Shown here piece after piece: positions 1 to 64,000 of a DNA stretch of 64,000 nt. The translations under genes were made by a program, and so were the position numbers. How positions within the stretch are numbered: position 1 is the stretch's first letter; every line of letters begins with the position of its first letter. Under the pieces are notes generated by a model. It was not told where the DNA came from and did not search any database. It saw only the letters and a program-made list of their open reading frames with translations. The stretch comes from Chloroflexus sp. Y-396-1 (GTDB lineage Bacteria > Chloroflexota > Chloroflexia > Chloroflexales > Chloroflexaceae), in assembly GCF_000516515.1 (NCBI RefSeq), contig NZ_KI911784.1:3132881-3196880 (forward strand). Reading direction: 5' to 3'.

Positions 1-1860
1 ACGATCATCGAACATCTGAGCGCCGGTTCAGGCGGGATTGTTGGTACTTTCCGCGATTTGCCCAACGGTGCGGTAATTAATGTCGGTGGTTATCCGTTCC
101 AGATTGTCTATACGACGAAACAGGTCTACCTGGTAGCATTACCGCCAGTAGTCTTGGAAATACGTGGTGGCAATGACCAAAGTGCCCCGGTTAATACCGA
201 TTTTGCCCAGCCGTTGCAGGTCTGGGTTGGCGATGAGCACGGTAATCCACAGCCGGGTGTTTACGTAGGCTTTATCGCGCCTACCGGTGGCGCGAGTGCA
301 ACCTTCCCAGGAGGCAACGGTGCAGTAAGCGGTGCGAATGGCATAGCTCAGGTACCGGTGCGTGCTAACAACATTGCTGGAACATATACTGTCACGGCCA
401 GGGTTGGCAGTGCTGAGGTGTATTTCACACTGACTAACAGTGACCCGACAGCAACCGCCACCGCAACGGCAACGCCGGAGCCGACCGCCACCGCAACGGC
501 GACGCCGGAGCCGACCGCCACCGCAACGGCAACGCCGGAGCCGACCGCCACCGCAACGGCAACGCCGGAGCCGACCGCCACCGCAACGGCGACACCGGAG
601 CCGACCGCCACTGCGACGGCGACGCCGGTGCCGACGGCGACCGCTTCGCCGGTCCCGACGGCGACCGTTTCACCGGTGCCGACGGCAACCACGTCACCGG
701 TGCCGACGGCGACCACGTCACCGGTCCCGACGGCGACCGCTTCACCGGTGCCGACGGCAACCACGTCGCCGGTCCCGACGGCGACCGTTTCACCGGTGCC
801 GACGGCAACCACGTCACTGGTGCCGACGGCAACCACGTCACCGGTGCCGACGGCAACCACGTCGCCGGTACCAACGGCGACCGTTTCACCGGTGCCGACG
901 GCAACCACGTCGCCGGTACCGACGGCAACCACGTCACCGGTGCCGACGGCAACCACGTCACCGGTGCCGACGGCAACCACGTCACCGGTGCCGACGGCAA
1001 CCACGTCACCGGAGCCGACGGCAACCACGTCACCGGAGCCGACGGCGACCACGTCACCGGAGCCGACGGCGACCACGTCACCGGTGCCGACGGCAACCAC
1101 GTCGCCGGTGCCGACGGCGACCACGTCACCGGTGCCGACGGCAACCACGTCGCCGGTGCCGACGGCAATCACGTCACCGGTGCCGACGGCGACCGCTTCA
1201 CCGGTGCCGACGGCGACCGCTTCACCGGTCCCGACGGCAACCACGTCGCCGGTGCCGACGGCGACCACGTCACCGGTGCCGACGGCGACCGCTTCACCGG
1301 TGCCGACGGCAACCACGTCGCCGGTACCAACGGCGACCACGTCGCCGGTGCCGACGGCGACCACGTCACCGGTGCCGACGGCGACCGCTTCACCGGTGCC
1401 GACGGCAACCACGTCGCCGGTACCAACGGCGACCACGTCGCCGGTGCCGACGGCAACCACGTCACCGGTGCCGACGGCGACCGTTTCACCGGTGCCGACG
1501 GCAACCACGTCACCGGTCCCGACGGCGACACCTTCAGCCACGCCTGAACCAACACCCGGTGAAGCGCCTCGCCTGGAGTTACGTCTGCCATCATCCATCG
1601 CCGTGGGTAGTGTCGTTCAAGCCCAACTGAACGTCTCAGGCGGTAACGGTAGCTACACCTATCAGGTCAGCGGAAATCTGCCGACCGGTCTCGTGATGAC
1701 AGAAGATGGCCGACTGGAGGGTCGTGTAACTCAAGTTGGAACCTACAACTTCACGATTACTGTCACTGATGGCAACGGTCAAAGCGCCAGCTTCACCTAC
1801 GAAATTGTCGTAGAGCCGATGCGGATTTTCGTGCCGGTCATTATGAGAGTTGCGCCGTAG
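1..1860 (+). CDS. Secreted repeat-rich protein with Ig-like domains (5' truncated by window edge)
   Basis: The frame is open from base 1, so the true start lies upstream and only about 619 C-terminal residues are visible. The first ~140 residues read as an Ig-like/invasin-type beta domain (GFIAPTGGASATFPGG, then VTARVGSAEVYFTLTN). A long Thr/Pro-rich stalk follows, first about six 10-residue TATATATPEP-type units (30 bp each), then roughly 37 8-residue PVPTATTS-type units (24 bp each). After it comes a second Ig/cadherin-like domain (GNGSYTYQVSGNLPTGL ... FTITVTDGNGQSASFTYEI). The protein ends in IFVPVIMRVAP, a hydrophobic-Pro-hydrophobic-Arg tail that I associate with exported Chloroflexi proteins (recalled, not checked). 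An exported or surface-stalk role is inferred; the ligand is unknown. Confidence 0.75.
   Translation, partial: TIIEHLSAGSGGIVGTFRDLPNGAVINVGGYPFQIVYTTKQVYLVALPPVVLEIRGGNDQSAPVNTDFAQPLQVWVGDEHGNPQPGVYVGFIAPTGGASATFPGGNGAVSGANGIAQVPVRANNIAGTYTVTARVGSAEVYFTLTNSDPTATATATATPEPTATATATPEPTATATATPEPTATATATPEPTATATATPEPTATATATPVPTATASPVPTATVSPVPTATTSPVPTATTSPVPTATASPVPTATTSPVPTATVSPVPTATTSLVPTATTSPVPTATTSPVPTATVSPVPTATTSPVPTATTSPVPTATTSPVPTATTSPVPTATTSPEPTATTSPEPTATTSPEPTATTSPVPTATTSPVPTATTSPVPTATTSPVPTAITSPVPTATASPVPTATASPVPTATTSPVPTATTSPVPTATASPVPTATTSPVPTATTSPVPTATTSPVPTATASPVPTATTSPVPTATTSPVPTATTSPVPTATVSPVPTATTSPVPTATPSATPEPTPGEAPRLELRLPSSIAVGSVVQAQLNVSGGNGSYTYQVSGNLPTGLVMTEDGRLEGRVTQVGTYNFTITVTDGNGQSASFTYEIVVEPMRIFVPVIMRVAP
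430..1535 (+). repeat. In-frame coding minisatellite (30-bp then 24-bp units)
   Basis: About six 30-bp units are followed by about 37 24-bp units, all in the reading frame of the surface protein. Synonymous changes (gcg/gca, acg/acc, gtg/gtc/gta) scatter among units, so it is an old but still homogenised array. Because unit lengths are multiples of three, unit gain or loss would keep the frame. Long antisense and alternate-frame ORFs over this array are by-products of its composition. Confidence 0.9.
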
Positions 1861-1870
1861 CTTGCTATCC

Positions 1871-1905
1871 CCTGCCGGTACTGTCTCCTAGTACTGGCAG
1901 GTGTT
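1871..1905 (+). terminator. Hairpin terminator after the surface protein
   Basis: Ten nucleotides past the stop, CTGCCGGTACT pairs with AGTACTGGCAG (11 bp with one G-T pair, 7-nt loop) and is followed by tgtttt, which fits a modest intrinsic terminator. Confidence 0.6.
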
Positions 1906-1926
1906 TTACCCTACGGCTATACTACG

Positions 1927-1961
1927 CAAAGACACCATGGCGTACTGCCCTGGTGTCTTTG
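1927..1961. terminator. Second perfect hairpin, possible backup terminator
   Basis: CAAAGACACCA (1927-1937) pairs perfectly with TGGTGTCTTTG (1951-1961) over 11 bp around a 13-nt loop that can itself pair GGC/GCC. It follows the first hairpin by 25 nt and sits before the csm promoter, so it may insulate the csm operon from upstream transcription. The downstream tract is GT-rich rather than a clean T run. Confidence 0.45.
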
Positions 1962-2042
1962 TGTTGTTGTGTAGAAGATCAGGAAACCGCATGTACAAAA
2001 CGGTCAATACCTCTTAAAATCGCGGAAATTTCACGATCAATT

Positions 2043-2074
2043 TTCACATTTGTGAACGCGCTTTTTGCTATACT
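2043..2074 (+). promoter_or_regulatory. Extended -10 promoter of the csm operon with an inverted repeat at the -35 position
   Basis: TGCTATACT (2066-2074) is an extended -10 box. Immediately upstream, TTCACA-TT-TGTGAA (2043-2056) is a 6-bp inverted repeat centred where a -35 element would lie, which fits a dimeric regulator site. A start near 2081 would give a ~140-nt leader. The promoter call is by motif; the operator role is inference. Confidence 0.5.
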
Positions 2075-2222
2075 AATCACAGCTACGACGACGGTAACGA
2101 CAATGACCGGCGATCATCGCAAACGATGTGAAAAGTGAAGAAGATTCACGATATTTTTTACCAAAAATCGGTTATATGGGTTATATTGTAGAGGTTAATC
2201 TCACGATAGTGGAGCAAACGCT

Positions 2223-4367
2223 ATGACAGCAACCGAACCGTTTGATGTCGCCTATCAGGTATTGCAAGCCTGGACGACAGCAGCGACCGGTGAGCAGGTA
2301 ACAGCACCACCAGCGCTAGCCGCAGCGGCATGGCAGCTTTGTGGGCAGTCGCCACAGTCGGCATGGCCGCCACTACCTGATGCACTAGGCACGATCTTTA
2401 CCCGGCTCCGCAACGGTTCCGTCCACAAGTGGCAGAAACCGGCGATGCTGCGTTGCAATGAAGATACCCTCTTTCCGAAGGATCAGCCGGTTAGGCGAGA
2501 TGAAGCTCTTGTGAATCACCTTCGTCAAGTCTTGCAGTTGGTTGCGCAACTCAATGATTCCTCGCAGCGTGTTGAATGCTTGCTCTCTGGCTTGCAGTGG
2601 TATGCCTGGTCTTTGCCATCACCATTACCGGCCGTTTCACTCTACGACTTGGCCCGTCTGCACGCGGCAGTTGCTGCTGCGCAGGCCGCTGATTCCGAAT
2701 ACCGGATTGCGCTGGTAGGCGGCGATCTGTCTGGTTTGCAGGAGTTTCTCTACAGTATCCCGGCGGAAGGTGCTGCCCGCCAGCTACGTGGTCGTTCTTT
2801 CTATTTGCAATTGCTGACCGATGCCTGTGCCAACTATGTGTTGCGCGAGAGTGGGATGCCGCTCTGTAATCTGCTCTACGCCGGTGGTGGGCGCTTTTAT
2901 GTTGTGGTGCCCGGGTATGTCGTCGATCTTGTTCTAGACTGGCGAAAGCAGCTTGGCAGGATATTGCTCAAAGCCCATCACGGTTTGCTTTATCTGGCTC
3001 TAGGTGCAACCCAACCCTTTGCACCTGATACTTACAGCGATATGACGTGGATTGAATTGACGCAGGCGATTGATCGCGATAAGCGGCGACGGTTCGCTGC
3101 GCTCGATCCTAATGAGTTTGCGCAGATGTTTCAGCCTCGTCCGCCACGGCCGCCACGGGATGACGACGAACAAACTGATGACCGTCTCGGCGAGTCCCTG
3201 GCCGAGTTAGGTCGTCAGCTTACGCGGGCGGCATTGTTGAAGATCGGTACGGCTACCGAACCACTCGCCGGTGAGACATGGCGAGCGGTGACGACGCGAC
3301 TAGGCTGGCAGTATGAGTTCCTTTCTCAGCCACCGGTCCGCCCAGGGCGTTTCCGCATTCTGGCACTTAATGATGAAGCAGCGCCACATTCACCAGAGCA
3401 GGCTATGTTGATAGGGCCGCGCTATACTGTGACCGAAGCCTACCGGCTGCGAGAGGATGATCTGCACGAGAAGTTGGATGAAGAACTTCGGCCCGATGAT
3501 GTCGCGCCTTTCACTGTGCTTGCCCGTCGTAGCAGAGGTGTCGCCCGCATTGCTGTGTTGCGGATGGATGTTGATAATCTGGGCGATCTCTTTGGGAAAG
3601 GATTGGAACGACCGGCTGGCATGGCCGGTCTGGCGGTGACCGCAGCCCTGAGTAGCGCGCTGAGCCGCTTTTTCGAGGGTTGGGTCGGCGAGTTGTGTCA
3701 GCGCATGAATCAAACTGAAGGTGGCATCTACGCCGTGTATAGCGGTGGCGATGACCTGTTTCTGGTTGGTTCGTGGCATGTGATGCCTGAACTAGCTCGT
3801 ACAATCCGCGATGATTTTATTCGCTATACAACCGGCATCATCCCAAATGGCATCCCACCGGTGAGTGTGTCGGCGGGCATTACCCTGCATCAGGCTGGGT
3901 ATCCGCTGTACCAGGCGGCAGAAGACGCCGGAAATGCGCTTGATGCGGCGAAGAGCTACACCCGTCCTGATGGCCGCAACAAAGATGCGATTACGTTTCT
4001 GGGTCAGACGCTGAGCTGGCAGGAATTTGCTGAGGCCTCGCGTCTGAAGGATGAACTGGTGACATTAATTGAGCAAGGTGCGCCGCGCAGCCTGCTCATG
4101 ACAGTACAACGCCTGTCGTTGTATGCTCGTCCGCGCTACAACCGGGCTGGGGTTGAACAATTGACCGTCGGCCCGTGGGTGTGGCAGGGTGTCTACCAGT
4201 TCACACGCCTGGCCGAACGTTCATCAGACGAGGTCAAGCAGAAGATTGTCGATCTGCGCGAACGATTGCTGAGCAGCGAGGGGATTATGGCGCGAACTAT
4301 CATCCCCGCCGGATTGGCCGCTCGCTGGGCACAGTTGTTGCTACGCAGTCGTGATCGTAACCGGTAG
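2223..4367 (+). CDS. cas10: Cas10/Csm1, large subunit of type III-A effector, without an HD motif
   Basis: Large subunit of the Csm complex; in this family the second Palm domain makes cyclic oligoadenylates when target RNA is bound. At 714 residues it carries Palm-type blocks GDLSGLQEF (D168) with RGRSFYLQLL and AGGGRFYVVVPG, then the cyclase pair DVDNLGDLF and GGDD (508-511, followed by LFLVGSW), and SAGITLHQAGYPLYQAAEDA near the C terminus. The N-terminal ~160 residues contain no His-Asp pair, so the usual HD nuclease appears absent or degenerate, and no CxxC zinc motif is visible. A GGAG ribosome site lies 8 nt before the ATG. It is the first gene of a six-gene csm operon. Confidence 0.93.
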   Translation: MTATEPFDVAYQVLQAWTTAATGEQVTAPPALAAAAWQLCGQSPQSAWPPLPDALGTIFTRLRNGSVHKWQKPAMLRCNEDTLFPKDQPVRRDEALVNHLRQVLQLVAQLNDSSQRVECLLSGLQWYAWSLPSPLPAVSLYDLARLHAAVAAAQAADSEYRIALVGGDLSGLQEFLYSIPAEGAARQLRGRSFYLQLLTDACANYVLRESGMPLCNLLYAGGGRFYVVVPGYVVDLVLDWRKQLGRILLKAHHGLLYLALGATQPFAPDTYSDMTWIELTQAIDRDKRRRFAALDPNEFAQMFQPRPPRPPRDDDEQTDDRLGESLAELGRQLTRAALLKIGTATEPLAGETWRAVTTRLGWQYEFLSQPPVRPGRFRILALNDEAAPHSPEQAMLIGPRYTVTEAYRLREDDLHEKLDEELRPDDVAPFTVLARRSRGVARIAVLRMDVDNLGDLFGKGLERPAGMAGLAVTAALSSALSRFFEGWVGELCQRMNQTEGGIYAVYSGGDDLFLVGSWHVMPELARTIRDDFIRYTTGIIPNGIPPVSVSAGITLHQAGYPLYQAAEDAGNALDAAKSYTRPDGRNKDAITFLGQTLSWQEFAEASRLKDELVTLIEQGAPRSLLMTVQRLSLYARPRYNRAGVEQLTVGPWVWQGVYQFTRLAERSSDEVKQKIVDLRERLLSSEGIMARTIIPAGLAARWAQLLLRSRDRNR

Positions 4368-4398
4368 CATTGGTTTATGTTTGGCGAAGGGAGGTTGT

Positions 4399-4842
4399 AT
4401 GAATCGTCAGCGGGGTGATCAATCACCATCGGTTCAGCCTATTTCAGCAGATGATCTGAAAAAGATCATGACCGAAGATTCGGCGGAAGCTGTTCGGTTG
4501 TTAATCCAAAAGGCCGAAGAGTTGGGAGAAGAGCTGAGTAAAAAGCTTACCACTTCCCAGATCCGCAACATCTTTGGTGAGGTACGCTCGATCGAGCAAG
4601 AGGTAGGCCTTGAGGAAAAGACTCTTCCACTAAACGTTCAGCGTCGGCTGCTGATGTTGAAACCCAAAATGGCGTATCAAATTGGTCGCTTCAGCAACAA
4701 TGGTGGGTTGAAAGCACTGGTTGATACGCTCTCGCAAGCAATTGATCTGATCGGGAATGATGTTCGCCGCTTTCATACCTTTGTCGATCTGTTTGAAGCG
4801 ATTCTGGCCTACCACCGGCGCTACGGTGGCAAGACGAGTTAA
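4399..4842 (+). CDS. csm2: Csm2, small subunit of the type III-A effector
   Basis: A 147-residue, mainly helical protein. The block MLKPKMAYQIGRFSN and the preceding LTTSQIRNIFGEVRSIE match the Csm2 small-subunit pattern, in which stacked copies contact the non-target face of the crRNA-RNA duplex. I chose the ATG at 4399 because GGGAGG lies 5 nt upstream; an earlier in-frame start at 4351 would overlap cas10 and lacks a ribosome site. It sits 31 nt after cas10 and 19 nt before csm3, so it is cotranscribed. Confidence 0.88.
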   Translation: MNRQRGDQSPSVQPISADDLKKIMTEDSAEAVRLLIQKAEELGEELSKKLTTSQIRNIFGEVRSIEQEVGLEEKTLPLNVQRRLLMLKPKMAYQIGRFSNNGGLKALVDTLSQAIDLIGNDVRRFHTFVDLFEAILAYHRRYGGKTS

Positions 4843-4861
4843 TGACTGAGGAGGCTGCCCC

Positions 4862-5680
4862 ATGAGCACACGCGCTGTTACCCTGCACGGACGGATCATG
4901 TTGCGGGCTGAGATTGAATTGCTGACCGGTCTGCACATCGGCGGCGCCGCTGGTGGGCTTGAGATTGGCGGTCTTGATAAACCGGTTATTCGCAATCCGC
5001 GTACCAATCAGCCCTATATTCCCGGCTCTTCGCTGAAAGGGAAGCTGCGTTCACTGATGGAAAAGGTTTACGGTGCCCCACAGACTTTCAAGATCAACGA
5101 AGGGGTGTATATCCACGTACCCACGAACGAAGATGAGTATCATAACTTTTACCAGATTGCTGGCGTGTTTGGCACGTTACCTAATCACAAGGATCTAACA
5201 ATTAGTGTGCCGACGCGCCTAATAATGCGGGATGTGCCACTGACCGCCAAATCAGAAAGTGAACTGCGTCAGCTCCGCACCGATCTGCCGTACACCGAGA
5301 TCAAGTGGGAAGCCGCGATTGATCGTGTCACTTCGGCGGCTACACCGCGCCAGATCGAGCGCGTGCCGGCCGGCGCCGTCTTTGGGCCGGCAGAGGCGGT
5401 CTACAGTCTCTACGTCGGGAATGGTGAAACGCTCGCCGATGTTATCAATCTGTTCGGTTCACTCTACGAGGCCTTCACTTATCTTGAAGATGACTACCTG
5501 GGTGGGATGGGATCGCGTGGCAATGGCCAAGTACGTCTGCGTAACATTCAGATATTTGCTCGTCGGCTTCAAGCCGGACAGTACGATGAGCTGACGCTCG
5601 TAATGGAAGCGCCAACCCTGCCTGAGCTGAAGCGAGATGAGCTGCTGACCAAGTTACGACAACACTTCGCCGCAGCGTAG
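4862..5680 (+). CDS. csm3: Csm3, backbone RAMP subunit and target-RNA nuclease
   Basis: Cas7-family backbone subunit of 272 residues. It starts with LTGLHIGGAAGG, continues GGLDKPVIRNP and has the glycine-rich PYIPGSSLKGKLRSL loop. Asp39 in GLDKPV aligns by eye with the catalytic Asp of Streptococcus thermophilus Csm3 (D33), so periodic 6-nt target-RNA cleavage should be retained. LGGMGSRGNGQVRL near the C terminus is a further RAMP glycine-rich motif. A GAGGAGG ribosome site lies a few nt before the ATG. Confidence 0.93.
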   Translation: MSTRAVTLHGRIMLRAEIELLTGLHIGGAAGGLEIGGLDKPVIRNPRTNQPYIPGSSLKGKLRSLMEKVYGAPQTFKINEGVYIHVPTNEDEYHNFYQIAGVFGTLPNHKDLTISVPTRLIMRDVPLTAKSESELRQLRTDLPYTEIKWEAAIDRVTSAATPRQIERVPAGAVFGPAEAVYSLYVGNGETLADVINLFGSLYEAFTYLEDDYLGGMGSRGNGQVRLRNIQIFARRLQAGQYDELTLVMEAPTLPELKRDELLTKLRQHFAAA

Positions 5681-5707
5681 GTGCGGCCATTCTCCGGAGA
5701 AAGGTCT

Positions 5708-6793
5708 ATGCCGATACTTACCATCTACCACTTGACCCCACCACCTGGTGCAACCACGCTCAGCTTTCACTTCGGTCGGCAAGGGATCGGTCTGGAAGAG
5801 ACGAGCGAGACGTTAGCCTCCGATTCGTTCTTTGCGGCGCTGGTGGCGCAGGCAGCACTGAGTGATGTTCAACGTACACCCGATGGCGTACCGGTTTGGG
5901 TTGCGCCGTTTCTCAATGGGCAACCGCCGTTCCGCCACAGCTCTCTCTTACCTCGGATCGGTGATTTGCCGTTGTTGCCACGGCCGTTACTGCCACTCCG
6001 TTTGCCTGATGCTGCGGAAGTGGCCGGAAAAAAGCTCAAGAAGCTGCGTTATCTCTCGCCGGCCCTCTTCGTTGCCGTCTGTAAGGGTGAGATGTTGCCC
6101 GACTCTCCTTTGATCCTGCAACAAGGTAAAATCTGGCTGAGTGAAGAAGAAGCCCGCAGCCTGCCGTCGCCATGGAAACCGACGGCCGGTGAAAGTACAG
6201 AGTCTTGGCGGGCGCGGTTGAGTGCGAGCCTACTCTGGCAGATTGACGCCACACCACGAGTAACCCTGGATCGGTTGAGTCAGGCGTCGGCTTACTATGA
6301 AGTCGGTCGTATTATCTTTTCACCCGGCGTCGGTCTGAGTGTGGGCGTGATGTTTCACGATCCACAGGCTCAACCGGTGTTCGAGCGCCTGCTCACGCTG
6401 CTCGGCGAGAGTGGGTTGGGTGGCAAGCGTACCAACGGCTATGGCGCCTTCACATGGCAGCGCGGTGCTCCGCTTAGTCTCGATCTGCCGCAACCTCACC
6501 AGCGCGCCGTCTTGCTCTCGCGTTATATCCCGACCCCAGATGAGCTGGCGTTGGTACGCAATGAACGCTCGACGTACCAACTGGTCAACGTTGGCGGGTG
6601 GTTCCTAGCTGCCGATGGCACGACCTACCGTCGGCAATCGGTCATGATGGTTGCGGAAGGTGCTGTACTGTCCTGCGCCGATCATCTACCGCATGGTCAG
6701 ATCATCGATGTGAGACCGGATATGAACCTGCCGCACCCGATCTACCGTAGTGGATTGGCGCTAGCTATCGGCATACCAACAGCAATCGAATAA
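5708..6793 (+). CDS. csm4: Csm4, Cas5-type RAMP subunit capping the crRNA 5' handle
   Basis: A 361-residue RAMP protein. Its C-terminal half has the glycine-rich signature GESGLGGKRTNGYGAFTW, typical of Csm4, and the N-terminal half has the Cas5-like FGRQGIGLEETSETLASDS stretch. Csm4 caps the filament next to Cas10 and holds the crRNA repeat-derived tag. The ATG at 5708 follows GGAGAAAGG; a GTG abutting the csm3 stop at 5681 is possible but lacks a ribosome site. The following gap carries two Shine-Dalgarno-like AAGGAGG copies. Confidence 0.88.
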   Translation: MPILTIYHLTPPPGATTLSFHFGRQGIGLEETSETLASDSFFAALVAQAALSDVQRTPDGVPVWVAPFLNGQPPFRHSSLLPRIGDLPLLPRPLLPLRLPDAAEVAGKKLKKLRYLSPALFVAVCKGEMLPDSPLILQQGKIWLSEEEARSLPSPWKPTAGESTESWRARLSASLLWQIDATPRVTLDRLSQASAYYEVGRIIFSPGVGLSVGVMFHDPQAQPVFERLLTLLGESGLGGKRTNGYGAFTWQRGAPLSLDLPQPHQRAVLLSRYIPTPDELALVRNERSTYQLVNVGGWFLAADGTTYRRQSVMMVAEGAVLSCADHLPHGQIIDVRPDMNLPHPIYRSGLALAIGIPTAIE

Positions 6794-6811
6794 GGAGGTC
6801 GAATAAGGAGG
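6792..6811 (+). promoter_or_regulatory. Tandemly duplicated Shine-Dalgarno in front of csm5
   Basis: The csm4 stop is embedded in GAATAAGGAGG, which is repeated 13 nt later just before the csm5 ATG at 6815. The second AAGGAGG is well placed (4-nt spacing); the first overlaps the csm4 stop codon. It is a small direct duplication that could favour translational coupling. Confidence 0.6.
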
Positions 6812-6814
6812 GTT

Positions 6815-8227
6815 ATGCCGTCGATTAATCGAGTCTATCAATTGCGGATCGAAACCCTCAGCCCGCTCTGTGTGCTGAGTGGCAGCCGGTTGTACGAACA
6901 AGTCGATTTCTACACCGACCGCGAGACAACCTACGTCTTCAACAGTGATGCGGTCCTCGATCTTGTGTTGCAACGCTGGCTGGAACGTCAACCTTCTCGC
7001 GAACAACAACTGGCACGTTTGGCCGAGCGTGAAGAACGACTCCAGCGTCGGAAGCAAAAGAATATCGAAGACATTAAACGTTTCGAGGCGTCGCCACCCA
7101 AAGACCCACGCAAGGCGCAAGAGATGGAGCAGCGCCTGATCGCCGAGGCGAAAGAGATTAAAGAGGGACTGGCTCGCCTGAAGGCCGAACGGTCCAGTCT
7201 TGAAACGGAATCGACCACCGTCGTTGTCCCGCCAGAATTGCTCCAGAACAGTGGCATCGGCGATTTGCTGAAAACCCGACTATTGACAGTTGACGACCTG
7301 CGTACTGTACCGGGTCTGCTTCGCTACTCCTACGCTGGTCGCCCTGAAGTGAAGAGTGGGCAGAGCGAGATTCTGGCCTGCGTCAAAGACCCCGCCGACC
7401 GTCTGTATCTCCCCGGTTCAACATTGAAGGGCGCACTCCGCACCGTTCTGGCCTGGGCGCTGGCCCCAGAGCGAGCGGCACAGGTGCTGGCGCAATTTGC
7501 CGATGCAGAAGATAAGCGCAATGCCGCAGCAGCCATCGAGCGTAACATCTTTTACGGACGAAAGCAGCGCCATGACAAGCGGGTTAGTCACAACCTGTTA
7601 CTCGATGTGATGCGTACCGTTCATCTGAGCGATAGCCAACCGGTGAGCCAGAACCCGTTGCTGGCTCAGGTACGGGTGTTTCCCAGAGGTTCGCCGATGA
7701 CGGTTGAAGCGGTGCCGGATGGGGTCACATTTACTGCCGTCTTGCAAATCGAACAGTATCCGTTTACCGGCCAGATAGCCCGCTCGGTGATCGACTTTGG
7801 CGACTGGGCGCAACAACTCCAACCGGCGCGCCTAGCGGAACTGGGTCGGCAGCGCGCTCGTGTGCTGATCGAAGGCGAACAAACCTACTTTCGGCAGCAT
7901 CCAGAAGCAGCAGCAATTACTCGCTTCTATGCCGGCTTAGCCGAACGACTAGCCGGGCTAGAAGGAACAAATGCGTTTCTGCTGCCTATCGGCTGGGGGG
8001 CCGGTTGGCGCAGCAAGACTCTCGACAACCTTCTGCGGGAGGGTAATCGCGAAACGATCTTTGTGCAAGCAGTGCATCGATACAATCTGAAATTACATCG
8101 ACAGCGATCACAGCGGTTTCAGGCTGGTGATCGCTTCCCTGATACACGCAAACTGGTAATGCAGAACGGGCAACCTTGGCTGCCACTGGGCTGGGTCTGC
8201 CTGACTATCGAGGAGCGTAGGGTATGA
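6815..8227 (+). CDS. csm5: Csm5, terminal RAMP subunit with a charged helical insertion
   Basis: A 470-residue RAMP protein beginning YQLRIETLSPLCVLSGSRLY and carrying the LYLPGSTLKGALRTVL glycine loop, typical of Csm5, which caps the 3' end of the crRNA filament and helps crRNA maturation. Residues ~60-135 are an unusually charged Glu/Lys/Arg coiled-coil segment (LARLAEREERLQRRKQKN and onward) that makes the protein longer than most Csm5 proteins I know; its role is unknown. The stop overlaps the csm6 start in an ATGA. Confidence 0.87.
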   Translation: MPSINRVYQLRIETLSPLCVLSGSRLYEQVDFYTDRETTYVFNSDAVLDLVLQRWLERQPSREQQLARLAEREERLQRRKQKNIEDIKRFEASPPKDPRKAQEMEQRLIAEAKEIKEGLARLKAERSSLETESTTVVVPPELLQNSGIGDLLKTRLLTVDDLRTVPGLLRYSYAGRPEVKSGQSEILACVKDPADRLYLPGSTLKGALRTVLAWALAPERAAQVLAQFADAEDKRNAAAAIERNIFYGRKQRHDKRVSHNLLLDVMRTVHLSDSQPVSQNPLLAQVRVFPRGSPMTVEAVPDGVTFTAVLQIEQYPFTGQIARSVIDFGDWAQQLQPARLAELGRQRARVLIEGEQTYFRQHPEAAAITRFYAGLAERLAGLEGTNAFLLPIGWGAGWRSKTLDNLLREGNRETIFVQAVHRYNLKLHRQRSQRFQAGDRFPDTRKLVMQNGQPWLPLGWVCLTIEERRV

Positions 8228-9699
8228 CAATCCTGATCATGTGCAATCTTGGTAACAGTGATCTGGTGGCCGACGGTAAGCGACCAAATAACCTGCGCGT
8301 TGAGGGTGAGCAACTCTGGCAGACCTTTGCCGAACACCAGTTTGAATTACCATTGATCGAGCCGTGTTTAAAATTCATCCAGCAGAAACATCCTGATGCG
8401 AAAGCGCGACTGATCTGTTTCTTCACCGACCAGCCGGAAAATCCGAAAACGATGCAAGCTGATCGTTTTGGGGTGAGATTACGTGACAAAGACACCGTCT
8501 GGGTGGCGCGGATCGTGCAGCGGCTGGTTTCCGAGCGGTTTGCAAACTGGATCGAGCAGGTGCAACCAGTTCGGATTGAAAACCGGTATGGCCCCGATCT
8601 CAACCCAAGTATCTATGACGAAGCGTTCGAGGCTTACGCCTACTTGTTGACGCGCGTCGAACACGATGTCGATGCGTGCTACATCTTGACGGCTGGCGGG
8701 ATTCCGGCTTGCAATTTTGCGTTACAGCTTCAGGCGATTATCGCCTATGCTGACCGCTGTCATTTCGTCTATCCGCCTGAAGGTGGTCACGTTACCGAGC
8801 TAGGGATCGGCGAAAAGATGAGTAGAGCCTTTCAGCGGATCAATGCAATGACGGCCCTTGGTCAGTACAACTTCCCGGCTGCCCTGCTCAACGCACGTCA
8901 TGCTGGGGTTGAGGAGTGGATTCTCCGACTCCTTGAATATGCTGTCTACCGCGAAGCATTTGATTTTCGGCGTGCACAGGATGTTGCGACGAAGGCAGAA
9001 CGTGTCGCGTCAGGGACAAACCGCGATCTCTGTCGTGAGTTGAGTGCCGACCTCAAACAGCTCGAAAAAAACGATATGGCTGCGCTGCTCCGTGAAGTGG
9101 CCTACAGCGCCGAAATTGCCTGGCGCAACGGTCGCTATGCCGATATGCTGGGGCGTATCTTTCGGTTTCAAGAGGGAGTCTTGCGCTGGATCGTCGAACG
9201 CTACCTCGGCCTGCCTACCGATATGAGTAAGGAGGTGCGCGAGGTCAATGTGAAACGCTACCGTGAGCAGATCGAAGCTACGCCGGATTTACGCAGGTTT
9301 TTGGAACAACGCACCATTGACAATCAGCCGCTGCGCTACGCCGATGGCCCAAATCGACCGGTCATGCAGGCGATGTTTGAATTTGTGCTTGAAGGGGGAA
9401 CACGAGCAGATGGCACACCATGTGCGACAAAGAAAGATCGCGAGCGGTTACAAGGTGTTCAGGCACGTTTGAACAAACTTAACGCACTGGCCGATCTACG
9501 TAATCAGAGCGTGATTGCGCATGGTTTTGCCGGCGTTTCAGAGGAAGCCATCAATAACCTCTATCCAGGCGGTGCTAGGCAGATCGTTGACGATCTGAAA
9601 AAGATCATCGAGCTGCTCGGTATCGAAGGTGCTGCATCACCGTTTGATCGAATCGTCGAGGTTGTCCAACGAGCGCTTAAGCAACGACTGGATACCTGA
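8224..9699 (+). CDS. csm6: Csm6-like CARF-HEPN ribonuclease
   Basis: Ancillary RNase activated by cyclic oligoadenylate in this family. The N terminus (ILIMCNLGNSDLV) and the TAGGIPACNFALQ loop read as a CARF Rossmann-like sensor. The C terminus has the HEPN signature R-X6-H in RNQSVIAHG (R426, H433), the expected catalytic pair. The 491-residue length is a little above typical Csm6. It overlaps csm5 by 4 nt (ATGA) with AGGAG upstream, so expression is coupled to the effector. No ring nuclease gene is visible nearby. Confidence 0.88.
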   Translation: MTILIMCNLGNSDLVADGKRPNNLRVEGEQLWQTFAEHQFELPLIEPCLKFIQQKHPDAKARLICFFTDQPENPKTMQADRFGVRLRDKDTVWVARIVQRLVSERFANWIEQVQPVRIENRYGPDLNPSIYDEAFEAYAYLLTRVEHDVDACYILTAGGIPACNFALQLQAIIAYADRCHFVYPPEGGHVTELGIGEKMSRAFQRINAMTALGQYNFPAALLNARHAGVEEWILRLLEYAVYREAFDFRRAQDVATKAERVASGTNRDLCRELSADLKQLEKNDMAALLREVAYSAEIAWRNGRYADMLGRIFRFQEGVLRWIVERYLGLPTDMSKEVREVNVKRYREQIEATPDLRRFLEQRTIDNQPLRYADGPNRPVMQAMFEFVLEGGTRADGTPCATKKDRERLQGVQARLNKLNALADLRNQSVIAHGFAGVSEEAINNLYPGGARQIVDDLKKIIELLGIEGAASPFDRIVEVVQRALKQRLDT

Positions 9700-9754
9700 T
9701 TCTGGGTATTTAGAACCTATCCGAATCATCGATTACAATTTGACAAAACTGTTA

Positions 9755-9783
9755 TTGCATCCTAGGTGAAGCTGTGCTACACT
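9755..9783 (+). promoter_or_regulatory. Promoter of the orphan receiver gene
   Basis: TTGCAT (9755-9760), a 17-bp spacer and TACACT (9778-9783) preceded by TGC form an extended -10 promoter, about 85 bp before the receiver start. A TTGACA at 9740-9745 has no good -10 at the right distance. Confidence 0.5.
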
Positions 9784-9870
9784 AAAGATAGGAAAAAAGT
9801 ACTATTGTCACCAGCGCCACCGTAACTGTCCATCTTTGCAATGGCGCAGGGATAGAGACGGGGGGCTTCT

Positions 9871-10296
9871 ATGAGCAGCAATCCTCAGACTGCGCAACCT
9901 GTGCGCATCTTGCTGGTAGAAGATGATCACCACATCGGACGCATCATAGAGCTTGCGATGCAGGGCATAGGGATACCTTACGAGTTTGTGTCAGTGCTCA
10001 GCGCGGAAGAGGCCCTGGAGCGCTGGAAAGAGCAACCATTCGACTTACTGATTAGCGACTACAATCTGCGCAGTATGAATGGTGTGCGGCTAGTAAAGAC
10101 ATTGCGCGAACAAGGGTACAACCCAATTACCTTGATTGTCACGGCCTATGATTCGTCCGAAGTGCGTCATGCTGTAGCCGAGGCGGATGTTCATAGTTAC
10201 ATGACCAAGCCGTTCTTCATCGATGAACTGATTGAACGTATCAAGCAATTGCTCTCCACCAACTGGTCGATGAAAGAACGTATGCTCAACGCCTGA
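9871..10296 (+). CDS. Stand-alone response regulator receiver protein
   Basis: A 141-residue single-domain CheY-like receiver. RILLVEDDHHIGR holds the acidic pocket, LLISDYNLRS places the phospho-acceptor at Asp63, and YMTKPFFIDELIERI holds the conserved Lys. There is no output domain, so it should act through protein contacts or as a phosphorelay intermediate. It stands alone, with its own promoter and a hairpin over its stop codon. No kinase is adjacent, so its partner is unknown. Confidence 0.85.
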   Translation: MSSNPQTAQPVRILLVEDDHHIGRIIELAMQGIGIPYEFVSVLSAEEALERWKEQPFDLLISDYNLRSMNGVRLVKTLREQGYNPITLIVTAYDSSEVRHAVAEADVHSYMTKPFFIDELIERIKQLLSTNWSMKERMLNA

Positions 10297-10309
10297 GACG
10301 ATCAGGCGT
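10289..10309 (+). terminator. Hairpin overlapping the receiver stop codon
   Basis: ACGCCTGA pairs with TCAGGCGT (8 bp, 5-nt loop gacga); the TGA stop is in the left arm. No T run follows, so intrinsic termination is uncertain; mRNA 3' protection is equally possible. Confidence 0.4.
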
Positions 10310-10601
10310 AACAACGTCTATCACCTCTATCAGCTCTCCACATTGTTTCGCATCAGAATACTGAGCAGTGCATCCATCCCGCCTTGCATCCCCTGCAAAC
10401 GGGGTGTCGGAGGGGTGCGTGTTCTGCCGTTGTCAGCGCAGGAATGCAGGCTGTAGACGCACGCTCTTAAATGGTATTGTCTGGTGTTCACTGTAAAACC
10501 GCAAACGCTGAACACCCCTGCCGGGAAGTCGAACTGCATGTAGTCAGTTGTGATACTATTGCAGGGTGCATACGTACTCATCGTCACTACCTGGAGCTAG
10601 C
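10297..10601. other. Intergenic region between receiver and HAD phosphatase
   Basis: This 305-bp gap has no convincing gene. It contains an 8-bp inverted repeat GGTGTTCA/TGAACACC (10483-10490 and 10509-10516) and a weak extended -10 TGTGATACT (10549-10557) that could serve the downstream phosphatase. Confidence 0.5.
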
Positions 10602-11390
10602 ATGCAACCAATTCCACGTTACGACGGTTATATCTTCGATCTTGATGGGACGATCTACCTGGGTGATATGCTCTTACCGGGTGCAGCCGAACTGTTGCAT
10701 ACTCTGCGTCAAGAGGGTCGCCGGATCACATTTCTTTCAAACAACCCCACCAAAACACGGCAGCAGTATGCCGCCCGTTTGCAGCGACTTGGTATTGTGG
10801 CTGAAGAACACGAGATTATAACGAGTGCGACAGTGATGGTTGAGTGGCTGCTGGCGAATGCGCCTGGTGCACCACTCTTTGTTGTCGGCGAGGCGCCGCT
10901 GATCGGAGAGCTTGAGGCTGCCGGATTCCCAATGAGTGAACGGCCCGGTGAGATCGCATTCGTTGTTGCTTCGTTTGACCGTACTTTTACGTACCGTAAG
11001 CTACAAATTGCCTTCGACGCAATTCGGGCAGGGGCGCGATTGGTAGCGACAAATCCCGATCGATTCTGTCCCGTACCAGGTGGTGGAGAACCAGATGCCG
11101 CTGCGATCATCGCTGCCATTGAAGCCTGTACCGATACCCGTTGTGAGGTCATCGTCGGTAAGCCCTCGCCGATTATGGCGCGTACTGTTACCAACCTGAT
11201 CGGGTTGCCGCCAGCACAGTGCATTATTGTAGGAGACCGGTTGATGACCGATATTGCAATGGGTGTGACTGCCGGTATGGACACGGCCCTCGTGCTGACC
11301 GGTGATAGCCAGCGTGCCGATATAGAGCGATCTCCGTATCGCCCGACGTATGTCCTGGAACGCATTGACGAATTACTCGGTGCGTCGTAG
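10602..11390 (+). CDS. HAD-superfamily sugar-phosphatase-like hydrolase (NagD type)
   Basis: A 262-residue HAD hydrolase, class IIA by order of motifs. It has the nucleophile motif IFDLDGTIYLGD, motif II in FLSNNPTKTRQQYA typical of NagD/4-nitrophenylphosphatase relatives, the Lys region VGKPSPIMARTV, and the metal motif IIVGDRLMTDIAMG. The expected reaction is dephosphorylation of small phosphorylated metabolites; the substrate cannot be read from sequence. I chose the ATG at 10602 because GGAG lies 5 nt upstream; a longer frame from 10566 lacks one. Confidence 0.85.
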   Translation: MQPIPRYDGYIFDLDGTIYLGDMLLPGAAELLHTLRQEGRRITFLSNNPTKTRQQYAARLQRLGIVAEEHEIITSATVMVEWLLANAPGAPLFVVGEAPLIGELEAAGFPMSERPGEIAFVVASFDRTFTYRKLQIAFDAIRAGARLVATNPDRFCPVPGGGEPDAAAIIAAIEACTDTRCEVIVGKPSPIMARTVTNLIGLPPAQCIIVGDRLMTDIAMGVTAGMDTALVLTGDSQRADIERSPYRPTYVLERIDELLGAS

Positions 11391-11726
11391 AGTCTGAAAT
11401 ACGACGGAAGACCGAAAACGCTGAAAATCTCTTACGTCCCTCTAATCCATTTCCGCTCACATGGCGCGAGGAAGAGGAGGCATGGAACGGGTGGTTTCCA
11501 CCACTCCTACCAGGACTTTTTCAACGTTTTCAGGTTTTGGTTGTGTTCGCCAACAGATGTCGTTCACATCTGTATGACGAGGCCACTGGCTTGCGTCGTG
11601 TAAGAGGAGTGATCCCGTCACTGTATTGTGGGAGCGGGTTCCAAACCCGCCCCTGCCAACGCGGAGACGTGCACAATCGATGTACCAATGAGAGGATTGG
11701 TCGCAGACCATCACCCCCAACCCTTA
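11391..11726. other. Intergenic region with a dispersed palindrome
   Basis: This 336-bp gap lies between two convergent HAD genes. The only clear structure is a GGGTTCC-type palindrome at 11631-11653. The short frames here run over repeat sequence and are not supported as genes. Confidence 0.6.
11631..11653. repeat. Dispersed palindrome, copy 1
   Basis: GGAGCGGGTTCCAAACCCGC followed by CCC; arms GCGGGTT/AACCCGC with a 3-nt loop. Near-identical sequences occur at 15271-15293 and, inverted, at 56763-56792, all outside genes. Confidence 0.75.
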
Positions 11727-12386
11727 TCACTCTGCGATTAATAACGATCGCAGCGTTGCTACCGAGTCGGCCAGGGCAAGAGGTGCAGCATGGTAGAGTT
11801 CCTGGTATTCCCCATAGCCATACGTTACTGCAATACATGGCATACGGTGTGAACGGGCGCCGATAATGTCGTACACAGTATCGCCGACCATCACCGTCCA
11901 AGCGCGGTCGGTATGTAGGCAAGGTAAGAGCGTTGCGATCACCATCGCCTTGCTGCCATTGCGGTCGTCGGGATCAACGGCTGCAATGGCTTCAAAGAAC
12001 GGTTGTAAGCCGAAATGCGCCAGAATACGTTCAGTTGAAGGGCGAATCTTTGAAGTAGCAACGAACAGCCTAATACCATGCGTTTTAAGATCGGCCAGCA
12101 GTTCAGGGATACCAGGAAAGACCATATTTTCATACAGGCCGATTTCCCAGTACCGTTGTCGATAATGGGCAACCGCCTGATCGGCCAGGGTCGGATCGCC
12201 GAGCAGTTGCGCGAAGGAATCGTGAAGGGGTGGCCCAATCCAGCGGCGCAATGCCGGATCGCTCAGTGGCGGGTGGCCGAGTTGATGAAGGGCATAGTTA
12301 ACGCTGCGTGCAATACCGATGAACGGATCGGTGAGCGTTCCATCCAAATCGAACAAGATAGCGCGAAAACGATATTTTCTCTTCAT
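11727..12386 (-). CDS. HAD hydrolase, phosphoglycolate-phosphatase-like
   Basis: HAD-IA family, about 219 residues. Motif I ILFDLDGTLTDP, motif II VATSKIRPS and motif IV VMVGDTVYDIIGARS are in the right order. Gph/PGP-type phosphatases remove phosphate from 2-phosphoglycolate or similar molecules; the actual substrate is open. In-frame ATGs lie at 12392 and 12386. The promoter immediately upstream predicts a transcript starting near 12386, so a leaderless mRNA beginning at the second ATG is the favoured reading; no ribosome site is visible for either. Confidence 0.82.
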   Translation of the reverse strand: MKRKYRFRAILFDLDGTLTDPFIGIARSVNYALHQLGHPPLSDPALRRWIGPPLHDSFAQLLGDPTLADQAVAHYRQRYWEIGLYENMVFPGIPELLADLKTHGIRLFVATSKIRPSTERILAHFGLQPFFEAIAAVDPDDRNGSKAMVIATLLPCLHTDRAWTVMVGDTVYDIIGARSHRMPCIAVTYGYGEYQELYHAAPLALADSVATLRSLLIAE

Positions 12387-12392
12387 GCTCAT

Positions 12393-12420
12393 AGTATACC
12401 GCAAGGATTGCAACCGGCAA
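12393..12420 (-). promoter_or_regulatory. Promoter giving a probable leaderless mRNA
   Basis: On the minus strand, TTGCCG (12415-12420), a 16-bp spacer and TATACT (12393-12398) precede the phosphatase. The expected start, 6-8 nt past the -10, coincides with the ATG at 12386. Confidence 0.6.
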
Positions 12421-12434
12421 ATGCGCAGAAACGG

Positions 12435-12443
12435 TGTTATAAT
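12435..12443 (+). promoter_or_regulatory. Extended -10 promoter of the moxR operon
   Basis: TGTTATAAT is a perfect extended -10 box, arranged divergently with the phosphatase promoter. It gives a leader of about 95 nt before the MoxR ATG. Confidence 0.6.
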
Positions 12444-12544
12444 GAAAACATCCGGTTGTCATAAGAACTCCATGTATGAATGACAGCGATGGAATAACTT
12501 GACAGTCGCTAGCTTCTGTAAGCCATCACAGAAAGGCCCCTGGC

Positions 12545-13534
12545 ATGTTTCATTCAATGGCCGATGTGCGTGAATTATTGGGGCGACAAAACTATATCGC
12601 CTCCGACGAGATTAGCACGGCAATTTTTCTCGCCGAACGATTGGGTAAGCCGCTGCTAGCCGAAGGCCCGGCCGGCGTCGGCAAGACCGAACTGGCGAAG
12701 GCCTGGGCCGCTGCTCAGGGTCGCGAACTGATCCGTTTGCAATGTTACGAGGGTCTTGATGAGACGAAGGCGCTCTACGAGTGGGAATACGCCAAGCAAC
12801 TGCTCTACACCCAATTGCTGCGCGAGAAGCTATCCGATCTGCTCGGTGATGCGCAAAGTCTGCGCGAAGCGGCTGATCGGCTTGCCTCGCAAGAAGATGT
12901 CTTCTTTTCCGAGCGCTTTCTTCTGCCGCGTCCGTTATTACGGGCGATCATGAGCGACCGGCCGGTCGTCTTGCTTATTGACGAAATTGACCGCGCCGAT
13001 GCTGAATTTGAGGCATTTCTGCTCGAAGTGCTTAGTGATTTTCAGGTTTCCGTTCCCGAACTGGGGACGCTGAAGGCCAAACATGTGCCGACGGTGATTC
13101 TAACCTCGAATAACACGCGCGAGTTGAGTGAGGCTTTGAAACGCCGTTGCTTGTACATTCACATCGATTATCCCGATCTCGAGGCTGAACTGCGCGTCGT
13201 TCAGTTAAAGGTACCGGGTCTGGCGCCAAAACTGGCACGCGAAGCAGTTGCGCTGGTGCAGCGTTTGCGAACACTTGATCTCAAGAAGCATCCGAGTGTC
13301 TCTGAAACGCTTGATTGGGCGCGGGCACTGGTAGAACTGAACGCACGCCAGCTTGATAAGGCGACGCTTGACACCACTCTGAACGTCCTCCTCAAATACG
13401 AGAGCGACTTGCAGCGCGCTCGCCGTCTGTTACAGCAGGGAGATCGACCTGATCGGCCTGATCGATCCGATCGCCCCGACCGACCTGATCGGCCACGGGG
13501 TGGTTATCGCAGCGGCGATTGGACCAATAACTAA
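12545..13534 (+). CDS. MoxR-family AAA+ ATPase
   Basis: AAA+ ATPase of 329 residues. Walker A is GPAGVGKTELAKAWA, Walker B is VVLLIDEIDRADAEFEAF, sensor 1 lies in VILTSNNTRELSEALKRR. MoxR proteins pair with VWA-domain partners to insert metals or remodel complexes; here the VWA gene follows 12 nt later. The last ~25 residues are an odd Asp-Arg-Pro run (DRPDRPDRSDRPDRP) built from a gatcg-rich repeat, then a short basic tail, which looks like a recent replication-slippage product. The client of this pair is not evident from neighbours. Confidence 0.88.
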   Translation: MFHSMADVRELLGRQNYIASDEISTAIFLAERLGKPLLAEGPAGVGKTELAKAWAAAQGRELIRLQCYEGLDETKALYEWEYAKQLLYTQLLREKLSDLLGDAQSLREAADRLASQEDVFFSERFLLPRPLLRAIMSDRPVVLLIDEIDRADAEFEAFLLEVLSDFQVSVPELGTLKAKHVPTVILTSNNTRELSEALKRRCLYIHIDYPDLEAELRVVQLKVPGLAPKLAREAVALVQRLRTLDLKKHPSVSETLDWARALVELNARQLDKATLDTTLNVLLKYESDLQRARRLLQQGDRPDRPDRSDRPDRPDRPRGGYRSGDWTNN

Positions 13535-13546
13535 GTGGAGTGAATT

Positions 13547-14977
13547 ATGGATCGACGCATTACCGAATTTATCGCAGGTTTGCGCGCCGCCGGCGTTCGG
13601 ATCAGCGTCGCAGAGTCGGCTGACGCAATGCGAGCCATTGAACAGGCAGGGATTGCCGACCGAAATATCTTTCGGCTGGCATTGCAAACCGCGCTGATCA
13701 AAGAGCGTCAGGATCAGGCCATTTTCAATGACCTTTTCCCGCTCTATTTTGGCAAGGATTCTCCCCCTGCCTTGCAACCGGCGGGTGGTGGTCAACTCTC
13801 ACCGGAAGAGCAGCAACAGTTGTTGCAGCAGTTGCAGCAGTTACTCGCCCAGCTTCCCCCCGGCCCCCTCCGCCAACTCTTCCAGAGCATGGTGAGTGGA
13901 CAACCGCTCAGCAATCAGCAGATTCGGGCAATGCTGGCCAATGTCTCACCCCCACACCTGAGTGATCCACGTTATCGAGACTGGATGACACGCCAGGCCC
14001 TGCGTGAGTTGCAGATGAACCGCCTCCAGCAGGCGCTACGCCAACTGCTTGAACGATTGCGCGAACAGGGGATGCGTGAAGAGGCGCTGCGGGCAATCGA
14101 ACAGGCTGCCCGTGCCAATCTGCAAGCGCTTGAGCAACAAATCGGTCAGCAGGTCGCTCAACAAATGCAAGAGCAGGTTCAGGGACAGGGACCACGCCAG
14201 GGTAGGGGCCGACCTACTGAACGCGAATTACTTGATCTACCCCTTGAACAACTCGACGAGAGTCTGCTGCCTGAGATGCGTACTCTGGTGCGTAAATTGG
14301 CCGCACGTTTGCGTACACGATTGGCGCTGCGCCAGCGTCGCGGGAAGACCGGGACACTTGATGCCAAGGCAACGATTCGGGTGAATCAGCGTTTCGGCGG
14401 GGTGCCGATGCTGGTGCGCCACCGCAAGCGTCACCTCAAACCGAAACTGGTCATTTTGTGCGATCGCAGTGTTAGTACGCAGCACGTCATGTCGTGCATG
14501 CTCCTCATGATCTACGCGCTGCACGATCAGGTTAGTCGTACTCGTTCATTTGCCTTCATTGATCGGTTGTACGACATGTCACACTACTTTGCCGAGTCAC
14601 GACCTGAGCAGGCGATAGCCCAAGTCTTGCGCGAGATACGGCCCACGCGCAGTTACAGCACCGATCTAGGGAATGCACTGGCCGAGTTTTGTCGTGATCA
14701 ATTGCACCTGATTGATCGCCGTACTACCGTGATCGTCCTCGGTGATGGTCGTAACAACGAGAACGATCCGAATCTTCCTGCGTTCGAGCAGATTCGACGG
14801 CGGGCACGCCGTATTGTCTGGTTCGCCACCGAAGAGCGCTGGAAGTGGGGCGTTTACGATCCCGGCTCGTTGAGCAGCGACATCTACAAGTATGCGCCAA
14901 TGTGTGATGCGATGCACGAGGTGACGACGCTTCGGCAATTGGCACATGCCATTGATCGCCTGTTTTTGCATCCGTAG
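13547..14977 (+). CDS. CoxE-like VWA-domain protein, partner of MoxR
   Basis: A 476-residue protein. The N-terminal ~120 residues match the CoxE-type start (FIAGLRAAGVRISVAESADA). A Gln/Leu-rich coiled-coil region follows (residues ~85-220). The C-terminal VWA domain carries a MIDAS DxSxS in CDRSVS and later VIVLGDGRNNENDPN. CoxE family members act with MoxR ATPases in maturation of enzymes such as CO dehydrogenase; no such enzyme is encoded here. The ATG follows GGAG with good spacing. Confidence 0.85.
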   Translation: MDRRITEFIAGLRAAGVRISVAESADAMRAIEQAGIADRNIFRLALQTALIKERQDQAIFNDLFPLYFGKDSPPALQPAGGGQLSPEEQQQLLQQLQQLLAQLPPGPLRQLFQSMVSGQPLSNQQIRAMLANVSPPHLSDPRYRDWMTRQALRELQMNRLQQALRQLLERLREQGMREEALRAIEQAARANLQALEQQIGQQVAQQMQEQVQGQGPRQGRGRPTERELLDLPLEQLDESLLPEMRTLVRKLAARLRTRLALRQRRGKTGTLDAKATIRVNQRFGGVPMLVRHRKRHLKPKLVILCDRSVSTQHVMSCMLLMIYALHDQVSRTRSFAFIDRLYDMSHYFAESRPEQAIAQVLREIRPTRSYSTDLGNALAEFCRDQLHLIDRRTTVIVLGDGRNNENDPNLPAFEQIRRRARRIVWFATEERWKWGVYDPGSLSSDIYKYAPMCDAMHEVTTLRQLAHAIDRLFLHP

Positions 14978-14980
14978 TGA

Positions 14981-15114
14981 GCGGTGGGCGGGCGTGATGG
15001 TTATCGGCGTCACCTCCTCACATTCCCCCTAGTCCCTTCCTCTCCCATCAGGGAGAAAGGAAGGGGAACAGGCTGGCAAGCCATCTTCCGGTCTTCACTC
15101 GCCGCCTAATGTGC
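14981..15114. repeat. Direct repeat A, copy 1
   Basis: Starts gcggtgggcgggcgtgatgg and ends cgccgcctaatgtgc, with an internal hairpin CCCTTCCT...AGGAAGGGG. It begins 3 nt after the VWA stop codon. Confidence 0.85.
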
Positions 15115-15118
15115 AGAT

Positions 15119-15254
15119 GCGGTGGTCGGGTGTGATGGTTATCGGCGTCACCTCCTCACATTCCCCCTAGTCCCTTTCCTCTCCCATTAGGGAGAAAGGA
15201 AGGGGAGACGGGCTGGCAAGCCATCTTCCGGTCTTCACTCGCCACCTGGTGTGC
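15119..15254. repeat. Direct repeat A, copy 2
   Basis: Repeats copy 1 with a handful of substitutions and one or two indels (period about 138-140 bp), ending cgccacctggtgtgc. The divergence suggests the duplication is not brand new. Confidence 0.85.
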
Positions 15255-15270
15255 TCGTGGCCGCAACGGT

Positions 15271-15293
15271 CGGGGCGGGTTCTAAACCCGTCC
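15271..15293. repeat. Dispersed palindrome, copy 2
   Basis: GGGGCGGGTTCTAAACCCGTC, same arms as the 11631 copy with two changes. Confidence 0.7.
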
Positions 15294-15554
15294 GCAGCAT
15301 GGTTGTATCCCAGCCCAGCCGTCCGTCATCGTGTCGGGAGGGGTGGGTTCCCGAGCCGCCCCAATGGCGTGACTCTGAGATGGGCATGGGGGTCACCGCC
15401 GCCACTACAGGATGTAGGTCAATAGCTCGTGCATCCGGGGAAACTGCACAATGAGAGGGTTGGTGTATGAAGTGAATCGTCTTGCTCTGATCTTGAACAG
15501 AGCAGCCACCGAATACGACAGACATCGGCAAGCCCTACTAATTCACCTATCCTG

Positions 15555-16151
15555 TTACGATGCACGCGGTATCCAGCCTCGCCGCAGCAGTGGCCACGCT
15601 TGCCAGAGATATTCGACCCCTGAGCCAACTGTCCAGAGCAATGCCAGCGCCATTACGATAGGCCAAAGGCTGAGGAGTGGAACCAGATACCCACCGAGGA
15701 TAGTTCCCAGGAAGCCACCGGTTGCTGCATGCGCTTCCAGCAAGCGCCAGATCAGAGCAACCACAGTAATGACCAGCTTCTGCTTGCCGAAGCGACGGGC
15801 CGAAATCACAATCCCTTCAGCAGCGGCAAATGAGCGGAGACCGGAAACGACAAATTCACGGATAATAATAGTAAGAGCCACCCAGGTTGGGAGAAGACCA
15901 ACCTCGATCATCGGCAACAGGACACCGGCAACAAAAATCTTGTCGCTGATCGTATCAATAAACACGCCGAGTGGTGATACGACCTTGAGATGGCGGGCCA
16001 GACGTCCGTCGGCCATATCGCTCAGGGCCATGAGAAAGAGTAACAATGCTGCACCAAGATAGGCCATAGGCGTGGCAATCAGGACCATCCAGGCCAGAAT
16101 AGGGGTGGCGATAATGCGGAAGAGACCTAGCAGATTGGGAAGCTGGCGCAT
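15555..16151 (-). CDS. pgsA: CDP-diacylglycerol-glycerol-3-phosphate 3-phosphatidyltransferase
   Basis: Integral membrane enzyme of 198 residues that makes phosphatidylglycerolphosphate from CDP-diacylglycerol and glycerol-3-phosphate. The full CDP-alcohol phosphatidyltransferase signature D-x2-D-G-x2-A-R-x8-G-x3-D-x3-D is present (DMADGRLAR, then GVFIDTISD). N-terminal LPNLLGLFRI matches the usual PgsA start (LPNxLTxxRI), and several hydrophobic helices fill the rest. It has its own divergent promoter. Other CDP-alcohol transferases share the motif, but the N terminus and length favour PgsA. Confidence 0.88.
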   Translation of the reverse strand: MRQLPNLLGLFRIIATPILAWMVLIATPMAYLGAALLLFLMALSDMADGRLARHLKVVSPLGVFIDTISDKIFVAGVLLPMIEVGLLPTWVALTIIIREFVVSGLRSFAAAEGIVISARRFGKQKLVITVVALIWRLLEAHAATGGFLGTILGGYLVPLLSLWPIVMALALLWTVGSGVEYLWQAWPLLRRGWIPRAS

Positions 16152-16188
16152 AGCGGTTTCTCAATTCTATGCCGGTACTACTGCTCAG

Positions 16189-16197
16189 ATTATAGCA
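16189..16197 (-). promoter_or_regulatory. Extended -10 promoter of pgsA
   Basis: Minus strand TGCTATAAT, 38 bp before the pgsA start. Confidence 0.6.
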
Positions 16198-16256
16198 TAG
16201 ATCGTTTACTTGAACTTTACATAACAATTTTATATCGTTCTCGCTGCTACTTGCTA

Positions 16257-16265
16257 TGGTATAAT
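16257..16265 (+). promoter_or_regulatory. Extended -10 promoter of the signalling operon
   Basis: TGGTATAAT, back to back with the pgsA promoter; it would drive the 7TM-receiver-kinase run with a leader of about 185 nt. Confidence 0.55.
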
Positions 16266-16455
16266 CCAGACTAACTCTTCAGTGTGCAAGTAGCCCAGGA
16301 GAGGAGGATGGGTGCAATCATGGCTCCTGTGACTCTCTTGTAAGCAATGGTGTCACTGGTATCGTTGGCTAGATGCGACTCTCTATAAACATACATTATT
16401 GTAAGGTTGCCTCTTGTGTTATTACGCTCCTACGTAATGATATTTGTATACTGCT

Positions 16456-18393
16456 ATGGTAGCTCTACTTGAACGCATTAATGAAATTCTCTTCGCCGCA
16501 GTATTAATTGTCAGTTTTTCATTGCTCGCGTATGTTATTTTGCAAAATTGGCGTAGTGATATTGTGCGTGCGTTAGGGGTTTTACTGACGGGTGTCATTA
16601 TTGCTTACAGTGGTGATCTGTTACTCTCGCGTGCACAGCGTCCGGAAACCATCGAATTTCTAGGACGTGCGCAATGGTTAGGTATTGTGTTGGTACCGGC
16701 GGGCTATATTCATTTTGCCAATGCGTTGCTCTCATTCGGGAGTGCTAGTGCCCTGGCGCAGCGGTGGCGAAAGAGTGTATATGCTGCATACATTGCCAGT
16801 CTGGCGATCTTTCTGCTTGTTGTCCTTGGCACTAATCTCGTTATCCATACAGGTACTCCCAGCGGGCCGATTGCACGTTTCAAGGCCGGGCCAATCTTTT
16901 GGTTTTATGTGTTCTTTTTTGGCTTAGCTGCGCTTTCAGCGCTCATTGCAATTCTGATTGTGCGTCGTTCCGCCTTAACCCCTGCGCAACAACGGCGGTT
17001 GAATTATCTGGGTGCTACATTCGCAGCGCCGGGGATTGGTGTCTTTCCCTTCTTGTTAGTAGCATCACCGAATATGGTGCCACTCACGTTGATTCTGGCC
17101 TTGCAGGCAGTTGCCAGTATGATCGTCATCGTGATGGTTACGGTGATGACCTATTCGGTGGCATTCCAAGGGATGCTCATTCCCGAACGGCTCATCAAAC
17201 AAGATTTTGTTCGTTGGTGGTTGTACGGTCCTTTTGTTGGTATTTCCACGATTTTGTTTATTCAAGCTGTGCCTGTGATCGCGCAGTATCTGGGTTTGCC
17301 GCCAGAAACATTGATCACGTTTGGGGTCATGGTCATGACCGTGCTGATGCCCATTTTTGTTACACAGGTCAAGCCATATCTCGATGCCCTGATCTATCGC
17401 CAGGACCATTCTGAGATTGATTATCTGCGCAATTTGCCGCGCAATATGTTTACCCGCGCCGATCTCCGCGCCTTGCTGGAAAACTCATTGGTGGCCATTT
17501 GTAGTGCGTTGCAGGTACAGACCGGCTTTATTATCGCGCCGGGTGAAGATGGTTTTAGCGTGAAAGCGATTTGGGGATCTCGTCGTGTGATTCGACGTTT
17601 TGTCAATGAGCATCCAATCGTTGAGTTATTGCCGCAACTAGAGCGCATGCCCTACGACGCCAGCGCCAGCCTAGATAGCGGTTCTTTTGTGGTAGTGAAT
17701 ACGTTTTGCCTCTTACCATTGCGTAGTCCTGATGGCATCTTTCTCGGCGCGATTGGACTTGAAGCGACACCTGAGCATTTACAGCGGAATGGCGGGATGT
17801 CGGCTGAGATGCGACGGATGGTTACGGGTCTGGCGCACCAGATCGAGCTGGCGTTGACCACTGTGCAGATGCAACGACAAATCTTTGATGCACTGCGCGG
17901 TCTTGCGCCTGAGATGGAGTCATTGCAAAAACTGAGTTCGCGGCTAGAACAAGCAACACCGGCGACGTTGAGCAGTATCGAAGATGACATTGTGTTGCAT
18001 CCCGATTTTCCGCAGTTGGTGAAAGATGCGCTAAGCCAGTTGTGGGGCGGCCCAAAGCTGGCCGAGAGTCCGTTGCTTGGCCTGCGGATTGTACGACGTC
18101 TGCTGGCCGAACAGGGGGGAAGCCCAACACGGGCATTGCAGGCGGTATTACGCCAGGCAATCGCTAATTTGCGCCCCGATGATCAGATCGACCCGTCCGC
18201 TCAAGAGTGGTTGTTGTACAATTTGTTAGAGGGACGCTTTTTACGTCGCCAAACCGTGCGCGATGTTGCTCATCGGTTGGCTATGAGTGAATCGGATTTC
18301 TATCGTAAGCAACGGATTGCCATTGAAGAAGTGGCTCGGCAGATTGTGCTAATGGAAGAGCACGAATATGAAAATTCTTCTGGCCGAAGATGA
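16456..18393 (+). CDS. Membrane sensor: 7TM N-terminal region, GAF-like domain, C-terminal helical/HTH-like region
   Basis: A 645-residue protein. Residues ~1-330 contain about eight hydrophobic segments resembling the N-terminal 7TM region of some histidine kinases. Residues ~345-480 read as a GAF domain (LRALLENSLVAICSALQVQTGFIIAP onward). The C terminus has a possible helix-turn-helix (QTVRDVAHRLAMSESDFYRK). There is no HisKA or HATPase domain, so it is not itself a kinase. It overlaps the next receiver gene by 26 nt, suggesting the two act together. ATG 16456 is chosen; a TTG at 16444 is the alternative. The ligand is unknown. Confidence 0.7.
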   Translation: MVALLERINEILFAAVLIVSFSLLAYVILQNWRSDIVRALGVLLTGVIIAYSGDLLLSRAQRPETIEFLGRAQWLGIVLVPAGYIHFANALLSFGSASALAQRWRKSVYAAYIASLAIFLLVVLGTNLVIHTGTPSGPIARFKAGPIFWFYVFFFGLAALSALIAILIVRRSALTPAQQRRLNYLGATFAAPGIGVFPFLLVASPNMVPLTLILALQAVASMIVIVMVTVMTYSVAFQGMLIPERLIKQDFVRWWLYGPFVGISTILFIQAVPVIAQYLGLPPETLITFGVMVMTVLMPIFVTQVKPYLDALIYRQDHSEIDYLRNLPRNMFTRADLRALLENSLVAICSALQVQTGFIIAPGEDGFSVKAIWGSRRVIRRFVNEHPIVELLPQLERMPYDASASLDSGSFVVVNTFCLLPLRSPDGIFLGAIGLEATPEHLQRNGGMSAEMRRMVTGLAHQIELALTTVQMQRQIFDALRGLAPEMESLQKLSSRLEQATPATLSSIEDDIVLHPDFPQLVKDALSQLWGGPKLAESPLLGLRIVRRLLAEQGGSPTRALQAVLRQAIANLRPDDQIDPSAQEWLLYNLLEGRFLRRQTVRDVAHRLAMSESDFYRKQRIAIEEVARQIVLMEEHEYENSSGRR

Positions 18394-18739
18394 GCCTGAT
18401 CTGCAATTTATTATCGGTATGGCACTTGAAGGCGCAGATTACACTGTGGTTACGGCAAGTAATGGTCTGGAGGCGTTAAGGTTGCTTGAACGCGATTCGT
18501 TTGATCTCTTGTTAGTTGATGTCATGATGCCACAGATGAGTGGGCTAGAGTTGTGTCAACATCTGCGACACCATCCTGTTTGGCAGCATATCCCAATCAT
18601 TTTGTTGACTGCCAGTCCTTCGTTGGGATCGTTGCTGAAAGATTTGCCTCCTTCTGTCTGCGGCTGGATCGAGAAGCCGTTTAATGTTTTTGATCTGGTT
18701 GATCGTATTAAATCCATTTTTCCTGATCATCAGACGTAA
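18368..18739 (+). CDS. Single-domain response regulator
   Basis: CheY-like receiver of 123 residues. KILLAEDEPDLQF gives the acidic pocket, LLLVDVMMPQ gives phospho-acceptor Asp51, and the Lys is in GWIEKPFNVFDL. It starts inside the 3' end of the 7TM gene (26-nt overlap) and precedes the hybrid kinase by 26 nt, so it is the natural phosphorylation partner of that kinase (inference). Confidence 0.87.
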   Translation: MKILLAEDEPDLQFIIGMALEGADYTVVTASNGLEALRLLERDSFDLLLVDVMMPQMSGLELCQHLRHHPVWQHIPIILLTASPSLGSLLKDLPPSVCGWIEKPFNVFDLVDRIKSIFPDHQT

Positions 18740-18765
18740 CCTATTTCTGAACAGGTGTACGCATC

Positions 18766-21639
18766 GTGCATATCTCTGATCGAGCAATTTTACTGGCGAC
18801 ACTGTGCCGACAAATGTATCGGGCAACTGCTCGCGAGGAAGTATGGCAGGTTTTGCTCGAGGGGGTATGTAGTGTGGCCGCAGCCGATGTGGCTGTCCTG
18901 TATCAGTTGGATCCTGACGGGAATCAGTTATACCGGTTGCTAAGCTGTGGTGTTGCCCCTACTCCTGCTCAGATCACCATTCCACCCTATCTACTGCACG
19001 ACCTGCGTCTGCTCCGTCAGCCTCTCCAGTTTACCCCTGGTCAGCAATTGCCCCCCCTGGTGTTGGCACTGACCGAGGCTATCTGGGCGGACCATCCTCC
19101 AACGAGCGTCGTGGTCTTGCCGTTTCGTGAACAGGGGATTGTACAGGCGCTGTGCGTATGTGGTTGGTCGATTACGATAACCGATGAACACGTCGGCATT
19201 CTGCAATTTCTTGCCGATGATGCAATGTATGCGCACGCCATGTTGGCGCATGCCGGGCATACCGACTATGTGAATGGCATATCGCCCGAAGCAATGATCG
19301 ATCTGACATTGCTCTACACCCATACGCTTGATCAGTTGCTCGAAGCAGCTCTAGAACAATTAATTATCAGCGGTGGTGCGGCCGCAGGTGCAATATATCT
19401 CTGCAATGATGCAGCACATGAACTTCATCTGCAGGATGTCAAAACACATCCGAATGCAGCAGCCTTTGCTGCCATCCTGCGCCAACTGTGGCAGGCTGAT
19501 CTTGGGCGCCAGTGTCGGTATCTGGCCGATTCACTCCTTCGTTCAGGGCACGAGGTTGCCTATCAGGTACCTGATCCCTCACCTCCGCAGGAGCTTACGG
19601 CACTCCATACGTTTTTAAGGACATACGCAATCAATGGTGTGCTTTCAATCGCAATCCTGGTTGGTGGATGGCAGGCGGGTGTCATCCAGTTGGCACCATG
19701 GCCGGGTCGTGGCTTCAGCGAGCGACAATGGCAGTGGTTACGATTACTAGTGCGACAAATCGGTGTAGCTATTGAGCATTCGCGCTTGTTTGAGCAATTG
19801 CGTACTGAACTTGATCGTGCTCAGGCAGTTGTCGAAGCAACCAACGATGGGATTATCATGATTAGCCCCCAACGCAAGATTGTGATGGTCAACCGACGGG
19901 CTTGTTATTTTCTCGGCATTGCTGAGCACGATCTGAAAGGTCACTCGTATGACGATCTCTTGCTATTGTTCGGTCGGGTGTTTGCTAATCCTGCGCGCTT
20001 AACATTCTGGCTCAGTCAACTGCTCGGTTCAGAGACCGATCGGGCGCATGAGGAGTTTCAGGTTGTCTGGCCGAAGCCGCGCCGTTTACTATGCTTTTCA
20101 GCACCTGTGGTTGATCGACGAGAACAATATTTGGGGCGAATCCTGATCTTCCGTGATGTCACTCGTGAACGTGAAGTCGAACAGATGAAGAACGAATTTG
20201 TTTCCACAGTGTCGCACGAACTGCGGACACCGTTGATGAACGCACAGGGGTCGCTCCAGTTGGTACTCGGCGATCAGGAACGTGGCAAGCCTGGTCTCGT
20301 GCCGAATATGCCAGCTAAAGCCCGTGAGTTGTTACAGATTGCGTTGAATAATACCAACCGGTTGCTACGTCTGGTCAATGATATGCTGGATATTGCCAAA
20401 ATTGAACGCGGACAATTGCAATTGCAGCGTAAGCCGGTTGCGCCAGAAGAGATTTGCCGGAGCGCGGTTGATAACCTCTCTAGTGTCGCTCGTCAACATG
20501 ACATAACTATAGATGTCGAAATAGCGCCGAATCTGCCTTTGATTGACGTTGATCGTGACCGTATTGTGCAGGTGGTGGTTAATCTGCTTTCCAATGCGAT
20601 AAAGTTCTCTGCGTCAGGGCAGCGCGTGCTCTTGAGCGTCATTCCTGATCAGGCGATGGTGCGTTTCAGTGTCCGTGACTGGGGGCCAGGTATTTCGCGT
20701 TCCGATCAGGAGAAACTGTTTAAGAAGTTTCAGCAGCTTGATCAATCAATTAGCCGCCAGAAGGGTGGTTCGGGTCTGGGGCTGGCTATCTCTAGAGAAC
20801 TGGTAGAATTGCACGGTGGACGGATATGGGTCGAGAGTGAGGTTGGGCACGGCAGTACATTCCATTTTACGGTACCGCTGGCTAAAATACAGCGTCTGCC
20901 GGTATCGGGTCAGCCACCATTGGTGCTTGTGGGGGTCGATCAGCATCCACTGGCAACTGCGTTGCAGGCTGAATTAGCAACCATACCAGACTGGGAGATT
21001 GTATTACGACCGACCGCTGATCTGCTGACGATTTTGCCGGAGCGCCAGCCAGCAGTGGTCGTCCTGTCGCATCCTGAAAATGTGGATGAGTTATTGTTTC
21101 GGTTGCGTGCGATTCCGCTTTATCAGATGACACCAATGATCGTAATTGGTGATGAAGCAAAAGGGCGATTATCAAAGGATGTTCTGTTTCTGGCTGAGCC
21201 GATCTCAACCGGGCAGCTCATTGCTGCGGTGCGCGAGCAGATTGTCAGGCCAAAACCACTTATTATGGTCGTAGACGATGATCCAAATGTGCGCCTGACG
21301 TTAACGAAGATTCTCCAACGCAACGATTTTCGAGTGTTGTCCGCCAGCAGTGGCGAGGAGGCGCTGTCACTAGCAAATCATATTCGGCCACACGCGATCT
21401 TGTTGGATTTGCGCATGCCGGAGATTGATGGCTTCGAGGTGCTCCGTCGATTACGGGCAAACCCAGACACGGCTACGATTCCGGTTGTCGTTTTGACGGC
21501 CAATGATCTAGGGCATGATGCCCCTAGGCAGGCATCTGTACTAGGGGCAAACGGTTTTCTCGAGAAGCCTGTCTCGGCTGATCGGTTAATTGCTGCGCTG
21601 ACCTCCGTCATCGCCGGAAACGAGGGACACCATGGGTAA
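18766..21639 (+). CDS. Hybrid sensor histidine kinase (GAF-PAS-HisKA-HATPase-receiver)
   Basis: A 957-residue cytosolic-looking kinase. Two GAF-like regions span residues ~1-340 and a PAS domain ~350-465 (VVEATNDGIIMISPQRKI). HisKA has the phospho-accepting His484 in VSHELRTPL, HATPase has VVNLLSNAIKFS and RDWGPGIS. A degenerate receiver-like stretch (~705-820) is followed by an intact receiver with Asp881 (ILLDLRMPEIDG) and Lys in FLEKPVS. The GTG start at 18766 is the best fit. Its 3' end overlaps the next gene by 8 nt. The signal is unknown; GAF and PAS suggest small-molecule or redox input. Confidence 0.87.
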   Translation: MHISDRAILLATLCRQMYRATAREEVWQVLLEGVCSVAAADVAVLYQLDPDGNQLYRLLSCGVAPTPAQITIPPYLLHDLRLLRQPLQFTPGQQLPPLVLALTEAIWADHPPTSVVVLPFREQGIVQALCVCGWSITITDEHVGILQFLADDAMYAHAMLAHAGHTDYVNGISPEAMIDLTLLYTHTLDQLLEAALEQLIISGGAAAGAIYLCNDAAHELHLQDVKTHPNAAAFAAILRQLWQADLGRQCRYLADSLLRSGHEVAYQVPDPSPPQELTALHTFLRTYAINGVLSIAILVGGWQAGVIQLAPWPGRGFSERQWQWLRLLVRQIGVAIEHSRLFEQLRTELDRAQAVVEATNDGIIMISPQRKIVMVNRRACYFLGIAEHDLKGHSYDDLLLLFGRVFANPARLTFWLSQLLGSETDRAHEEFQVVWPKPRRLLCFSAPVVDRREQYLGRILIFRDVTREREVEQMKNEFVSTVSHELRTPLMNAQGSLQLVLGDQERGKPGLVPNMPAKARELLQIALNNTNRLLRLVNDMLDIAKIERGQLQLQRKPVAPEEICRSAVDNLSSVARQHDITIDVEIAPNLPLIDVDRDRIVQVVVNLLSNAIKFSASGQRVLLSVIPDQAMVRFSVRDWGPGISRSDQEKLFKKFQQLDQSISRQKGGSGLGLAISRELVELHGGRIWVESEVGHGSTFHFTVPLAKIQRLPVSGQPPLVLVGVDQHPLATALQAELATIPDWEIVLRPTADLLTILPERQPAVVVLSHPENVDELLFRLRAIPLYQMTPMIVIGDEAKGRLSKDVLFLAEPISTGQLIAAVREQIVRPKPLIMVVDDDPNVRLTLTKILQRNDFRVLSASSGEEALSLANHIRPHAILLDLRMPEIDGFEVLRRLRANPDTATIPVVVLTANDLGHDAPRQASVLGANGFLEKPVSADRLIAALTSVIAGNEGHHG

Positions 21640-23215
21640 GTTTTCACCAGAGGTTGAACAGTTTATTCACCAGCTCGTCTCACCGCTCACGACGATACAG
21701 AGTGCGGTCGATTTGCTCGCTCATCATTATGGTAATAGCCCGGATCAGCGGTTGAATAATTTAATCGCCGCGTTACAGCGTTCCAGTATACGTTTACGAC
21801 AGTTTGCGCAGAATCTGAACGGGCGAGTGCAGCAGGAAGGCGAGGAGATTGTGGTACGTCTCCCATTGACATTGTACCGTCAGGCCGATGCGACGGCCAC
21901 TACGCCAGCGACCCTACCGACCGCAGCGTTGGGCGCTGGCCAGGCAGTGCTGGTTGGCGAAGCTGTGCTCGATGAATTGGCCGGTGTATTGCAGACGGTT
22001 GGCTGGCAGGTGGAACGAGTGCGGTCGTGCGTCACAGCGCTTGATATGGCTCGGTATCGGCGGCCACGTCTGTTGGTATTTGCCGATGCGGAAGCAGATA
22101 TTGATCCGGTAGAGTGTGCTCAAATTGTACGCACCGATCCGGAAACGTGCGATGTTGTAGTAGCGCTGGCCGGTCATGGTCGCCCGTCACGCGACATTGC
22201 AGGCATTCCATGGCTTGATCTCCAGCAGCCAGTGCTCGAACAGATGTATCGTCTGCTGTATACGCACGTTCGCGCTGAACATGGATTGCCTCGTATCTTG
22301 CTGGTTGATGATGAACCGGACATTCGATTTATTCTTGGGCAACAGTTGATTAGCAATGGTTTTGTTATAGTCACTGCACCTGATGTCAGAACTGCGCTCC
22401 AATTGATCCGTGAGCAGTATTTTGATCTGATCATCCTTGATCGGCTCTTGCCTGATGGTGATGGGTTACAAGTCTTGCAAACGTTACGGGCAGCCTCGAC
22501 TGGGCGAATGATACCGGTGATCCTCCTCTCGGCGGTGAGTGCACTTGATGAACGGGTACGAAGTTTACAGCAAGGCGCCGATGACTACGTGGTGAAGCCG
22601 TGTAGTGTGACGGAATTAGCTGCCCGCATCCGTGCCATCTTGCAGCGGAGTGAACGTGAACGTAGTGTCAATCCGATTTCACACTTACCTGGCAATGCTG
22701 TCATTGAGCAGGTCATTCGCGAACGATTGATGAAACAAGAACCGTTTGCCGTTAGTTACATCGGTCTCAATAATTTTAAGGGGTATAATGATTACTATGG
22801 TTTTTTCAAAGGTGATGCTGTCATCTTGCATACTGCTCGTGTGTTGACCAAAGTAGTTCACTGGTATGGCGCATCAGGCGACTTTCTTGGTCACATTGGT
22901 GGTGATGATTTTGTTCTGGTGACAACCCTTGAACGGGCGCAGCAGATTGGGCAGGCTGTGATCGAGCAGTTTGATGCGACAATCCCATATTTCTATTCGG
23001 CAGAGGACCGCGCACGGGGCTACATCCAGGGTTTTGACCGGCAGGGGCAACCATGCCAGTTCCCGTTGTTGAGTCTCTCGATAGTAATTGTACCGGTGTC
23101 ACCCGCTCGCTACCAACAGCCTTATGAAATTGCAATGCGGGCAGTTGCCATCAAGCGCCAGTTGAAGTTGGAAAATGGGAGTTGTGTCATTGTCGATGAT
23201 GGAGAAAGAGGATAG
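21632..23215 (+). CDS. Receiver-GGDDF protein, possible diguanylate cyclase
   Basis: A 527-residue protein. The N terminus resembles a dimerisation helix lacking the phospho-His (FIHQLVSPLTTIQSAVDLLA), followed by a degenerate receiver-like region (~95-210). A full receiver follows with Asp270 (LIILDRLLPDGDG) and Lys in YVVKPCSV. The C-terminal ~180 residues form a GGDEF-type domain with GGDDF at 423-427. The Glu-to-Asp change at the fourth position is compatible with activity in some relatives but needs testing. The upstream block NNFKGYNDYYGFFKGD matches the usual DxxNDxxGHxxGD region only partly. Confidence 0.8.
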   Translation: MGKFSPEVEQFIHQLVSPLTTIQSAVDLLAHHYGNSPDQRLNNLIAALQRSSIRLRQFAQNLNGRVQQEGEEIVVRLPLTLYRQADATATTPATLPTAALGAGQAVLVGEAVLDELAGVLQTVGWQVERVRSCVTALDMARYRRPRLLVFADAEADIDPVECAQIVRTDPETCDVVVALAGHGRPSRDIAGIPWLDLQQPVLEQMYRLLYTHVRAEHGLPRILLVDDEPDIRFILGQQLISNGFVIVTAPDVRTALQLIREQYFDLIILDRLLPDGDGLQVLQTLRAASTGRMIPVILLSAVSALDERVRSLQQGADDYVVKPCSVTELAARIRAILQRSERERSVNPISHLPGNAVIEQVIRERLMKQEPFAVSYIGLNNFKGYNDYYGFFKGDAVILHTARVLTKVVHWYGASGDFLGHIGGDDFVLVTTLERAQQIGQAVIEQFDATIPYFYSAEDRARGYIQGFDRQGQPCQFPLLSLSIVIVPVSPARYQQPYEIAMRAVAIKRQLKLENGSCVIVDDGERG

Positions 23216-23217
23216 GT

Positions 23218-23811
23218 ATGCCTTCAGTGCCAGTACCGACGATTGTAGAACGAACGAGTCGTGGCGAGCGGAGTTGGGATATTTTTTCGCGCCTTCTGAA
23301 AGAACGAGTTATTCTGATCGGTGAACCGATCGACGATGAGCTGGCGTCTTCAGTCGTGGCTCAGTTATTAGTCTTGCAGCAGCAAGACCCTGAACGTGAC
23401 ATCTGGATGTATATCAATAGTCCCGGTGGTGTGATTCGCGCAGGGCTGGCGATCTACGATACGATGCAACTGGTAACACCCGATGTTTGTACGGTCTGTG
23501 TTGGACGAGCGGCTAGTATGGCGACGGTGCTCCTCTGCGCTGGAGCGAAGGGCAAGCGGTTTGCTTTGCCACACGCCACCATTCATTCCCATCCGGCAGG
23601 TGGTGGCGCCGAGGGTTATGCCCCTGACGTGCAGATTGCCGTTGAAGAGATGTTGCGGCTCCAGCGGTTGTTGCGGGAAATTATGGCAAAGCACTCCGGA
23701 CAGCCGGTTGAACGGCTAGAAGCCGATTTTAGCCGCGATTTCTTTATGACAGCGACGCAGGCCTTGGAATACGGGCTAATTGACGCTGTTTTGCCGCCGA
23801 ATCACGCTTGA
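23218..23811 (+). CDS. clpP: ATP-dependent Clp protease proteolytic subunit
   Basis: Serine protease subunit of 197 residues that forms the barrel of Clp complexes. The triad can be placed: Ser100 in GRAASMATV, His125 in ATIHSHPAGG, Asp174 in SRDFFM. Spacings of 25 and 49 match Escherichia coli ClpP (97/122/171). The His loop is unusual: HSHPAGG instead of IHQPLGG, one residue shorter after the His. It starts 2 nt after the GGDDF gene, so it appears cotranscribed with the signalling genes. Its 3' end overlaps the convergent hydrolase by 36 bp. It may be a secondary ClpP. Confidence 0.92.
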   Translation: MPSVPVPTIVERTSRGERSWDIFSRLLKERVILIGEPIDDELASSVVAQLLVLQQQDPERDIWMYINSPGGVIRAGLAIYDTMQLVTPDVCTVCVGRAASMATVLLCAGAKGKRFALPHATIHSHPAGGGAEGYAPDVQIAVEEMLRLQRLLREIMAKHSGQPVERLEADFSRDFFMTATQALEYGLIDAVLPPNHA

Positions 23812-24858
23812 GATCGCAAGGTGTTGATGTAGCCAATCAGCGGTGAGTCTGATACATGCCAGATCAATCGGCAGTGAAATATGGCTGGCAAATGGCAGCA
23901 AATGGTATTCAGCCCAGCCACGGGCCAGGTCGGCAATTTCGGCTGCGGCCTCTGGTGGCACAATGGCATCACGCCCGGCGTACACTAGGAGGGTTGGCGG
24001 TTTTTGCACCGCAAGCGCTTGAAGGCTACCGGGAACATCGAGTGCATCAAACAAATCCCAGGTGCTGATGGTGGCTCGAATGCCACTGGTCTGCCATGCC
24101 TTAATCACATGGTCGATAGCGCCATCACGGAAGAGGTGCAGCATTCGCCATTGAATGATTGCCAATGCCTCCCGTATCTGTACCTGCCGGTATGCATGAG
24201 CGTCGAGGCGCAGGCGTGGCGGTACTTCCCAGAGTGCTAACGCATCAACTCTGGCGCCATCGGCCACGGCGCGAGCCAGCACTGCGCCACCGAGGCTCAT
24301 GCCGATGGCGCCAACCCGCTCGTATCGCTGCTGGAGCCAACCAATCGGGTCGGCAACGCTATCAACCATCTGGGGGAAGGATTGGGGGCGCGGACTCTCG
24401 CCATGACCGTCGAGATCGATTAAGAGCACAGCCATACCGCGCTGTATCAGCATATCAACGAGACGCCAGGCGTAAAAGGTTTTGTCGCACCCGGAACCAT
24501 GCGTAACCAGGATTGCCGTCCTGGCGCCGCCGTGCGGCACAATATGAAGGGCAGGAACTGGCCCATGGCGCGCCGGCAGGTCGAGGCGAGTAATCAGCCG
24601 ATCTCGGTAATGCCCCGGTCGCAACTGTTGACGTGGATCAAGCTGACGTCGTCGCAGCGTTGCAAGCGCGAGCTGACCGATGAGCGCTGGTATCATGAGA
24701 ACCAGATGGGCCGACCAGCTCAGTGCTGGCTGGCTCCAGGTCAGTGTCATTAGTGGTAAGGCCAGGCGGTCACTCCAGCTCAGGCCGCGCAGACCACTCA
24801 GATGAGCGATAGCGTTATAGAATGTGATCAGACGCAACAATGTCGTAAGGAGACGCAC
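23776..24858 (-). CDS. Alpha/beta hydrolase with hydrophobic N terminus
   Basis: A 360-residue protein. Two hydrophobic segments in the first ~75 residues suggest membrane anchoring. The hydrolase core has the nucleophile elbow GMSLGGAVL, an oxyanion region VTHGSGCDKTF, an acid in YAGRDAIVP and His in FASHISLP. The substrate is not recognisable. The GTG start at 24858 has GAGG just upstream, and that ribosome site lies only a few nt from the divergent mnmE ATG at 24868. The 3' end overlaps clpP by 36 bp on the opposite strand. Confidence 0.78.
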   Translation of the reverse strand: MRLLTTLLRLITFYNAIAHLSGLRGLSWSDRLALPLMTLTWSQPALSWSAHLVLMIPALIGQLALATLRRRQLDPRQQLRPGHYRDRLITRLDLPARHGPVPALHIVPHGGARTAILVTHGSGCDKTFYAWRLVDMLIQRGMAVLLIDLDGHGESPRPQSFPQMVDSVADPIGWLQQRYERVGAIGMSLGGAVLARAVADGARVDALALWEVPPRLRLDAHAYRQVQIREALAIIQWRMLHLFRDGAIDHVIKAWQTSGIRATISTWDLFDALDVPGSLQALAVQKPPTLLVYAGRDAIVPPEAAAEIADLARGWAEYHLLPFASHISLPIDLACIRLTADWLHQHLAISSVIRRQNSVN

Positions 24859-24867
24859 AGAACCTCG

Positions 24868-26226
24868 ATGAGTGACACAATTGCAGCGATTGCGACTCCA
24901 CCCGGCGAGGGTGGTATTGGCATTATACGACTAAGTGGGCCTGATGCTCAACCAATTGCCCTTCGCATCTTTCGACCGGTGCGTCCAGGGCGGTTACGCA
25001 GCCATCGGGTGCGCTATGGGCACGTGATCGGTCCAGACGGGCAGGTGATCGATGAGGCACTGCTCACATTTATGGCCGCACCACATAGCTTTACCCGTGA
25101 AGACGTCGTTGAGATTTCGTGTCATGGTGGTGCGTTACCGGTGCAACTTACGCTTGAGGCAGCACTGGCGGCCGGTGCCCGGCTGGCGAATCCCGGTGAG
25201 TTTACTCTGCGTGCGTTTCTCAATGGCCGAATTGATCTGAGTCAAGCCGAGGCAACCCTTGACGTGATCCGTGCTCAGACACGGGCTGGGTTGACAATTG
25301 CGCAGGCCCAATTAGATGGATGGTTGGCGCGCGAAGTACGCGCCGCTCGCCAGGCGATTCTCGAACCCCTGGCGTATATCACGGCATTGATCGATTTTCC
25401 TGAAGAGGGCATTGAACCACAAACCGTGGCCGGGCCGATTGCGCAGGCGCTGGCAACCGTTGAGCGATTATTAGCCGGGGCCGATCAGGGAATAGTTTTG
25501 CGAAACGGCGCCCGAGTGGTGATCGTAGGACGACCAAATGTTGGGAAATCGAGTTTGCTCAATGCCCTATTGCGGGTTGAGCGCGCAATTGTGACCCCCA
25601 TTCCCGGTACGACTCGTGACACGCTTGAAGAACTGGCCAATCTGGCCGGTGTGCCGGTTGTGTTGATCGATACTGCCGGGATGCGCACCAGTACCGATCC
25701 GGTTGAACAGATTGGGGTTGAGCGGGCAGTGGCAGCACTGACACGGGCCGATCTGGCATTACTGGTGTTTGATACTTCACAACCATTGACCCCTGAAGAT
25801 GAAGCGATGTTGGCTACTACTGCGGATCGACCAACCATTATTGTCTGGAATAAATGCGATGATCCTGCATTGCCACCACCACCAACACCCGATCATCCTC
25901 AATGCAAGGCAGTGGTTGCCTGTTCAGCTCGCTACGGGCATGGGATCGAGCATCTGGCACAAACGATTGCGCGCACGTTGTTGGGAGGAACGCTACCGGC
26001 AATGGCTTCGACGCATCTGGTCAGTAATCCACGCCATCGAGCAGCACTGCGGCGAGCGGAAGAGTTTCTACGGGCGGCGCAGGAGACGTTGGCGATGGGT
26101 GCGGCAACCGACTTACTGGCGGCTGATCTGACTGGCGCCGCGAATGCGTTGGGTGAGATTACCGGTGAGACGGTCGGGGAAGACCTACTTGATATGATCT
26201 TCAGCCGTTTCTGCATCGGCAAGTAG
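24868..26226 (+). CDS. mnmE: tRNA modification GTPase MnmE (TrmE)
   Basis: A 452-residue GTPase that, with MnmG, modifies wobble uridine (cmnm5U34) of tRNAs. It begins DTIAAIATPPGEGGIGIIRL, the standard N terminus. The GTPase domain has GRPNVGKSSLLN, the DTAG switch and NKCD, and the protein ends in FCIGK, the diagnostic C-terminal Cys motif. I chose ATG 24868 over an upstream in-frame ATG at 24802 because the MnmE homology begins there; AAGGAG lies 15 nt upstream, which is far. No mnmG is present in the window. Confidence 0.95.
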   Translation: MSDTIAAIATPPGEGGIGIIRLSGPDAQPIALRIFRPVRPGRLRSHRVRYGHVIGPDGQVIDEALLTFMAAPHSFTREDVVEISCHGGALPVQLTLEAALAAGARLANPGEFTLRAFLNGRIDLSQAEATLDVIRAQTRAGLTIAQAQLDGWLAREVRAARQAILEPLAYITALIDFPEEGIEPQTVAGPIAQALATVERLLAGADQGIVLRNGARVVIVGRPNVGKSSLLNALLRVERAIVTPIPGTTRDTLEELANLAGVPVVLIDTAGMRTSTDPVEQIGVERAVAALTRADLALLVFDTSQPLTPEDEAMLATTADRPTIIVWNKCDDPALPPPPTPDHPQCKAVVACSARYGHGIEHLAQTIARTLLGGTLPAMASTHLVSNPRHRAALRRAEEFLRAAQETLAMGAATDLLAADLTGAANALGEITGETVGEDLLDMIFSRFCIGK

Positions 26227-26232
26227 GTGCTG

Positions 26233-26241
26233 TGTTACAAT
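26233..26241 (+). promoter_or_regulatory. Extended -10 promoter of pgk
   Basis: TGTTACAAT lies just after the mnmE stop and would start a transcript near 26248, leaving a ~33-nt leader. pgk may also be read from upstream. Confidence 0.5.
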
Positions 26242-26280
26242 GACGGTGTGCCGTTACAGCGCAAACAAAGGAGGATGCGC

Positions 26281-27483
26281 ATGAATAAGAAGACCATCCG
26301 TGATGTGGATTGGGCCGGGAAGCGGGCACTTGTGCGGGTTGATTTTAATGTCCCGCTCGATGATCAAGGACAAATTACCGATGATACCCGGATCCGAGCT
26401 GCCTTACCTACTATTCGCTATCTGCTAGAGCATGGAGCCAGTGTGGTTCTGATGTCGCATCTCGGACGACCGAAGGGTAAGCCCGACCCGAAGTATAGTT
26501 TACGGCCAGTTGTTGAACGGTTGTTTGAGCTCCTCCCGGAAGCAAAAGAGGTTAAGAAGACCGAAGCGATTACCGGCCCAGCCGCTGAAGCGGCTGTTGC
26601 TATGTTAAAACCGGGACAGGTGTTGGTGCTCGAAAACACTCGTTTCGATCCACGCGAAGAGGCCAACGATCCGGAGATGGCCGCTGAATTGGCCCGGCTT
26701 GGTGATGTCTTCGTTAACGATGCGTTCGGTACGGCCCACCGAGCTAATGCCAGCACCGAGGGGGTCGCCCACTATTTGCCAGCCGTTGCCGGTTTTCTGA
26801 TGGAAAAGGAATTGACATACATCGGGGGTGCGCTAAGCAATCCTCAGCGTCCATTTGTGACGGTCATTGGCGGTGCCAAGATCAGTGACAAGATCGGCGT
26901 GATAGAGAATCTGTTGAGTAAGGTCGATGCGCTGCTCATCGGTGGTGGGATGGCCAACACCTTTTTGCTCGCAAAAGGATTGAATCTCGGTGATTCGCTG
27001 GTTGAGCCAGACAGTGTATCCGTGGCGCAACGATTGATGGCGTTTGCCGATGAGCGGGGTGCCCGGCTCTTGCTACCGGTTGATGTGGTCATTGCCGATG
27101 CGTTCAGCGCTGAAGCGCAGCATCGTATCGTTGACGTCGGTGAGATTCCCAATGGCTGGCGGGTGATGGATATTGGCCCCAAGACTATCGAACGCTACAG
27201 TGCCGAGATTCGAGCTGCGCGCACTGTAATCTGGAACGGGCCGATGGGTGTGTTTGAAATGGAACCGTTTGCCGTTGGTACCCGCGCTATTGCCCAGGCC
27301 ATGGCCGAAGCATCGGCGAATGGGGCGATTACGATTGTTGGTGGCGGCGATAGTGTGGCAGCCGTGGAACAGGCTGGTTTGGCCGATAAGATGTCACACG
27401 TGAGCACGGGTGGCGGTGCATCGCTTGAGCTGCTTGAGGGTCGAGTATTACCTGGCGTGGCAGCATTGCAAGATGCAGAGTAA
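26281..27483 (+). CDS. pgk: Phosphoglycerate kinase
   Basis: Glycolytic/gluconeogenic enzyme that transfers phosphate between 1,3-bisphosphoglycerate and ADP; 400 residues, the usual monomer length. Signature blocks are [42 protein letters not shown] and, near the C terminus, [14 protein letters not shown] followed by [16 protein letters not shown] strong AAGGAGG at 26268-26274 fixes the ATG at 26281 over one at 26275 that would abut it. A 1.5-kb repeat-filled gap follows. Confidence 0.97.
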
Positions 27484-27958
27484 TGCTAGGTTGTGATGCA
27501 GGAGGTATGGTTAGGTTCTTAGAGGGTGATTAGAAACCCATCTTCAGTTCCATGTGACGCGATGGCCTCCCGCGCATTCGACCTAACGTGATGCCAGATC
27601 ATTGTTCCGATGCCGAATGGTAGTCATATCCTCGCCAACGGGTGCGGCGCCGCCAATATCGTTCATATCGCCACCGTCGGCACCAATCGTTCACCCGTAT
27701 TGCCCGCATCAACCGTATCAACGGGATGGAAGGGGTCAACGCCAATGGACGGGATCGATGGAATCAACGCCAATGGATGGACGGTAGAGGTGAAACTTTT
27801 TTTCGCCCCTACCGTCTGTCCTGCCATCGTCGCCCCCTCCGTGCCCGCCGCACCGACATCGTCGCCACCGTCTGCACCGTACCTGTACCATCAGCGGCAC
27901 GAGCTGTGTGGTCAGTGTAATACTCATCGGCGCCTAAACGTAGCCGCGAATGAGAAAT

Positions 27959-28016
27959 GACCACCTACGGCATGACAACGAGACGAAACTCTTACACGAC
28001 AATAACGTAGGTGGTC
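27959..28016. repeat. 11-bp perfect inverted repeat
   Basis: GACCACCTACG (27959-27969) and CGTAGGTGGTC (28006-28016) flank 36 nt. It could be a hairpin in RNA or the ends of a small element; nothing else identifies it. Confidence 0.5.
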
Positions 28017-28080
28017 TGTGCACTGCACCTACGCAATAGGAACATACGCACGATAGAAGCCGGAAACCTAGTTTTTTTGA

Positions 28081-28990
28081 TCACGCCCTTAGAGCCTGAT
28101 CATATTCATCAGGCACGTACCGTGCCCGTGCGGCTATTGCATGAGGGGTTATTCTTCCGCTCCCGCCCCCCCGCGTTCCCCCTTCCTCGCTCCGTGGGAG
28201 AGCGGAAGGGGGCAAGAGGGAAGGTGAGGGTTGCCCCTCACCCCCGGCCCCGCTCCCGCACTGCGGGAGCGGGGAGGATCTGGTTGATGGACTCGGCATC
28301 GTCGAAAGACGTCGGCGCAGAATCGTCACTGCTACGCTCCCCCCTTCCTCGCCCTGGGGAAGAGCGGACGGGGGCTGGGGGGAAGGTGAGAGTTACCCCT
28401 CACCCCCGGCCCCGCTCCCGCACTGCGGGAGCGGGGAGGATCTGGTTGATGGACTCGGCATCGTTGGAAGACGCCAGCGCAGAATTGCTACTGCTACGCT
28501 ACCCCCCCTTCCTCGCCCGCAGCGCGGGAGCGGAAGGGGGTTGGGGGGAAGGTGAGGGGCAGCCCTCACCCCCGGCCCCTCTCCCGCACTGCGGGAGCGG
28601 GGAGGATCTGGTTGATAGACTCGGTATCGTCGAAAGACGTCGGCGCAGAATTGCTACTGCTACGCTACCCCCCTTCCTCGCCCGCAGCGCGGGAGCGGAA
28701 GGGGGTTGGGGGGAAGGTGAGGGGGCAGCCCTCACCCCCGGCCCCGCTCCCGCACTGCGGGAGCGGGGAGGATCTGGTTGATAGACTCGGTATCGTCGAA
28801 AGACGTCGGCGCAGAATTGCTACTGCTACGCTACCCCCCTTCCTCGCCCGCAGCGCGGGAGCGGAAGGGGGTTGGGGGGAAGGTGAGGGCTGCCAACCGT
28901 ATTCCGCAGCACCGGCGCTGAACTAGTTGCGGAGACGCATGCGTTGCCTATCAGCGTTCCCCTAACCATTTATAGAGGTGTCATGATCGA
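28081..28990. repeat. Dispersed element B, expanded copy
   Basis: The left flank (agagcctgatcatattcatc, later cgtgcccgtgcggctattgc) and right flank (ccgtattccgcagcaccggc, later cagcgttcccctaaccattt) match the flanks of the copy at 42399-42690. Between them is a GC-rich hairpin core, present once at 42.5 kb but amplified here into about 4.5 units. Confidence 0.75.
28180..28890. repeat. Tandem array, about 4.5 units of 162-166 bp
   Basis: Equivalent positions of the ccctcacccc motif recur at 28234, 28396 and about 28562 and 28728. Each unit holds a perfect hairpin CCCCGCTCCCGCA/TGCGGGAGCGGGG, a linker gaggatctggttgatrgact, and a ccttcctcgcccg...gcggaaggggg stem. Units 3 and 4 are almost identical, which points to recent amplification. 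Spurious frames through the array encode Pro/Arg/Gly-rich nonsense. Confidence 0.85.
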
Positions 28991-29024
28991 GACCCATCAA
29001 AAGCACCCGTAGATTGTAGAACCC

Positions 29025-30374
29025 CTACGGCAGTGTAGTAGTATCGATTGTCGCTGCCTCATCCCACGCTTCCACATTTCCCGCCCAGTCGCGAGCGCGA
29101 ACACGGAAAGCAAATTGTTTCCCTTCGTGGGGGCCAAACCAGGCGCTCAGCTCGGTTGTTCTCTGCTTCCAGTCTGTCCAACCACCGTTTGGCAACAAAC
29201 GTACCTGGACATCGTAGCTGGCAATCCCTGTCATATCATCGACGCCACCCCATTGAATCTGGAATCCATTGTCAACGCGCGTAATCGAGACAATTTGTGT
29301 GTCTGGTGGGGTCGTATCACTACGAAGCTCCCAGGAAATTGCGTCAAACCGCACTGCCATACCCCGATCACCGGTGAGATCGCTCAGGGAAACGCTCGGT
29401 ACTGTGTCGGAGTTTCCGCCAAAGTAGTATATTCCGAGCGAAGCCCACTGACCGGCGGCTGCACGTTGATCAAGCGTTATCTCGGTTGTCGAACCCTCAT
29501 GACTGATGCGATAACGGGCGCTGGTTGTTGCCGGATTTCCACAAGTTGGAATATATGCCTTCACTTCATAGAAACCGGGACTCAGCTCAGGTGCAGTCCA
29601 ACTGGCAGCAGTTGTTGCCATCGTGGGATCAGTGGTTGAGTAGGTCCATTGATGCTGACCGTTCAGCCCACACGGTTCTTTGTACCAATCTTTACCGACC
29701 GGGTTAAATGTTGGGTCGGTATTATCGACCGTTATTGCGCCTTCCGGTGCGGTCACGTTTAACTGCTGCGTATCATCCACGAATTGATCCGAACCGACTT
29801 CAACCGCCTCACCAGGGCCAGGATCCTCTCCGAGCCAGAGAAAGGTAACGTAGACATAATCACTGTTGGTCATACCGAGGTCATCCCAAAAGGTACCATC
29901 GGCGATGTCAATTCCGTTCGGGAGCGTGATTCGTCGTCCCCATTCATCGCGACCGCCGTTGTACCCGTGGTAATAGGCTGCTTCGGCCATCGGCATGCCA
30001 ACAGGTAAATCGCTGTAACGTCGATTTGGGTTCCAGTAATCATCGCGGGTGTTCCATGGGCCTACATCCCAAACCGGAACCACAACTGAACGTCCGTTGT
30101 AGGTGAGCCGTACCTTGAATTTGTCAGTACCTTTTGGCGAGAGTGCACACCAGCAGGGTAAAGCCACGAAGCGATCACGGGGCTGAATAATGTGGCCATT
30201 GGCAGTACGGCGACCAACCAGACCCTGACGGGTGGCAAAGATGCGGTAGGTTGGCGCGAGGGTTGGCTGCTGAGATGGTGAAGTCGTTGGGGCAGCCTGA
30301 ACGGGTGCGAAGGTGGTCACAAGTAAGACGAGCACCACAATCATCAAGCTGCGACGAACGATTCTTTCAGTCAT
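29025..30374 (-). CDS. Secreted protein: double-psi beta-barrel, golvesin-like and fibronectin-like domains
   Basis: A 449-residue exported protein. A signal peptide covers residues ~1-31 (RSLMIVVLVLLVTTFAPVQA). Residues ~45-190 resemble an RlpA-type double-psi beta-barrel (FATRQGLVGRRTANGHIIQ, VVVPVWDVGPWN). Residues ~245-375 look like a golvesin/xanthan-lyase carbohydrate-binding domain (ITVDNTDP onward, LSPGFYEVKAYIPTC). The last ~90 residues form an Ig/fibronectin-like domain. A cell-wall or polysaccharide role is inferred. ATG 30374 has AAAGGAGA upstream; a longer frame to 30566 lacks one. The leader has two long inverted repeats. Confidence 0.78.
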   Translation of the reverse strand: MTERIVRRSLMIVVLVLLVTTFAPVQAAPTTSPSQQPTLAPTYRIFATRQGLVGRRTANGHIIQPRDRFVALPCWCALSPKGTDKFKVRLTYNGRSVVVPVWDVGPWNTRDDYWNPNRRYSDLPVGMPMAEAAYYHGYNGGRDEWGRRITLPNGIDIADGTFWDDLGMTNSDYVYVTFLWLGEDPGPGEAVEVGSDQFVDDTQQLNVTAPEGAITVDNTDPTFNPVGKDWYKEPCGLNGQHQWTYSTTDPTMATTAASWTAPELSPGFYEVKAYIPTCGNPATTSARYRISHEGSTTEITLDQRAAAGQWASLGIYYFGGNSDTVPSVSLSDLTGDRGMAVRFDAISWELRSDTTPPDTQIVSITRVDNGFQIQWGGVDDMTGIASYDVQVRLLPNGGWTDWKQRTTELSAWFGPHEGKQFAFRVRARDWAGNVEAWDEAATIDTTTLP

Positions 30375-30451
30375 ACAGTTGTCTCCTTTGTGTGGACGGC
30401 ATACGGCTGAAAGCCGGGCAGACGCGAGGCAGCCGTCATTGTTGGCATGTA

Positions 30452-30490
30452 GTTCACGAGCGTCGATAGCGTGATCGGTAGCTCGTGAAC
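30452..30490 (-). promoter_or_regulatory. 10-bp stem-loop in the leader of the secreted protein
   Basis: GTTCACGAGC (30452-30461) and GCTCGTGAAC (30481-30490) form a perfect 10-bp stem with a 19-nt loop, about 80 nt upstream of the ATG at 30374. It may be an operator or a leader RNA structure; I do not recognise a riboswitch class. Confidence 0.45.
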
Positions 30491-30512
30491 AATGCTCCAG
30501 TTGCGTCTGCAC

Positions 30513-30590
30513 AGGCGTTGCACGATGCAAAAAAGGTTGGATGAGGAAACAATTCATTCTGACCACCAGGTCAGGCTATGTGCAACGCCT
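30513..30590. repeat. 11-bp inverted repeat upstream of the secreted protein
   Basis: AGGCGTTGCAC (30513-30523) and GTGCAACGCCT (30580-30590), 56 nt apart. With the neighbouring stem-loop, this makes the gap between the two secreted-protein genes densely structured. Confidence 0.45.
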
Positions 30591-30600
30591 GCCTATTACA

Positions 30601-30624
30601 GCCGGAGCCTCCCGATAGCTCCGG
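30601..30624 (-). terminator. Hairpin after the DUF3048 lipoprotein gene
   Basis: GCCGGAGC pairs with GCTCCGGC (8 bp, 8-nt loop) 10 nt beyond the stop codon. No T tract follows on the minus strand, so termination strength is uncertain. Confidence 0.45.
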
Positions 30625-30633
30625 CGTATCACG

Positions 30634-31812
30634 TTATCGTCCGCCCTGGACGGTGAGATTAGCGAGGCTAGGAATGGCGGCGATCCAAACCGATCCCGGT
30701 GCAAGTGGGATTTCGTTCCCATCTGCGTCGATCAGATACAGTTGTGCGTAACCGGCAGATTTACGCCAGGTCGCTTCAATCATACGCCCGTCGCGGAAGA
30801 TGCGCGCCGGCCCTTCACCGATCACATCTTGCTCAATCCGCCCCTTTGGATCGTTTGGAATTGGTCGTTCGGGTACTTCCAGGATCACAACATTCTTGAA
30901 CTGTAATTGGGCACCCGTTGTCGCATCGATGTGGGGCCGCTTCCCACGCAGATAGCGATAGCTGTTCGAAGTTGGATCGTAACTCCAACCGACAGCGGCT
31001 TCGCGGTAGATAAAGAAATAGCGCAGCTCTTGTTGAGCGGGACGTTCCTCTATTGGCGCTTCAGCGGAATAGAGAAACCCAATTTCAGCTAGCCCTTCAA
31101 CTGGTCGCTCGTTAGCGGCAGCGAATGCAGCGATATTGGCACTATTGGTATAGAGATTATGCGGTGCGCTCCGATCACGAGTTCGGTAAAAGTAGCGACT
31201 AGCATTGCCGCGGAGCGCATCCATATTGATAAGCTCAATAGCGGTCTCGGCCAGTAAGAGACCTTCTGGCGAGCCACCAGCATGAACGTAGACGGCGCGC
31301 AATCCTTTCGCCCATTCGACATAATACGGACGAGCACTACGCACTGGGCCGATCACCGGCATCTCAGGTGAGATACCGGGGATAAAGACAGCCATGTAGC
31401 GGGTGATACCGAATTCGGCCAACGCCTCAAAGACGATTGCGGCACCATCCATGCCGGTTTGGGGATAGGCATTCGGATGGTTGTCATACATAACGGCAAA
31501 AGGACGAGTAGTAACCGATCCCCGTGGTACGGCCAGTGGCGCATTCAACGGCTCAGGCGTAGCAGTTGGTTCAGGGACAGCAGTCGGCTCAGAGGTAGCA
31601 GTCGGTTCAGGTGTAGCAGTTGATTCAGGTGTAGCAGTTGGTTCGGGAGGAGCCGTAGGCGGTAGAGTTGGTACGGCTGTAGGAAGGGTTTCCGTAGTTT
31701 CGACTGTGGTGGACACTGTTGTGGCTGCAGGTTCATGTGCTACAGCCGATCCACACGCACCGATTAGTAAGACAGCCAGCAGCAAGGCCAGCGAAGCATA
31801 TCTGCCTATCAT
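30634..31812 (-). CDS. DUF3048 (YerB-like) lipoprotein
   Basis: A 392-residue lipoprotein. The signal peptide ends in a lipobox, LLIGAC, so Cys ~20 should be lipidated. A Thr/Pro/Glu spacer follows (PTATPEPTATSEPTAVPEP). The DUF3048 domain has RPFAVMYDNHPNAYPQTGMDGAAI, IGPVRSARPYYVEWAKG, and the C-terminal VVILEVPERPIPND and RDGRMIEATWRKS. The molecular function of the family is not established to my knowledge. ATG 31812 has AGGAAAGAG upstream; an earlier GTG at 31833 is less likely. Confidence 0.85.
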   Translation of the reverse strand: MIGRYASLALLLAVLLIGACGSAVAHEPAATTVSTTVETTETLPTAVPTLPPTAPPEPTATPESTATPEPTATSEPTAVPEPTATPEPLNAPLAVPRGSVTTRPFAVMYDNHPNAYPQTGMDGAAIVFEALAEFGITRYMAVFIPGISPEMPVIGPVRSARPYYVEWAKGLRAVYVHAGGSPEGLLLAETAIELINMDALRGNASRYFYRTRDRSAPHNLYTNSANIAAFAAANERPVEGLAEIGFLYSAEAPIEERPAQQELRYFFIYREAAVGWSYDPTSNSYRYLRGKRPHIDATTGAQLQFKNVVILEVPERPIPNDPKGRIEQDVIGEGPARIFRDGRMIEATWRKSAGYAQLYLIDADGNEIPLAPGSVWIAAIPSLANLTVQGGR

Positions 31813-32714
31813 AGATTCTCTTTCCTGGTGCACCGCAGGTCATGGCGGATGGCACGAGCGCCATATTATAACATGACTCTTCATACCTGCAAGTCGTGTC
31901 GTAGGATGGATAGAGGGTTTCAACGCTCTTACCGTGCTCGGTATGAGGTAAGGTGAGGAGAGGAATGAAGCTTAGAGCGATTCCTAACTCATTGGCATCG
32001 CGTGTGGTGGCGCATTGCTTCCCGTTCCAACCGTGCCTTGCCCACTCCCTGTTTATCTCGTCGATGACGCCCGTCCCTGCCTTGTCGAGGCGGCTTCGCA
32101 ACCCGCCCACTGAAATGTCTAGTGGCAAGCGAATCGATCACGGAACCAGTGGGTCGGGCAGGCGCCTAACCCGACCGCTGATACGACATCCAGCATGCTG
32201 GTCTGAGATGGGCCGGAGGCCCGCGCACCTAGGTAGCAGTCATTGGTAGTAGGTGCATGATGTTCATCGGTTTCTCTACGCTGTTCATCATTCGATCATT
32301 GTAGATGACTGGAAGCTGAGAACGCCGAAAACCTCTCTAAGGGGTAGCGATGTTCACCAATGAACGGTATTCACCGTCACGGTGCTCCTCGACTCGTGCA
32401 GGACGTTGGGTTCGTAGGTCTATAGCCTGCGTCGTGCAGTACATAGCCGGCGTTCGTTGCACCCTACAGTCCCTCCGCGTGCGGGGAGGAGAGAATGGAA
32501 CTCGCCTTTACCGGTACAGTGACGAGCATGACCGGCGAGGCAAGGGAGAGCGCATTGTCGGGAGGGGAAGAGCGATCCGTGTACATCCCTTGCAGGGACT
32601 GAGGAGAACCCGTTCCTCTTGACCACTCCTGTTTTCTTCACATGCTGATCTTCTACATAAGCTCGAAACGCGGTACAATACAACAGATTTCACGTCCTGA
32701 ACGGAGAGTCGATC
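31813..32714. other. 0.9-kb intergenic region with palindromes
   Basis: This divergent gap has no supported gene; short frames lack ribosome sites or recognisable sequence. Structures seen are a hairpin GGTCGGG/CCCGACC (32152-32176), a perfect 12-bp palindrome CCAGCATGCTGG (32190-32201), an 8-bp inverted pair CAGTCCCT/AGGGACTG (32467-32474, 32594-32601), and a -10-like TACAAT at 32674-32679 for the downstream kinase. Confidence 0.6.
32674..32679 (+). promoter_or_regulatory. Possible -10 of the multi-GAF kinase gene
   Basis: TACAAT 35 nt before the ATG; the -35 position (TTCTAC, 17-bp spacing) is poor. Confidence 0.35.
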
Positions 32715-35700
32715 ATGACAAATGCATCCCATATTGTGCTACCAGAGTGGATAACCCTGGCAACAATGATGATCGACACCCAACAGTTTTCAGATTTGCA
32801 AGCTACTGCCCTCTCTGCGTTGCGACTGGCTTTTCCGCATTATGATGTCGATCTTCAGTGGTCGTTTCAAGGTCGTCCACAGGAAATAAGCGATGGTGTC
32901 GTTCATCCGATCGCGGCTGACGAAGTCTATGGTTGGCTGACGATCCGCCCAGGTTCGTTGACGACCGGCGAGTTAGCGATCCTGAAGGTTATTGAGCGCC
33001 TGATCATTGCCGCTTATGATCGGGTGCGGCAGCGGATTGATCGGCAAGGTTGGCGACAGCGCCTCCAGATTGAGTTTGACACTTTGCGGGATTGTCATGA
33101 TCCTGACCTGATCTGCCGTCAGTTTGGGCAATTGATAGGTCAAATCGTGGGATGGCCGTTGCATATTGGGGTGGCCATCCCATTTCAACGTAGTGCCTGG
33201 ATTGAACAGATAGCCCACTATGATCCGCAAGAAGGAGGCTGTAGTTTATCCGGTCGGCGATTCTGGACGGCTGAGACCGATCTTAGTAGCATCGTGATGA
33301 AGCTGAGTATGCCGATCAGCTCAACCAGATACCTACACGACTGTGCCCATTATCAGGTTCGCCCACATGCCATCTGGCAGGACTCTGCTCCGGAGTATTG
33401 GTCAGGGGTTCCCATTCGTTTTGATGGTGAAACGGTAGGTATAACCTACGCATACACAATGACCCGATCAACCGTCGGCGAGCTGCAACAGCAGATCGTT
33501 AATGAAGGTCTGTACCTGATCAGTCAGTTATTGCGACCGATCCTCTTGCATCGGGAAGCAGAGCGTACGAGCCGTCAACAGCGGATGTGGCAAGAGTTGA
33601 TTGCTGCCGGTATGCAGATTTTTGATCCTGATCGGGCACTACAAGTGATGTTGGAGCGCAGTTGTCAGTTGCTGGATGTGCAAGTAGGTAGTCTGTTTAT
33701 CGTTGATGAACAGCAGAGCGAGTTGGTTCTTCGTTATGTGGCCGGTCAACATATGCAGCAATTGGTTGGCATGCGTCTGCCGATGACTCATGGCATTCTC
33801 GGTCAGTCGCTGGCGCTGGGTAAGCCTGTTATTGTCAACAATGCGGTCGGCGATCCACGACGCAGTTACCGGCTGGATCAGATAACCGGTCTAGCGTGCC
33901 ACAATCTGATCAGTATGCCGTTTACCTCACCGGCTGGTGTGCGCGCCTGCCTTCAATATATCAATCGCCAGGAAGCAGCACCGTTTATTGATGCTGATAT
34001 TGATCGTATCAATGCGATTGTTGCAGCTATGAGTCTGGTCATCGACCATGCTCAGCGCCTCACCCAGGTTGAAACAGGTATCATCTTGCATGCTCGTGAT
34101 CTTGATCGACGCAACGCTGACCTTCAATCGGTGTTAGCCCTTAGTCGTGACCTGTTGATCGAACGAACACCTGATCAGCTTTTTCTGCTGATTATCAACG
34201 CGATCTGTGAGCGGATACGGTTCCAGGCGGCAGCCCTGTTTGTAAATCGACGTGAAAGTAGTCTGCATCCGGCATTGGAGTGTGTTGTCGCCACGGATCG
34301 TCTCGCTAGTGAATTTCCCCTCGGTTTGCGTTTAGCTGCTAACCGACTTGATATGTTGGCTCACGAGTGGTCGCTTGGCGAGAACTGTTTTCTCCTCAAC
34401 CGGCGCAGTGCCAGTTTTGCTGCTTTGTTTGATGTACCAGCACCGGTACCAGAACAACTTATGGATTTTGGTACGACTCGGTGGAATGCCGATGATCTGC
34501 TCGTCGTGCTTCTGCGAGCGCCTGACCAGCGGGTTCAGGCGGTGTTGCTCCTCGATCAACCGCTCAATGGTCAACGTCCGTCATCTGATGACATCCGGGC
34601 GCTGATTATTTATGCCGGTATTGCCGGTTCGGCGATTGAGATTGCGCTCTTGCGACACCGTCAGCAACGTAGTTTGGAGCGTCTGACAGCGTTGAACGGC
34701 CTGGGTATGGTGATCAATTCGCAATCGTTGCCTGAGCCGCAGGTGTTGGCGATGACAATGCGCGGCATGCTTGAGATGGTCGATGGCAATTGGGCGCAGG
34801 TTGTGTTGTTTGATCCTGTTCAAGATACGCTGCGGTTCGATCAGTCTGTTGGCGTGACTATTCTTTCGCAAGATGCGGTTTTAGCCCTGGCCCGTCGGGC
34901 GTTGACGCAGCGGCGTCCGGTCTTTCGTTCAGCGACAACCGTTGCGCTGCCGCTCCGTGGTACCCAACAGCCAATTGGTGTGATCGTGATTGGCGGAGAG
35001 CACTCCCTCGATTCTACCGATATCGAGATGTTGATGCTTTACGTAACTCAGACGGCTATCGCTATCGAGAGTATGCGTTTACTTGAGGTGGTACGGCGCG
35101 CACGCGATAATCTGTCACGGGTTATGGCGGCGATTGAAGACGGGCTTATTCTCTACAGTGCTGACGGAACAATCGTCGTGACGAATGAGACCTTCTATCG
35201 TCTTGCGCAGACAAATGCATGGTCACCGCCATTGTTTCAGGTTGGCATGCTCCATATCGAACAGTTGATCACGCAATGGGCAGAGCAATGTCGTCTGGAA
35301 GCCGATACGGTTGCTTCGCTGTGCCGCTCGCTTTCTACTGCTGGCACGCAAGGTGAATTGCGAGGAAATGATAGGGTTTTTGCCTGGAAGGTAACATCGG
35401 CTGGTGATCTCGTTTCTGGTCGTATTCCTGCCTTTTTGTTAACGATTCGTGATGTAACTGAGGCAAAAAAGGTTGAGCAGTTGCGCGAAGACTTGACCCA
35501 TACCCTGGTACACGATTTTAAGAATCCGCTAACTGTTATCAAACTTTCCTTTGAGCGAATAGAACAGGAGTTAGGCGATCTCCTCACTGAACGCCAGAAA
35601 AAGGCTATTTTGATTGGTCAGAACAGCACGAATCGGCTAATTAACCAGGTTGGAATGATGCTTGATATTGGTCGGCTGGAAAGTGGTCAAATGCCACTTA

Positions 35701-36236
35701 AGCCGGGCCCGTTGCCGGTTGCCAGTATAATTGAGCAGATGACTGAGCGATTATCGATCCAGGCTCAAGAGAAGCAAGTCCAGATCGTTCATCGGATTGA
35801 TCCACAGGTGCGCTGGTTGTTTGCCGATTCTGATATTATCGCCCGTGTGTTCCAAAATTTGCTCGATAATGCGCTCAAATTCAGTGCTCAAGGCGATCTG
35901 ATTTCGCTTGAAGTTCAGGTAAAACCGGATCAGCGAGAACCACAGCTTGTTACCTTGTCTGATGAGTTAGCGGTTCTGATTCCAGGTGATCGGGTTGCCC
36001 ATATTGTTGTACGCGATCAGGGGCCAGGTATTCCTCCTGAAGATCAGGATTTTATCTTTACCCGCTTCAGTCAGGCTGGGCGTAAACGTAGTGAAGGTAG
36101 TGGGTTGGGCTTATTCTTCTGCCGGCTGGCAGTTGAGGCGCATCAAGGAATGATCTGGGTCGAAAGTTCGCCTGGTCAGGGCAGCGCATTTCATTTTACG
36201 CTGCCGCTGGCTGAAATCTGGTCTGGTGAACGCTAA
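32715..36236 (+). CDS. Large multi-GAF sensor histidine kinase
   Basis: An 1173-residue soluble kinase. An N-terminal region (~1-280) is of uncertain fold. GAF-like domains lie at about 285-450 (LLDVQVGSLFIVDEQQ), 470-640 and 650-780. A PAS-like domain follows (~795-910, VMAAIEDGLILYSADGTI). HisKA has His933 in an unusual VHDFKNPLTVI box, HATPase has VFQNLLDNALKFS, RDQGPGIPPED and GSGLGLFFCRL. There is no receiver and no adjacent regulator, so it is an orphan kinase. GGAG 8 nt before the ATG fixes the start. Its stop is 3 nt from the convergent SEC-C gene. Confidence 0.88.
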   Translation: MTNASHIVLPEWITLATMMIDTQQFSDLQATALSALRLAFPHYDVDLQWSFQGRPQEISDGVVHPIAADEVYGWLTIRPGSLTTGELAILKVIERLIIAAYDRVRQRIDRQGWRQRLQIEFDTLRDCHDPDLICRQFGQLIGQIVGWPLHIGVAIPFQRSAWIEQIAHYDPQEGGCSLSGRRFWTAETDLSSIVMKLSMPISSTRYLHDCAHYQVRPHAIWQDSAPEYWSGVPIRFDGETVGITYAYTMTRSTVGELQQQIVNEGLYLISQLLRPILLHREAERTSRQQRMWQELIAAGMQIFDPDRALQVMLERSCQLLDVQVGSLFIVDEQQSELVLRYVAGQHMQQLVGMRLPMTHGILGQSLALGKPVIVNNAVGDPRRSYRLDQITGLACHNLISMPFTSPAGVRACLQYINRQEAAPFIDADIDRINAIVAAMSLVIDHAQRLTQVETGIILHARDLDRRNADLQSVLALSRDLLIERTPDQLFLLIINAICERIRFQAAALFVNRRESSLHPALECVVATDRLASEFPLGLRLAANRLDMLAHEWSLGENCFLLNRRSASFAALFDVPAPVPEQLMDFGTTRWNADDLLVVLLRAPDQRVQAVLLLDQPLNGQRPSSDDIRALIIYAGIAGSAIEIALLRHRQQRSLERLTALNGLGMVINSQSLPEPQVLAMTMRGMLEMVDGNWAQVVLFDPVQDTLRFDQSVGVTILSQDAVLALARRALTQRRPVFRSATTVALPLRGTQQPIGVIVIGGEHSLDSTDIEMLMLYVTQTAIAIESMRLLEVVRRARDNLSRVMAAIEDGLILYSADGTIVVTNETFYRLAQTNAWSPPLFQVGMLHIEQLITQWAEQCRLEADTVASLCRSLSTAGTQGELRGNDRVFAWKVTSAGDLVSGRIPAFLLTIRDVTEAKKVEQLREDLTHTLVHDFKNPLTVIKLSFERIEQELGDLLTERQKKAILIGQNSTNRLINQVGMMLDIGRLESGQMPLKPGPLPVASIIEQMTERLSIQAQEKQVQIVHRIDPQVRWLFADSDIIARVFQNLLDNALKFSAQGDLISLEVQVKPDQREPQLVTLSDELAVLIPGDRVAHIVVRDQGPGIPPEDQDFIFTRFSQAGRKRSEGSGLGLFFCRLAVEAHQGMIWVESSPGQGSAFHFTLPLAEIWSGER

Positions 36237-36239
36237 CGG

Positions 36240-37079
36240 TCAGGCTCCGAGCAGGCGCTGACGGGTCTCTTCAATAAAACGCTGAATGCGATCAGGGTCG
36301 GGTTTATCTGTTGGCAACATTAGGACGAAATGACTGAATATTTCTGAACGCTCGCGTAACAGGTCTAGCCAGCCGGCCTCTGGTCGTTCACGTCGTAACG
36401 CCTCCAGATGAAGGTTTGCGAATGTCTGAATCGGCTCGGCGGTATCGGGCGTGAGATGAGCGGCAGGGCCGGCAAGGTAGTAATTCGGTGTTGTTTGGCC
36501 GAGTGGTGTATCGACCGGTACCAGATGACCGACAATGACCTCATTGAGTTCCAGTCGCAGTGAGGCATGGCTGTCGGCCAATGGCACGGCTTCATCATGT
36601 AGTAAGTCGCGCAGACTGGCGCCGGCATTCGGATGAAGTTTCTCGACGCGATAAGGTCGTAATCTGACATCAACCCAGGTCGGTAAGAGTTGACGTTCAA
36701 GTGGGGAAAGATCGCTCTCTGCTGTCTGAGCTGCCAGACGTTCGACAAGGGTTTTCCCGTCAGGTTGTCGATAATCAAATGCAAACCACACTATAAACCG
36801 GTCGGCGCTGTAGCTTTCACGCTGGTTTAGTTCGGCCAGTTGCGCAAACTGGTAACGTTGTTGCCAGTAACGATCAAAGGCATTTTGCAGGTCAGTAGCG
36901 TCAGCAGTGGACGCCATCGCCAGGATGCGTTGTAAGAGTTGATCTTGCGCATTCCGCAATCGTAGTTGCTGACTGCGCCACTCTTCTTCAATCCGTAAAT
37001 GGCAATCTTTGTATTTGCGGCCACTACCGCAGTGGCAAGGATCATTTCGCCCTAACTTTCGCGTCTTTATTTGGTTCAT
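36240..37079 (-). CDS. SEC-C motif protein
   Basis: A 279-residue protein whose N terminus is a SEC-C zinc-binding motif, GRNDPCHCGSGRKYKDCH (Cys-x-Cys-x8-Cys-His). SEC-C modules occur on SecA and on many stand-alone proteins, where they bind zinc and mediate protein contacts. The remainder has no motif I recognise. It is the last gene of a minus-strand run after the FGE-like gene (19-nt gap), and its end nearly abuts the convergent kinase gene. Confidence 0.8.
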   Translation of the reverse strand: MNQIKTRKLGRNDPCHCGSGRKYKDCHLRIEEEWRSQQLRLRNAQDQLLQRILAMASTADATDLQNAFDRYWQQRYQFAQLAELNQRESYSADRFIVWFAFDYRQPDGKTLVERLAAQTAESDLSPLERQLLPTWVDVRLRPYRVEKLHPNAGASLRDLLHDEAVPLADSHASLRLELNEVIVGHLVPVDTPLGQTTPNYYLAGPAAHLTPDTAEPIQTFANLHLEALRRERPEAGWLDLLRERSEIFSHFVLMLPTDKPDPDRIQRFIEETRQRLLGA

Positions 37080-37098
37080 TTGCGTCTAACTCCTTACG

Positions 37099-37908
37099 CT
37101 ATTCCAGTTTCAAAGCGAGCCGTATGCCTAGAAACTGATTACGCATCGTGGGTTGGAGGCGGAAACGACAGGCACAGCGTGCATACCCTTGTGGATTGGC
37201 GTAACATCCACCGCGCAAAATACGTCGTCCTTGAGCAGTTGGATCTTCGCGGCCATCGTTTGGCCGATACGGGTATGGCCGATCAAGCGAGGAAGTCCAT
37301 TCCCAAACATTACCAGCCATGTCCTCGACCCCGTAGGGACTGCGTCCGTCAGGATAGGCGCCTGGAGGGTTAGGAGCAAACCTACCACTCTCGCGTGTAT
37401 TGGCGTAGTCGGGATGAAACGTTTCGCCCCATGGGAAGCGACGGCCATCACTGCCACGCGCTGCGTGCTCCCATTCAGCCTCAGTCGGCAGGCGGAAACG
37501 AAGGGTGGACGGTGGTGTAACTGGTTGGCCGCTCGGATCGATCAGGTGAACAGAGCAATCTGGTTGTTGATTCAGCCAGGTGCAGAAGGCTTGCGCTTCA
37601 TACCAGTTGACATCGGTGACCGGCAGTGCCAGTAATTCGGGCGGTGGAGTTGGGCCGTGCCAGAGTGGTGGCGGTGGCACAGCGCCAGCCGCAACCGCCT
37701 GTGCGTAGAGCGCATTGCTGACCGGTGTTTGGGCGATGGCAAATGCTGGTAGCGATAGTTCATGCTGCGGCGTCTCTTCGCGGTAGCTTTCGCGGGTACC
37801 ACCATAGCGACGGGCAAGGTCGTTCAATTCCTGGATCGGTGTGCCCATGCGAAAGGTGCGGGCCGGGATGTAGATCATAACCGGTAATAATGCGGTCAAG
37901 GTGGTCAT
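37099..37908 (-). CDS. SUMF1/FGE-like domain protein
   Basis: A 269-residue protein covering one formylglycine-generating-enzyme-type fold. It has MIYIPARTFRMGTP, HELSLPAFAIAQTPVSNALYA, PVTDVNWYEAQAFCTWLN, RFRLPTEAEWEHAARG, DMAGNVWEWTSSL and RRILRGGCYAN. The fold is used by sulfatase-modifying FGEs, EgtB-type enzymes and many proteins of unknown activity. Cys occurs in RGGC and ARCACRF near the end, but I cannot confirm the FGE Cys pair. No sulfatase is nearby. The start overlaps the upstream gene as ATGA, so translation is coupled. Confidence 0.83.
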   Translation of the reverse strand: MTTLTALLPVMIYIPARTFRMGTPIQELNDLARRYGGTRESYREETPQHELSLPAFAIAQTPVSNALYAQAVAAGAVPPPPLWHGPTPPPELLALPVTDVNWYEAQAFCTWLNQQPDCSVHLIDPSGQPVTPPSTLRFRLPTEAEWEHAARGSDGRRFPWGETFHPDYANTRESGRFAPNPPGAYPDGRSPYGVEDMAGNVWEWTSSLDRPYPYRPNDGREDPTAQGRRILRGGCYANPQGYARCACRFRLQPTMRNQFLGIRLALKLE

Positions 37909-38513
37909 CGTTGGTAAATCCGATTGAGTCGATCCAGCTCTCGCCGGTAGATTGTCTCGGCAAAATGTTCAATGGCACTTACGTTTTGCAGCGCTTCGTA
38001 ACCACGTTGCAGAAACGAGTGTATCTGACCAATGCCGACCAGGTGTGCGACAACATGCGAACGGCGGAGCGCCAGCCCTAGAATATGAGAGCGTGAAAGA
38101 CGAAAAACGTTGTATAACGTCGTCCTTACCAACGTGAGTTGCCGTAAACGCTCGTCGTACTTGTCGGCAATCCGGTAGAAGTGTTCATAGGTAATTTCGT
38201 CGAAATCGGTCCCTACATTCGCCTGCCACATACGTCGGGCCAGGTCCTCATCGAGTTGATTCGTGAGGTCGAGTAATTCTAACACTTCTTCCAGATCGCG
38301 TAGATGGACACCTGGTAGCAAACCGATGAAGTGTTGCAAGCGGCGCCCTTCCTGGTCGCGTTGGCTAAAATCACGTGGGCCATAGATATCGTTGAAGAAA
38401 AATTCGCCTAACGGTTCGTACACCGGCACTTCGGCCAGATCACGGTAATCGCGCCGCAGTCGGTTCGATTGAAAGATTTGGAGTGCGAGACGATACTGAC
38501 GGAGCGTACTCAT
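37905..38513 (-). CDS. Small protein resembling the FFLEE-motif family
   Basis: A 202-residue, mostly helical protein. The stretch EFFFNDIYGPRDFSQRD resembles the FFLEE-motif proteins (aromatic-rich FF, then YGPxDFxxRD), and the remainder is helical and rich in Arg and Leu. Function is unknown. The ATG at 38513 overlaps the upstream TPR-gene stop as ATGA, and its own stop overlaps the FGE-like start as ATGA, so the three are translated as a coupled set. The family match is recalled from the motif only. Confidence 0.65.
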   Translation of the reverse strand: MSTLRQYRLALQIFQSNRLRRDYRDLAEVPVYEPLGEFFFNDIYGPRDFSQRDQEGRRLQHFIGLLPGVHLRDLEEVLELLDLTNQLDEDLARRMWQANVGTDFDEITYEHFYRIADKYDERLRQLTLVRTTLYNVFRLSRSHILGLALRRSHVVAHLVGIGQIHSFLQRGYEALQNVSAIEHFAETIYRRELDRLNRIYQR

Positions 38514-41500
38514 GGCAAGCGTTCGATTTGGGCAAGAGCACGTTGTCCCCATTCACTGGTGGGTTCGCGGCTAATCAGTGTCTGGTAGGCGTTACGGGCC
38601 GCAGTAAAGTCAGCCTGATCTTCTGCGATCAGTCCACTATAGAAAATCGCTTCACTGTAGTCTGGGTTGAGGGTAATCGCTTTTTGGATGGCCTGCAATG
38701 CGCTTTCGGTGCGTCCTTGCGCGTAATAGGCTCGACCTAGCCAGTAGTGGGCTTCGGGAAAATTGTTCTGCAGCGCGATAGCCCGATTGAGGTCACGTAT
38801 CGCCAGATCAAGATCACCATCACGGATGGCGAGAAGCGCCCGTCGATAGAAGCTCTCGGCGATGCGATCATTGGCGCCGATGGCGGCATCGAAGGCGGCG
38901 CGTGCTTCAGCGAAACGTCCGGCCTCTTGCAGTAATTTGCCTCGGAAGAGATGAGCTTCAGCGTAGTTGCTTTTTTGCTGGATAGCCTGTTCTACCGTTT
39001 GTAGTGCCTCTTCACTACGACCGAGAGCGTACTGGGTTTGGGCCAATCCTAATAGAGCCTCCGGATATTGTGGTTGCAGTTCCAGGGCGCGTTGATACGT
39101 AGCTAATGCGCGGGTAAGATTTCCGCTGCGCAAGAGTGCTTCACCAAGCCAGAATTGGGCGGTGGCACTGTCACTACCGCCCGGCAGCGCCGCAGCAGTT
39201 TCAAAGTAAGCTAGGGCAACGCCCCAATTTCCTCTAGCGCTTGCAATTTCGCCCAGCCCAATATGCGCGGCGATGGATTGTGGATCAGTGGCGATAGCCT
39301 GCTGATACGATTGCTCGGCGGCGGTCAGGTCGTTGCGACGGCGTGCAACCTCGGCCAAAGTCAGGAGTGCATTTACCTGGGCAGTGATCGCTTCGGGATC
39401 GGTGCGGTTAGCGACCAGATTCAACGTGCGCTGCGCGGTTTGCGTTGCGGCTTCAAGCCTATTCCCAACCAGATAAGCACGGGCTAAAAGCTGGTGGGCT
39501 GTTGCCGAATTGGGATCGAGCGCCAGTGCACGTTCCAGAGCCTGGATGGCAACTGGTGCTGCATTCCCCCCGATGGCAGCCTGGCCGATGATGAGTAATC
39601 GGTCGAGATCGTTTATTCCCTGTCCAAGGGCAATCCGATATTGCTCGAGTGCCCGCTGTGGTTGATTAAGAGGTCCCTCGTACAATTCGGCTAGCCGCAA
39701 ACGCGCATCAAGATTGCGCTCATCAAAGGCCAGGGCATCGCGGAGCATACGTTCAGCAGATTGGATATCGCCTAAGCGAATGTAGGTCTCGCCTAACTCA
39801 AAGGCGGCAACCGTTGAGCGGGGATCAAGCGTGAGAGCATCACGGTAGACTTCAGCAGCTTCTTCGGCGTAGCCAGCATCGTTGTAGAGGCGAGCCAGTT
39901 CAATGGCTGCTTCTGCATATTCTACTGCCAGCGGAACCAGGAGCCGTTCGGCTTCAGCAAAACCACTGGCGCCACTAAGCCGGAGGGCGCGGGCCAGATG
40001 TACAACGGTGTATGGTGTCTTTTGCCATTCTACCAGCGCCCGCCAGTGCTGGATGGCTGTTGGCCAATCACGTTCCCGTTCGGCCACACGCGCCAGCATC
40101 AAATGAGCCGGAAAGAACTGATTGTTCCGTTCGAGTGCTTGCCGTAACCACTCTTTTGCGCTAGCCTGATCGTTACGGACGAGGGCAACCATGCCGATAC
40201 CGGCGTAGCCGTCGGGTAGTTGCGGAGCAAGGTCAATAACTCGCCGGTAACTCTGGATGGCTTCGTCATACTGCTCGTTGATCCGGAATGCAAAACCGAG
40301 CGCCAACAGCGTCAGGACATCATCAGGTTGTTGTTCGCGCAATCGTTGTAAGGTTGTAATACTCGGGTTAGCATTTCCCCCCGTACCAAAAAGGGCGGCT
40401 ATCATTTGATCGATCGGCCCTGGTTTGGTACGCCCTTCAACCGTCTGTACAGCCGCTTCAACCAGCGCTAATACCAGTTTCTGGCGTCGCAATATCTCTT
40501 CGCTCCGCTCGGCCTGACCGGTTGCCATCAGACCGTTACCGGGAAAGATTGCGGCGTCGCCGGTGGCTCGTTGGCGCCACAGATTGATAGCTCGCGTGCT
40601 GTGTTCAGTTGCGGTACGCAGTTGATCGCGTATTCGGCGTAGATCGTTCGCCGATGGAAGTGGATTCGCTGCTTCGAGTGCCCAGTAGAGCGGGCCGGTC
40701 AAGGGTAAGTGCGTTTCGAGGTCGGCTAAGGCACGTTCTTCAAGAAACACGGCGGTCAGGCGTGACTCATACGCTGCCAGGAAAGTGTACGGTACTCGTC
40801 CTGTAGTTGCTGTCTTTGCCGATTCAAATCGTGCCAACGCGGCCTGCGCGTCGGTGATGCGCCCACTGTCGCGATAGGCGGTGGCGAGTAGCAACTCAAG
40901 TTCTGGGTTGATTGGTAACAGGTTACGCGCCTGTTCGAGATCAGACACTGCATCGCGGGCACGCTGTTCACGCAATGCCCACAATGCAAGGTTGACCCGC
41001 AATTGACCAAGGTCACGACCATCGAGCAGGTCGATAGCTTCGGCAAAATAGCGCGGTGCATCTGCGCTGCCGGCATCCAACAGGATCGCACCGAGATTAT
41101 TGGTCAAGAGGGCGCGGTCACCATTGGCAATATTGATCGCCGCCTGATATTCGGTTGCAGCACCGCTGTACCATCCCCTTGCCCATAGGAGATTACCCCG
41201 CAGGACATGCAACAAAAGTGGATTCACCTGGGGCGCGTTCTCAACCAGGCGTTGGAGCTGATCAACTGCCAGGTCTGCTTCGCCATGATGATAAGCGGCT
41301 AACGCCAAGAGATACGGTACTAACGTGGTCTGACCATTTATTGGATCGGTACTGATGATAAACTGGTTTGGCAGCGCAAAGCGCATCTTAAAGCCGTACC
41401 AGGTCTGACTCACGTCAATGTTGTGAGGGGTGTAAATAATCTCGGGACGCAGACTTAAGCTGTCGAGCCGCCCACCAGCAATGACTGAACCGCTCACGAG

Positions 41501-41851
41501 GAGGTCGGCGTTTAATCGTTGAGCGAGCGCGAGCGCTTCAGCACCGTTGGCCGGTCGAGTTTCGGTCAGGATGATATGGATGAGATTGCCCCCTTGGGCC
41601 TGTAGTTGTCGGGTAAGCGCACTGGCAATCTGACTACCGGTACGACCATCCTGATCGGTGAATGGGGTGATCACAATCACGAAACGCGGATCGGTGGGTC
41701 GAAAGATAAGAAAGAGAACGAATCCAAGCACGATGGCTACCAGTGCGAGCAACAGCCAGCGTAGGCGGGAGCGTCGCAGTGGTGAAGTTTGGTCTGACAC
41801 CCGTTCTGTAGAAGATGGTTCTGAGTCCTTCCGTTGCCATGGCCATCGCAT
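38510..41851 (-). CDS. Large membrane-anchored TPR protein
   Basis: An 1113-residue protein. One transmembrane helix near residues 28-50 (WLLLALVAIVLGFVLFLIF) is followed by a ~100-residue domain with an alternating beta/alpha look (FVIVITPFTDQDGRTGSQIA ... ADLLVSGSVIAGG), reminiscent of FlgO/TolB-N-like modules. The rest is a long TPR solenoid, some 20 or more 34-residue repeats (for example SFYRRALLAIRDGDLDLAI, NFPEAHYWLGRAYYAQGR). A scaffolding role is inferred. ATG 41851 has AAGGAG at good spacing. It leads the four-gene cluster. Confidence 0.85.
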   Translation of the reverse strand: MRWPWQRKDSEPSSTERVSDQTSPLRRSRLRWLLLALVAIVLGFVLFLIFRPTDPRFVIVITPFTDQDGRTGSQIASALTRQLQAQGGNLIHIILTETRPANGAEALALAQRLNADLLVSGSVIAGGRLDSLSLRPEIIYTPHNIDVSQTWYGFKMRFALPNQFIISTDPINGQTTLVPYLLALAAYHHGEADLAVDQLQRLVENAPQVNPLLLHVLRGNLLWARGWYSGAATEYQAAINIANGDRALLTNNLGAILLDAGSADAPRYFAEAIDLLDGRDLGQLRVNLALWALREQRARDAVSDLEQARNLLPINPELELLLATAYRDSGRITDAQAALARFESAKTATTGRVPYTFLAAYESRLTAVFLEERALADLETHLPLTGPLYWALEAANPLPSANDLRRIRDQLRTATEHSTRAINLWRQRATGDAAIFPGNGLMATGQAERSEEILRRQKLVLALVEAAVQTVEGRTKPGPIDQMIAALFGTGGNANPSITTLQRLREQQPDDVLTLLALGFAFRINEQYDEAIQSYRRVIDLAPQLPDGYAGIGMVALVRNDQASAKEWLRQALERNNQFFPAHLMLARVAERERDWPTAIQHWRALVEWQKTPYTVVHLARALRLSGASGFAEAERLLVPLAVEYAEAAIELARLYNDAGYAEEAAEVYRDALTLDPRSTVAAFELGETYIRLGDIQSAERMLRDALAFDERNLDARLRLAELYEGPLNQPQRALEQYRIALGQGINDLDRLLIIGQAAIGGNAAPVAIQALERALALDPNSATAHQLLARAYLVGNRLEAATQTAQRTLNLVANRTDPEAITAQVNALLTLAEVARRRNDLTAAEQSYQQAIATDPQSIAAHIGLGEIASARGNWGVALAYFETAAALPGGSDSATAQFWLGEALLRSGNLTRALATYQRALELQPQYPEALLGLAQTQYALGRSEEALQTVEQAIQQKSNYAEAHLFRGKLLQEAGRFAEARAAFDAAIGANDRIAESFYRRALLAIRDGDLDLAIRDLNRAIALQNNFPEAHYWLGRAYYAQGRTESALQAIQKAITLNPDYSEAIFYSGLIAEDQADFTAARNAYQTLISREPTSEWGQRALAQIERLP

Positions 41852-41889
41852 AGATCCGCTCCTTACCACTGTCGGTCATACCAGCTCCT

Positions 41890-41917
41890 ATTGTAAGCAG
41901 TTTGGAGGATATTTCAA
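41890..41917 (-). promoter_or_regulatory. Promoter of the TPR-FGE-SEC-C cluster
   Basis: Minus strand TTGAAA (41912-41917), 16-bp spacer, TACAAT (41890-41895), about 38 bp before the TPR start. Confidence 0.6.
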
Positions 41918-42398
41918 GCTGTAATGGTGGGGATGACACGACGGTGAGCAGATAGAATAGCTTACAGCGTCGGACGAAAGTGTCCGGGGTTTGTCATACT
42001 ATTTTCTGTAGTGCATTTAAGCAGATATTTGATGGCGTATGTGGGAAGAGGTAACGTATCTGTTATCCATATCCACCAGTACAATAGCCATGGGATGCGT
42101 CTGATGGCCGCGATGCGAGGTGAGCAGCGTGGACATAGTTGATGGCAGGTAGACGGGTCCCACCGGTAGGGGCGTAGCGCCGTCGTGCCCCTACCCGGGA
42201 TTCCGTCCGCGCTAGGTCGGTCTTCCATTGTGTGGGAGCCATTAACGGGTTTCATCCGCCTTGGACGTGACGACAAGATATTCGGATAGGCACTTATTGC
42301 TGCGCCTATTGATCTATGGTGGTTCACGATGCCACCAGGGGAATGGCGCTACTCACCGATGATGCCCATCACTCGTTACGGGGGTAATCCTTCACGCT

Positions 42399-42690
42399 CT
42401 CAGAACCTGATCAAAAACTTCTCATCATGCACCTGCCGTGCCCGTGCGACTATTGCGCGAGAGTTTCCAGCGTTCTTTCGCTCAGTCCCGCGTTCCCCCT
42501 TCCTCTCCCCCACGGGGAGAGGAAGGGGGCCAGGGGGAAGGTGAGGGCCGCCAGGCGTACTCCGCAACACAGGCTCTGAAACCATTGCAATCCTGTTCCA
42601 GCGCGTCGTGGAGATGTATGCCCCGCAGCGTTCCCCTGACCATTATGGTGATGTCGTGGTCGAGCCTCAGCAAAAGTCCAGGTTCTTGAT
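42399..42690. repeat. Dispersed element B, compact copy
   Basis: About 290 bp with the same flanks as the 28-kb copy (cctgatcaaaaacttctcat, ccgtgcccgtgcgactattg, then gcgtactccgcaacacaggc and cagcgttcccctgaccatta). Its core has a single hairpin (ccttcctctcccccacgggg) in place of the tandem array. Confidence 0.75.
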
Positions 42691-42717
42691 CATGCTCTAT
42701 AAAAGCACATCGGTTAG

Positions 42718-43200
42718 TTATAGTTCCTGTACTGTAACTTTAGTCATCTTGTCGCCCTGCTGAATCGCATACACAACATCCATACCGGCTACTACCCGAC
42801 CAAACACGGTATGGCGTCCATTCAGATGTGGCTGCGGGGTATGGGTAATGAAAAACTGGCTGCCGTTGGTGTTAGGGCCAGCGTTTGCCATCGAGATAAC
42901 ACCAGCCTCATGCGTGAGCGGGTTACCGATCACTTCATCACGAAAGCGATATCCCGGTCCGCCGCTTCCACGCCCGGTTGGATCGCCACCCTGAATAACG
43001 AAGTCTTTAATGACGCGGTGGAAGGTCAGGCCGTCGTAGAAGCCTTCTCGTACCAGAAAGACGAAGTTGTTAACGGTTAATGGGGCATGCTGGGGGTAGA
43101 GATCAAGTTCAATCGTACCGCGGGTGGTTTCCATCGTTACCCGGTACGTTTTGCTCTCGTCGATCTGCATTGGTGGTGGACTATTCCATTGTTTTGCCAC
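42718..43200 (-). CDS. Cyclophilin-type peptidyl-prolyl cis-trans isomerase
   Basis: A 160-residue single-domain cyclophilin that speeds proline isomerisation during protein folding. Active-site blocks are [37 protein letters not shown] and [12 protein letters not shown]. There is no signal peptide, so it is cytosolic. Translation starts at GTG 43200, preceded by AGGAG at 8-nt spacing, and it has its own extended -10 promoter. Confidence 0.95.
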
Positions 43201-43241
43201 GAGCGTACTCCTGGAGCTTATCTCACGAACGTTGTTTCAGC

Positions 43242-43250
43242 ATTATACCA
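43242..43250 (-). promoter_or_regulatory. Extended -10 promoter of the cyclophilin gene
   Basis: Minus strand TGGTATAAT, a perfect extended -10, 42 bp before the GTG start. Confidence 0.65.
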
Positions 43251-43311
43251 TTAACCTCTTCCGCCGCTAGGGGAATGGCGATACTCTACAACGTCGAAAA
43301 GCTCTACCATG

Positions 43312-44652
43312 CTACGAAGTGGTCTGACCTAACCGCCGTGTAGCGTAGGTTAGCTCCTTGGCAGTGATGCCAGGCTGTTGCTGTTGTATCAGATTGTTCG
43401 CCTCTGCCAGCGCTAGCGCTGCCAGTTCGGGTTCGGTCAGTTCGTGTAACCGTGCAGCCAGTTGACGTAATAGATGGGCTGCGGTCATGTAATCGCCCTG
43501 CTGTCGGGCTTGTTCGGCTCGTTGCTTGAGGAGGGCAATATGGGCGCGGCTGATGATCGGCAGGAGTGTAGGTGGTGGGTTGACGGCGTCGGGACGGTAG
43601 TGAGCGATAACGTCATGCTCAATAGTTGACCGACCGCTCCTGATCTGGAACCGGGCCAGGCGTCGTCGTTGATCGGCTGCGCCGGGGGCAACGAGGAAGG
43701 CGCACACTAGTTGAGCAGCTTCTCCCCGTTGCAGATCACCGAGATGAACTGTCAATCGCCGACCGTGTTCGGTACTGAGGGGTGTTAAGGTGGTAAGGCT
43801 TGGTGTGAGTCGTACGATCCACCGCAGTGCGACAGTTTGGGGCAGCGTGAGTTGGAGAGTTATTGTCTGAGCAGTGATCTGGCGGATGCTATCGAGTTCA
43901 GTCGCGATGGTCGCCGAGATTTCAGTAGCTTCATGCACAAAACTGGCTCGGCCCCCGCTAAGATCGGCCAGTTGTACCAGGAGATGTTCTTCAAACGCAC
44001 CACCGAGACCAATCGTACTAAGCGTTATGCCGCGATTGGCTGCTTCGCGTGCCAGTGAGATGCACAGTGTCGTGTCACCGGTAAAGCCATCGGTGAGCAG
44101 GATAATGCGGCGGATAATGTCTTCATCCGTCGTAACAAACTGTGCCAATGCAAGTTGCAAACCCTGGGCGAGATTGGTAGTTTCACCGAGACGGAGTGCC
44201 GGTAAGCGCATCAGCGCAGAAACTAACTCGGTTCGGCGGGTGGCAGGGGTACTCGGGGCAAGGACAATCGTATCACTGGCGCAGGCGATCAGAGCAAGCC
44301 GGTCATGAGGGACAAGTCGTTCAATCAGGCTATGGATGGCATGCGTCGTGTACGTGATTGGGCTTGGGTAGAGGGTTCGCTGTTCGACCGAGAGTGGGTT
44401 CCTCAATTGCCAGACCGGTACACCGTCAACCAGTACTTCATGCGCACCGCTCTGCCGCACAAGATCACGAAATTGCTGTTCATTAACGATTGGTATGCGC
44501 ATTGAACGGCTAGCATCGGCTACAACGGCGAGATGAAGTGGCAATTCGCTATAACCGGTCGCGGCAATGGTGAGGTGCAGGTATGCGATCTGCGGTTGCT
44601 TTAGGACCGGTAAGACAATCGGTTCGGGCGTACAGCGTATCTGTAGCAGCAT
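43312..44652 (-). CDS. VWA-domain protein
   Basis: A 446-residue protein. After an N-terminal beta stretch (YLHLTIAATGYSELPLHLAV) the VWA domain opens with a complete MIDAS DASRSM (DxSxS). VWA residues run to ~270 with ETTNLAQGLQLAL and IILLTDGFTGD. A beta-sandwich region and a C-terminal helical part with a TPR-like look follow (AEQARQQGDYMTAAHLLRQL). No signal peptide is evident. It resembles bacterial VWA proteins of unknown role; no partner ATPase is adjacent. Confidence 0.82.
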   Translation of the reverse strand: MLLQIRCTPEPIVLPVLKQPQIAYLHLTIAATGYSELPLHLAVVADASRSMRIPIVNEQQFRDLVRQSGAHEVLVDGVPVWQLRNPLSVEQRTLYPSPITYTTHAIHSLIERLVPHDRLALIACASDTIVLAPSTPATRRTELVSALMRLPALRLGETTNLAQGLQLALAQFVTTDEDIIRRIILLTDGFTGDTTLCISLAREAANRGITLSTIGLGGAFEEHLLVQLADLSGGRASFVHEATEISATIATELDSIRQITAQTITLQLTLPQTVALRWIVRLTPSLTTLTPLSTEHGRRLTVHLGDLQRGEAAQLVCAFLVAPGAADQRRRLARFQIRSGRSTIEHDVIAHYRPDAVNPPPTLLPIISRAHIALLKQRAEQARQQGDYMTAAHLLRQLAARLHELTEPELAALALAEANNLIQQQQPGITAKELTYATRRLGQTTS

Positions 44653-44961
44653 AGACTGCGATCCTTCCCGTCACCAGGTAAACGATGGCAGTTTCCGGCG
44701 CCATCGAAGGGAGTGTCAGCAATGATTGTCACTTGTTCAACGAGTGCATCGTCTCATGGATGTCTTACAGAGACGCTCGGAACGTATTATGTGCAAACGA
44801 AGCGCATTTTGCCCCTATGGAACAGTCTTGACACTCCTAACCTGTTTTATACGTGGTCTAAGCAAAGAAGAACCTCTCACACGCCGTAAACCTCTCCTCA
44901 TTCCTCCTTTTCTCGCTATTGTAGAGGATGAGAGGAAGATATAGCATAACGTGCAAGCACG
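44653..44961. other. Intergenic region, 309 bp
   Basis: Apart from the hairpin at its right edge I see no gene or clear element. A TTGACA at 44828-44833 on the plus strand has a TATACG only 14 bp away and no plus-strand gene to serve. Confidence 0.5.
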
Positions 44962-44964
44962 TTA
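44947..44964 (-). terminator. Hairpin at the stop of the small membrane protein
   Basis: TAACGTGC-AA-GCACGTTA is a near-perfect palindrome overlapping the TAA stop on the minus strand. There is no T run. Confidence 0.4.
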
Positions 44965-45333
44965 TTGTCTACAATCGGCTGGTATCGGCGGATCGCTAAA
45001 CGTGATTTCGAGTACAGACCCATTATTGTAAGTTGTCACCCGTCGCGTGCGGGTAACTGAGACGAGGGCATTTGTTTTTTCATCAGGAATACACGAATCG
45101 ACTTTGGTTTCTTCCTCAGTTTTAAGAATGCCACCGCGTGTGACACCAACCACAAACTCTTGCGCAATAGCCAGTGTTACCGGTTTAAACAATCCGACCC
45201 CGATAATGCTCAAGATAAGAAATACCAGGATAAAAAGCCAGATGGTACAGCCACTACGCCGACGTTTGGGCAGTTTCTGTGGTTGTTGTTGGGCAGGTGT
45301 TGCAGGTGGTTTAGCGGGTTGTTGCGATGCCAT
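44962..45333 (-). CDS. Small single-pass membrane protein of unknown function
   Basis: A 123-residue protein. A Pro/Gln/Lys-rich cytosolic N terminus (PQKLPKRRRSG) is followed by one hydrophobic helix (~30-50, CTIWLFILVFLILSIIGVG) and an ~70-residue external domain with two Cys (SCIPDEK, ADCRQ) that could pair. I recognise no family. It follows the carboxylase gene by 27 nt on the same strand and is probably cotranscribed with it. Confidence 0.65.
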   Translation of the reverse strand: MASQQPAKPPATPAQQQPQKLPKRRRSGCTIWLFILVFLILSIIGVGLFKPVTLAIAQEFVVGVTRGGILKTEEETKVDSCIPDEKTNALVSVTRTRRVTTYNNGSVLEITFSDPPIPADCRQ

Positions 45334-45360
45334 ATATTTGTTCGTTGTTTGTCAATTCAG

Positions 45361-47319
45361 TTATTCAGATACCGGTTCAAGATCAACGAGATGCGCGCCG
45401 GCAGCTACACTTGCGCCAACCTGATAAGGGAGACGACGTACAATGCCGGCGTATGGCGCGACCACAGTATGTTCCATTTTCATCGCTTCCAATACCAATA
45501 GTGGTTGGCCTTCACGGACCCGTTCGCCGACTGCAACGTGAATGCGCACAATTGTGCCAGGCATCGGGGCATTAAAGCTGGCCGCGTTCTGATCATTGAT
45601 CCGCAGAACGCTATCAGCCGTAAGTGGAGCCGGACGAGTCAGGTGATACGATTCGCCTCGCCATGCAATGAGCCAACCATCTTCAACGCGGGCGAAGAAG
45701 AATTGCTGGCGTTGACCGTCGATCGCTAGCGCTAATTCGTGGTGCCCGCGCTGCACCAGTGATACCTGAGCAATCCAGGAATCTCCGCTTATCTGCCAGC
45801 CATTGGCAGATGGTGTCACGCGCAGGTGGTGATCGCCATGCGCGACAAACGTGAGTGGAATAGTATCACCACCTAACCGCCAGACGGCTGCGAAGGGATC
45901 ACGGGCCGGTGGGGTGTCGGTAACGCTGAGTACGGCTGCGGCAACCAGAACGGCACATGGTGGTGGGCCGGGTGGCGGCACCAGTCCTTCGTGTTCGCTG
46001 AGGAATCCAGTATGGGTATGACCGGCAGCGAAGGCCGGATGTTCGGCAATAGCCTGTAGCAGTGGTAGGTTGGTTGTTGGGCCAAGAACTGCCATTTCGC
46101 GCAGTGCCCGACGCAGGCGAGCGACTGCTTGTTGCCGGTTAGTGCCGGACACGATAATCTTCGCCAACAGTGGGTCGTAGTGGACAGTGACCTCATCACC
46201 ACTAACCAGACCGGCATCAACCCGTACACCTGGCCCTTGCGGCGGTACAAACAGCGCGACCTTCCCGATTGATGGCAGGTAGGTACGGGGGTCTTCGGCA
46301 TAGAGACGAACTTCTATCGCATGACCACGCACATCAATATCTTCTTGTCGGAAAGGAAGCGGTTCACCGGCGGCAATAGCAATCTGCAAGTGAACCAGAT
46401 CGTATCCGCATACCAGTTCGGTAACCGGGTGTTCAACTTGCAGACGGGTATTCATTTCCAGGAAGTAAAATTCACCGTCGGGTGTGAGAATAAATTCAAC
46501 GGTACCGGCATTCACATAACTGGCTGCTCGAGCAACTGCGACTGCGGCGTTGCCCATTGCCTGACGTAACGCTGGCGTTAAGGCAGGGGATGGTGCTTCC
46601 TCAACTACTTTTTGATGGCGGCGCTGAATCGAGCAATCACGTTCGCCAAGATGGACAACATTGCCATGCCTATCAGCCAGTACCTGTATCTCAACGTGAC
46701 GTGGGCGGAGCACCAGCCGCTCAATAATCAGACGGTCATCGCCAAAGGCGGCTCGAGCTTCTCGACGGGCGCCTTCAAGAGCAGCGGGGATGTCGGCCAG
46801 ATCACCAACCGAGCGCATCCCCTTCCCACCACCACCGGCACTTGCCTTAATCAGCAATGGTGGTCCAATTCGTCGGGCTTCAGCAATCAGCCGTTCGTCG
46901 CTCTGGTCATCACCATCATAGCCTGGTACTACCGGCACACCGGCAGCCTGGGCCAGGGCACGGGCTTCAGCCTTCCCGCCCATCGCAGCAATTGCTGCCG
47001 GTGGAGGCCCAATAAAGGTTAATCCGGCTGCTGCACACCGCTCGGCTAACTTCACACTCTCACTGAGGAAGCCATAGCCAGGATGAATCGCCTGGGCATT
47101 CAGTTTGAGTGCTGCCTCAACAATTGCTTCGGCGCGTAGATAACTCTGCGTTGCCGGCGGTGGCCCGATCTCGATGGCTGCATCCGCCATACGTACATGC
47201 AATGCTCCAGCGTCGGCGGCAGAATACACAACCGCTGGGCTGATGCCCAATTCACGGCATGCCCGGATAAGACGCACGGCAATCTCGCCGCGGTTAGCAA
47301 TCAAGATGCGCTTGAACAT
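45361..47319 (-). CDS. Acyl-CoA carboxylase biotin carboxylase-biotin carrier subunit
   Basis: A 652-residue fused subunit. The biotin carboxylase part starts FKRILIANRGEIAVRLIRAC, has the ATP-grasp loop KASAGGGGKGMRSV and EMNTRLQVEHPVTE. The C terminus is a biotinyl domain with the biotin-accepting Lys614 in LEAMKMEH. This architecture is typical of propionyl-, methylcrotonyl- or acetyl/propionyl-CoA carboxylase alpha subunits. The carboxyltransferase partner is not in the window, so the acyl substrate is open. It starts 19 nt inside the upstream LLM gene. Confidence 0.9.
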   Translation of the reverse strand: MFKRILIANRGEIAVRLIRACRELGISPAVVYSAADAGALHVRMADAAIEIGPPPATQSYLRAEAIVEAALKLNAQAIHPGYGFLSESVKLAERCAAAGLTFIGPPPAAIAAMGGKAEARALAQAAGVPVVPGYDGDDQSDERLIAEARRIGPPLLIKASAGGGGKGMRSVGDLADIPAALEGARREARAAFGDDRLIIERLVLRPRHVEIQVLADRHGNVVHLGERDCSIQRRHQKVVEEAPSPALTPALRQAMGNAAVAVARAASYVNAGTVEFILTPDGEFYFLEMNTRLQVEHPVTELVCGYDLVHLQIAIAAGEPLPFRQEDIDVRGHAIEVRLYAEDPRTYLPSIGKVALFVPPQGPGVRVDAGLVSGDEVTVHYDPLLAKIIVSGTNRQQAVARLRRALREMAVLGPTTNLPLLQAIAEHPAFAAGHTHTGFLSEHEGLVPPPGPPPCAVLVAAAVLSVTDTPPARDPFAAVWRLGGDTIPLTFVAHGDHHLRVTPSANGWQISGDSWIAQVSLVQRGHHELALAIDGQRQQFFFARVEDGWLIAWRGESYHLTRPAPLTADSVLRINDQNAASFNAPMPGTIVRIHVAVGERVREGQPLLVLEAMKMEHTVVAPYAGIVRRLPYQVGASVAAGAHLVDLEPVSE

Positions 47320-48299
47320 GGGCGTAGCTTTGGCAAGACAACTTCTCCGTAAGCCTTAATCCATTCAGTCTGATTGCGACCAACATTATGGACGTAAATC
47401 TCATCAAAGCCGAGATCGATAAATTGCTGGAGGTGGGCGCGGTGTTGTTCGAGGTCTGAAGAGATCAAGACGCGACCTCGAAAATCTTCCGGTCGCACGA
47501 GCTTTGCCATGGCTGCAAAATCTTCTGGCGAGCGGATGTCCTGTTTGGGAAAATTCATGCCACCGTTAGGCCATTGTGTGAGTGCGTTGTGCAGGGCCTC
47601 TTCATCGGTTGGCGCCCATGAAACGTGCAATTGTAACAATTTTGGCATCTGATCAGGGTCTTTACCGGCTTCTCGGGCGCCGGCAGCAAAGTCTGCCAGA
47701 ATGCGTCGTAGCTTGTCAGGTGCGGCTCCCGGTGTTATCAGGCCATCACAGGTGCGTCCGGCCCAACGTAAAGTTTGTGGCCCGGTAGCAGCAATGTAGA
47801 TCGGTACCGGCTGCTCAGGGAGTGTCCATAAGCGAACTTTATTCATACGGAAATACCGACCCCGATACCGCGTCTCTTTACCGCTGAGGAGCTTCTGAAT
47901 GATCTCGGTTGCCTCTTGCAACATCTCAAAACGAGTGAGCGGTTCTGGCCATTCACCGCCAACCACATTTTCGTTCAGCAGTTCACCACTGCCTAACCCT
48001 AACCAAAAGCGGCCGGGGAACATGGCTGCCAGCGTTGCAGCGGCCTGAGCAATAACTGCCGGATGGGTACGAAAGGACGGACAGGTCACACCTGGCCCAA
48101 AACGATGATTGGTGACGACACCGAGCGCACCCATCCAGCTATACACAAACGCATTGTGTCCCTGCGCCGGTACCCAGGGTTGGAAGTGATCGGCAGCCAT
48201 CACCCCGCGAAAACCGTACTGCTCGGCTAACCGACAATGTTCGAGAAGTTCGTTTGGATGAAATTGTTCTAATGCTGCTGATATACCAATCGTTGCCAC
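47301..48299 (-). CDS. F420-type LLM-class oxidoreductase
   Basis: A 332-residue luciferase-like TIM-barrel protein. GVMAADHFQPWVPAQGHNAF, GPGVTCPSFRTHPAVIAQAA, GRFWLGLGSGELLNENV and PIYIAATGPQTLRWAG match the F420-dependent glucose-6-phosphate-dehydrogenase-like branch (TIGR03557 type). Such enzymes use coenzyme F420 rather than FMN; the substrate is unknown. Its 3' end overlaps the carboxylase gene by 19 nt, implying coupled expression. It has its own extended -10 promoter. Confidence 0.85.
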   Translation of the reverse strand: MATIGISAALEQFHPNELLEHCRLAEQYGFRGVMAADHFQPWVPAQGHNAFVYSWMGALGVVTNHRFGPGVTCPSFRTHPAVIAQAAATLAAMFPGRFWLGLGSGELLNENVVGGEWPEPLTRFEMLQEATEIIQKLLSGKETRYRGRYFRMNKVRLWTLPEQPVPIYIAATGPQTLRWAGRTCDGLITPGAAPDKLRRILADFAAGAREAGKDPDQMPKLLQLHVSWAPTDEEALHNALTQWPNGGMNFPKQDIRSPEDFAAMAKLVRPEDFRGRVLISSDLEQHRAHLQQFIDLGFDEIYVHNVGRNQTEWIKAYGEVVLPKLRPCSSAS

Positions 48300-48337
48300 G
48301 GGCTTTGTCCTGTACTGCCTAATGAGGTTTCTGGTTT

Positions 48338-48346
48338 AGTATACCA
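48338..48346 (-). promoter_or_regulatory. Extended -10 promoter of the LLM-carboxylase operon
   Basis: Minus strand TGGTATACT, 38 bp before the LLM start. Confidence 0.6.
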
Positions 48347-48441
48347 CGGTGTGCCATTCTGTTGGTACGATTGTCAGAATGTGGCGCATAATAGTGGGTA
48401 GAGTCGGGTTGAATGACATTACCCGCTCACCGGTCAGAATG

Positions 48442-48450
48442 TGCTATCAT
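48442..48450 (+). promoter_or_regulatory. Extended -10 promoter of mutS
   Basis: TGCTATCAT, divergent from the LLM promoter, about 68 bp before the mutS ATG. Confidence 0.5.
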
Positions 48451-48517
48451 AACGCGAGCGCAATTTGTTCAGATCGTGGCTTCACTATTGGGTGGATGAT
48501 CAGGCAATAAAGTTCCT

Positions 48518-51418
48518 ATGGCCGCTGTTGAATTGCACGCATGGTATCGCCAATATCGCAAACTAAAAGAAGAGGCTGCTGACGCGATCCTCCTCTTTCG
48601 GTTTGGTGATTTTTATGAGACCTTTGATGATGATGCAAAGTTGATTGCTGAGTTACTTGACATAACATTAACCCGGAAAGAATACGCGGTTGATAAGCGC
48701 TTGCCGAAGGAACAGCAGAAACTGTATGCACCAATGGCCGGTATGCCGTATCACGCGGTGGATCGCTACGTGAGCGAGCTGATTGCGCGTGGTTATCGCG
48801 TTGCGATTGCCGAGCAGTTGAGTGAGACAGAGGCGATGCGCAACGATACCCGGCCTCGTTCGGTGTATGCGGCTGGTCTGACCCCGGTTGAGAGCAGCGG
48901 TAAGATGGTGCAACGGGCGATTGTGCGGGTGATTACGCCGGGAACGGTGATTGATCCGGCACTGTTGCCTGATCGAAATAATAATTATCTCGCTGCGGTG
49001 ATTATTGAGCAAGGGAAGGTTGGTCTGGCGTATGCCGATCTGTCTACCGGTGAGTTTGCTGCCGCAGAGTTTGCTGATGCGCGTGCACAGATTCAATTGC
49101 AGGCCGAGTTGGCCCGTCTGAACCCTGCCGAGGTGTTAGTTCCCGACGATGATGCGTTGCGTCTCCCCGGTCTGTCGCCGGTACAGGCCCGACTCAGTCA
49201 GGATTTGGCGCCGCTCACGAAGGATGAGCGCGAAGTGTTGTTGCCTCACGAACGGGTAGCCCGTCGCCTTGAAGGTGCGAGCACGGCCAGTTGGACGCAA
49301 GGCCATGTGACCGAATGGCCGGTATGGCGTTGGGAGCTGACGACCGCAGCAGAGGCGTTATGTGAACATTTGGGTATATCGTCGCTGGTGGTGTGTGGCC
49401 TTGATACCCGTCCTCTTGCTGCGCGTGCGGCCGGTGCTCTTTTGCAGTATGCCCAGGTGACGCAACGGCAACGGGTAAGTCAGTTGCGTCACGTGCGCGT
49501 GTATCATACCGGTGCGTATATGTTGCTCGATCCACAGACGCGCCGGAATCTAGAGTTGTTAGAGAGTAGTGGGCGACAGGGAGCAAAAGCGTCGCTGATT
49601 GCAGTCCTTGATCGGACTTGCACGGCGATGGGAGCGCGTTTGTTGCGTCGTTGGATTACCCAGCCATTGATCGTACTCGAACCCCTTCAGGTGCGGCAAC
49701 GGGCAGTGGCCCGGCTGGTGGCTGAGACGATGGCACGGCTTGAGGTGCGGGCAGCGTTGGCCGAATTGCCGGATGTCGAGCGGGCGGTTAATCGTATTGC
49801 GCAGGGAATTGCGGTGGCGACACCGCGTGATATGGTGCTGTTGCGGGCTGCGCTGCGGAAGTTATCGGCAGTGCGGCAAGCGGTTGAACCACTGTTACCC
49901 GATCTCCTGGCTGCTGAGATGACCGGTGAACCCGCATTGACGTTTGATGAGTGTACCGATGTGCTCGATTTGCTGGAACAGGCCCTCGATGACGATCCAC
50001 CAGCGTTGCTGGGTGCGTCAAATTATCTGCGGGCTGCTGAAGAGGGTGGTGAACGACCGCGACGGGTGATCCGTCCTAGTTTCGATCAGCGGCTCGCCGA
50101 CTTGATCAAGGCTAGTCGTCACGCGCAAGAGTTTATCGATCGACTTGAGAGCAAGGAACGTGAGCGTACCGGTATTCGTTCGCTCAAGGTTGGCTACAAT
50201 CAGGTCTTTGGGTACTATATCGAGATTTCGCGGGCAGTTGATCCAAAACTTATTCCATCTCATTACGAACGGAAGCAGACTCTAGTGAACGCCGAGCGGT
50301 ATGTGACCGAAGAGCTGAAATTCTACGAGAGTTTGCTGAGCGATGCTCGCTTGAAGCTGATCGATCTTGAGCGTGATATTTTTCAGCATCTCTGTGAATT
50401 ATTGCAACAGCACCTTGATCGGTTGCGTACCGTCATTAGCGCAGTGGCCCGGATCGATGCCCTGGCCGCACTGGCCGAAGCTGCCGTGCGTGGTCGGTAT
50501 GTGCAGCCAATATTGCGCAACGACCGTGTGCTTCGCATTAAGCAAGGACGCCATCCGGTGGTGGAGCGTACTCTGAGTGAACCGTTTGTCGGGAATGATG
50601 TCGAATTGGATGGTGACCGTACTCAGATTTTGATTATCACTGGGCCAAACATGGCTGGTAAGAGTACCTTTTTGCGTCAGGTAGCGTTGATTACACTGAT
50701 GGCCCAAATTGGTTCGTTTGTCCCGGCTGATGAGGCTGAAATTGGATTGGTTGATCGCATCTTCACCCGGATTGGTGCGCAAGACGATATTGCGACCGGT
50801 CAAAGTACCTTTATGGTTGAAATGACCGAAACCGCAGCCCTGCTTCGGCAGAGTACACCGCGCTCATTAATCATTCTTGATGAGGTGGGACGTGGTACCA
50901 GTACGTATGATGGGATGGCCATTGCGCGTGCGGTGGTCGAGTATATTCACGACCATCCGCAACTGGGCTGTCGAACGTTGTTTGCTACCCACTATCACGA
51001 ATTGACTGCTTTAGAACAGCAGCTCCCACGAGTGCGCAATTATCATATGGCGGCGGTTGAGCGTGATGGTCGAGTGGTGTTTTTGCACGAGCTGCGTCCT
51101 GGTGGTGCCGATCGCTCGTATGGTATTCACGTCGCCGAACTAGCCGGTATTCCGGCAGAAGTGATCCGACGGGCCAGTGCATTGCTGGCCGAACTCGAAG
51201 GTCGGGTTGGATCACTATCAGCACCGGCAGTGCCCGAATCACCAGCAACCGTTGCGCCGCCTGATCGTGAGCTGTCAGGAAGGATGCAATTGTCGTTCTT
51301 TGATCTGATGCCGCATCCGGTGGTAGAGTATTTACGTCGGCTCCGTATTGAAGAGCTGACACCGCTGGAAGCATTGAATCGGTTGGCCGAGTTACAACGT
51401 CTGGCCAGTCAGCAATAG
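48518..51418 (+). CDS. mutS: DNA mismatch repair protein MutS
   Basis: Mismatch-recognition ATPase, 966 residues. The N-terminal mismatch-binding Phe-x-Glu is present in LFRFGDFYETFDDD. Core and clamp domains follow, and the ATPase has Walker A GPNMAGKSTFLRQ (from residue 709), LIILDEVGRGTSTYDG and FATHYHEL. The C terminus ends with a short tail like other MutS1 proteins. ribF follows after 18 nt, so the two share a transcript. No mutL is visible. Confidence 0.96.
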   Translation: MAAVELHAWYRQYRKLKEEAADAILLFRFGDFYETFDDDAKLIAELLDITLTRKEYAVDKRLPKEQQKLYAPMAGMPYHAVDRYVSELIARGYRVAIAEQLSETEAMRNDTRPRSVYAAGLTPVESSGKMVQRAIVRVITPGTVIDPALLPDRNNNYLAAVIIEQGKVGLAYADLSTGEFAAAEFADARAQIQLQAELARLNPAEVLVPDDDALRLPGLSPVQARLSQDLAPLTKDEREVLLPHERVARRLEGASTASWTQGHVTEWPVWRWELTTAAEALCEHLGISSLVVCGLDTRPLAARAAGALLQYAQVTQRQRVSQLRHVRVYHTGAYMLLDPQTRRNLELLESSGRQGAKASLIAVLDRTCTAMGARLLRRWITQPLIVLEPLQVRQRAVARLVAETMARLEVRAALAELPDVERAVNRIAQGIAVATPRDMVLLRAALRKLSAVRQAVEPLLPDLLAAEMTGEPALTFDECTDVLDLLEQALDDDPPALLGASNYLRAAEEGGERPRRVIRPSFDQRLADLIKASRHAQEFIDRLESKERERTGIRSLKVGYNQVFGYYIEISRAVDPKLIPSHYERKQTLVNAERYVTEELKFYESLLSDARLKLIDLERDIFQHLCELLQQHLDRLRTVISAVARIDALAALAEAAVRGRYVQPILRNDRVLRIKQGRHPVVERTLSEPFVGNDVELDGDRTQILIITGPNMAGKSTFLRQVALITLMAQIGSFVPADEAEIGLVDRIFTRIGAQDDIATGQSTFMVEMTETAALLRQSTPRSLIILDEVGRGTSTYDGMAIARAVVEYIHDHPQLGCRTLFATHYHELTALEQQLPRVRNYHMAAVERDGRVVFLHELRPGGADRSYGIHVAELAGIPAEVIRRASALLAELEGRVGSLSAPAVPESPATVAPPDRELSGRMQLSFFDLMPHPVVEYLRRLRIEELTPLEALNRLAELQRLASQQ

Positions 51419-51436
51419 GAATGGAGCAGGAAATCT

Positions 51437-52369
51437 GTGCAGATCGCCCGTGATCTTACTCCCGGATTGGCCAGCCGGGCGACCGTGTTGACGATTGGCC
51501 GTTTTGATGGTGTCCATCTTGGTCACCAGCAACTGATTCGGACAACAGTAGAACGGGCACGAGCGCTCGATATGTTGAGTGCTGTGCTAACCTGGGAGCC
51601 GCACCCACGAGCGGTATTGCAACCGGATCAGCCGTTGCAGTTGTTGAGTGATCTTGACGAAAAGATCGAGCAGATTCGTCGTCTTGAGCCTGATTTACTG
51701 ATTATTGCCCCATTTACGCCTGCCATCCGTAATCTGACGGCAGCCGAGTATATGGCGCTTATTATGGCTGCTCTACCGGTGCGTGAAATCTGGGTTGGTG
51801 AAGATTTTGCCATGGGGCGTGGTCGCGAGGGAGACATTCCGCGTCTGATGGAGCTTGGGCGAGAAATGGGTTTTGCCGTGGGCGCGTTGAGTAAGTACAA
51901 GGTTGCCGGTATTCCGGTCAGTTCGTCGCGTATTCGCGAACTGGTGCTCGCCGGGAATGTCTCTGGCGCGAGTGCTCTCCTCGGTCGACCGTTTGCCCTG
52001 CGTGGGATTGTGACTCGTGGTGATGGACGTGGGCGACTGATTGGCTTCCCTACTGCAAATGTACGGGTCAGTCGTGAGGTTGTTTTGCCGGCAAATGGGG
52101 TGTATGTCTGTCGTGCATATCTGGCAACGGGCGAGGTTGTTTCAGCAGTGACCAATATCGGCATCCGTCCAACGTTTGACGGCTCTCAACGAGTAGTGGA
52201 GGCGCATTTGTTCAACTGGGAAGGGGATTTGTACGATCAACCACTGCGCGTTGAGTTTTTGATGCGTCTCCGCGACGAACGGAAGTTTAGCAGCGTTGAT
52301 GATCTGGTGAACCAGATCAAGCGTGATGTGGCAGAGGCACAGGCAATATTAGGGGAACATAGCAGGTAG
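51437..52369 (+). CDS. ribF: Bifunctional riboflavin kinase / FAD synthetase
   Basis: A 310-residue enzyme that phosphorylates riboflavin to FMN and adenylates FMN to FAD. The N-terminal nucleotidyltransferase part has TIGRFDGVHLGHQQLI, WEPHPRAVLQPDQP and VSSSRIRELVLAGNV. The C-terminal kinase part has GFPTANVRV and TNIGIRPTFDG. It starts at GTG 51437 with AGGAAA upstream. Confidence 0.94.
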   Translation: MQIARDLTPGLASRATVLTIGRFDGVHLGHQQLIRTTVERARALDMLSAVLTWEPHPRAVLQPDQPLQLLSDLDEKIEQIRRLEPDLLIIAPFTPAIRNLTAAEYMALIMAALPVREIWVGEDFAMGRGREGDIPRLMELGREMGFAVGALSKYKVAGIPVSSSRIRELVLAGNVSGASALLGRPFALRGIVTRGDGRGRLIGFPTANVRVSREVVLPANGVYVCRAYLATGEVVSAVTNIGIRPTFDGSQRVVEAHLFNWEGDLYDQPLRVEFLMRLRDERKFSSVDDLVNQIKRDVAEAQAILGEHSR

Positions 52370-52440
52370 CCTGCTGTGCTGTTGCTGTATTGATACAGTT
52401 ACTAAGAGCTAATCCGAATACCCTGTCGCAGAATCGGTTG

Positions 52441-52461
52441 GGGCACAGCAGCACTGTGCCC
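52441..52461. terminator. Hairpin in the ribF / dehydrogenase convergent gap
   Basis: GGGCACAG pairs with CTGTGCCC (8 bp, 5-nt loop) between two convergent genes. Lack of a T run makes intrinsic termination doubtful. Confidence 0.4.
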
Positions 52462-52516
52462 GTACATCTATCAGGTTTTATCCGCCGTACCGTGAGACGA
52501 TGATTCGGATCGGTGC

Positions 52517-53275
52517 TTAGCGCGCTGTCCACCCCAGTGCCATTTCGTACACCGAACCAGTAATCGCACTAGCAGCATCAGAGCAAAGGAACGCCGCCAA
52601 TCCGGCGACTTCGGCAGGCTCAATCAGTCGTTTGATTGCTGCCGGTTCGAGCATCACCTTTTCAATGACTTGCTCCTCTGGAATGCCACGGGTGCGGGCC
52701 TGATCGGCAATCTGCTTTTCTACCAGCGGTGTGCGCACGTAAGCTGGAGCAATTAAATTAACGGTAATCCCATAAGGGCCGCCTTCGAGTGCGGCAGTAC
52801 GGGTCAGACCGAGGAGGCCATGTTTGGCTGAAATGTAGGCACTCTTAAACGGTGAGGCACGCAGGCTATGAACTGAGCCGATGTTTACGATGCGGCCCCT
52901 CCCATTGGCTTTCATGCTCGGCCAGACGTATTTGGTCAGGCGGAAAGGTGCAGTCAACATGACAGCAATCATGGTTTCCCAGCGATCTTCAGGGAAGTCT
53001 TCGATGGCATCAATGTGCTGAAAACCGGCATTGTTGATCAGCACATCCACTCGTCCATACGAATTGAGGGCTGCATCAACCGCTTGCCGACACCCGGCCT
53101 GCGTAGCTAAATCAACCCCGACGAAGAGACCACCCAGTCGTTCGGCTGCTGCTTCACCTGCTGCACCCGGTAGATCGACCAAGACTACCTGGTAGCCGTC
53201 AGCGGCGAATCGTTCGGCGCAGGCTAATCCGATGCCACTGGCTGCACCGGTGATGATGGCAACCTGCTTACTCAT
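52517..53275 (-). CDS. 3-hydroxybutyrate dehydrogenase-like short-chain dehydrogenase
   Basis: SDR enzyme of 252 residues. It has the cofactor motif TGAASGIG, NNAG in LINNAGFQHI, and the catalytic Ser-Tyr-Lys in NIGSVHSLRASPFKSAYISAK. The stretch LIAPAYVRTPLVEKQIADQA is characteristic of D-3-hydroxybutyrate dehydrogenases, which interconvert 3-hydroxybutyrate and acetoacetate with NAD. A polyhydroxybutyrate link is plausible but no such genes are nearby. AAAGGAGG precedes the ATG at 7 nt; it follows the kinase-like gene by 39 nt. Confidence 0.85.
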   Translation of the reverse strand: MSKQVAIITGAASGIGLACAERFAADGYQVVLVDLPGAAGEAAAERLGGLFVGVDLATQAGCRQAVDAALNSYGRVDVLINNAGFQHIDAIEDFPEDRWETMIAVMLTAPFRLTKYVWPSMKANGRGRIVNIGSVHSLRASPFKSAYISAKHGLLGLTRTAALEGGPYGITVNLIAPAYVRTPLVEKQIADQARTRGIPEEQVIEKVMLEPAAIKRLIEPAEVAGLAAFLCSDAASAITGSVYEMALGWTAR

Positions 53276-53314
53276 CGGTGTTCCTCCTTTGGATCGAATC
53301 TCAAGCTACTGAGC

Positions 53315-53965
53315 TTAGATAATGTCTCGAATGGCTGCAACAATTGCTGCCGGTGATTGACCGGCATGAACGCGATAAATAGGCACATGTGTCTCGTAGT
53401 AGTCAATGATAGGCTTTGTTTGTTGCTCGTAGAGTTGTAAACGTGCTCGAATGACTGCCGGCTGATCATCCTCGCGTTGCGACAACGTTCCACCCTCTGC
53501 CAGGTATTGCGCTATCTTTGTGGCATTGTCAATGTGTATGGTCTCTTCCTGTCCGTCAGGTTTATGCCAGATACGGCGACCACTCAGCCGGTGTACAATC
53601 TCTGTTTCGTCCAGTTCAAGGATAATGACGGCATGAAGCTGGCGGCCCACTTCGGCCAATATTGTATCGAGCATACGTGCCTGAGCAATACTGCGAGGAT
53701 ACCCGTCGATCAGACAGTCTTGGGAGGGAGGGATGGCACGCAACCAGCTCCGCATCAGTTCGGCCATAACCTCTTCAGGTACTAACTGGCCTTGTTCAAG
53801 CAATGGTTCGATTTGCCGCCCCAGAGTACTCTGGGCGTGAATTTCGGCACGGAGCTGTTGTCCGGTAGATATGATTGCCATCCCGGTAGCCTGCGCTAAC
53901 TGGGCCGCGATTGTGGTCTTGCCAGAGCCAGGTGGGCCGATGAGAACTATTGTTTTTGCCTTCAC
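53315..53965 (-). CDS. Adenylate-kinase-like nucleoside monophosphate kinase
   Basis: A 216-residue P-loop kinase with GPPGSGKTTIAAQLA, the NMP-binding ISTGQQLRAEI and CLIDGYPRSIAQA (Adk has DGFPRT), and a LID with RRIWHKPDGQ lacking zinc Cys residues. Length and layout match adenylate kinase, but the substitutions suggest a paralogue, and the housekeeping adk is usually found beside ribosomal protein genes. It lies 15 nt after the Ser/Thr kinase gene, in the same operon. Confidence 0.78.
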   Translation of the reverse strand: MKAKTIVLIGPPGSGKTTIAAQLAQATGMAIISTGQQLRAEIHAQSTLGRQIEPLLEQGQLVPEEVMAELMRSWLRAIPPSQDCLIDGYPRSIAQARMLDTILAEVGRQLHAVIILELDETEIVHRLSGRRIWHKPDGQEETIHIDNATKIAQYLAEGGTLSQREDDQPAVIRARLQLYEQQTKPIIDYYETHVPIYRVHAGQSPAAIVAAIRDII

Positions 53966-53980
53966 ATGTACCGTCTTGTT

Positions 53981-56578
53981 TTAACCTGATACACGATTAA
54001 TGGCCTCGTCGATACCGGGATATTCGGGATTCATCTGTTTAAGTTTTTGATAGGTTGTGAGAGCTTCATCCCATCGTCCCTGTTCTTCATAAGTACGACC
54101 AAGACCGAAGTACGCACTAAGATATTCGGCATCGAGTTCAATGGCTCGCGTGAACATCGACTCGGCCTCCTGATAGCGATTACTGAGAAAGAGACTCCAG
54201 CCAAGGCCATTAAAAATCTCTTCCTCCTGATCGTTAAGTTGGAGCGCTTTTTCAAACGCTTCTATCGATTCATCGTAGCGATCCTGGTATTGGAGAATCC
54301 AACCCAGGCCATTATATGCAAGACTAGCATAGTCGTCGAGTTTGATAGCCGTGCGATATGCGGTTTCGGCTTGTTGATACAGTTGATTTTGTACATTCTG
54401 ATCGGTGGCATCGTATCCGGCAAACAGGCTGGCTTCTCCCAAAAAGAAATGCGCGATTGCTGAGGATGGATTGAGTTCAACTGCCTGTTTGAAGTAGTCA
54501 ATGGCTTTTTGTGTATCACCCTGATCGAAGGCGACTCGTCCTAAACCGAGCAAGGCAAAACTATCGTTAGGATTTTGTTTGCGAGCCTGCTCGAAGGTGC
54601 GTTGAGCTTCATCTAACTGATCACCAAAGTACGCGATCCAGCCCAATCCTACTTGAGCCGGGCTAAAGTTGGGATCGAGTTGCAGCACAGCGTTGAATTC
54701 GTTTCGCGCCGTCGTTAGTTCGTTCACCGAAAGATAGATCGTTGCTAGCTCATAGTGGAAGAAGGCCAGCGTCGGGTAGGCGTCGATAGCAGCTTCAAGA
54801 CTGCTGATAGCCTGTTCGAGCACTCCCGAATCGTTACGCAGTTTGTAGTCCTGAGCAAAAGCCCAACCTAGGAGCGCACGGATAAAGGCCTGAGTCAACG
54901 GATCGCTCTGGTTGAGACGGTCTTCGGCATCACCAATCGCGGCAAATGCCTCGTCCATCAGAGTATTATTCCGACTATCGGCAGCATTCGTTGCGACTAC
55001 TGCTGCGCGTAAGGCATAACCAATGGCGGCTGTCGGGTCAGCAGTGATGGCGCGTTGACTTGCTGTGCGGGCCTGAACAATATCACCCAATTGAAAATAG
55101 ATATAACCGGTGATACCTTCGCCAAGCGCCCTGGCTTGACCATTGTCGGCATTGAGTAATGGTTTTGCGGCCTTTATCACCGCCTCCCAATCACCTTTCG
55201 CCAGTAAAGCCCATGCCAGGCGGGCATGAGCCTGCATATTAGCCGGATCGGCGTCAACTGCTGACTGATAGGCTTCGATGGCACTAGTCAATCCATTTGG
55301 GCGAGCCAGTGCGGCGTCGCCTTCATTTATGAGCGTTTCATCGGGTTGTGTGATAACCGTTGGCGACGGCGGCGACACAGGGCGAAAAAGGAAGAAGGCG
55401 GTCAGGCCGCCGCCGATCAAGACGACACCAGCAATGAGACCGATAAGAATAATGCCGACCGGTAACCCTTTTCTGGAGGTCTGGAGTGGTGCTGTTGGGA
55501 CGTTAAGCGGGTTTGGCGTTGGTATTGGTGGTGTGGCGCTATACGGATGGGCTGCCGATGCGGCTGGTGTTTGAACGTAGATGGGGGGTAGTGGGGTGGC
55601 AGGCGTAGTTGGTACATACGCGGGTGGTGGGGTAGCAGACACAGTTGGTGCATACGCGGGTGGTGGGGTTGGTTGGCTCGGAATGGCCGCAGCCGGCATC
55701 CCACGCTGTGGCGTCAAGGGGCGGCTCAATTCTTGTTCGCTTAGGCCGACGGCCTGCCGCAACGCGGCAACCATTTCGCCAGCCGAGGCAAAGCGGGCTT
55801 CGGGCTTACGAGCCAGCGCACGCATGATAACATCTTCAACGGCTGGTGGTAGATCGCTACGAAGGTCGCGGGGCGGAATAGGCGCATGAATGAGACGCGC
55901 GGCCAGCATCGCCATCGGGGTCTCGGCTTTGAAGGGGAATGCCCCGGTGAGCAGCTCGTAGAGCATCACACCCAGGGCATAGATGTCGGTTGGCGGGCCA
56001 ACATTTGGCAACCCCTGCGCCTGTTCAGGGGACATATATTCAGGGGTTCCCATTACTGTTCCGGCGATGGTTAAACCACTACTACCGCTCCCAATACCAC
56101 GTGCCAGGCCGAAGTCGGTCAGATAAATCCAACCGTCGTCGGTGATCATCACGTTCGAGGGTTTAATATCGCGGTGAATAATGCCTTGTCGATGGGCGTA
56201 ATCCAGTGCTTCGCCAACCTGAGCCAGAATTTGTGCAGCCCGTTTTACCGGCAATGCCCCTTCTTGCTGGAGCAACTGTTTGAGCGTGCGCCCTTGAATG
56301 AACTTCATGGCAATATAGTGGTATCCTGCCACTTCGCCAACTTCATAGATAGGCATAATGTGGGGGTGCTCTAAACGGGCCGCACTGCGTGCCTCTTGTC
56401 GAAAACGAGCAACATAGCTCTGATCACTGGTCAACTCTGGTGGCAGAATCTTCAACGCGACAATACGATCAAGATCGGTCTGGCGTGCTTTGTAAACAAC
56501 GGCCATCCCACCACGTCCCAGTTCAGAAATGATTTCAAAGCGGCCAAGCGTTCGACCAACAAGGGATAGTTCACTCAT
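53981..56578 (-). CDS. Ser/Thr protein kinase with transmembrane helix and TPR repeats
   Basis: An 865-residue protein. A PknB-type kinase domain spans ~12-280 (GRGGMAVVYKAR, VALKILPPE, HRDIKPSNVMI, DFGLARG, GTPEYMSPEQAQG). A Pro/Thr/Ala-rich linker precedes one transmembrane helix (VGIILIGLIAGVVLIGGG, around residue 375-400). About ten TPRs fill the rest, on the outer side if the kinase is cytosolic. It likely phosphorylates cellular proteins in response to external or scaffold binding; targets are unknown. ATG 56578 has AGGA upstream. It leads an operon with the adenylate-kinase-like and dehydrogenase genes. Confidence 0.92.
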   Translation of the reverse strand: MSELSLVGRTLGRFEIISELGRGGMAVVYKARQTDLDRIVALKILPPELTSDQSYVARFRQEARSAARLEHPHIMPIYEVGEVAGYHYIAMKFIQGRTLKQLLQQEGALPVKRAAQILAQVGEALDYAHRQGIIHRDIKPSNVMITDDGWIYLTDFGLARGIGSGSSGLTIAGTVMGTPEYMSPEQAQGLPNVGPPTDIYALGVMLYELLTGAFPFKAETPMAMLAARLIHAPIPPRDLRSDLPPAVEDVIMRALARKPEARFASAGEMVAALRQAVGLSEQELSRPLTPQRGMPAAAIPSQPTPPPAYAPTVSATPPPAYVPTTPATPLPPIYVQTPAASAAHPYSATPPIPTPNPLNVPTAPLQTSRKGLPVGIILIGLIAGVVLIGGGLTAFFLFRPVSPPSPTVITQPDETLINEGDAALARPNGLTSAIEAYQSAVDADPANMQAHARLAWALLAKGDWEAVIKAAKPLLNADNGQARALGEGITGYIYFQLGDIVQARTASQRAITADPTAAIGYALRAAVVATNAADSRNNTLMDEAFAAIGDAEDRLNQSDPLTQAFIRALLGWAFAQDYKLRNDSGVLEQAISSLEAAIDAYPTLAFFHYELATIYLSVNELTTARNEFNAVLQLDPNFSPAQVGLGWIAYFGDQLDEAQRTFEQARKQNPNDSFALLGLGRVAFDQGDTQKAIDYFKQAVELNPSSAIAHFFLGEASLFAGYDATDQNVQNQLYQQAETAYRTAIKLDDYASLAYNGLGWILQYQDRYDESIEAFEKALQLNDQEEEIFNGLGWSLFLSNRYQEAESMFTRAIELDAEYLSAYFGLGRTYEEQGRWDEALTTYQKLKQMNPEYPGIDEAINRVSG

Positions 56579-56762
56579 AATTTTTCCTAACTCGCCTGGA
56601 GTGTGTCTGAAAAGTGTTTCACTTACCGACTTCTGGCCCGCATACTGAGGCGAGCGGGTAGAGCCGTTGAATGTCATCAGAGAGTCGTATCGTCGTGCGC
56701 TTCTACCATCCCCGTATCTTGCGACACGCAGGTAGAACCATCGTACAACGCATAAGCACGCA

Positions 56763-56792
56763 CCGGCGGGCGAGTTTGGAACCCGCTCCTAC
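56763..56792. repeat. Dispersed palindrome, copy 3 (inverted)
   Basis: GCGAGTTTGGAACCCGCTCC is the reverse complement of the 11631 copy with one change; the flanking ctacc also matches. Confidence 0.75.
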
Positions 56793-56975
56793 CGATGCAG
56801 TGGCGAGCACGATGGACGAGACACGCCATCCCTGAACGGCAACACACCCGCTCACGGTCGAACCTAAGAGGGTGTGTGCGTAGATAACCATCGGGACAGA
56901 ATGCAGGCCTCTTCTCACTTCTGACTCCTAGTCCGTGCTCCCAGTAAGGTGCAGGTTACGGACGCACTCTCAGAG

Positions 56976-57175
56976 TGTGTCTGAACATATTCCTGGAACC
57001 TGGGATCGCGGTCCTCCGGTTCGCGTCCTGCCATGAGCAGTTGTCCAAATGTGCTCTGTAGGTCGCGACTCATGGCGCGGTTGCCCTCTCCTTTCCTTCC
57101 GACTGACCCCCTCCGCTCCTACAAGGGAAGAGGAAGGAGAAGAACGACCAGCGACAAAAAGGTTTTTCAGACACA
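56976..57175. repeat. 200-bp segment with 10-bp terminal inverted repeats
   Basis: TGTGTCTGAA at 56976-56985 and TTCAGACACA at 57166-57175 bound a 200-bp non-coding segment; another direct copy of the end lies at about 56599-56611. This looks like a small non-autonomous element; no clear target duplication is seen. Confidence 0.5.
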
Positions 57176-57203
57176 TGCTCACATACAGAATCCCGGCTTC
57201 AGT

Positions 57204-57971
57204 TCATGATGTACCGGCTGCATACGTATAACGACTGATCAGGTTGCCGTTTGCATCACGTAAGACGGCGCTGTCTGTAGTGTTGTTCCAGATAGGTTGT
57301 CGTGAACCCCAGTATACGTTATACGCATCATCGATCCCGACCTTCGTCCACACCTTCACTTCGGCGCCACCGGCAAGTGTGAAAGAAGGAAAAGTGTACG
57401 TGCGTTGGCTCCCTTCATCAACTAGCGTCCACCCGGTGAGTTCAACCGGCTCGTGCGATTGATTGGTGATAACGACGAATTCACCTTCCAGATCGCTACC
57501 GGGCGGATCGTATTCAATGTACGTAATACTCACGTTGGGCGGTTCTGCAACCAGTCGTTCGATCTCGGTAATCGACCCGGCTACCTCTTCGGTCAAGAGT
57601 TCGGCAATATCTTCCTCGACCGGCTCGCCATCTGCCTGGCTGGCGGGTGATGGCGACGATGCAGCGAGCGCTTCTGGGGTAATGATCACGGTCAGATGTT
57701 GTTCAGGTTCGGGGTGACGGGTTGGAGGAGGTGAGGAAGGTTCATTTGCCCAGCGGTTGATCTCTTGCTCGGCAATGCGCGCAAAATCACCAGGCAGGCT
57801 GGCAAATCCACGGCTCAGCTCATACAACGCTCGTTCCATATGCGTGCGACTCTGGGCTGGAAGGAGACCGAGTGGCAGCCGCAACAGCCCAAGACCAAAT
57901 CGACCAACTTGAACGGCTGTCTGTTCAATCGTACCGTACAGCGGATCGTTGTGGGATGAGCGGGTAGACAT
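57204..57971 (-). CDS. Lamin-tail-domain protein
   Basis: A 255-residue protein. The N-terminal ~75 residues are amphipathic (VGRFGLGLLRLPLGLLPAQS), a Pro/Ser/Glu-rich linker follows, and the C terminus (~140-255) is a lamin-tail (LTD) domain: NVSITYIEYDPPGSDLEGEF, VVITNQSHEPVELTGWTL, YTFPSFTLAGGAEVKVWT. LTDs are Ig-like folds found on secreted or surface proteins, but no signal peptide is evident here. ATG 57971 follows GGAGGAGGG. It is 48 nt downstream of the sugar-nucleotidyltransferase gene on the same strand. Confidence 0.8.
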   Translation of the reverse strand: MSTRSSHNDPLYGTIEQTAVQVGRFGLGLLRLPLGLLPAQSRTHMERALYELSRGFASLPGDFARIAEQEINRWANEPSSPPPTRHPEPEQHLTVIITPEALAASSPSPASQADGEPVEEDIAELLTEEVAGSITEIERLVAEPPNVSITYIEYDPPGSDLEGEFVVITNQSHEPVELTGWTLVDEGSQRTYTFPSFTLAGGAEVKVWTKVGIDDAYNVYWGSRQPIWNNTTDSAVLRDANGNLISRYTYAAGTS

Positions 57972-58019
57972 AGTACCCTCCTCCAAACAATTATCGTTAC
58001 GGTCGCCAATCGACCGCTT

Positions 58020-60512
58020 TCACTGCAAACTTGTCACCAAACCGGCATATTTCTCGGTCAAGACACGGGCATGCTCTTCACTAGTACCTTCTGCAATCAC
58101 ATGAAAGAATGGCCCATCAGGGTCGGGTAAGATCAGCACCCATTCCTGGCCCAATTCGATCTTGATACCGTCAATCTGCTCGCCATGTCGCTCGTGGTAT
58201 TGTTGATTGAGGATTCGCATCACCTTGCCCTTGCTCTCCCACCGGCATGGAACACGGGTTTGCCAGAGATAATAGGGTGGTAGATCAGCTAATACCTCGC
58301 TGAGTCTAGTTTGGTTAATGGTAAGCAACTCCATCAGCCGGGCAATCGCAAACATTCCGTCGGCAACGGGGTAGAAATGCGGGAAAATATAGTTGCCCGT
58401 CCCATCACCGAGCAGGAGGAGATCAGGGCGTTCAGCGGCCAGATTCATCAACGCACCGACATTGGCGCGGGTACGGATAATACTCCCACCGTAGCGGGCA
58501 GCGATCTGCTCAAACGCCCGTGGTGCAGTTACCGGTACGGCCACAATTCCACCGCCATTGGCACGCATTGCCATTGCCGTGAAGGCTGCCAATGCGCGTA
58601 GCGGATGCAACCGGTGCCCCTGATCGTCGATCAGGAAAATTTTCTCGCCACCGGGATCGAGCCGAACCCCAAATTGCGCACCAACGACCGGTGTAATCTT
58701 GGTCAGCCGGGTCATTGCTGCCTCAAAATCGGCACTTGTCTGAAAGACCATGCGTTCATCGAGGTAAACATTCAATTCTACTGCATCGGCCTGCATACGA
58801 CGCAAAATCTCGGCCATGACTGTGCTGGTGCTGGTATTTGCGTAGTCGATTACAATAGGGAAGCCTTTGCCAAAGGCGGCATTTTGACCCAAAGCTTTCA
58901 TAAATGCCGCCCGATAGGTCTCTTCAACATCTTCTCCGTAGAAAATACGACCGATCTCATCGAGGTAGGCCCGGCGGTAATCTTCACGGAAAAACGTGTT
59001 CTCAATTTTTCGTTCGGTAGCGCTGTTGATGTCGAGACCGAGATGGTTGAAGAACTTAATTTCGGCAATACGATTGTCGAAGGGCGAGATACGCACATGG
59101 ATACCACCAGCCGCACCACTGGCGTAGGTATAGTAGCGCGCAATCGGAATCGGGACATTACGCAGGTCACAGACGTTGATCCCGGCTGAGGGCAAACCGG
59201 CGATAATCGCCCGTTTGAGCATACGAGGCGTAAAGTGGGCGTCACGGTTAATGGTAACGGTTGAGCCGCGAGGCAGAGTAGCACCGTAAGCTGCACCTAG
59301 GCGGGCACACATTTCTGGGGTGATCTCGATATTGACCAGGCCGGTGATCCCGTAGCGCCCGAATAGCACACGCCGACCCTGACTGCCCCAAATAATGCTA
59401 GAAGTAACCGTCGCGCCTTCATCAACTTCTTTTGAAGGCCAGATTTTGACATTTGGCTGCACGACTGCTCCAGCACCGATTTGCACACCATCACCGATCA
59501 CGGCGCCCTCAAAAATCATTGCCCGTGAACGGATATTGCACTGACGCAAGACAATCGCACCGCGTAACTCAGCTCGTTCGCCAATGTAGGAATTGCGCCA
59601 AATGATCGAGCGGTCGATGTTGGCACGGCTGTCAACAATAGTGTAATCGCGGATGACCGAAGGCCCATGAATGATCACCCCGCCTTTAATCTTAGCGCCA
59701 TGACCGAGATAGATCGGGCCGTGCAATTGGGCGTCAGGAGCAATTTCAGCATCGCGATCAATCCAAATGTCGCCACCGATATTATGACCGATACGCGGTA
59801 GATTCACCTTTCCCGAGAGGTAATCGCTACATGCTCGCATGTACTCCTCGATGGTACCGACATCCGTCCAGTATCCGTTGGCGATGTACCCGTAAAGACG
59901 GTCGCCACGGTGCAGCATGCGCGGAAAGACATCTTTCGACCAGTCGGTGACTTTGCCGCGTTCAATATAGTTAAAAATTTCAGGATTGAAGACGTAGATA
60001 CCTGTATTGACCGTGTCTGAAAAAACCTCACCCCAGCTCGGCTTTTCAAGTAATTGCCGGATTCGCCCCTGTTCGTCGGTAATGATGACACCGTAATCAA
60101 GCGGATTGGCCACACGGGTTAAGGTAATTGTAGCTGTAGCGCCAGAAGCAATATGATGTTCAATAATTTGCGTGAGGTTGAAATCGGTGAGAGCATCACC
60201 GGAAATAACCAGAAATGGTTCCGTGAGCAGATGTTCAGCATTTTTGACACTACCGGCAGTACCGAGGGGTACTTCTTCCAGCGAGTATGTAATGTTAACA
60301 CCATACGCACTGCCATCGCCGTAGTAATCCTGGATCACATTCGCCAGGTACTGCACGGTAATGATAATATCGGTAATTCCGTGCAGTTTAAGCAATTCAA
60401 TAATATGCTGGATCACCGGTCGGTCGACCAGTGATACCATCGGCTTGGGGCGATTGATCGTGAGCGGTCGCAGGCGAGTGCCCTCGCCGCCGGCCATCAC
60501 AACAGCTTTCAT
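58020..60512 (-). CDS. Sugar-1-phosphate nucleotidyltransferase fused to a degenerate phosphohexomutase domain
   Basis: An 830-residue fusion. Residues ~1-235 are a nucleotidyltransferase ([31 protein letters not shown]). Residues ~250-380 are left-handed beta-helix hexapeptide repeats. Residues ~385-830 follow the phosphohexomutase layout, but the catalytic SHNP loop is replaced by ISPFDN (475-480), the DGDxDR metal loop by DPGGEK (619-624), and the GEQSGH loop by GDGTGN. The mutase half is therefore probably non-catalytic. Mannose- or glucose-1-phosphate nucleotidyl transfer is the likely reaction. ATG 60512 has GGAG upstream. Confidence 0.85.
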
Positions 60513-60592
60513 GGCGGCTCCTGCAAACTGTCGATACCGCGACGACAACCAGGCTGCGCGGCGGAGGGGCGGGATACCACAACAGCACCCTC

Positions 60593-60622
60593 AGTATATC
60601 ATGGTACGAACCTGCCCGGCAA
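60593..60622 (-). promoter_or_regulatory. Promoter of the nucleotidyltransferase gene
   Basis: Minus strand TTGCCG (60617-60622), 18-bp spacer, TATACT (60593-60598) with TGA directly upstream of the -10. Confidence 0.6.
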
Positions 60623-60626
60623 CCTC

Positions 60627-60655
60627 TTGCCGAAAACGTTCTCTCGTGTTATACT
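60627..60655 (+). promoter_or_regulatory. tRNA-Leu promoter
   Basis: TTGCCG (60627-60632), 17-bp spacer, TATACT (60650-60655) preceded by TGT. Transcription would begin a couple of nt before the mature tRNA. The -35 boxes of this and the divergent promoter form the inverted pair CGGCAA-cctc-TTGCCG. Confidence 0.75.
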
Positions 60656-60663
60656 CGCCAAGG

Positions 60664-60747
60664 GGGGACGTGGCGGAATGGCAGACGCGCATGACTTAGG
60701 ATCATGTGCCGCAAGGCGTGTGGGTTCAACTCCCACCGTCCCCACCA
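60664..60747 (+). tRNA. tRNA-Leu, anticodon UAG
   Basis: Type II tRNA of 84 nt. Acceptor GGGGACG pairs with CGTCCCC, followed by discriminator A and encoded CCA. The D arm is GCG...CGC with GAATGGCAGA, the anticodon stem CATGA/TCATG encloses CTTAGGA (anticodon TAG, reads CUA/CUG codons), a long variable arm TGCCGCAAGGCGT follows, and the T arm is GTGGG-TTCAACT-CCCAC. All stems pair. Confidence 0.96.
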
Positions 60748-60754
60748 CGCGAAG

Positions 60755-60788
60755 ACCGTGTAGCATACTCCCGCTACACGGTTTTTTG
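60755..60788 (+). terminator. tRNA-Leu intrinsic terminator
   Basis: ACCGTGTAGC pairs with GCTACACGGT (10 bp, 8-nt loop) and runs into TTTTTT. The right arm overlaps the last codons and stop of the convergent HEAT-S1 gene. Confidence 0.85.
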
Positions 60789-62420
60789 CTGTAGTTCAGT
60801 ATACAGACTCAATGCGATCCGTCGCCGTTCATTGTCAATGCTGAGAATGACGCCATGCACCTCGCGACCAAGGACAAACTTCTGCGGCAACGGTTGTTGA
60901 TCAGGTGGAATGTGGCTGATATGGGCAAGACCCTGTACACCGGGTGCGAGTTCGATAAATAAACCGAAGCCGGTGATCCCGGTAACGATGCCGCTTACCT
61001 GCATCCCAACAGTAAACCGCTGATTAATGTTATGCCATGGATCGGGACTAAGCCGACGGATGCTCAGGTTGACGCGGAGCCGTTCTTCATCAATGTCGGT
61101 GATTATCGCTCGTACCATCTGACCGGGCTGAAGCGTATGGCGCGCATCACCGATCCAGCGCCAGTCAATTTCACCGACGTGAACGAAGCCCTCCACGCCG
61201 CCCACATCGATCACGGCACCATAGCGTAGTACCCGCAGAACGGTGCCTTCAACCACTTGTTCGATACGTAATTGTGCTAACCGCTGTCGGCGTCGTTGCA
61301 GGCGTTCGTTGTCTAACGTTGGCAACGCGATTGTTGGCGTGTAACAATCGTGGCCGGCTGTGGTCGATAGCGAAGAGGGTTGATGGAAAGCAGCCAGACA
61401 GCGGGTTGCATAGTGGCGAATTTCGGCACTGGGATCGTTAGCAGCGATATGACTTATGAGTGGAATACTCTGCTCGTCGCGCCACTCAACCAGAATGGTT
61501 AGCAGCTTCTTAATCAGTGCGCGATGTCGTACCATCGCACGCTCAAGAACGTTACGTAGTGCGGGTGCGGCAGGCCGGTAGTCAACGGTATGGAAAAAGC
61601 GAATGACCTCGTTGAGCAAGTGGCTGCCTTCTTCGTTGAGTAATGGGATGAGCGCTGGCGCGGCTTCGACGGCATGCAGTTGGATCAGAGTCCGCACTGC
61701 GAGAGTACGTAATCCGACGACATAACGGGCAATTTCGATGAGTAATGGAACGGCGCTGCGAGCCTGCAAACGGGCGAGCGACTGCATTGCAACACTGGCG
61801 GCACGGCTGGGGATGTGTTGTTGAGTTGTATGCCAGGCGGTCATACATTCTTCCAGAAACCTGAGTAAGCCGGGAATGGCAGCCGACACGTGGAGCAGAC
61901 CGGCTGCTTCAGCCGCCGCAATGCGGATGACCAGATGGGGGCTGTTTAGGGAATCGGGGATCACGCTTGCCAGCGTGTGGTCACCGAGGCGCGCCAGTGC
62001 CACGATTGCCGCAGCGACGATTGGCGGTTCAGGATCGTCGAGGCACGCGCTAATTTGCTCCCGTGCTGTGCTCACCTGTCGTCGGCCCAGAGTACGGATA
62101 GCCGCTGCTGCCACGAATGTCTTTGGATCGTCGATGGCGGCCAGCAGCGTGTCGATAACCATTGGTGAGAGCGGTTTCTGACTGTAGCCGATTGCTTCAG
62201 CCGCAACTTCACGCACCATTGGGCGCGGATGCGTCAGGGCAGGAAGCGCCAGGTCGGGATCAACGTTGAGATTGACCAACCGACTGGCAGCTCGTGCCCG
62301 TACTAATTGGTCACGAGAATGGATTGCTCGCGCCAGCTCTTCGAGTTGGTCGGTGATTAGTTCACTGAGCCGTTTGTGGTCGCTGGCCGTATCACCTTCG
62401 TAATCATCGAGATTACTCAT
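60774..62420 (-). CDS. HEAT-repeat / S1 RNA-binding fusion protein
   Basis: A 548-residue protein. Residues ~20-370 are HEAT-like helical repeats (for example RARAASRLVNLNVDPDLAL, MVREVAAEAIGYSQ). The C-terminal ~160 residues hold two S1 domains: VVEGTVLRVLRYGAVIDVGG with EGFVHVGEI, and GMQVSGIVTGITGFGLFIEL with QGLAHISHI. S1 domains bind single-stranded RNA and HEAT arrays are scaffolds, so an RNA-linked role is inferred. Its stop codon lies inside the tRNA-Leu terminator. Its start overlaps the acyl-CoA synthetase stop as ATGA. Confidence 0.82.
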   Translation of the reverse strand: MSNLDDYEGDTASDHKRLSELITDQLEELARAIHSRDQLVRARAASRLVNLNVDPDLALPALTHPRPMVREVAAEAIGYSQKPLSPMVIDTLLAAIDDPKTFVAAAAIRTLGRRQVSTAREQISACLDDPEPPIVAAAIVALARLGDHTLASVIPDSLNSPHLVIRIAAAEAAGLLHVSAAIPGLLRFLEECMTAWHTTQQHIPSRAASVAMQSLARLQARSAVPLLIEIARYVVGLRTLAVRTLIQLHAVEAAPALIPLLNEEGSHLLNEVIRFFHTVDYRPAAPALRNVLERAMVRHRALIKKLLTILVEWRDEQSIPLISHIAANDPSAEIRHYATRCLAAFHQPSSLSTTAGHDCYTPTIALPTLDNERLQRRRQRLAQLRIEQVVEGTVLRVLRYGAVIDVGGVEGFVHVGEIDWRWIGDARHTLQPGQMVRAIITDIDEERLRVNLSIRRLSPDPWHNINQRFTVGMQVSGIVTGITGFGLFIELAPGVQGLAHISHIPPDQQPLPQKFVLGREVHGVILSIDNERRRIALSLYTELQQKTV

Positions 62421-63922
62421 AGGCTGCTCTCGTGATATGGTACCTCACCGGCGAGCAAATGGCGCTGAACTTTGCCAAGCGCATTGCGCGGGAGCGCATT
62501 GACAAAGCGAATGCGCCGTGGTCGTTTGTATGCAGCCAGATACTGCCGACAGTGTTCGATGAGTTCATCAGCCGTGACCGGTTGCCCATTCGTCACGACC
62601 GCAGCCACCGGTATCTCACCAAGGTCGGGGTCGGGCTGACCGTACACAGCACATTCGACAACTGCCGGATGTTGACTGAGCACCTCCTCAACCTCACGGG
62701 GATAAATGTTAAAGCCGCCACTAATGATTAGCTCACGACTCCGACCCGTGATATGGAAATAACCATCGTCATCGACGAAGCCCAGATCACCAGTGTTAAA
62801 CCAGCCATCGGCTGTGAAGGCAGCAGCAGTTGCAGTCGGGTTGCGCCAGTATCCTTGAAACAGATGGGGGCCACGTACCTGTATCTCGCCAATCTGACCT
62901 GCCGGTAATGGTTGACTGGTCGTGCGATCAACAATCCTGGCTTCTTGACCCGGAAAGGGTATACCGACGCTTCCTGGTCGTCGTTCGCCGTAGTACGGGT
63001 TGGTCAGGTTCATTCCTGTCTCGGTCATGCCGTAGCGTTCAAGGATTTGCTGACCGAAAAGCGCGGCAAAATCGGCAAATGTTTGCGGACTGAGTGGCGC
63101 CGACCCCGATACAAAGAGGCGGATATGATGTTTCGGAACCTCAGATCGTCGGGCAACTTCTATCAAGCGCACGTACATCGTCGGTACCCCGAAAAAGAGG
63201 GTAATTGCCGGATCATTCATCCGCTGGAGGGCAATTTCAGCATCAAAACGGGGGTGCAATTCAAGACTGGCGCCGCTACGAATGGTACCGTGTACTCCTA
63301 CTCCCAGACCATGAACGTGGAAGAGTGGCAGCATCAACAGTAAACGGTCGGACTCTGTCCAGTGCCATGCGTTAAGAATGGCATCACAATTGGCAGACAG
63401 ACTGGCATGCGTATGAACTGCACCTTTTGCTCGACCGGTTGTTCCCGATGTATATGCGATCAGTGCCATCTCACCGGCCGCCGGTAGGGCGAATGAGGTA
63501 GGGTCAGCTATCGGGGCACCACACAACTCGGCTGATGGCTTCAGGACATGAGGCCGATTGGGTGGCATTACTGCGGTTAAGATTGCTTCATTATCATCGG
63601 TGGCAACCACAATCGTCGGCGCCGAATCGCTGAGCAGATGATTCAGCTCGGTGTGTCGATACTGCGGATTGATCAGCACAACTGCGGCACCGGCCAGTTG
63701 CGCGCCGAAGTAAGCGGCAATAAAAGCAGGGGTGTTCGGCAGGGCCAGCGCAATGCGGTCGCCACGCTGAACACCGAGAGCCTGAAAGCGTGCGGCCCAA
63801 CCGGCTGCCGCTCCGGCCAATTCGGCATAAGTGATGGTATGTCGATCCTCGACAATGCACGGTCGATCAGGCGTGCGCCTAGCATAGTGCAGCAGGGTAG
63901 CAATGATCGGCAACGATGACAT
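62417..63922 (-). CDS. Acyl-CoA synthetase, malonyl-CoA-synthetase-like
   Basis: AMP-forming ligase of 501 residues. It has YTSGTTGRAKGAVHTHASL, LPLFHVHGLGVG, ILERYGMTETGMN, GWFNTGDLG, and the C-terminal Lys motif PRNALGKVQRHLL. FHVHGLGVGVHG together with YGMTETGMNLTNPYYGERRPG resembles MatB-type malonyl/methylmalonyl-CoA synthetases. Malonate activation is likely but other acids are possible. The ATG at 63922 follows GGAG. It is the first gene of a coupled pair with the HEAT-S1 protein. Confidence 0.85.
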   Translation of the reverse strand: MSSLPIIATLLHYARRTPDRPCIVEDRHTITYAELAGAAAGWAARFQALGVQRGDRIALALPNTPAFIAAYFGAQLAGAAVVLINPQYRHTELNHLLSDSAPTIVVATDDNEAILTAVMPPNRPHVLKPSAELCGAPIADPTSFALPAAGEMALIAYTSGTTGRAKGAVHTHASLSANCDAILNAWHWTESDRLLLMLPLFHVHGLGVGVHGTIRSGASLELHPRFDAEIALQRMNDPAITLFFGVPTMYVRLIEVARRSEVPKHHIRLFVSGSAPLSPQTFADFAALFGQQILERYGMTETGMNLTNPYYGERRPGSVGIPFPGQEARIVDRTTSQPLPAGQIGEIQVRGPHLFQGYWRNPTATAAAFTADGWFNTGDLGFVDDDGYFHITGRSRELIISGGFNIYPREVEEVLSQHPAVVECAVYGQPDPDLGEIPVAAVVTNGQPVTADELIEHCRQYLAAYKRPRRIRFVNALPRNALGKVQRHLLAGEVPYHESSL

Positions 63923-63981
63923 GATACTCTCCGCAGAAGCGTAAACCTTCCGGCAATACCGATGTACTAATGTTGTATTGC

Positions 63982-63987
63982 ATTATA
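63982..63987 (-). promoter_or_regulatory. -10 box of the acyl-CoA synthetase gene
   Basis: Minus strand TATAAT 60 bp before the start; the -35 region lies beyond the window edge. Confidence 0.4.
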
Positions 63988-64000
63988 GCGATCCCGATAC

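What the first reader, a model, noticed from the sequence alone, without database searches (positions are those of the whole stretch)
36240..41851. TPR / FFLEE-like / SUMF1-like / SEC-C gene cluster
A membrane TPR protein, a small helical protein, an FGE-fold protein and a zinc SEC-C protein follow one promoter. The first two junctions are ATGA overlaps and the third is a 19-nt gap. I know of no described pathway with this set. FGE-fold enzymes modify or oxidise substrates, TPR and SEC-C mediate protein contacts, so a modification complex is conceivable.
Basis: partly seen in the sequence, partly recalled or inferred. Interest (0 to 1): 0.55.

Follow-up and report, generated by a model that had tools for sequence, protein, structure and literature searches.

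The report
Chloroflexus TPR-FFLEE-FGE-SEC-C operon
Four neighbouring genes in a filamentous photosynthetic bacterium form a conserved operon, but the full set was found only in its own genus, the FGE-like protein lacks the known enzyme's key cysteines, and the shared job of the genes is still unknown.

Summary
Four minus-strand genes (TPR, FFLEELY, FGE-fold, SEC-C) lie at 41851-36240 with two ATGA overlaps and a 19-nt gap. The promoter block and both overlaps are conserved across Chloroflexus. All four genes in order occur in 8 of 8 Chloroflexus genomes and 0 of 33 other family genomes. The older unit is TPR-FFLEE-FGE (21 of 41 family genomes); TPR and FGE are neighbours without FFLEE in 5 more.

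A four-part oxidising complex is not supported. None of 45 FGE orthologues compared has the catalytic C-x4-C pair in its motif region. The genome's only sulfatase-family hit lacks the target motif. The TPR repeats are predicted outside the membrane, the other three proteins inside. FGE occurs in 12 genomes without TPR or FFLEE; in Roseiflexaceae it follows SbcC (11 of 12 loci). SEC-C joined only in Chloroflexus.

Best reading: a translationally coupled operon making a membrane-anchored extracytoplasmic TPR scaffold, a helical FFLEE protein and a non-classical FGE-fold binding protein. Not excluded: a new cysteine-using FGE-fold enzyme, since all 45 keep at least two of three cysteines in a C-x9-C-x-C signature.

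The parts
41890..41917 (-). promoter block TTGAAA-16-TACAAT
   Evidence: 10 of 12 consensus matches; both hexamers at the same spacing in 7 of 7 Chloroflexus upstream regions; block unique in own genome at up to 3 mismatches
41859..41864 (-). ribosome-binding site AAGGAG, 7 nt before the TPR start
   Evidence: sequence; AAGGAG in 6 of 7 Chloroflexus upstream regions, GAGGAG in the seventh
38510..41851 (-). TPR protein, 1113 aa: basic N-tail, membrane helix 32-50, TPR array
   Evidence: Pfam/NCBIfam TPR hits; hydropathy and charge suggest N-in, TPR-out
37905..38513 (-). FFLEELY motif protein, 202 aa, all-helical
   Evidence: NF047641 183 bits; AlphaFold2 pLDDT 88.4, all helix; start overlaps the TPR stop (ATGA)
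37099..37908 (-). FGE/C-type-lectin-fold protein, 269 aa, signature RGGCYANPQGYARCACRFR, no C-x4-C pair
   Evidence: PF03781 163 bits; motif counts over 45 unique orthologues; start overlaps the FFLEE stop (ATGA)
36240..37079 (-). SEC-C protein, 279 aa: SecA-like metal-binding motif, helical linker, OB-like beta barrel (weak evidence)
   Evidence: PF02810; SecA metal-binding chains in PDB; AlphaFold2 pLDDT 88.6; OB-like matches to about residues 134-213, Z 5.2 at best

Best explanation
The four genes are one operon, assembled in steps. Shown by sequence comparison: (1) the conserved core is a single-pass membrane TPR protein with, in most Chloroflexaceae examined, FFLEE and/or an FGE-fold protein encoded directly behind it, in Chloroflexus with overlapping start and stop codons; (2) in Chloroflexus a SEC-C gene stands at the 3' end; (3) the FGE-fold protein lacks the copper/catalytic cysteine pair of formylglycine-generating enzymes. 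Inferred: the TPR protein (N-tail inside, repeats outside) is an extracytoplasmic protein-binding scaffold of the cell envelope. The FGE-fold protein works in the cytoplasm as a ligand- or peptide-binding adaptor on the C-type-lectin face, as catalytically dead FGE relatives do (recalled). FFLEE is a cytoplasmic helical partner of the TPR protein, perhaps through its basic cytoplasmic tail. SEC-C is an accessory of the ribosome/Sec route rather than a core part. In other genera the TPR gene follows a response-regulator/GGDEF gene, which suggests signalling input to envelope assembly. It is not a sulfatase- or ergothioneine-type modification complex.
For: Four-gene order in 8 of 8 Chloroflexus genomes; TPR-FFLEE-FGE in 21 of 41 family genomes; TPR-FFLEE linked (within 6 kb, same strand) in 39 of the 46 FFLEE-bearing genomes among 82 of the order; TPR-FGE linked without FFLEE in 5. 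ATGA overlaps 8 of 8 in Chloroflexus, and a direct 4-nt TPR/FGE overlap in the two FFLEE-less genomes of genus g4. Promoter hexamers in 7 of 7 upstream regions. N-in/TPR-out charge pattern in Chloroflexus; no membrane helix in the other three window proteins. No C-x4-C in the motif region in 45 of 45 FGE orthologues; N238, R244, R248 and R250 invariant. Response regulator-GGDEF gene directly upstream of TPR in 11 of 11 loci fetched from other genera (one scanned).
Against: The mechanism is inferred; no member has a function that I found tested, and FFLEE matched no solved fold. FGE occurs in 12 genomes with neither TPR nor FFLEE and sits behind SbcC in the Roseiflexus family, so TPR is not its obligate partner and a DNA-linked role is possible. 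At least two of three signature cysteines are always kept, which could mean catalysis or metal binding. In Roseiflexus an aminotransferase gene stands between TPR and FFLEE (4 of 4 loci), and in 7 Herpetosiphon-group genomes all three genes are apart. In this genome the RR-GGDEF orthologue lies elsewhere. Topology rests on hydropathy and charge only, and the charge bias is weak or absent in several other genera. Many assemblies are fragmented, so 'unlinked' is less sure than 'linked'.
Confidence: 0.42

Rival explanations
1. Modification complex: the FGE-fold protein oxidises or modifies a cysteine or sulfur compound, with TPR and SEC-C presenting substrates and FFLEE as partner.
For: PF03781 fold; nearest NCBIfam models include the enzymes EgtB, SenA and PvdO, all far below cut-off; at least 2 of 3 signature cysteines kept in 45 of 45.
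Against: Catalytic C-x4-C pair absent from the motif region in 45 of 45; two of the orthologues have a C-x4-C elsewhere, at C109; only sulfatase-family hit in the genome lacks C-x-P-x-R; no second domain beside PF03781; TPR predicted outside, others inside; the genes are distributed differently.
Confidence: 0.12
2. The FGE-fold protein is a genome-maintenance or housekeeping adaptor that hitchhikes behind long genes (SbcC in the Roseiflexus family, TPR in Chloroflexaceae); the operon reflects shared expression, not shared function.
For: FGE orthologue in 66 of 82 genomes of the order at E <= 1e-40, 12 of them without TPR or FFLEE matches; directly behind SbcC in 11 of 12 loci fetched from that family.
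Against: TPR-FGE linkage holds in 26 of 41 family genomes, with conserved start/stop overlaps in Chloroflexus and a 4-nt overlap in genus g4.
Confidence: 0.25
3. Remnant or domesticated diversity-generating retroelement (DGR) target: the C-terminal motif sits where DGR variable regions do, and the genome has a DGR.
For: One reverse transcriptase with an FGE-domain target and a template repeat in this genome, 15 of 15 mismatches at template adenines; Treponema variable protein among PDB matches.
Against: No DNA match of the window FGE to that template; the motif is conserved, not diversified, over 45 orthologues.
Confidence: 0.03
4. Anti-phage or conflict system.
For: SEC-C motif matches PADLOC 'E2' models, best E 5.5e-07, over about 35 residues; multicellular bacteria carry many conflict systems (PMC10907252, passages).
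Against: The PADLOC matches of SEC-C cover the motif only; those of TPR cover repeats only; FGE and FFLEE match no PADLOC model; genus-wide conservation at one gene order.
Confidence: 0.03

Closest known systems
Formylglycine-generating enzyme (SUMF1/FGE)
   Same: FGE/C-type-lectin fold, PF03781 163 bits
   Different: no C-x4-C catalytic/copper pair in the motif region in 45 of 45 orthologues compared; no C-x-P-x-R sulfatase found in the genome
ToxD (PDB 7spq) and CalU17 (7ml6), best PDB sequence matches of the FGE-fold protein
   Same: sequence match over most of the length, 97 and 71 bits
   Different: belong to biosynthetic clusters (recalled), not to a membrane TPR operon
GldK/PorK and SUMF2, FGE-fold proteins regarded as non-catalytic (recalled)
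   Same: matched in the PDB sequence searches
   Different: GldK model 69.7 bits against cut-off 350; no hydrophobic signal segment here
FFLEELY motif protein NF047641
   Same: 183 bits, cut-off 55
   Different: of 57 FFLEE loci mapped, 8 (this order) have the TPR gene within four genes; the other 49 do not, some of them cut by contig ends
YecA/AscA and YchJ, SecA-like metal-binding domain proteins
   Same: SEC-C motif; PDB matches to SecA and YchJ tails
   Different: the match covers the motif only; the rest looks like helices plus an OB-like barrel (weak)

Membership tests
Formylglycine-generating enzyme | FGE-sulfatase fold | tested here: met
   PF03781 163.1 bits
Formylglycine-generating enzyme | active-site cysteine pair spaced C-x4-C (Cys336/Cys341; passages of PMC4505483) | tested here: not met
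   0 of 45 unique orthologues have it in the motif region; N238 in 45 of 45 and A243 in 43 of 45 stand at the two positions (the mapping of positions rests on recall of the human motif). Two have a C-x4-C elsewhere, at C109
Formylglycine-generating enzyme | C-x-P-x-R sulfatase substrate in the genome | tested here: not met
   one PF00884 hit, no [CS]-x-[PA]-x-R in that protein; other substrates not tested
EgtB/SenA/OvoA | family score and fused DinB-type iron-binding domain | tested here: not met
   EgtB 107.7 bits against cut-off 360, SenA 94.7 against 420, OvoA 37.6 against 400; only PF03781 matches
GldK/PorK | equivalog score | tested here: not met
   69.7 bits against 350
DGR target protein | variable region matching a template repeat with adenine-specific changes | tested here: not met
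   no DNA match to the genome's template repeat; motif conserved
FFLEELY motif protein NF047641 | curated score cut-off | tested here: met
   183.2 bits against 55
SEC-C motif PF02810 | C-x-C-G-S-G-x-K-x-x-x-C-H motif over the cut-off | tested here: met
   36.9 bits against 20.4; the three cysteines and the histidine invariant in 14 aligned sequences
SEC-C motif PF02810 | binds zinc or iron | not testable with these tools
   needs purified protein
PrsT (XrtA/PEP-CTERM TPR protein) | equivalog score | tested here: not met
   231.5 bits against 312.2
PADLOC defence systems | whole-protein match to a defence gene | tested here: not met
   only the SEC-C motif and TPR repeats give partial matches

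The most novel reading that the evidence does not exclude
The FGE-fold protein is a new class of FGE-fold enzyme of Chloroflexales. Its thiols have moved from C-x4-C to a C-x9-C-x-C signature that forms a different metal or redox site, and it acts on a protein or small molecule handled by the TPR/FFLEE pair, or beside SbcC in the Roseiflexus family.
Probability: 0.1. Interest if true: 0.7.

Novelty: new variant of a known kind. Interest (0 to 1): 0.38.

Why it matters
An order-wide FGE-fold family without the classical cysteine pair, with its own conserved cysteine signature and two alternative operon partners (a membrane TPR protein or SbcC), gives a testable entry into what non-classical FGE-fold proteins do. 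The TPR-FFLEE link is also the only consistent partner seen here for the FFLEELY family, whose function is not stated in its model. For the finding as given, it corrects a four-part complex to a two- or three-gene core plus a genus-specific addition.

Tried and rejected
DGR variable protein: rejected. Sulfatase maturation: rejected. Ergothioneine/selenoneine type: rejected on scores and domains. Defence system: no whole-gene match. Three cysteines as a strict metal site: weakened, since each is lost in some lineage, though never more than one of the three in any of 45.

FFLEE structure: confident helical model, but no PDB match at E <= 0.001 (best 0.37; best Z 5.6) and none by sequence at E <= 1. 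SEC-C model: no Foldseek match at E <= 0.001 (best 0.027); OB-like barrel matches only at Z about 5. FFLEE neighbours in other groups (57 of the 77 loci found were mapped) gave no single partner; ten neighbours scanned included an alpha/beta hydrolase, an acyl-CoA synthetase, luciferase-like, DsbA-like and epimerase proteins. SEC-C neighbours outside Chloroflexus: a glycosyltransferase cluster in 8 of the 9 loci fetched, at varying distance and strand (0 to 4.9 kb); four of its members were scanned, all GT2.

Literature: FFLEE/FFLEELY gave 2 unrelated papers; Chloroflexus + formylglycine-generating + TPR gave 1, a caspase survey; SEC-C + ribosome + zinc + YecA and SEC-C motif + ribosome + SecA gave none; DGR + formylglycine-generating + Chloroflex gave 3; the FGE copper search gave 3; sulfatase-modifying factor + SbcC gave none; SecA-like metal-binding/YecA/iron gave 28, 5 listed; Chloroflexus + tetratricopeptide + gliding + response regulator gave 1, a review of cyanobacterial pili. 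I read passages of PMC4505483, PMC10907252 and PMC8076867; the rest I saw as listings only.

One search (a pattern search used to learn the genome handle) found nothing and carries no evidence. In one search the DGR target gave no NACHT match: only the FGE domain and a weak STAND-type hit below its cut-off, so I no longer call it NACHT.

Rows dropped: FGE motif counts use 45 unique orthologues out of 50 rows; 4 duplicates and 1 paralogue were left out. The 45 come from 45 of the 66 FGE-bearing genomes. The SEC-C count of 36 leaves out, by my choice, motif-only matches; all 41 family genomes match at E <= 0.001. The promoter alignment used 7 of 8 Chloroflexus genomes, since one contig starts inside TPR.
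Full report
What is there. On the minus strand the window holds TPR (41851->38510), FFLEE (38513->37905), FGE-fold (37908->37099) and SEC-C (37079->36240) genes. Family calls are clear: TPR repeats, PF03781, PF02810 and NF047641. Junctions are -4, -4 and +19 nt. A sigma-70-like block at 41917..41890 precedes an AAGGAG site and the TPR start. SEC-C ends 3 nt from the convergent GAF-histidine kinase gene. No terminator-like site was found between them.

Is it more than chance. Among 82 genomes of the order, the TPR N-terminal region is found in 69 (E <= 1e-8), the FGE orthologue in 66 (E <= 1e-40) and FFLEE in 46 (E <= 1e-20). Of 41 family genomes, 36 have a long SEC-C match; the rest match in the motif or less. 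The full order TPR-FFLEE-FGE-SEC-C is in 8 of 8 Chloroflexus genomes, this one included, and in 0 of 33 other family genomes, where the long SEC-C matches lie on other contigs. TPR-FFLEE-FGE is in 21 of 41. TPR-FGE without any FFLEE is in 5, from 4 genera. TPR-FFLEE is linked (within 6 kb) in 39 of 46 FFLEE genomes. Seven Herpetosiphon-group genomes have all three genes unlinked, and 12 genomes have FGE alone. Fragmented assemblies make 'unlinked' less sure than 'linked'. Both ATGA overlaps are kept in 8 of 8 Chloroflexus loci; the FGE/SEC-C gap is 18-131 nt. The promoter hexamers at 16-nt spacing are in 7 of 7 upstream regions, and the block is unique in this genome at up to 3 mismatches.

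The TPR protein. It has a basic N-tail, one membrane helix (residues 32-50, mean hydropathy 3.1) and then the TPR array. The charge bias predicts tail inside and repeats outside. It is clear in Chloroflexus and weak or absent in some other genera. In 11 of 11 TPR loci fetched from other genera or families, the gene directly upstream belongs to one family, a response regulator with a GGDEF domain (one scanned by Pfam; two relatives). Five Chloroflexus loci show the same neighbour; this genome and L073 (of the size of C. aurantiacus, by recall) do not, and one contig starts too late to tell. In this genome its 76% orthologue lies at 22098-23084, far from the cluster. The motif reads GGDDF in the three proteins checked. 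In Roseiflexus an aminotransferase gene stands between TPR and FFLEE (4 of 4 loci mapped; one scanned).

The FGE-fold protein. FGE activity is changed by mutation of Cys336, Cys341, Ser333, His337 or Tyr340, and the enzyme uses copper (PMC4505483, passages). Over 45 unique orthologues from the order, no C-x4-C occurs in the motif region. Two have one elsewhere, at C109. N238, R244, R248 and R250 are invariant. C235, C245 and C247 are kept in 40, 42 and 42 of 45, with at least two of the three in every sequence: three in 34, two in 11. The genome's one sulfatase-family hit has no C-x-P-x-R. The other two FGE hits in the genome belong to a DGR. So sulfatase maturation is unlikely to be its job, and the protein is neither EgtB nor SenA. 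The motif is conserved rather than diversified and does not match the DGR template, so it is not a present DGR target.

A second context for FGE. In 20 loci fetched where FGE is not next to TPR, 11 have FGE directly behind an SbcC/Rad50-like gene on the same strand, with approximate gaps of -13 to +113 nt. Pfam on two of these gave AAA_23 and SbcC Walker B. All 11 are from the family of Roseiflexus, out of 12 loci fetched from it; none of the other 8 loci has it. FGE therefore has a life of its own and is not an obligate part of a TPR/FFLEE/SEC-C machine.

FFLEE and SEC-C. FFLEE folds confidently as helices but resembles no solved fold found. It also occurs in other Chloroflexota and in Beta- and Gammaproteobacteria with varied neighbours. 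Among the 82 genomes of this order it was not found without TPR (46 of 46), though the genomes are related. SEC-C carries a SecA-like metal motif and perhaps an OB-like barrel (weak). A review raises the possibility that proteins with such domains are accessory Sec components (PMC8076867, passage). Outside Chloroflexus it was found away from the other three genes.

How it most likely works. Shown: gene order, overlaps, conserved promoter, stepwise assembly, absence of the classical catalytic pair. Inferred: an extracytoplasmic TPR scaffold, a cytoplasmic FFLEE partner, an FGE-fold binding adaptor, and a SEC-C accessory at the ribosome/Sec side. Confidence is high for the anatomy and low for the mechanism. 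The main rival is that FGE is a portable housekeeping or DNA-linked protein that rides behind long genes.

Verdict. The open point of interest is the order-wide FGE-fold family with its own cysteine signature and two alternative partners.

Noticed in passing
own genome about 3863600-3867699 (L011, L012), outside the window: A diversity-generating retroelement: target protein with a C-terminal FGE domain (weak STAND-NTPase hit below cut-off upstream of it; its frame starts before the fetched piece), reverse transcriptase and downstream template repeat; 15 of 15 mismatches over 109 bp fall on template adenines.
   Followed up: partly
L247-L250, L256-L260, L262, L263: SbcC/Rad50-like gene directly upstream of the FGE orthologue in the family of Roseiflexus, with apparent overlap in 7 of 11.
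   Followed up: partly
L267-L277, L074, L075, L077-L079: Response regulator-GGDEF gene (GGDDF in the three checked) directly upstream of the TPR gene; in this genome the orthologue lies apart at 22098-23084.
   Followed up: partly
window 32715-36236 (+): Large GAF-histidine kinase gene convergent with SEC-C, 3 nt apart; the same neighbour follows SEC-C in all 7 genus-mate loci.
   Followed up: no
window 42165-42195 and 42486-42538: Inverted repeats in the 866-bp gap upstream of the operon: a GGTAGGGGC/GCCCCTACC palindrome and a 25-nt arm pair.
   Followed up: no
L104-L111: A GT2-type glycosyltransferase lies near SEC-C in 8 of 9 non-Chloroflexus loci fetched, at 0 to 4.9 kb and on either strand; four were scanned.
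   Followed up: no
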